DNA of 10,343 bases. It comes from Belnapia sp. GTDB taxonomy: Bacteria > Pseudomonadota > Alphaproteobacteria > Acetobacterales > Acetobacteraceae. Both the position numbers and the translations under genes were made by a program. Below the pieces are notes generated by a model that worked only from the letters and a program-made list of their open reading frames with translations, had not been told where the DNA came from and made no database searches. Where the stretch lies: contig JAQGIA010000456.1 in the NCBI GenBank assembly GCA_028291445.1, positions 1 through 10,343 of the forward strand. Direction: 5' to 3'. This document shows positions 1 through 10,343 of the stretch, piece by piece (positions within the stretch are counted from its first letter, which is position 1; every line of letters starts with the position of its first letter).

Positions 1-1227
1 GCCGGTGCCGTCGCGCCAGCCGGTCGGCGCCTCGCGCAATACGTCCAGCCGGTCGAAGCTGCCGCGCGACCGCGGTGCCTTGCCGCCGAGCCACCACGGC
101 CGCATCGCCGCCCGGTAGCGGCCATAACCGCCGAAGATCTCGTCGCCGCCCTCGCCGGAGAGCACCACCTTCACCTCTTCCCGGGCGCGGCGGGCGAGGA
201 ACCAAGTGGGGATGATGGCGTAATCCGCCGCCGGGTCGTCCATCGCGCCGACGATCTCCGGCAGGTGTCGCCAGACATCGGCCTCGGTGACCGAGACGGT
301 GACGTGCCTGGCCCCGGCCGCGGCGGCGAGGTGGGCGGCCAGGCCGCGTTCATCCGCGGCGCCCGGCACGTCGAAGCCGGCGGTGAAGGCGAGCACCGGC
401 TTGTCGTTCAGCCGCGCCATCAGCGCGAGGATGGCGCTGCTGTCGATGCCGCCCGAGAGGAACATGCCATAGGGCACGTCGCTCCGCTGGTGCAGCAGCA
501 CGCTTTCCTCGAGCGCGGCATCCAGCCGGGTGAGCGCGGCCTCGGCGCCGATCTCCTCCGGGCCGCCTTCCGGCAGCGCGGCGCGGCGGTGGCGCTCGGT
601 CACCGCGCCATCGGCGATCACCACCGTCTCGCCCGGCAGGATGCGGCGGATGCCCTGGAAGATGGTCTCGGCGCCGGTGGTGAACTGGATCTGCAGCAGC
701 TCGGTCCGCGCCTCGGGGCGCACCTTGGGCTCGACCAGCCCGGCGGCGATCAGCGCCTGGGGTTCGGAGGCGAAGGCGAGCCCGCCGGCCACCTCGGCCA
801 GATAGAGCGGCTTGATCCCGAAGGGGTCGCGGGCGAGCACCAGCTGCTTGCTGCCGCGGTCGTGCAGGGCGATGGCATACATGCCGCGCAGCGTCTCGGC
901 GAAGCGGGTGCCGTCGCGGCGGAACAGGTGCAGCGGCGGCTCGCAGTCGCTGCCGGTGGCGCAGGAGAGCTGGTTGCGCTCGCGCAGCTCCCGGTAATTA
1001 TAGACCTCGCCGTTGGCGACCAGGGCGGCGGCGCCGGCGAACAGCGGCTGGTCGCCGGTCACCAGGTCGATGATCGAGAGCCGGGTATGCGAGAGGGCGA
1101 CGTTGCCGGCGAGGTGGTGGCCATGGCCATCCGGGCCGCGATGCGCCAGCGCCCGGGTCAGCGCATCCAGCGTGACGGCGGAGGGGGTCTGGCCCGAACG
1201 CAGGGCGAGGCCGGCAAGGCCGCACAT
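1..1227 (-). CDS. asnB: Glutamine-hydrolysing asparagine synthase homologue (AsnB-type), 3' end outside window
   Basis: The first 409 residues are visible; the C-terminus lies beyond position 1. The protein opens with MCGLAGLAL, so Cys2 is the N-terminal nucleophile of a class II glutamine amidotransferase that releases ammonia from glutamine. Other glutaminase landmarks are R30-GPD, R49 and NGE at 72-74. D134-PFGIKPLY is a hallmark of the family. The synthetase domain has the ATP-pyrophosphatase loop SGGIDSS from S258 and SGEGGDEIFGGY from 357. Full-length relatives are about 600 residues, so roughly a third is missing. The ATG overlaps the stop of the upstream glycosyltransferase gene by one base (TGATG), which fixes the start and implies translational coupling. 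By family the enzyme makes asparagine. As last visible gene of a glycan operon it may instead amidate a sugar acid or other surface precursor (inference). The gene symbol marks the family only. Confidence 0.93.
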   Translation of the reverse strand, partial: MCGLAGLALRSGQTPSAVTLDALTRALAHRGPDGHGHHLAGNVALSHTRLSIIDLVTGDQPLFAGAAALVANGEVYNYRELRERNQLSCATGSDCEPPLHLFRRDGTRFAETLRGMYAIALHDRGSKQLVLARDPFGIKPLYLAEVAGGLAFASEPQALIAAGLVEPKVRPEARTELLQIQFTTGAETIFQGIRRILPGETVVIADGAVTERHRRAALPEGGPEEIGAEAALTRLDAALEESVLLHQRSDVPYGMFLSGGIDSSAILALMARLNDKPVLAFTAGFDVPGAADERGLAAHLAAAAGARHVTVSVTEADVWRHLPEIVGAMDDPAADYAIIPTWFLARRAREEVKVVLSGEGGDEIFGGYGRYRAAMRPWWLGGKAPRSRGSFDRLDVLREAPTGWRDGTG

Positions 1228-2303
1228 CAGCCGGCCACCATGGCGGTCAGCGCCGCGCGCCACTGGGCCAGCACCGGCGCCGCGGCATGCTGCGTCAGGT
1301 ATTCGGCGCGGCCGGCGGCGGCCAGGACAGCGGCGCGGCCCGGGTCGGCCAGCAGCCCGGCGATGGCGGCGGCGAGCGCCGCCGGATCCTCCTTCGGCAC
1401 CAGCAGGCCGGTCCCGCCTGGGCGGATCAGCTCGGCCGGTCCCTGGGCGGCGGCGGCGACGACGGGGCGGGCGGCGGACCAGGCTTCCAGGATGATGTTC
1501 CCCAGCGGTTCGTGGCGGGAGGAGCAGACGAAGATGTCGCAGGCGGCCAGCAGTGCCCCGGTATCCTGCCGCCAGCCGAGGAAGTCGACCCGATCGGCGA
1601 CGCCCAGGCTGGCGGCGAGGGCCTCGAGCGCCCGGCGTTCCGGTCCCTCCCCGCCCAGGGCGAGCCGCGCGCCGGGCAGCAGCGCCAGGGCCCGCAGCAG
1701 CACGTCGAAGCCCTTGTTGCGATGCAGCCGGCCGAGCGCCAGCAGCCGGGGACCGGTGCCGGGCAGGGCGGCGGGCGCCACGCCGGCGAAATCGGCGGCG
1801 AAATTCGGCACGTAATGGGTTCGGGCGGCGGGCCAGCCCTGGGCGATGATCCAGGCCCGGAGGTCCTGGGTATTGCCGATGATGTGGTCGCAGTGGCGAT
1901 AGTATTTCAGGTCGTAGTAGCCGCCCATGCGGCCGACCAGCGGCCAGGGGGCACCGCCGCGCTTCACCCGGCCGGCGAAGCGGCTGCCGCGATTGGCCCA
2001 GGAGACCACCACCTGCGGGCCGAAACCGGCCAGGGCGCGGCGCAGCCCTGGGGTGGTCCGCAGGTCGAAGACGCCGCCGAAGGGCAGTTCCACCGGTACC
2101 AGCCCGCCCGCGCGCAGCCGCGCGGCGCGGCCGGCGTCCCGGCGGATCACCGCCAGCACCGCATCGCCGGCGGCGTGCTGGGCGATGGCCAGGCGTTCGT
2201 AGAAACCCTCCGCCCCGCCCATCGGCGCGCCGGCCATGACAGGGGCGATGCGGAGCGGGGCGAGGCCCGCATCCGGGGCCGCCATGGGCGAGACGGCGGT
2301 CAT
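1227..2303 (-). CDS. Glycosyltransferase, GT4 family (GT-B fold)
   Basis: A 358-residue protein of usual length for retaining GT4 transferases, which move a sugar from a nucleotide donor onto a growing glycan at the cytoplasmic face of the membrane. The N-terminal acceptor domain has the glycine-rich GAPMGGAEGF loop (25-34) and a distinctive GRMGGYYDLKYY stretch (124-135). The C-terminal donor domain begins with GRLHRNKGFD (191-200) and carries the E-x7-E motif EPLGNIILE (265-273), followed by GGTGLLVP (297-303). The open frame extends far upstream, but the ATG at 2303 forms an ATGA overlap with the stop of the preceding gene and sits just before the first strand, so it is the likely start. 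An internal ATG seven codons in is a weaker alternative. Donor and acceptor cannot be read from the sequence. Confidence 0.93.
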   Translation of the reverse strand: MTAVSPMAAPDAGLAPLRIAPVMAGAPMGGAEGFYERLAIAQHAAGDAVLAVIRRDAGRAARLRAGGLVPVELPFGGVFDLRTTPGLRRALAGFGPQVVVSWANRGSRFAGRVKRGGAPWPLVGRMGGYYDLKYYRHCDHIIGNTQDLRAWIIAQGWPAARTHYVPNFAADFAGVAPAALPGTGPRLLALGRLHRNKGFDVLLRALALLPGARLALGGEGPERRALEALAASLGVADRVDFLGWRQDTGALLAACDIFVCSSRHEPLGNIILEAWSAARPVVAAAAQGPAELIRPGGTGLLVPKEDPAALAAAIAGLLADPGRAAVLAAAGRAEYLTQHAAAPVLAQWRAALTAMVAG

Positions 2304-3343
2304 GCGGCCAGGGCCTCGAACCGGGCGGCGACCTCGTCCCAGCTCAGGCCGGGGCCACGCGCCAGGGCATTGGCGTGCAGCTGAGACCAGATGGCGTCGT
2401 CGGCCAGCAGGCGGGTGGCGGCGGTGACGAAGGCATCCTCGGTGGCGGCGACGACGCCGGTGATGCCCTGCTCGATGCGTTCCGGCACCGCGCCCAGGGC
2501 GGTCACCACGCAGGGCAGGCCGATCGCCTGGGCCTCGGCCAGGGCCAGGCAGAAGGTCTCGCCAGGATCGCCGCGATAGAGCATCAGCCGGGCCTCGGAC
2601 AGCCGCGCCGCCAGGGCGGGACGCGGCAGGGGAGCGAATAGCCGCACCCCCGCCCTTTCCATGGCGGCGGCGCGGGCGAGCACCGGGGCCGCTCGGGCGG
2701 CCAGGCGCGCATCGCCACCATAGGTGGCCGCGCCGGTATAGAGGTGCAACTGCGCCGATGGCACCAAAGGCAGGATACGGGCCACCCAGAGGTCGAGCAG
2801 CCAATCCAGCCCCCGCAAGGGGTTGGAGGTGAAGATGGCGACCGGCGGCGGCGGCGGGCGCGGCGCGGCGCCGGCATCGAAAGGGGCGGCGACCGCCAGC
2901 GGGATGATGGTGGGGGCCAGCGGCAGCCAGCCCGGCAGGGTCCCGGCATGGCTGGCGCCCAGGGTGACGATGCGCGGCCAGGCGGCGAGCAAGGGCAGCA
3001 GGTGGCGCGGCTTGCGCAGGTAGCCGCCCGGGTTGTGCAGCCAGAGGATGCGGCGCCCCCGGCCACGCGGCCGCGCCGCCGGGGCCGGCAGGACGCGGAA
3101 CAGCCGGGGCAGGCGATTGGCCAGCACCAGGTCGGCCGGCGCCCCGCCCGGGGCCAGCGGCGCCCAGCGCAGCCCGTCGCGCAACTCCGCCGGGGCTACG
3201 CCGGCGCGCAATTCCAGGGCATGGCCGCGCTCGGCGAAGGCCTGGGCCAGCAGGGCGAAGGCGCTCTCGGCCCCGCCGAGCGGCTGGGTCGCCAGCGCGC
3301 TGGCGCCGATGCGCGGGCCTTCGGTGGCCATGACTATGCGCAA
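2300..3343 (-). CDS. Glycosyltransferase, GT4 family, probable TTG start
   Basis: A 347-residue GT-B glycosyltransferase. The N-terminal strand and glycine loop read MRIVMATEG (1-9) and PLGGAESAF (21-29). A proline-rich linker (161-167) joins the two Rossmann-like domains. The donor domain has a GT4-type E-x7-E motif at E262 and E270 (GETFCLALAE), followed by GLPCVVT (275-281). The start is a decision: the TTG at 3343 keeps the whole first strand (RIVMATEG), whereas the first ATG, at 3331, would begin inside it. Neither has a clear Shine-Dalgarno sequence. The TTG lies 10 nt after the stop of the upstream GT2 gene, so coupling from that gene is plausible. The 3' end overlaps the next gene by ATGA. 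The sugar transferred is unknown; membership of the LPS-core or surface-polysaccharide operon is inferred from neighbours. Confidence 0.9.
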   Translation of the reverse strand: MRIVMATEGPRIGASALATQPLGGAESAFALLAQAFAERGHALELRAGVAPAELRDGLRWAPLAPGGAPADLVLANRLPRLFRVLPAPAARPRGRGRRILWLHNPGGYLRKPRHLLPLLAAWPRIVTLGASHAGTLPGWLPLAPTIIPLAVAAPFDAGAAPRPPPPPVAIFTSNPLRGLDWLLDLWVARILPLVPSAQLHLYTGAATYGGDARLAARAAPVLARAAAMERAGVRLFAPLPRPALAARLSEARLMLYRGDPGETFCLALAEAQAIGLPCVVTALGAVPERIEQGITGVVAATEDAFVTAATRLLADDAIWSQLHANALARGPGLSWDEVAARFEALAA

Positions 3344-3353
3344 GACGGCAAGC

Positions 3354-4145
3354 TCATCGGTGCCGCTCCGGCTCCAGCCGGGCCTTGAGATGCGCCAGCA
3401 GTGGAAACAGCCCGGCGCAGAGGGCGATCAGCAGGCCCCAGCCGCCTTCCTTGTAGCCGCGGCGGGCGACATAGCATTTCAGGATGCGGGAGAGGCAGCG
3501 GCGGATATTGTCCGGCAGGCTGCCGATCTTGCCCGCCGCCAGCAGGTCGGCGGCCTTGGCCGAAGAATAGCGATCGAGCCGGCGCAGCATGTCGGAGATG
3601 TCGCGGTCCACCTCGTGCCGGATGCCGGCCACCGTGATCCGCTCCCCCTCGGTACCCTGCCAATCCAGGCCGGGATGCACCCGCTGGGCGCGCCAGCGCT
3701 TGGCGCCGCGGCGGAACAGGATGGGCTTCAGCGTGGTGCCGAAGCTGCCGCCCCAGCCATGCAGGATCAGCCGTTCCCCGACGTAATTGTCGATGCGGAT
3801 GCGGTGGAAGCCATGGGCGGAGGTGGCGGTGACGGCGCGGATGGCGGCCCAGAGTTCCGGCGGCACCTGCTCGTCGGCATCGACCTCGAGGACCCAGTCG
3901 GTGGTGCAGGCGGCGATCCCGGCGTTGCGGCGCTCGCCTTCCAGGATCCAGGAGCCTTCCAGGATGCGGGCGCCGTGGTCCCGGGCGATTGCGGCGCTGG
4001 CATCGGTGCTGCGGTCCAGCACCACCAGGATCGCATCGGCCGGCGCCAGGCTGGCGAGGCAGGCGGGCAGCCGCGCCGCCTCGTTCCGCGCGACGACGAG
4101 CGCGGTGACGGAGGGCGCTGTGACGGAGGGCGCGGTGATGCTCAT
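3354..4145 (-). CDS. Glycosyltransferase, GT2 family, WaaE/LgtF-like (LPS core type)
   Basis: A 263-residue single-domain GT-A glycosyltransferase. The catalytic domain begins with VTALVVARNEAARL (13-26). It continues with LDRSTDAS (43-50), a variant of the usual nucleotide-binding DxGSxD segment, then EGERRNAGIA (69-78) and VLEVDADE (85-92), where D89-A-D91 is the metal-binding DXD. The RRLDRYSSAKAADL segment (188-201) and the hydrophobic C-terminal stretch GWGLLIALCAGLFPLL (235-250) are typical of the beta-1,4-glucosyltransferase-like group acting on the heptose/Kdo inner core of LPS. Residues 4-12 come from a short in-frame duplication and precede the fold. The ATG at 4145 overlaps the stop of the GT9 gene as ATGA. 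Proximity to a heptosyltransferase supports a core-oligosaccharide role, but the substrate is inferred. Confidence 0.92.
   Translation of the reverse strand: MSITAPSVTAPSVTALVVARNEAARLPACLASLAPADAILVVLDRSTDASAAIARDHGARILEGSWILEGERRNAGIAACTTDWVLEVDADEQVPPELWAAIRAVTATSAHGFHRIRIDNYVGERLILHGWGGSFGTTLKPILFRRGAKRWRAQRVHPGLDWQGTEGERITVAGIRHEVDRDISDMLRRLDRYSSAKAADLLAAGKIGSLPDNIRRCLSRILKCYVARRGYKEGGWGLLIALCAGLFPLLAHLKARLEPERHR
4102..4140. repeat. 15-bp tandem repeat, about 2.6 copies, in the 5' end of the GT2 gene
   Basis: Units gcggtgacggagggc (4102-4116) and gctgtgacggagggc (4117-4131) differ at one base and are followed by a partial third copy, gcggtgatg. On the coding strand they encode the doubled TAPSV/TAPSV in front of the catalytic domain. 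It looks like a replication-slippage duplication that keeps frame in an unstructured N-terminal tail. Confidence 0.85.
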
Positions 4146-5047
4146 GCCAGCAGACCCCTCGCGGCGGTCAGCGCCTGGTCCAGGGTCAGGCTCGCCATGC
4201 TGTCGAGGGCCGGGCTGTCCGGCGCGATGGCGGTCGCGGTGCGGCGGCCGGACGGGGCGTACTCACCGACGCGGGAGGGACCGAACAGGCCGAGGGTCGG
4301 CGCCCCGGCGGCGGCCGAGAGATGCATCAGCCCGCTGTCGTTGCCGATGAACAGGGCGCAGCGGGCCAGCACCGCGGCGGCTTCCGGCAAGGCGATGCTG
4401 CCGGCCAGATCCACCGCGCGGTCGCCGAGCGCGGCCAGCACCGGGGCGGCCATGGCCCGCTCCTGCGCGCCGGGGCCGCCGAGGATGACGGCGCGGGCGC
4501 CGGCCAGCGGCTGGCCGGGGGCGGTCAGCGCCTCGAACAGGGCGACGAAGCGCTCGGCCGGCCAGACCTTGCGGTCCCAATTGGCGGTGGGACCGAGGCC
4601 GATCCAAGGGCCCTCGCCCGGCAGCAGGGCGGCGGCGCGGGCCCGGTCGGCGGCGCTGAACCAGGCGACCGGCAGCGGCGGCGGATTGAGCCCGAACAGC
4701 GCGCCGAGATGGCCAAGCCGCGGCCCCGGCTGGCGGCCGCCGCGCATCACCACCCGCCGCCTGGCGCGGACCAGCCAGGCGAAGGCCGAGCCGCGCAGGT
4801 CGACCACCAGGTCCCAGCGTTCCCGCCCGACCTCCCGCCATAGTTCCAGCCAGTGCAGGCGCAGGCGGCGCTTGGTCAGCAGGATGGTCCAGGCACGGTT
4901 GGGCATGCGGGCGAAGACGCCCTCGGCCGCCGGGCCGCAGGCGACGACGATCTTGGCCTGGGGCCAGGTCCGGATGAGGTGGTCCAGCAACCCGGTGGAC
5001 AGGACGGCATCGCCGATCCGGGTGGCGGTGATGAAGAGAATGCGCAC
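4142..5047 (-). CDS. ADP-heptose:LPS heptosyltransferase-like glycosyltransferase, GT9 family
   Basis: A 301-residue GT9 protein. It starts VRILFITATRIGDAVLST, with the family's N-terminal R-x-GD-x2-L-(S/T) motif at 10-18. The donor-binding signature IGNDSGLMHLSAAAG (234-248) is followed by TLGLFGPS (251-258). GPTANWDRKVWP (152-163) matches the family's strand and loop before the C-terminal domain. These enzymes add heptose from ADP-heptose to the LPS inner core in the cytoplasm; WaaC and WaaF are the models, and this protein is somewhat shorter. The open frame runs far upstream, but the GTG at 5047 is the only start that begins cleanly at the first strand. It has only a weak CGGAG close upstream. 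It is the first gene of the five-gene minus-strand operon, so the operon promoter should lie in 5048-5152. The exact acceptor is not determined. Confidence 0.92.
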   Translation of the reverse strand: MRILFITATRIGDAVLSTGLLDHLIRTWPQAKIVVACGPAAEGVFARMPNRAWTILLTKRRLRLHWLELWREVGRERWDLVVDLRGSAFAWLVRARRRVVMRGGRQPGPRLGHLGALFGLNPPPLPVAWFSAADRARAAALLPGEGPWIGLGPTANWDRKVWPAERFVALFEALTAPGQPLAGARAVILGGPGAQERAMAAPVLAALGDRAVDLAGSIALPEAAAVLARCALFIGNDSGLMHLSAAAGAPTLGLFGPSRVGEYAPSGRRTATAIAPDSPALDSMASLTLDQALTAARGLLA

Positions 5048-5083
5048 GGCTCCGGGCGTAGCACGGCCCGGGCGCGTCGCAGA

Positions 5084-5112
5084 GGGGGGGGCGGAGGGGG
5101 GAGTAAAGGGGG
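5084..5112 (+). promoter_or_regulatory. G-rich tract capable of forming a G-quadruplex in the ygfZ leader
   Basis: Runs of 8 G (5084-5091), 6 G (5096-5101) and 5 G (5108-5112) are separated by CGGA and AGTAAA. The 8-G run can supply two tracts, giving four G3 tracts with short loops. The G-rich strand is the sense strand of ygfZ, so a transcript starting upstream would carry an RNA G-rich structure in its 5' leader. The same stretch is C-rich for the opposite glycan operon. The motif is seen; the function is inferred. Confidence 0.5.
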
Positions 5113-5141
5113 CCGGCTTGTCCTGGGCAGGGCGCCGGCCC
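5110..5141 (+). repeat. GC inverted repeat (8-bp arms, 16-nt loop) just upstream of ygfZ
   Basis: GGGCCGGC at 5110-5117 pairs perfectly with GCCGGCCC at 5134-5141. It ends 11 nt before the ygfZ ATG and shares its left arm with the last G run of the quadruplex-capable tract, so the two structures would exclude each other. There is no T tract, so a simple intrinsic terminator is unlikely. A protein-binding site or translational hairpin is possible. Confidence 0.5.
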
Positions 5142-5152
5142 AAGTTGACGTC

Positions 5153-5965
5153 ATGCCGATCGCGATCCTGCCCGACCGGGGCGTGCTGGAAATCATGGGG
5201 GAGGACCGCGTCGCCTTTCTCCAGGGGCTGGTCTCCAACGATGTCGCGCTGGCCGCGCCCGGCAGGGCGGTCTTCGCCGCGTTGCTGACGCCGCAGGGCA
5301 AGTGGCTGGCCGAATTCTTCATAACCGCCGAGCCCGACCGGCTGCTGCTCGATTGCGAGCGTGCCCAGGTGGCGATGCTGGCGCAGCGGCTGGGGCGGTT
5401 CCGGCTGCGTTCCAAGGTGGCGTTGCGCGACCTGTCCGCGGAGCTGGCGGTGCTGGCCGGCTGGGGCGATGCGCCGGCGCCGGCGGGGGCGGCCCCCGAT
5501 CCGCGGCTGGCCGAGGCCGGCTGGCGGGCGGTGATTTCCAGTCCCTTGGGCAATCCCGCGGACAATGCCACCGCCGAGGATTACGACCGCCACCGGCTGG
5601 CGCTCGGCCTGCCCGATGGCAGCCGCGACCTGGTCGCTGAGCAGAGCCTGCTGCTGGAGGCCGGCTTCGACGAGTTGCACGGCGTGTCCTGGACCAAGGG
5701 CTGCTACATGGGCCAGGAGCTGACGGCGCGGACCAAGTATCGCGGGCTGCTGAAGCGCCGGCTGGTGCCGGTGGCCATCGACGGGCCGCTGCCGGCCCCC
5801 GGCACGCCGGTATGGGCCGGGGCGGCGGAGGTCGGCGAGATGCGCTCGGGCCGCGACGGCCTGGGCATTGCCCAGCTTCGGCTGGAGGCGCTGGACGGGC
5901 GGGCACTGCGCTGCGGCGATGCGGCGCTGGTGGCGCGGGTTCCAGGCTGGATGGCGCTGGGTTGA
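5153..5965 (+). CDS. ygfZ: YgfZ-type folate-binding protein (iron-sulphur cluster assembly/repair, GcvT-like fold)
   Basis: A 270-residue protein with the diagnostic YgfZ motif KGCYMGQELTAR (182-193), whose conserved Cys is C184. The N-terminal half has the aminomethyltransferase-like segment DRVAFLQGLVSND (18-30) and the LLTPQGK turn (44-50). YgfZ proteins bind tetrahydrofolate and help maintain or repair certain Fe-S enzymes, for example the MiaB tRNA-modifying enzyme in E. coli; that role is known from the family and not shown here. The open frame begins upstream at 4853, but that extension reads through the opposite GT9 gene and a G-rich leader. The ATG at 5153 opens directly on the fold (MPIAILPDRGVLEI) and fits the family. 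No Shine-Dalgarno sequence is visible in the 20 nt before it, so initiation may be leaderless or controlled by the leader structures. Confidence 0.92.
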   Translation: MPIAILPDRGVLEIMGEDRVAFLQGLVSNDVALAAPGRAVFAALLTPQGKWLAEFFITAEPDRLLLDCERAQVAMLAQRLGRFRLRSKVALRDLSAELAVLAGWGDAPAPAGAAPDPRLAEAGWRAVISSPLGNPADNATAEDYDRHRLALGLPDGSRDLVAEQSLLLEAGFDELHGVSWTKGCYMGQELTARTKYRGLLKRRLVPVAIDGPLPAPGTPVWAGAAEVGEMRSGRDGLGIAQLRLEALDGRALRCGDAALVARVPGWMALG

Positions 5966-5992
5966 GAGATTTTTAAGCGAATTAACGGCGGT

Positions 5993-6048
5993 CCAGGGGC
6001 CTTTCGGCTTTTGGTGCGGAGACTGCGGGAGGGGCAACGCCCCTCTCG
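5993..6048 (+). terminator. Two adjacent hairpins in the convergent ygfZ/SDR gap; shared terminator or dispersed repeat
   Basis: The first hairpin pairs CCAGGGGCC (5993-6001) with GGCTTTTGG (6006-6014) around TTTC. On the plus-strand RNA all nine pairs form, three of them as G-U. The second pairs GAGGGGC (6029-6035) with GCCCCTC (6039-6045) around AAC and extends to a 10-pair stem at 6026-6048 with one G-U. Both lie in a 113-base gap between genes that converge, where a two-way terminator is expected. There is no downstream T tract. The paired layout resembles GC-rich repeats often seen between genes in this group of alphaproteobacteria, but that is from memory. Confidence 0.5.
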
Positions 6049-6078
6049 GCACTCCGTCCGGCGCTTGCCGACACCCTC

Positions 6079-6942
6079 TCAGCCGTTCACCACCGTCCCG
6101 CCATTCGGGTGCAGCACTTGGCCGTTGATGTAGCTGCTGTCGCTTTCGGCGGCGAGGAAGATGTAGCTCGGCGCGCATTCGTCGGGCTGGCCGGCGCGGC
6201 CCATGCCGGAGGAGGCGCCGTGCTTGGCGGTGCTCTCGTCGTCGAAGCTGGCGGGGATCAGCGGCGTCCAGATCGGCCCCGGTGCCACGGCATTCACCCG
6301 GATCTGCCGGCTCTCCCAGAGCTGCTGCGACAGGCTGCGGGTGAAGGCGAGGATGGCCCCCTTGGTGCTGGCATAGTCGACCAGCCCCGGGCTGCCCTTG
6401 TAGGCGGTGATCGAGGTCGTGTTGATGATCGCCCCACCCGGCGGCATGTGCTTCAGCACCGCCTTGGTCATCCAGAACATGCTCAGGATATTGGTGCGGA
6501 AGGTGCGCTCCACCTGATCGTCGGGGATATCGGCGAAATCCTTGCAGACGTGCTGCTCGGCGGCGTTGTTCACCAGGATATCGATGCGGCCGCCGAGGAA
6601 GCCGGCGGCGCGGTCCACCGTCTCGCGGCAATGGGCCGCATCGCCGATGTCGCCGCCGAAGGTCGCGCAGCGGCGGCCCTCGGCCTCCACCAGGCGCCGG
6701 GTCTCGGCGGCATCCTCCGCTTCGTCCTTGTAGAGGATGACGACATCCGCGCCTTCCTTGGCGAAGCCGATGGCGACCGCCCGGCCGATGCCGGAATCGC
6801 CGCCGGTGACGAGGGCGGTCTTGCCGGTGAGCTTGCCGCTGGCGCGCCACGCTTCCATCCGGTCGCGCGGCTGGGGGTCCATCGGCGCGGTGCGGCCGGG
6901 CTGCTGATCCTGGTGTTGCGCGGCTTGTTGCTGGTCGGGCAT
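6079..6942 (-). CDS. SDR-family NAD(P)-dependent oxidoreductase, general-stress-protein-39-like
   Basis: A 287-residue classical short-chain dehydrogenase with a Rossmann fold and soluble cytoplasmic location. The cofactor loop is TGGDSGIG (46-53), the structural NNAA is at 125-128, the catalytic Asn is N151 (TNILS), and the active triad is S177, Y190 and K194 (YASTK). It ends VLHPNGGTVVNG, as in the subgroup containing Bacillus general stress protein 39 and related glucose/ribitol-dehydrogenase-like proteins. The first 28 residues are rich in Gln and Pro (MPDQQQAAQHQDQQPG) and precede the fold, a common feature of this subgroup. The frame could start at the GTG at 6987, but the ATG at 6942 has GAAAGG (6956-6951) eight nt upstream and gives the usual family N-terminus. 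It is convergent with ygfZ and divergent from the lysozyme-like gene. The substrate is unknown; a stress role is inferred from the family. Confidence 0.93.
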   Translation of the reverse strand: MPDQQQAAQHQDQQPGRTAPMDPQPRDRMEAWRASGKLTGKTALVTGGDSGIGRAVAIGFAKEGADVVILYKDEAEDAAETRRLVEAEGRRCATFGGDIGDAAHCRETVDRAAGFLGGRIDILVNNAAEQHVCKDFADIPDDQVERTFRTNILSMFWMTKAVLKHMPPGGAIINTTSITAYKGSPGLVDYASTKGAILAFTRSLSQQLWESRQIRVNAVAPGPIWTPLIPASFDDESTAKHGASSGMGRAGQPDECAPSYIFLAAESDSSYINGQVLHPNGGTVVNG

Positions 6943-7075
6943 GGCGAGGGCCTTTCGCGGTTCCTGCTGAGGAAGAACAGGCCGCACCCCCGGGTGGTTG
7001 CCCTGGTCAGGCGGAACGAAGGCTTAAGACCTGGCCGGCATGATGGACCGGCTCGCGCCGTCAGGAGGGAGGCCC
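6943..7075. other. Divergent intergenic region between the SDR and lysozyme-like genes
   Basis: These 133 bases must hold promoters for both flanking genes unless their transcripts arise elsewhere. GGAAC, the -35 core of alphaproteobacterial general-stress EcfG promoters, occurs on each strand (7013-7017 plus; 6964-6960 minus), but no matching CGTT -10 element follows at the right spacing. No other convincing promoter was seen. Confidence 0.4.
7063..7068 (+). promoter_or_regulatory. Strong ribosome binding site (AGGAGG) deciding the start of the lysozyme-like gene
   Basis: A perfect AGGAGG ends 7 nt before the ATG at 7076. The two in-frame ATGs upstream at 7040 and 7043 have no such site, so 7076 is taken as the start. 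Confidence 0.8.
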
Positions 7076-7894
7076 ATGGAACCCGTGACCAAGGCCAGCC
7101 GGGCCAAGACTGCCGAGGCCAATACGATCCGGGCCAGCTTTGCCCAAGCCGGCCTTGCCCAAGCCGGCGCCGGCACGCCGGCGCGGCCGGTCAAGGCGGA
7201 TGTATTCAAGCAGGCCATGGCCCGGGCCATGGAAGGCGCCGGGCCGCCGGCCGCTGCGCCGCCTGCGCCGGTGCTGCGGGCGAGCCTTACCGCCAGCGCC
7301 GGCAGTGCCGCGCTGGCCTTGCAGGCCATGCCGTCCCGTCCGGCCGATGCCGCCTTCCGGGACCGCATCGCCCTGCTCGAAACCAATGCCCGGGCGCCGG
7401 ACCAGGGGCTGGCGGCGCGCAACCCCACCTCCGGCGCGCTCGGCCGCTACCAGATGACGCCACAAGCCTTGCTGGACCTCGGCTGGCAGGATGCCAGCGG
7501 GGCCTGGACCGCGCTGGCGGCCCGGCATGGGGTCCACTCGACGGCGGAGTTCCTGGCCGCGCCGGCGGCCCAGGAAGGCGCCATGGCGGCCTATCTGCGG
7601 CGGGCCGAAGAACAACTCGACCGCAACGGCAGCCTTGCCCGCAGCGGCGGGGCGGTGCCCGGGCTGGACGGCCAGACGGTGCCGCTGACCGAGGGCGGGC
7701 TGGTGGCCGCGGCGCATCGGCGGGGCGCGGCCAGCGTGGCGCGCTACCTGGCGCATCGGACCGGGACGCCGGAAGCGACGCTGTCCCCGGCGCAGCGCAG
7801 CAGCTTCACCGCGGTGGAGCGCCGGCTGCGCGATTTCGCCGCGCTGCCCTATGCGCTGGCGGCGCGCCCGGCGCGGGGCAATCCGGTGAGCTGA
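7076..7894 (+). CDS. Putative lysozyme-like / transglycosylase-like protein, no signal peptide
   Basis: A 272-residue protein that I recognise only by motif. After a low-complexity Ala/Pro/Lys-rich N-terminal third (1-90), a folded part starts with RDRIALLETNAR (95-106) and NPTSGALGRYQMTPQALLDLGW (about 116-137). The SGxLGRYQMT signature is typical of soluble lysozyme-fold proteins in which an earlier Glu acts as catalytic acid; here E102 is the candidate. GGLVAAAHRRGAASVARYL (207-225) matches the helix found later in such domains. No signal peptide or membrane segment is visible, so it would need a holin, a secretion system or cell lysis to reach peptidoglycan, or it may be a non-catalytic relative. 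The start is set by AGGAGG at 7063. Residues 22-31 contain a doubled FAQAG/LAQAG from a tandem repeat. It converges on the NTF2-like gene with a 13-base gap. Confidence 0.7.
   Translation: MEPVTKASRAKTAEANTIRASFAQAGLAQAGAGTPARPVKADVFKQAMARAMEGAGPPAAAPPAPVLRASLTASAGSAALALQAMPSRPADAAFRDRIALLETNARAPDQGLAARNPTSGALGRYQMTPQALLDLGWQDASGAWTALAARHGVHSTAEFLAAPAAQEGAMAAYLRRAEEQLDRNGSLARSGGAVPGLDGQTVPLTEGGLVAAAHRRGAASVARYLAHRTGTPEATLSPAQRSSFTAVERRLRDFAALPYALAARPARGNPVS
7140..7169. repeat. 15-bp tandem duplication in the lysozyme-like gene
   Basis: TTGCCCAAGCCGGCC (7140-7154) is followed at once by a copy differing only in the last base (7155-7169). It encodes the repeated (F/L)AQAG of the unstructured N-terminal tail. 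Confidence 0.85.
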
Positions 7895-7907
7895 ACCGCC
7901 ACGGCCG

Positions 7908-8405
7908 TCAGCCGATCTGCCGCAGCCACTCCTGGAGGTTGTAGTAGGTGCTCACCCGGGCGATCAGCCCGTCCTCGAGGGTGAAGAAGGCACCGGCCGG
8001 CAGGCGGTAGTGCTGGCCGCGGGCGGCGGGCAGGCCGGCATCGGTCGCCAGGTATTCCCCCTCCACCACGAATTCCGCCGCGGCACGGGCGCCGGTCGCA
8101 TCGACCATCACCACCAGGCCAGTGATGGTTTCGCGATAGCTCCGGTCCATGTGGTGGAGGAAGTCGCGGAAGGCCTGCTTGCCGGTCTCGCGGGCGCCCT
8201 GGTTCACGTCATGCGCCACGGTCTCGGTGAGCAGCGCCAGCATGGCCTCCCGGCTGTCCCCATTCCCGCCGACCTGGCCGAAGGCGGCGTAATAGGCCCG
8301 GATCAGCGCCTCGGCCCGGTCCCTGGCTTGCTCCCTGGCATGCTGGTCCCCGGCTTGGTTCCCGCCTTGGTCCCCGGCAGGCTGCGTCGTATCGGTCTGG
8401 CTCAT
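7908..8405 (-). CDS. NTF2-like, ketosteroid-isomerase-related (SnoaL-like) protein
   Basis: A 165-residue protein. A Gln-, Gly- and Asp-rich tail (1-28) precedes a compact alpha+beta cone fold: helices at [13 protein letters not shown] (30-42) and [19 protein letters not shown] (52-70), then strands such as [11 protein letters not shown] (109-119) and [18 protein letters not shown] (134-151), ending [14 protein letters not shown]. The pattern GEYLxTDxGLPxARGQxYxLPAGAFF is what I associate with the conserved ketosteroid-isomerase-related family; its reaction is not established. It may be an enzyme or a small-ligand binder. The ATG at 8405 has AGGA (8416-8413) seven nt upstream. The gene is divergent from glyQ across 64 bases and convergent with the lysozyme-like gene. 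The Gln-rich tail is encoded by degenerate 12-base repeats. Confidence 0.85.
8344..8379. repeat. Degenerate 12-bp tandem repeat in the NTF2-like gene
   Basis: Three consecutive units (TGGTCCCCGGCT, TGGTTCCCGCCT, TGGTCCCCGGCA) encode the [12 protein letters not shown] tail on the minus strand. Weaker, offset versions of the unit continue toward 8317. It lies wholly in the N-terminal extension, ahead of the folded domain. Confidence 0.75.
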
Positions 8406-8469
8406 GTGTGTTTCCTGCGATCGGCCGGCCCACTATGTTCGCAGCCGCGAGCATGGCAAAAGGCGCCGC
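8406..8469. other. Short divergent intergenic region, NTF2-like gene / glyQ
   Basis: Sixty-four bases hold both ribosome binding sites (AGGA for the minus gene, AAAAGG at 8458-8463 for glyQ) and presumably both promoters. TATGTT at 8434-8439 with TTTCCT 17 bases upstream is only a weak candidate promoter for glyQ. Confidence 0.35.
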
Positions 8470-9369
8470 ATGCAGACCGCGCCCGCCTCTCCCCTCGCCT
8501 CTCCAGGCCTCCGCGCCAAGCCGCTCAGCTTCCAGGACATCATCCTGACGCTGCATCGCTATTTCGCGGCCCAGGGCTGCCTCATCCTGCAACCCTACGA
8601 CATGGAGGTCGGCGCCGGCACCTTCCACCCGGCGACCACCCTGCGGGCGCTGGGCCCGAAGCCCTGGAAGGCGGCCTATGTGCAGCCCAGCCGGCGGCCC
8701 TCGGACGGGCGCTACGGCGAGAATCCGAACCGCCTGCAGCATTACTACCAGTATCAGGTGATCCTGAAGCCGAGCCCCCGGGATCCGCAATCCATGCTGC
8801 TCGATGCCTATCGGGCGCTGGGGCTGGACCCCAAGGTGCATGATTTCCGCTTCGTCGAGGACGACTGGGAAAGCCCGACGCTCGGCGCCTGGGGCCTCGG
8901 CTGGGAGGTCTGGTGCGACGGGATGGAGGTGACGCAGTTCACCTATTTCCAGCAGGTCGGCGGCATCCCCTGCGCGGTGCCCTGCTGCGAGCTGACCATC
9001 GGCCTGGAGCGGCTGGCGATGTACCTCCAGGGCAAGGACAGCATCTACGACCTCGACTTCAACGACGAAGGCGTGAAGTACGGCGAGGTCTTCCTGCGGG
9101 CCGAGCGGGAATACAGCGCGCACAACTTCGAGCATGCCGACGTGCCGATGCTGTTCCGCCATTTCGAGGATGCCGAGCGCGAATGCGCCGCCCTGCTGGC
9201 CCAGCATCTGGCGCTGCCGGCCTATGACCAGTGCATCAAGGCCAGCCACCGCTTCAACCTGCTGGATGCGCGCGGCGCGATCAGCGTGACCGAGCGGGCG
9301 GCCTATATCGGCCGGGTGCGGACGCTGGCCAAGGGCTGCTGCGAGGCTTGGCTGGCGGGCGAGCGATAG
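8470..9369 (+). CDS. glyQ: Glycyl-tRNA synthetase alpha subunit
   Basis: A 299-residue alpha chain of the bacterial (alpha-beta)2 glycine-tRNA ligase, which attaches glycine to tRNA-Gly in the cytoplasm. The alpha chain carries the class II catalytic core: [17 protein letters not shown] (21-37), [14 protein letters not shown] (41-54), [20 protein letters not shown] (74-93), [18 protein letters not shown] (131-148), [14 protein letters not shown] (152-165) and the motif-3-like IGLERLAMY (177-185). Near the end, [18 protein letters not shown] (259-276) is also a conserved segment. Length agrees with the family. The ATG at 8470 has AAAAGG six nt upstream; the open frame upstream of it lacks similarity. 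It is complete with all expected motifs. Its partner glyS starts only at 10058, because a vapBC module lies between them; in most genomes the two subunit genes are adjacent or nearly so. Confidence 0.98.
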
Positions 9370-9396
9370 GGTAGAATGTTCGTCAGCGTTCTACCC
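9348..9396 (+). promoter_or_regulatory. Probable vapBC promoter with overlapping palindromic operator
   Basis: TTGGCT (9348-9353) and TAGAAT (9372-9377) form a sigma-70-like promoter with an 18-base spacer at the end of glyQ. The -10 element sits in an inverted repeat, GGGTAGAA (9369-9376) / TTCTACCC (9389-9396), perfect over 8 bp; inner bases TG/CG extend the RNA stem by a U-G and a G-C pair. The left arm begins at the last base of the glyQ stop codon. The right arm abuts the vapB ribosome binding site. This is where VapB antitoxins normally bind to repress their own operon. As RNA it could also act as a hairpin between glyQ and vapB. The repeat is seen; its use is inferred. Confidence 0.6.
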
Positions 9397-9402
9397 GGGA
9401 GG
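9397..9402 (+). promoter_or_regulatory. Ribosome binding site of vapB
   Basis: GGGAGG ends 5 nt before the vapB ATG and directly follows the right arm of the palindrome, so folding or repressor binding there could also limit access of ribosomes. Confidence 0.75.
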
Positions 9403-9407
9403 CTCGC

Positions 9408-9668
9408 ATGGGCCAGTTGAACATCAAGGATGCAGCCTTGATCGCCGAGGCCAGGGAACTCGCCGCGCTCATCGGCACCACCACGACGGAGGCGATCCGG
9501 CAGGCGGTGCATGAGCGCCTGGCGCGCGAGACCTTGGCGCGGGACGACCACCGGCGCCGGCGGTACGAGGCGATCATGGAAATCTCCGATCGGACCGCGA
9601 AGCTTTTCCCCCCGGGGACGAGCAGCGATCACTCCGATCTCTATGATGAGATTGGTCTGCCGAAGTGA
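9408..9668 (+). CDS. vapB: VapB-type antitoxin (Rv0623/PSK transcription-factor family)
   Basis: An 86-residue protein with the pattern of the Rv0623-like VapB family: LNIKDAALIAEARELAALIG (4-23), TTTTEAIRQAVHERLARE (24-41) and a charged helix RDDHRRRRYEAIMEI (45-59). The N-terminal part is expected to form a ribbon-helix-helix DNA-binding dimer. The C-terminal tail, ending DHSDLYDEIGLPK, is the usual toxin-wrapping segment, with the typical SDxLYDExGLPK ending. It neutralises VapC and represses the operon. The ATG at 9408 has GGGAGG five nt upstream and a palindromic operator just before that. Its stop overlaps the vapC start as GTGA, as is normal for coupled antitoxin-toxin pairs. Assignment rests on motif and arrangement, and both agree. 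Confidence 0.92.
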   Translation: MGQLNIKDAALIAEARELAALIGTTTTEAIRQAVHERLARETLARDDHRRRRYEAIMEISDRTAKLFPPGTSSDHSDLYDEIGLPK

Positions 9669-10054
9669 TCCTCGACACCTCCGCCATCATGGCCATCCTG
9701 CGGCGGGAGCCGGAACGGGATGCCTTCACCGTGGCACTCAGCGGCGCTGCCCGGCCGGCCATCTCGGCCGCGACCCTGGTCGAGCTGATGCTGGTCAGCG
9801 AAACCCGGGCCGGGCCGTCGGTGCGGCCGGAGGTCGATCTGCTGCTCGCCCGATCGGCGGTCGAGGTGGTGCCTGTCACCGCCGAGCATGCCGCCCTCGC
9901 CGCCGAGGGCTGGCGCCGCTATGGCAAGGGCCGCCACCCCGCCGGGCTGAACCTCGGCGACTGCTTTGCCTATGCGCTGGCCCGGCAGCGCGACCAACCC
10001 CTGCTGTTCAAGGGCGGCGATTTCGCCCAGACCGATGTGAAGGCCGCGCTGTAA
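9665..10054 (+). CDS. vapC: VapC-type PIN-domain toxin ribonuclease
   Basis: A 129-residue PIN-domain protein of usual VapC length. Acidic residues in the expected order are D4 (MILDTSAI), E40 (ATLVELML), D99 (LNLGDCFAYALA) and D119 (LLFKGGDFAQTD), with D124 as a further candidate. These bind Mg/Mn ions in the active site. VapC toxins are endoribonucleases; characterised members cut tRNAs (initiator tRNA-fMet or particular elongator tRNAs) or the 23S rRNA sarcin-ricin loop. The target of this one cannot be read from sequence. All key residues are present, so it is probably active. The GTG start overlaps the vapB stop by four bases, ensuring coupled synthesis. glyS begins 3 nt after the vapC stop, so the toxin gene is transcriptionally upstream of an essential gene. 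Confidence 0.94.
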   Translation: MILDTSAIMAILRREPERDAFTVALSGAARPAISAATLVELMLVSETRAGPSVRPEVDLLLARSAVEVVPVTAEHAALAAEGWRRYGKGRHPAGLNLGDCFAYALARQRDQPLLFKGGDFAQTDVKAAL

Positions 10055-10057
10055 CCC

Positions 10058-10343
10058 ATGCCTGAATTGCTGATCGAGCTATTCTCCGAGGAAATCCCGG
10101 CCCGCATGCAGGCCCGGGCGGCGGAGGATCTGTGCCGGCTGCTCCAGGCCGAGCTGCGCGCCCTGATGCCCGCCCCGCCCCGCCCGCTGTCGGGCCCCCG
10201 CCGCATCGGCCTGGTGGGGGAGTTGGCGGCCCGCGCCGAGACCCCCGGCAAGGAGGAGCGCGGCCCGCGCATCGGTGCGCCGCAGCAGGCGCTCGACGGT
10301 TTCCTGCGCAAGCACGGCGCGACCCAGGACCAGTTGACGCAGG
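10058..10343 (+). CDS. glyS: Glycyl-tRNA synthetase beta subunit, 5' part only
   Basis: The first 95 residues are visible; full-length beta chains are near 700 residues. It begins MPELLIELFSEEIPARM, the conserved GlyS opening (typically xLLxExxxEExP), and continues with SGPRRIGLVGELAARA and RGPRIGAPQQALDGFLRK, matching the early (T)PRR and GP...A..GF landmarks of the family. The beta subunit supplies tRNA recognition and completes the heterotetramer with GlyQ. The ATG follows the vapC stop after CCC. No Shine-Dalgarno sequence lies at normal distance; the nearest AAGG is 14 nt upstream, so reinitiation from vapC translation is likely (inference). Transcription must come through vapBC, from the glyQ promoter, the vapBC promoter, or both. 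Confidence 0.95.
   Translation, partial: MPELLIELFSEEIPARMQARAAEDLCRLLQAELRALMPAPPRPLSGPRRIGLVGELAARAETPGKEERGPRIGAPQQALDGFLRKHGATQDQLTQ

Follow-up and report, generated by a model that had tools for sequence, protein, structure and literature searches.

A vapBC toxin–antitoxin pair between glyQ and glyS: spread, loss and allele replacement at a fixed site

Closest described systems and the Belnapia pair

The role of chromosomal toxin–antitoxin (TA) modules is an old open question, and their distribution is usually described as erratic; for one of them, ccdO157 in E. coli, decay was reportedly described by Mine in 2009. The exchange of specificity modules within fixed flanks is familiar from hsdS of the type I restriction systems, which the vapBC pair treated here resembles in its conserved ends and exchangeable specificity part, and from which it differs in that the exchanged part spans two genes, with the toxin and antitoxin faces moving together. 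Among TA pairs, the nearest described systems are VapBC30 of M. tuberculosis and VapBC10 of S. meliloti, both tRNA-Ser anticodon nucleases, which share with the junction pair a PF07704 antitoxin and a PIN toxin encoded in an overlapping bicistron. According to the accessible part of PMC10945364, S. meliloti VapC10 cleaves two tRNA-Ser at CU(U/G)G^AA, and VapC30, which is highly homologous to it, has tRNA-Ser as a substrate too, with the cut at (U/C)G^A; it is through this likeness to VapC30, as given there, that VapC10 is linked to the junction toxin. In contrast to both, the junction pair resides inside glyQ–glyS, shows exchange of its contact segment from species to species, and has an RNase function that is predicted. 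With regard to position, the pair is comparable to the enterobacterial TAs ccd at folA–apaH (E. coli O157:H7), mazEF in relA-mazEFG and yafNO in dinB-yafNOP, which combine a fixed intercistronic site with variable presence, as far as the accessible part of PMC7167474 describes them. Unlike these, the junction vapBC can be reconciled with a single origin for many genera, has a segment replaced within it, and is placed between the subunit genes of one essential enzyme. A TA in a housekeeping operon is a known kind; what is new, within the literature searched, is its address here, the length of its residence and the fact that its contact segment is exchanged. No title or abstract opening found in the open-access literature describes vapBC inside glyQ–glyS or its allele replacement, and in the accessible part of a paper on a Bosea VapC (PMC8522696), glyS figures only as a control mRNA.

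The stretch of DNA analyzed here (the window, 10,343 nt) is an entire contig of a fragmented Belnapia genome (687 contigs, completeness 75.1). Its + strand carries the order glyQ–vapB–vapC–glyS, successive genes being 38, −4 and 3 bases apart; re-reading gave the same order, strand and values as the first-pass annotation. The gene glyQ (8470..9369, + strand), encoding the glycyl-tRNA synthetase alpha subunit, matches PF02091 of Pfam with E 4.6e-140; a further in-frame ATG occurs at 8404. The antitoxin gene vapB (9408..9668, + strand), of the PSK_trans_fac/Rv0623-like kind, matches PF07704 (8.5e-16, 59.1 bits, cut-off 28.3), and the PIN-domain toxin gene vapC (9665..10054, + strand), which begins with GTG, matches PF01850 (1.5e-20, 74.5 bits, cut-off 23.6), so that both profiles proposed along with the initial vapBC assignment bear it out. 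The antitoxin is encoded first, and the two genes share a four-base overlap, GTGA. As the contig ends at 10343, glyS, for the beta subunit, is represented by its first 95 codons (10058..10343, + strand), whose N-terminal product matches PF02092 (7.8e-12). A search of NCBIfam returned no model matching vapB or vapC. The nearest PDB sequence to vapC is M. tuberculosis VapC30 (4xgq_A, 1.5e-30), the sole solved-sequence match at E ≤ 0.001, and the nearest to vapB is M. tuberculosis VapB30 (4xgq_B, 7e-4). Residues D4, E40, D99 and D124, which we take to be the catalytic acidic residues, do not vary among the 16 junction VapCs that were aligned. By its PIN toxin and PF07704 antitoxin the pair is a type II VapBC of the VapC30 type and a putative RNase. 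The same bin contains a second contig that starts inside a vapC 71% identical to that of the window and runs directly on into a complete glyS, which over its first 95 residues is 89% identical to the glyS of the window; since this is a second, diverged vapC–glyS, the Belnapia MAG probably mixes two organisms, each with vapC before glyS.

Spread, descent and losses at the junction

Of 347 family genomes, at least 74, belonging to at least 34 of the 102 genera searched, have a full-length vapC immediately upstream of glyS; the figure of 74 is a lower bound, for which 60 further VapC regions were taken, with weaker matches and some second or mid-ranking ones (e.g. G272, G148) standing outside it. 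The distance from vapC to glyS is 2–47 nt in 73 of these 74 cases and 111 nt in the remaining one. Because the same order recurs so widely, a chance pairing of vapBC with glyQ–glyS is ruled out, and a recent insertion unique to the Belnapia genome is rejected by the spread across genera together with the vapC scars discussed below. In a search of 100 relatives, glyQ was located in 87, glyS in 89 and VapC in 34, and 60 stretches around these genes were taken for reading. Among the 56 family genomes of this set, presence, decay and absence are all found at the fixed intercistronic site, with 16 intact pairs, 6 counted relics and 34 empty junctions. Outside the family, 40 genomes of the class were compared by coordinates; 32 of them have a glyS match, and no VapC match lies next to it, and glyQ and glyS were likewise absent from all 29 loci examined in a class-wide VapC search of 385 genomes, two of these loci coming from the relatives search. 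Named GTDB genomes provided 13 loci with glyQ or glyS among the best 80 VapC relatives (Roseococcus, Plastoroseomonas, Falsiroseomonas, Belnapia, Roseomonas, Rubritepida and MAGs); by NCBI rank 11 of the 13 belong to Acetobacterales, while the name of L140 goes no further than Rhodospirillales and that of L138 no further than Alphaproteobacteria.

The first-pass annotation had expected a location inside an essential tRNA-charging operon to give the module unusual protection. This expectation found no support: relics were counted in 6 of the 56 family genomes, and the pair is gone from three of eight Belnapia species, with glyQ and glyS intact. The scar left in two of them (G002 and G005), detected by tail scoring, corresponds to 10028..10057 on the + strand of the window and comprises the final vapC codons and the spacer; the vapC end TDVKAAL and its stop are kept three bases before an intact glyS, with scores of 5.8 (G002) and 13.2 (G005), where 2,200 shuffles reach 1.07 at most. 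Since these two species keep nothing of vapC except its final codons, the operon does not lock vapBC in. Further relics include G024, where vapB and the vapC tail remain, and G009, where a vapB-like gene (PF07704, 1.3e-10) has no vapC beside it at the junction. One of the six, G007, is borderline (score −3.9, 99.9% point −4.0), and another, G031, has a tail score within the shuffle range and is a relic by eye alone.

The question of one lineage or several was addressed with a VapC tree of 171 rows, comprising 74 junction VapCs, 31 from elsewhere in the relatives and family sets, and 66 named others. The junction label changes three times on this tree, as against 55.5 changes by shuffling. The best split leaves no junction row outside and encloses, of the 31 rows from elsewhere, only G161, a cut junction whose contig stops at vapC with glyQ 328 bases upstream; a hot spot taking up unrelated vapBCs repeatedly is not favored by this distribution. 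In the free tree the same split also encloses 18 named VapCs, of which 16, going by their record titles, come from beyond Alphaproteobacteria. A single clade of junction VapCs was not rejected (AU p 0.31), and, as the VapC tree has few columns, the junction VapCs can be called compatible with a single origin, short of proof. On the tree of glyQ and glyS, which covers 56 of 60 family genomes (G011, G019, G045 and G056 were omitted, their genes being missing or partial), all 16 occupied and 6 relic rows fall within one 41-row subtree with support 91, and 15 of the 34 empty rows lie outside it. Occupied-or-relic versus empty requires 10 changes on this tree, and a single gain followed by repeated losses would be the simplest reading, with room for regain because 22 of the 53 inner branches are open. 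As the picture that would speak against its functional link, the first-pass annotation had named the same intervening genes standing at this junction throughout the order by ordinary vertical inheritance, with no regulatory link; half of this picture was found, namely the same genes at the junction in at least 34 genera, compatible with one origin. What emerges is a TA compatible with a single origin that occupies one address in many genera.

Replacement of alleles between conserved flanks

Within genera, the junction genomes differ far more in the pair than in its neighbor, with median identities of 0.90 for GlyQ, 0.62 for VapC and 0.68 for VapB (73 pairs). The course of the divergence is well illustrated by G040 and G316, whose glyQ DNA windows are mostly 94–100% identical (one window 90%), whose identity lies at 53–62% between the later part of vapB and a point two thirds into vapC, and whose glyS windows are back at 90–99%, with 81% in the last window only. 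Synonymous and nonsynonymous differences (pS/pN) in this pair amount to 0.14/0.00 in glyQ and 0.00/0.00 in vapB 1–30, rise to 0.44/0.36 in vapB 31–86 and 0.56/0.41 in vapC 1–85, and are 0.37/0.19 in vapC 86–129 and 0.06/0.00 in glyS 1–25. The isolates Belnapia moabensis DSM 16746 and Belnapia sp. F-4-1 likewise show a drop to 59–71% DNA identity in the cassette, the fourfold-site difference rising from 0.16 in the flanks to 0.52 in the cassette (p 4.2e-8). Because the drop between near-identical flanks includes synonymous sites, the 3′ half of vapB and the 5′ two thirds of vapC are, as judged from these alignments, replaced by recombination in the clearest pairs.

Close pairs were defined as same-genus pairs with a flank fourfold difference of at most 0.40; there are 47 of them, which share genomes and are thus not independent. 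A cassette amino-acid difference of at least 0.30 together with a fourfold excess at p < 0.01 was seen in 16 of the 47, distributed over 6 of 12 genera, and in 8 of the 47 the p for the synonymous excess lies under the Bonferroni limit; in pairs where no vapB start was located, the cassette is vapC 1–85 alone. The other 31 comprise 12 pairs under the amino-acid threshold and 19 with a high amino-acid difference and no clear synonymous excess. The exchangeable segment extends roughly from vapB residue 41 to vapC residue 85 (9528..9919, + strand), with approximate limits that vary by pair. Over the 16 passing pairs the amino-acid difference peaks in vapB 41–70 (0.60–0.67) and vapC 11–80 (0.38–0.75), is 0.08–0.23 over vapC 91–129, and is raised again, to 0.16–0.38, over glyS 21–130, above the rest of glyS; since this part of glyS has also diverged in replaced pairs, the replaced tract is not confined to vapBC everywhere. 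Part of the rise in glyS 21–130 comes from pairs in which the front of glyS has itself been replaced. As a control, a vapBC that several family genomes share at one different locus aligned throughout at 93–94% without a dip (L286/L290, L279/L285), this being a single other locus that could have spread recently. Trans-genus exchange was dropped as a firm claim, given that AU tests did not reject genus monophyly of VapBC in four genera (p 0.44 for Belnapia, 0.85 for g34, 0.73 for g142 and 0.088 for g135). The natural deletions in sister species, together with the natural allele swaps, provide comparisons of different toxins, or of none, within the same genus and between the same flanks.

Control region, explanations and putative target

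Before vapB lies an inverted repeat, GGGTAGAA-N12-TTCTACCC (9369..9396), read directly and accompanied by the motif counts given below, which is putatively assigned as the probable VapB operator. It is overlapped by a promoter-like TTGGCT-18-TAGAAT at the 3′ end of glyQ (9348..9377, + strand), a consensus match of which one was found, compared with a mean of 0.0 (sd 0.2) in shuffles. By eye, the motif before vapB takes the form GGTAGAA...TTCTACC in Belnapia, and many other genera have TTCTACC repeated in direct orientation. Upstream of vapB, at least two TCTACC/GGTAGA hexamers are present in 50 of 63 stretches, against a mean of 0.045 in shuffles, and they are present in none of 35 empty junctions; the 63 are those of the 74 junctions with a located vapB start (the other 11 were omitted; in G101 and G237 the stretch is empty). 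The paired hexamer motif occurs at 54 of 74 junction loci versus 1 of 30 vapC loci elsewhere. That the conserved feature upstream of vapB is an RNA hairpin is not favored, the motif often being a direct repeat outside Belnapia. No terminator-like site was found in 9150–10200. In some genomes vapBC accompanies glyS without glyQ, e.g. G049, where glyQ is on a different contig. Genus g49 has glyS behind vapBC, and glyQ is absent from the stretch taken; the nearest plausible upstream gene in G173 and G055, judged from open reading frames, is divergent, and two TTCTACC sites precede vapB, for which reasons glyS in g49 probably depends on the vapBC promoter. This layout, the promoter- and operator-like sites before vapB, the lack of a terminator-like site in the region searched and the short vapC–glyS gaps make co-expression of vapBC with glyS likely. 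An essential tRNA-charging gene would then stand behind an apparent TA promoter, and culturable relatives exist in Belnapia and Roseomonas.

It is quite probable, in our judgment, that we are dealing with a resident VapBC which probably entered glyQ–glyS a single time, was inherited there with losses and had its contact segment replaced by recombination. A VapBC of the VapC30/VapC10 type, predicted to be probably working, would have arrived at the junction early in the descent of a large section of family f1 (Acetobacterales by the named loci), a single arrival being the simplest case, and would have been inherited at this place with repeated losses. With its own probable promoter and VapB operator at the end of glyQ it may be autoregulated, and it would probably be transcribed together with glyS. 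The site stays fixed while the contact segment, made up of the second half of vapB and the first two thirds of vapC and contiguous in the DNA, is swapped, probably for alleles from elsewhere in this junction lineage; the operator and the vapB 5′ end (presumably the DNA-binding part of VapB) are kept, as is the vapC 3′ end for the majority of pairs. Because the toxin and antitoxin faces adjoin in the DNA, one recombination tract moves both, which suggests a route by which new TA pairs may arise without self-poisoning. A bolder version, about which we are doubtful, would regard the junction as a long-lived TA "socket", in which the contact module is exchanged as a unit through selection favoring novel pair specificities, while regulation and the link of vapC to glyS are kept by the conserved DNA-binding end of VapB, the operator and the vapC tail, with the VapBC-controlled promoter as the sole promoter of glyS in lineages such as g49.

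A selfish TA pair that happens to sit in an operon and drifts toward loss, with no function for glyS, no selection on alleles and fast protein evolution as the source of their divergence, would agree with the repeated losses and relics, and functionally unlinked TA pairs in operons are known from the accessible part of PMC7167474. Fast protein evolution, however, does not produce a synonymous jump in the cassette between near-identical flanks, and the other vapBC locus of the family shows no dip; such plain addiction is therefore judged unlikely. More can be said for a built-in regulator, in which VapBC at the operator would set the supply of glyS, and loss of the antitoxin would raise both toxin and glyS, coupling glycine charging to toxin dose. 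The operator- and promoter-like sites, the short gaps to glyS with no terminator-like site, and the g49 layout with its divergent upstream gene all agree with it. On the other hand, 34 of 56 family genomes do without the pair and a further 6 have lost or broken it with glyQ–glyS intact, and the related toxins cut tRNA-Ser rather than tRNA-Gly, so that this regulator is possible and hardly to be counted on. That the drop in identity might arise from assembly or binning, with chimeric MAGs mismatching flanks and cassette, is suggested by the bin of the window itself, which probably holds two organisms. The replacement is nevertheless not a binning artefact, because the isolates B. moabensis and Belnapia F-4-1 display it, and the scars in Belnapia are single contiguous stretches; an artefact is highly improbable.

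The variability of alleles at an unchanging site, together with the many losses, also resembles what is seen in defense genes, and would fit an anti-phage abortive-infection locus whose alleles were diversified by phage antitoxins. Against this stand the absence of any PADLOC family matching vapB or vapC at E ≤ 0.01 and the distribution of VapC relatives, of which weak ones occur in 2 of 50,697 phage records only, as opposed to 483 of the 72,556 records for plasmids, and there is little to recommend phage defense. Of the 483 plasmid records, 217 are conjugative, and identity reaches 60–80% in 15 and is lower in the others. On these grounds an interaction with plasmid-borne VapBC, by cross-neutralization or anti-addiction, would be favored as the driver. 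For the resident VapBC with its exchanged contact segment, the most likely driver would accordingly be sought in selection for pairs that are not cross-neutralized by plasmid VapBC relatives, or that neutralize them.

As VapC10 and VapC30 cut tRNA-Ser, this tRNA would be the first candidate target of the junction VapC, to which an anticodon nuclease activity may be ascribed by analogy, and a replaced vapC front part could have altered the target. In a comparison of tRNA loops covering 70 loci among the matches, the VapC10 motif was absent from all three tRNA-Gly anticodon loop types of Belnapia and present in two of its four tRNA-Ser loop types. The looser (U/C)GA of VapC30 occurs in 11 of 47 loop types, belonging to several amino acids.

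A second glyS in the bin of the window

The metagenome-assembled genome (MAG) bin that contributed the window (G000) carries a second glyS on another of its contigs (C104, positions 1-3878; L084), with a vapC directly upstream that is 71% identical to the vapC of the window. The presence of two such loci in a single bin suggests that this MAG is probably a mixture of two related organisms.

Replacement of the N-terminal part of glyS

In three genomes, G358 (L229), G309 (L250), and G247 (L249), a very different N-terminal part is substituted at residues ≈ 25-125 of glyS. In DNA windows compared between G358 and G040, identity amounts to 43-55% over the replaced part and to 91-96% beyond it, until the last window. 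The replaced part is nearly identical between G247 and G309, and the G309 version, used as query, retrieved 13 proteins at E ≤ 1e-8 among 244 candidates, of which those bearing a name are GlyS, some of them from Roseomonas or from alphaproteobacterial MAGs.

Additional genes and frames between glyQ and glyS

At the junction of G126, an insert of ≈ 2 kb between glyQ and vapB carries a beta-lactamase-family gene (L284, positions 908-1759; PF13354, E 2.9e-45). The glyQ-glyS gap of ≈ 800 bases in G025 is occupied by an open frame of 267 codons (L089, about 4243-5044), for which a Pfam profile search returned no family at E ≤ 0.01. Inspection by eye of the G057 junction (L120) revealed an intact vapBC preceded by a second, shorter vapB-like frame, perhaps the leftover antitoxin of an earlier allele. 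Outside the family, glyQ and glyS of G081 (L123) are separated by a 2.5 kb insert, the gap amounting to 2504 bases.
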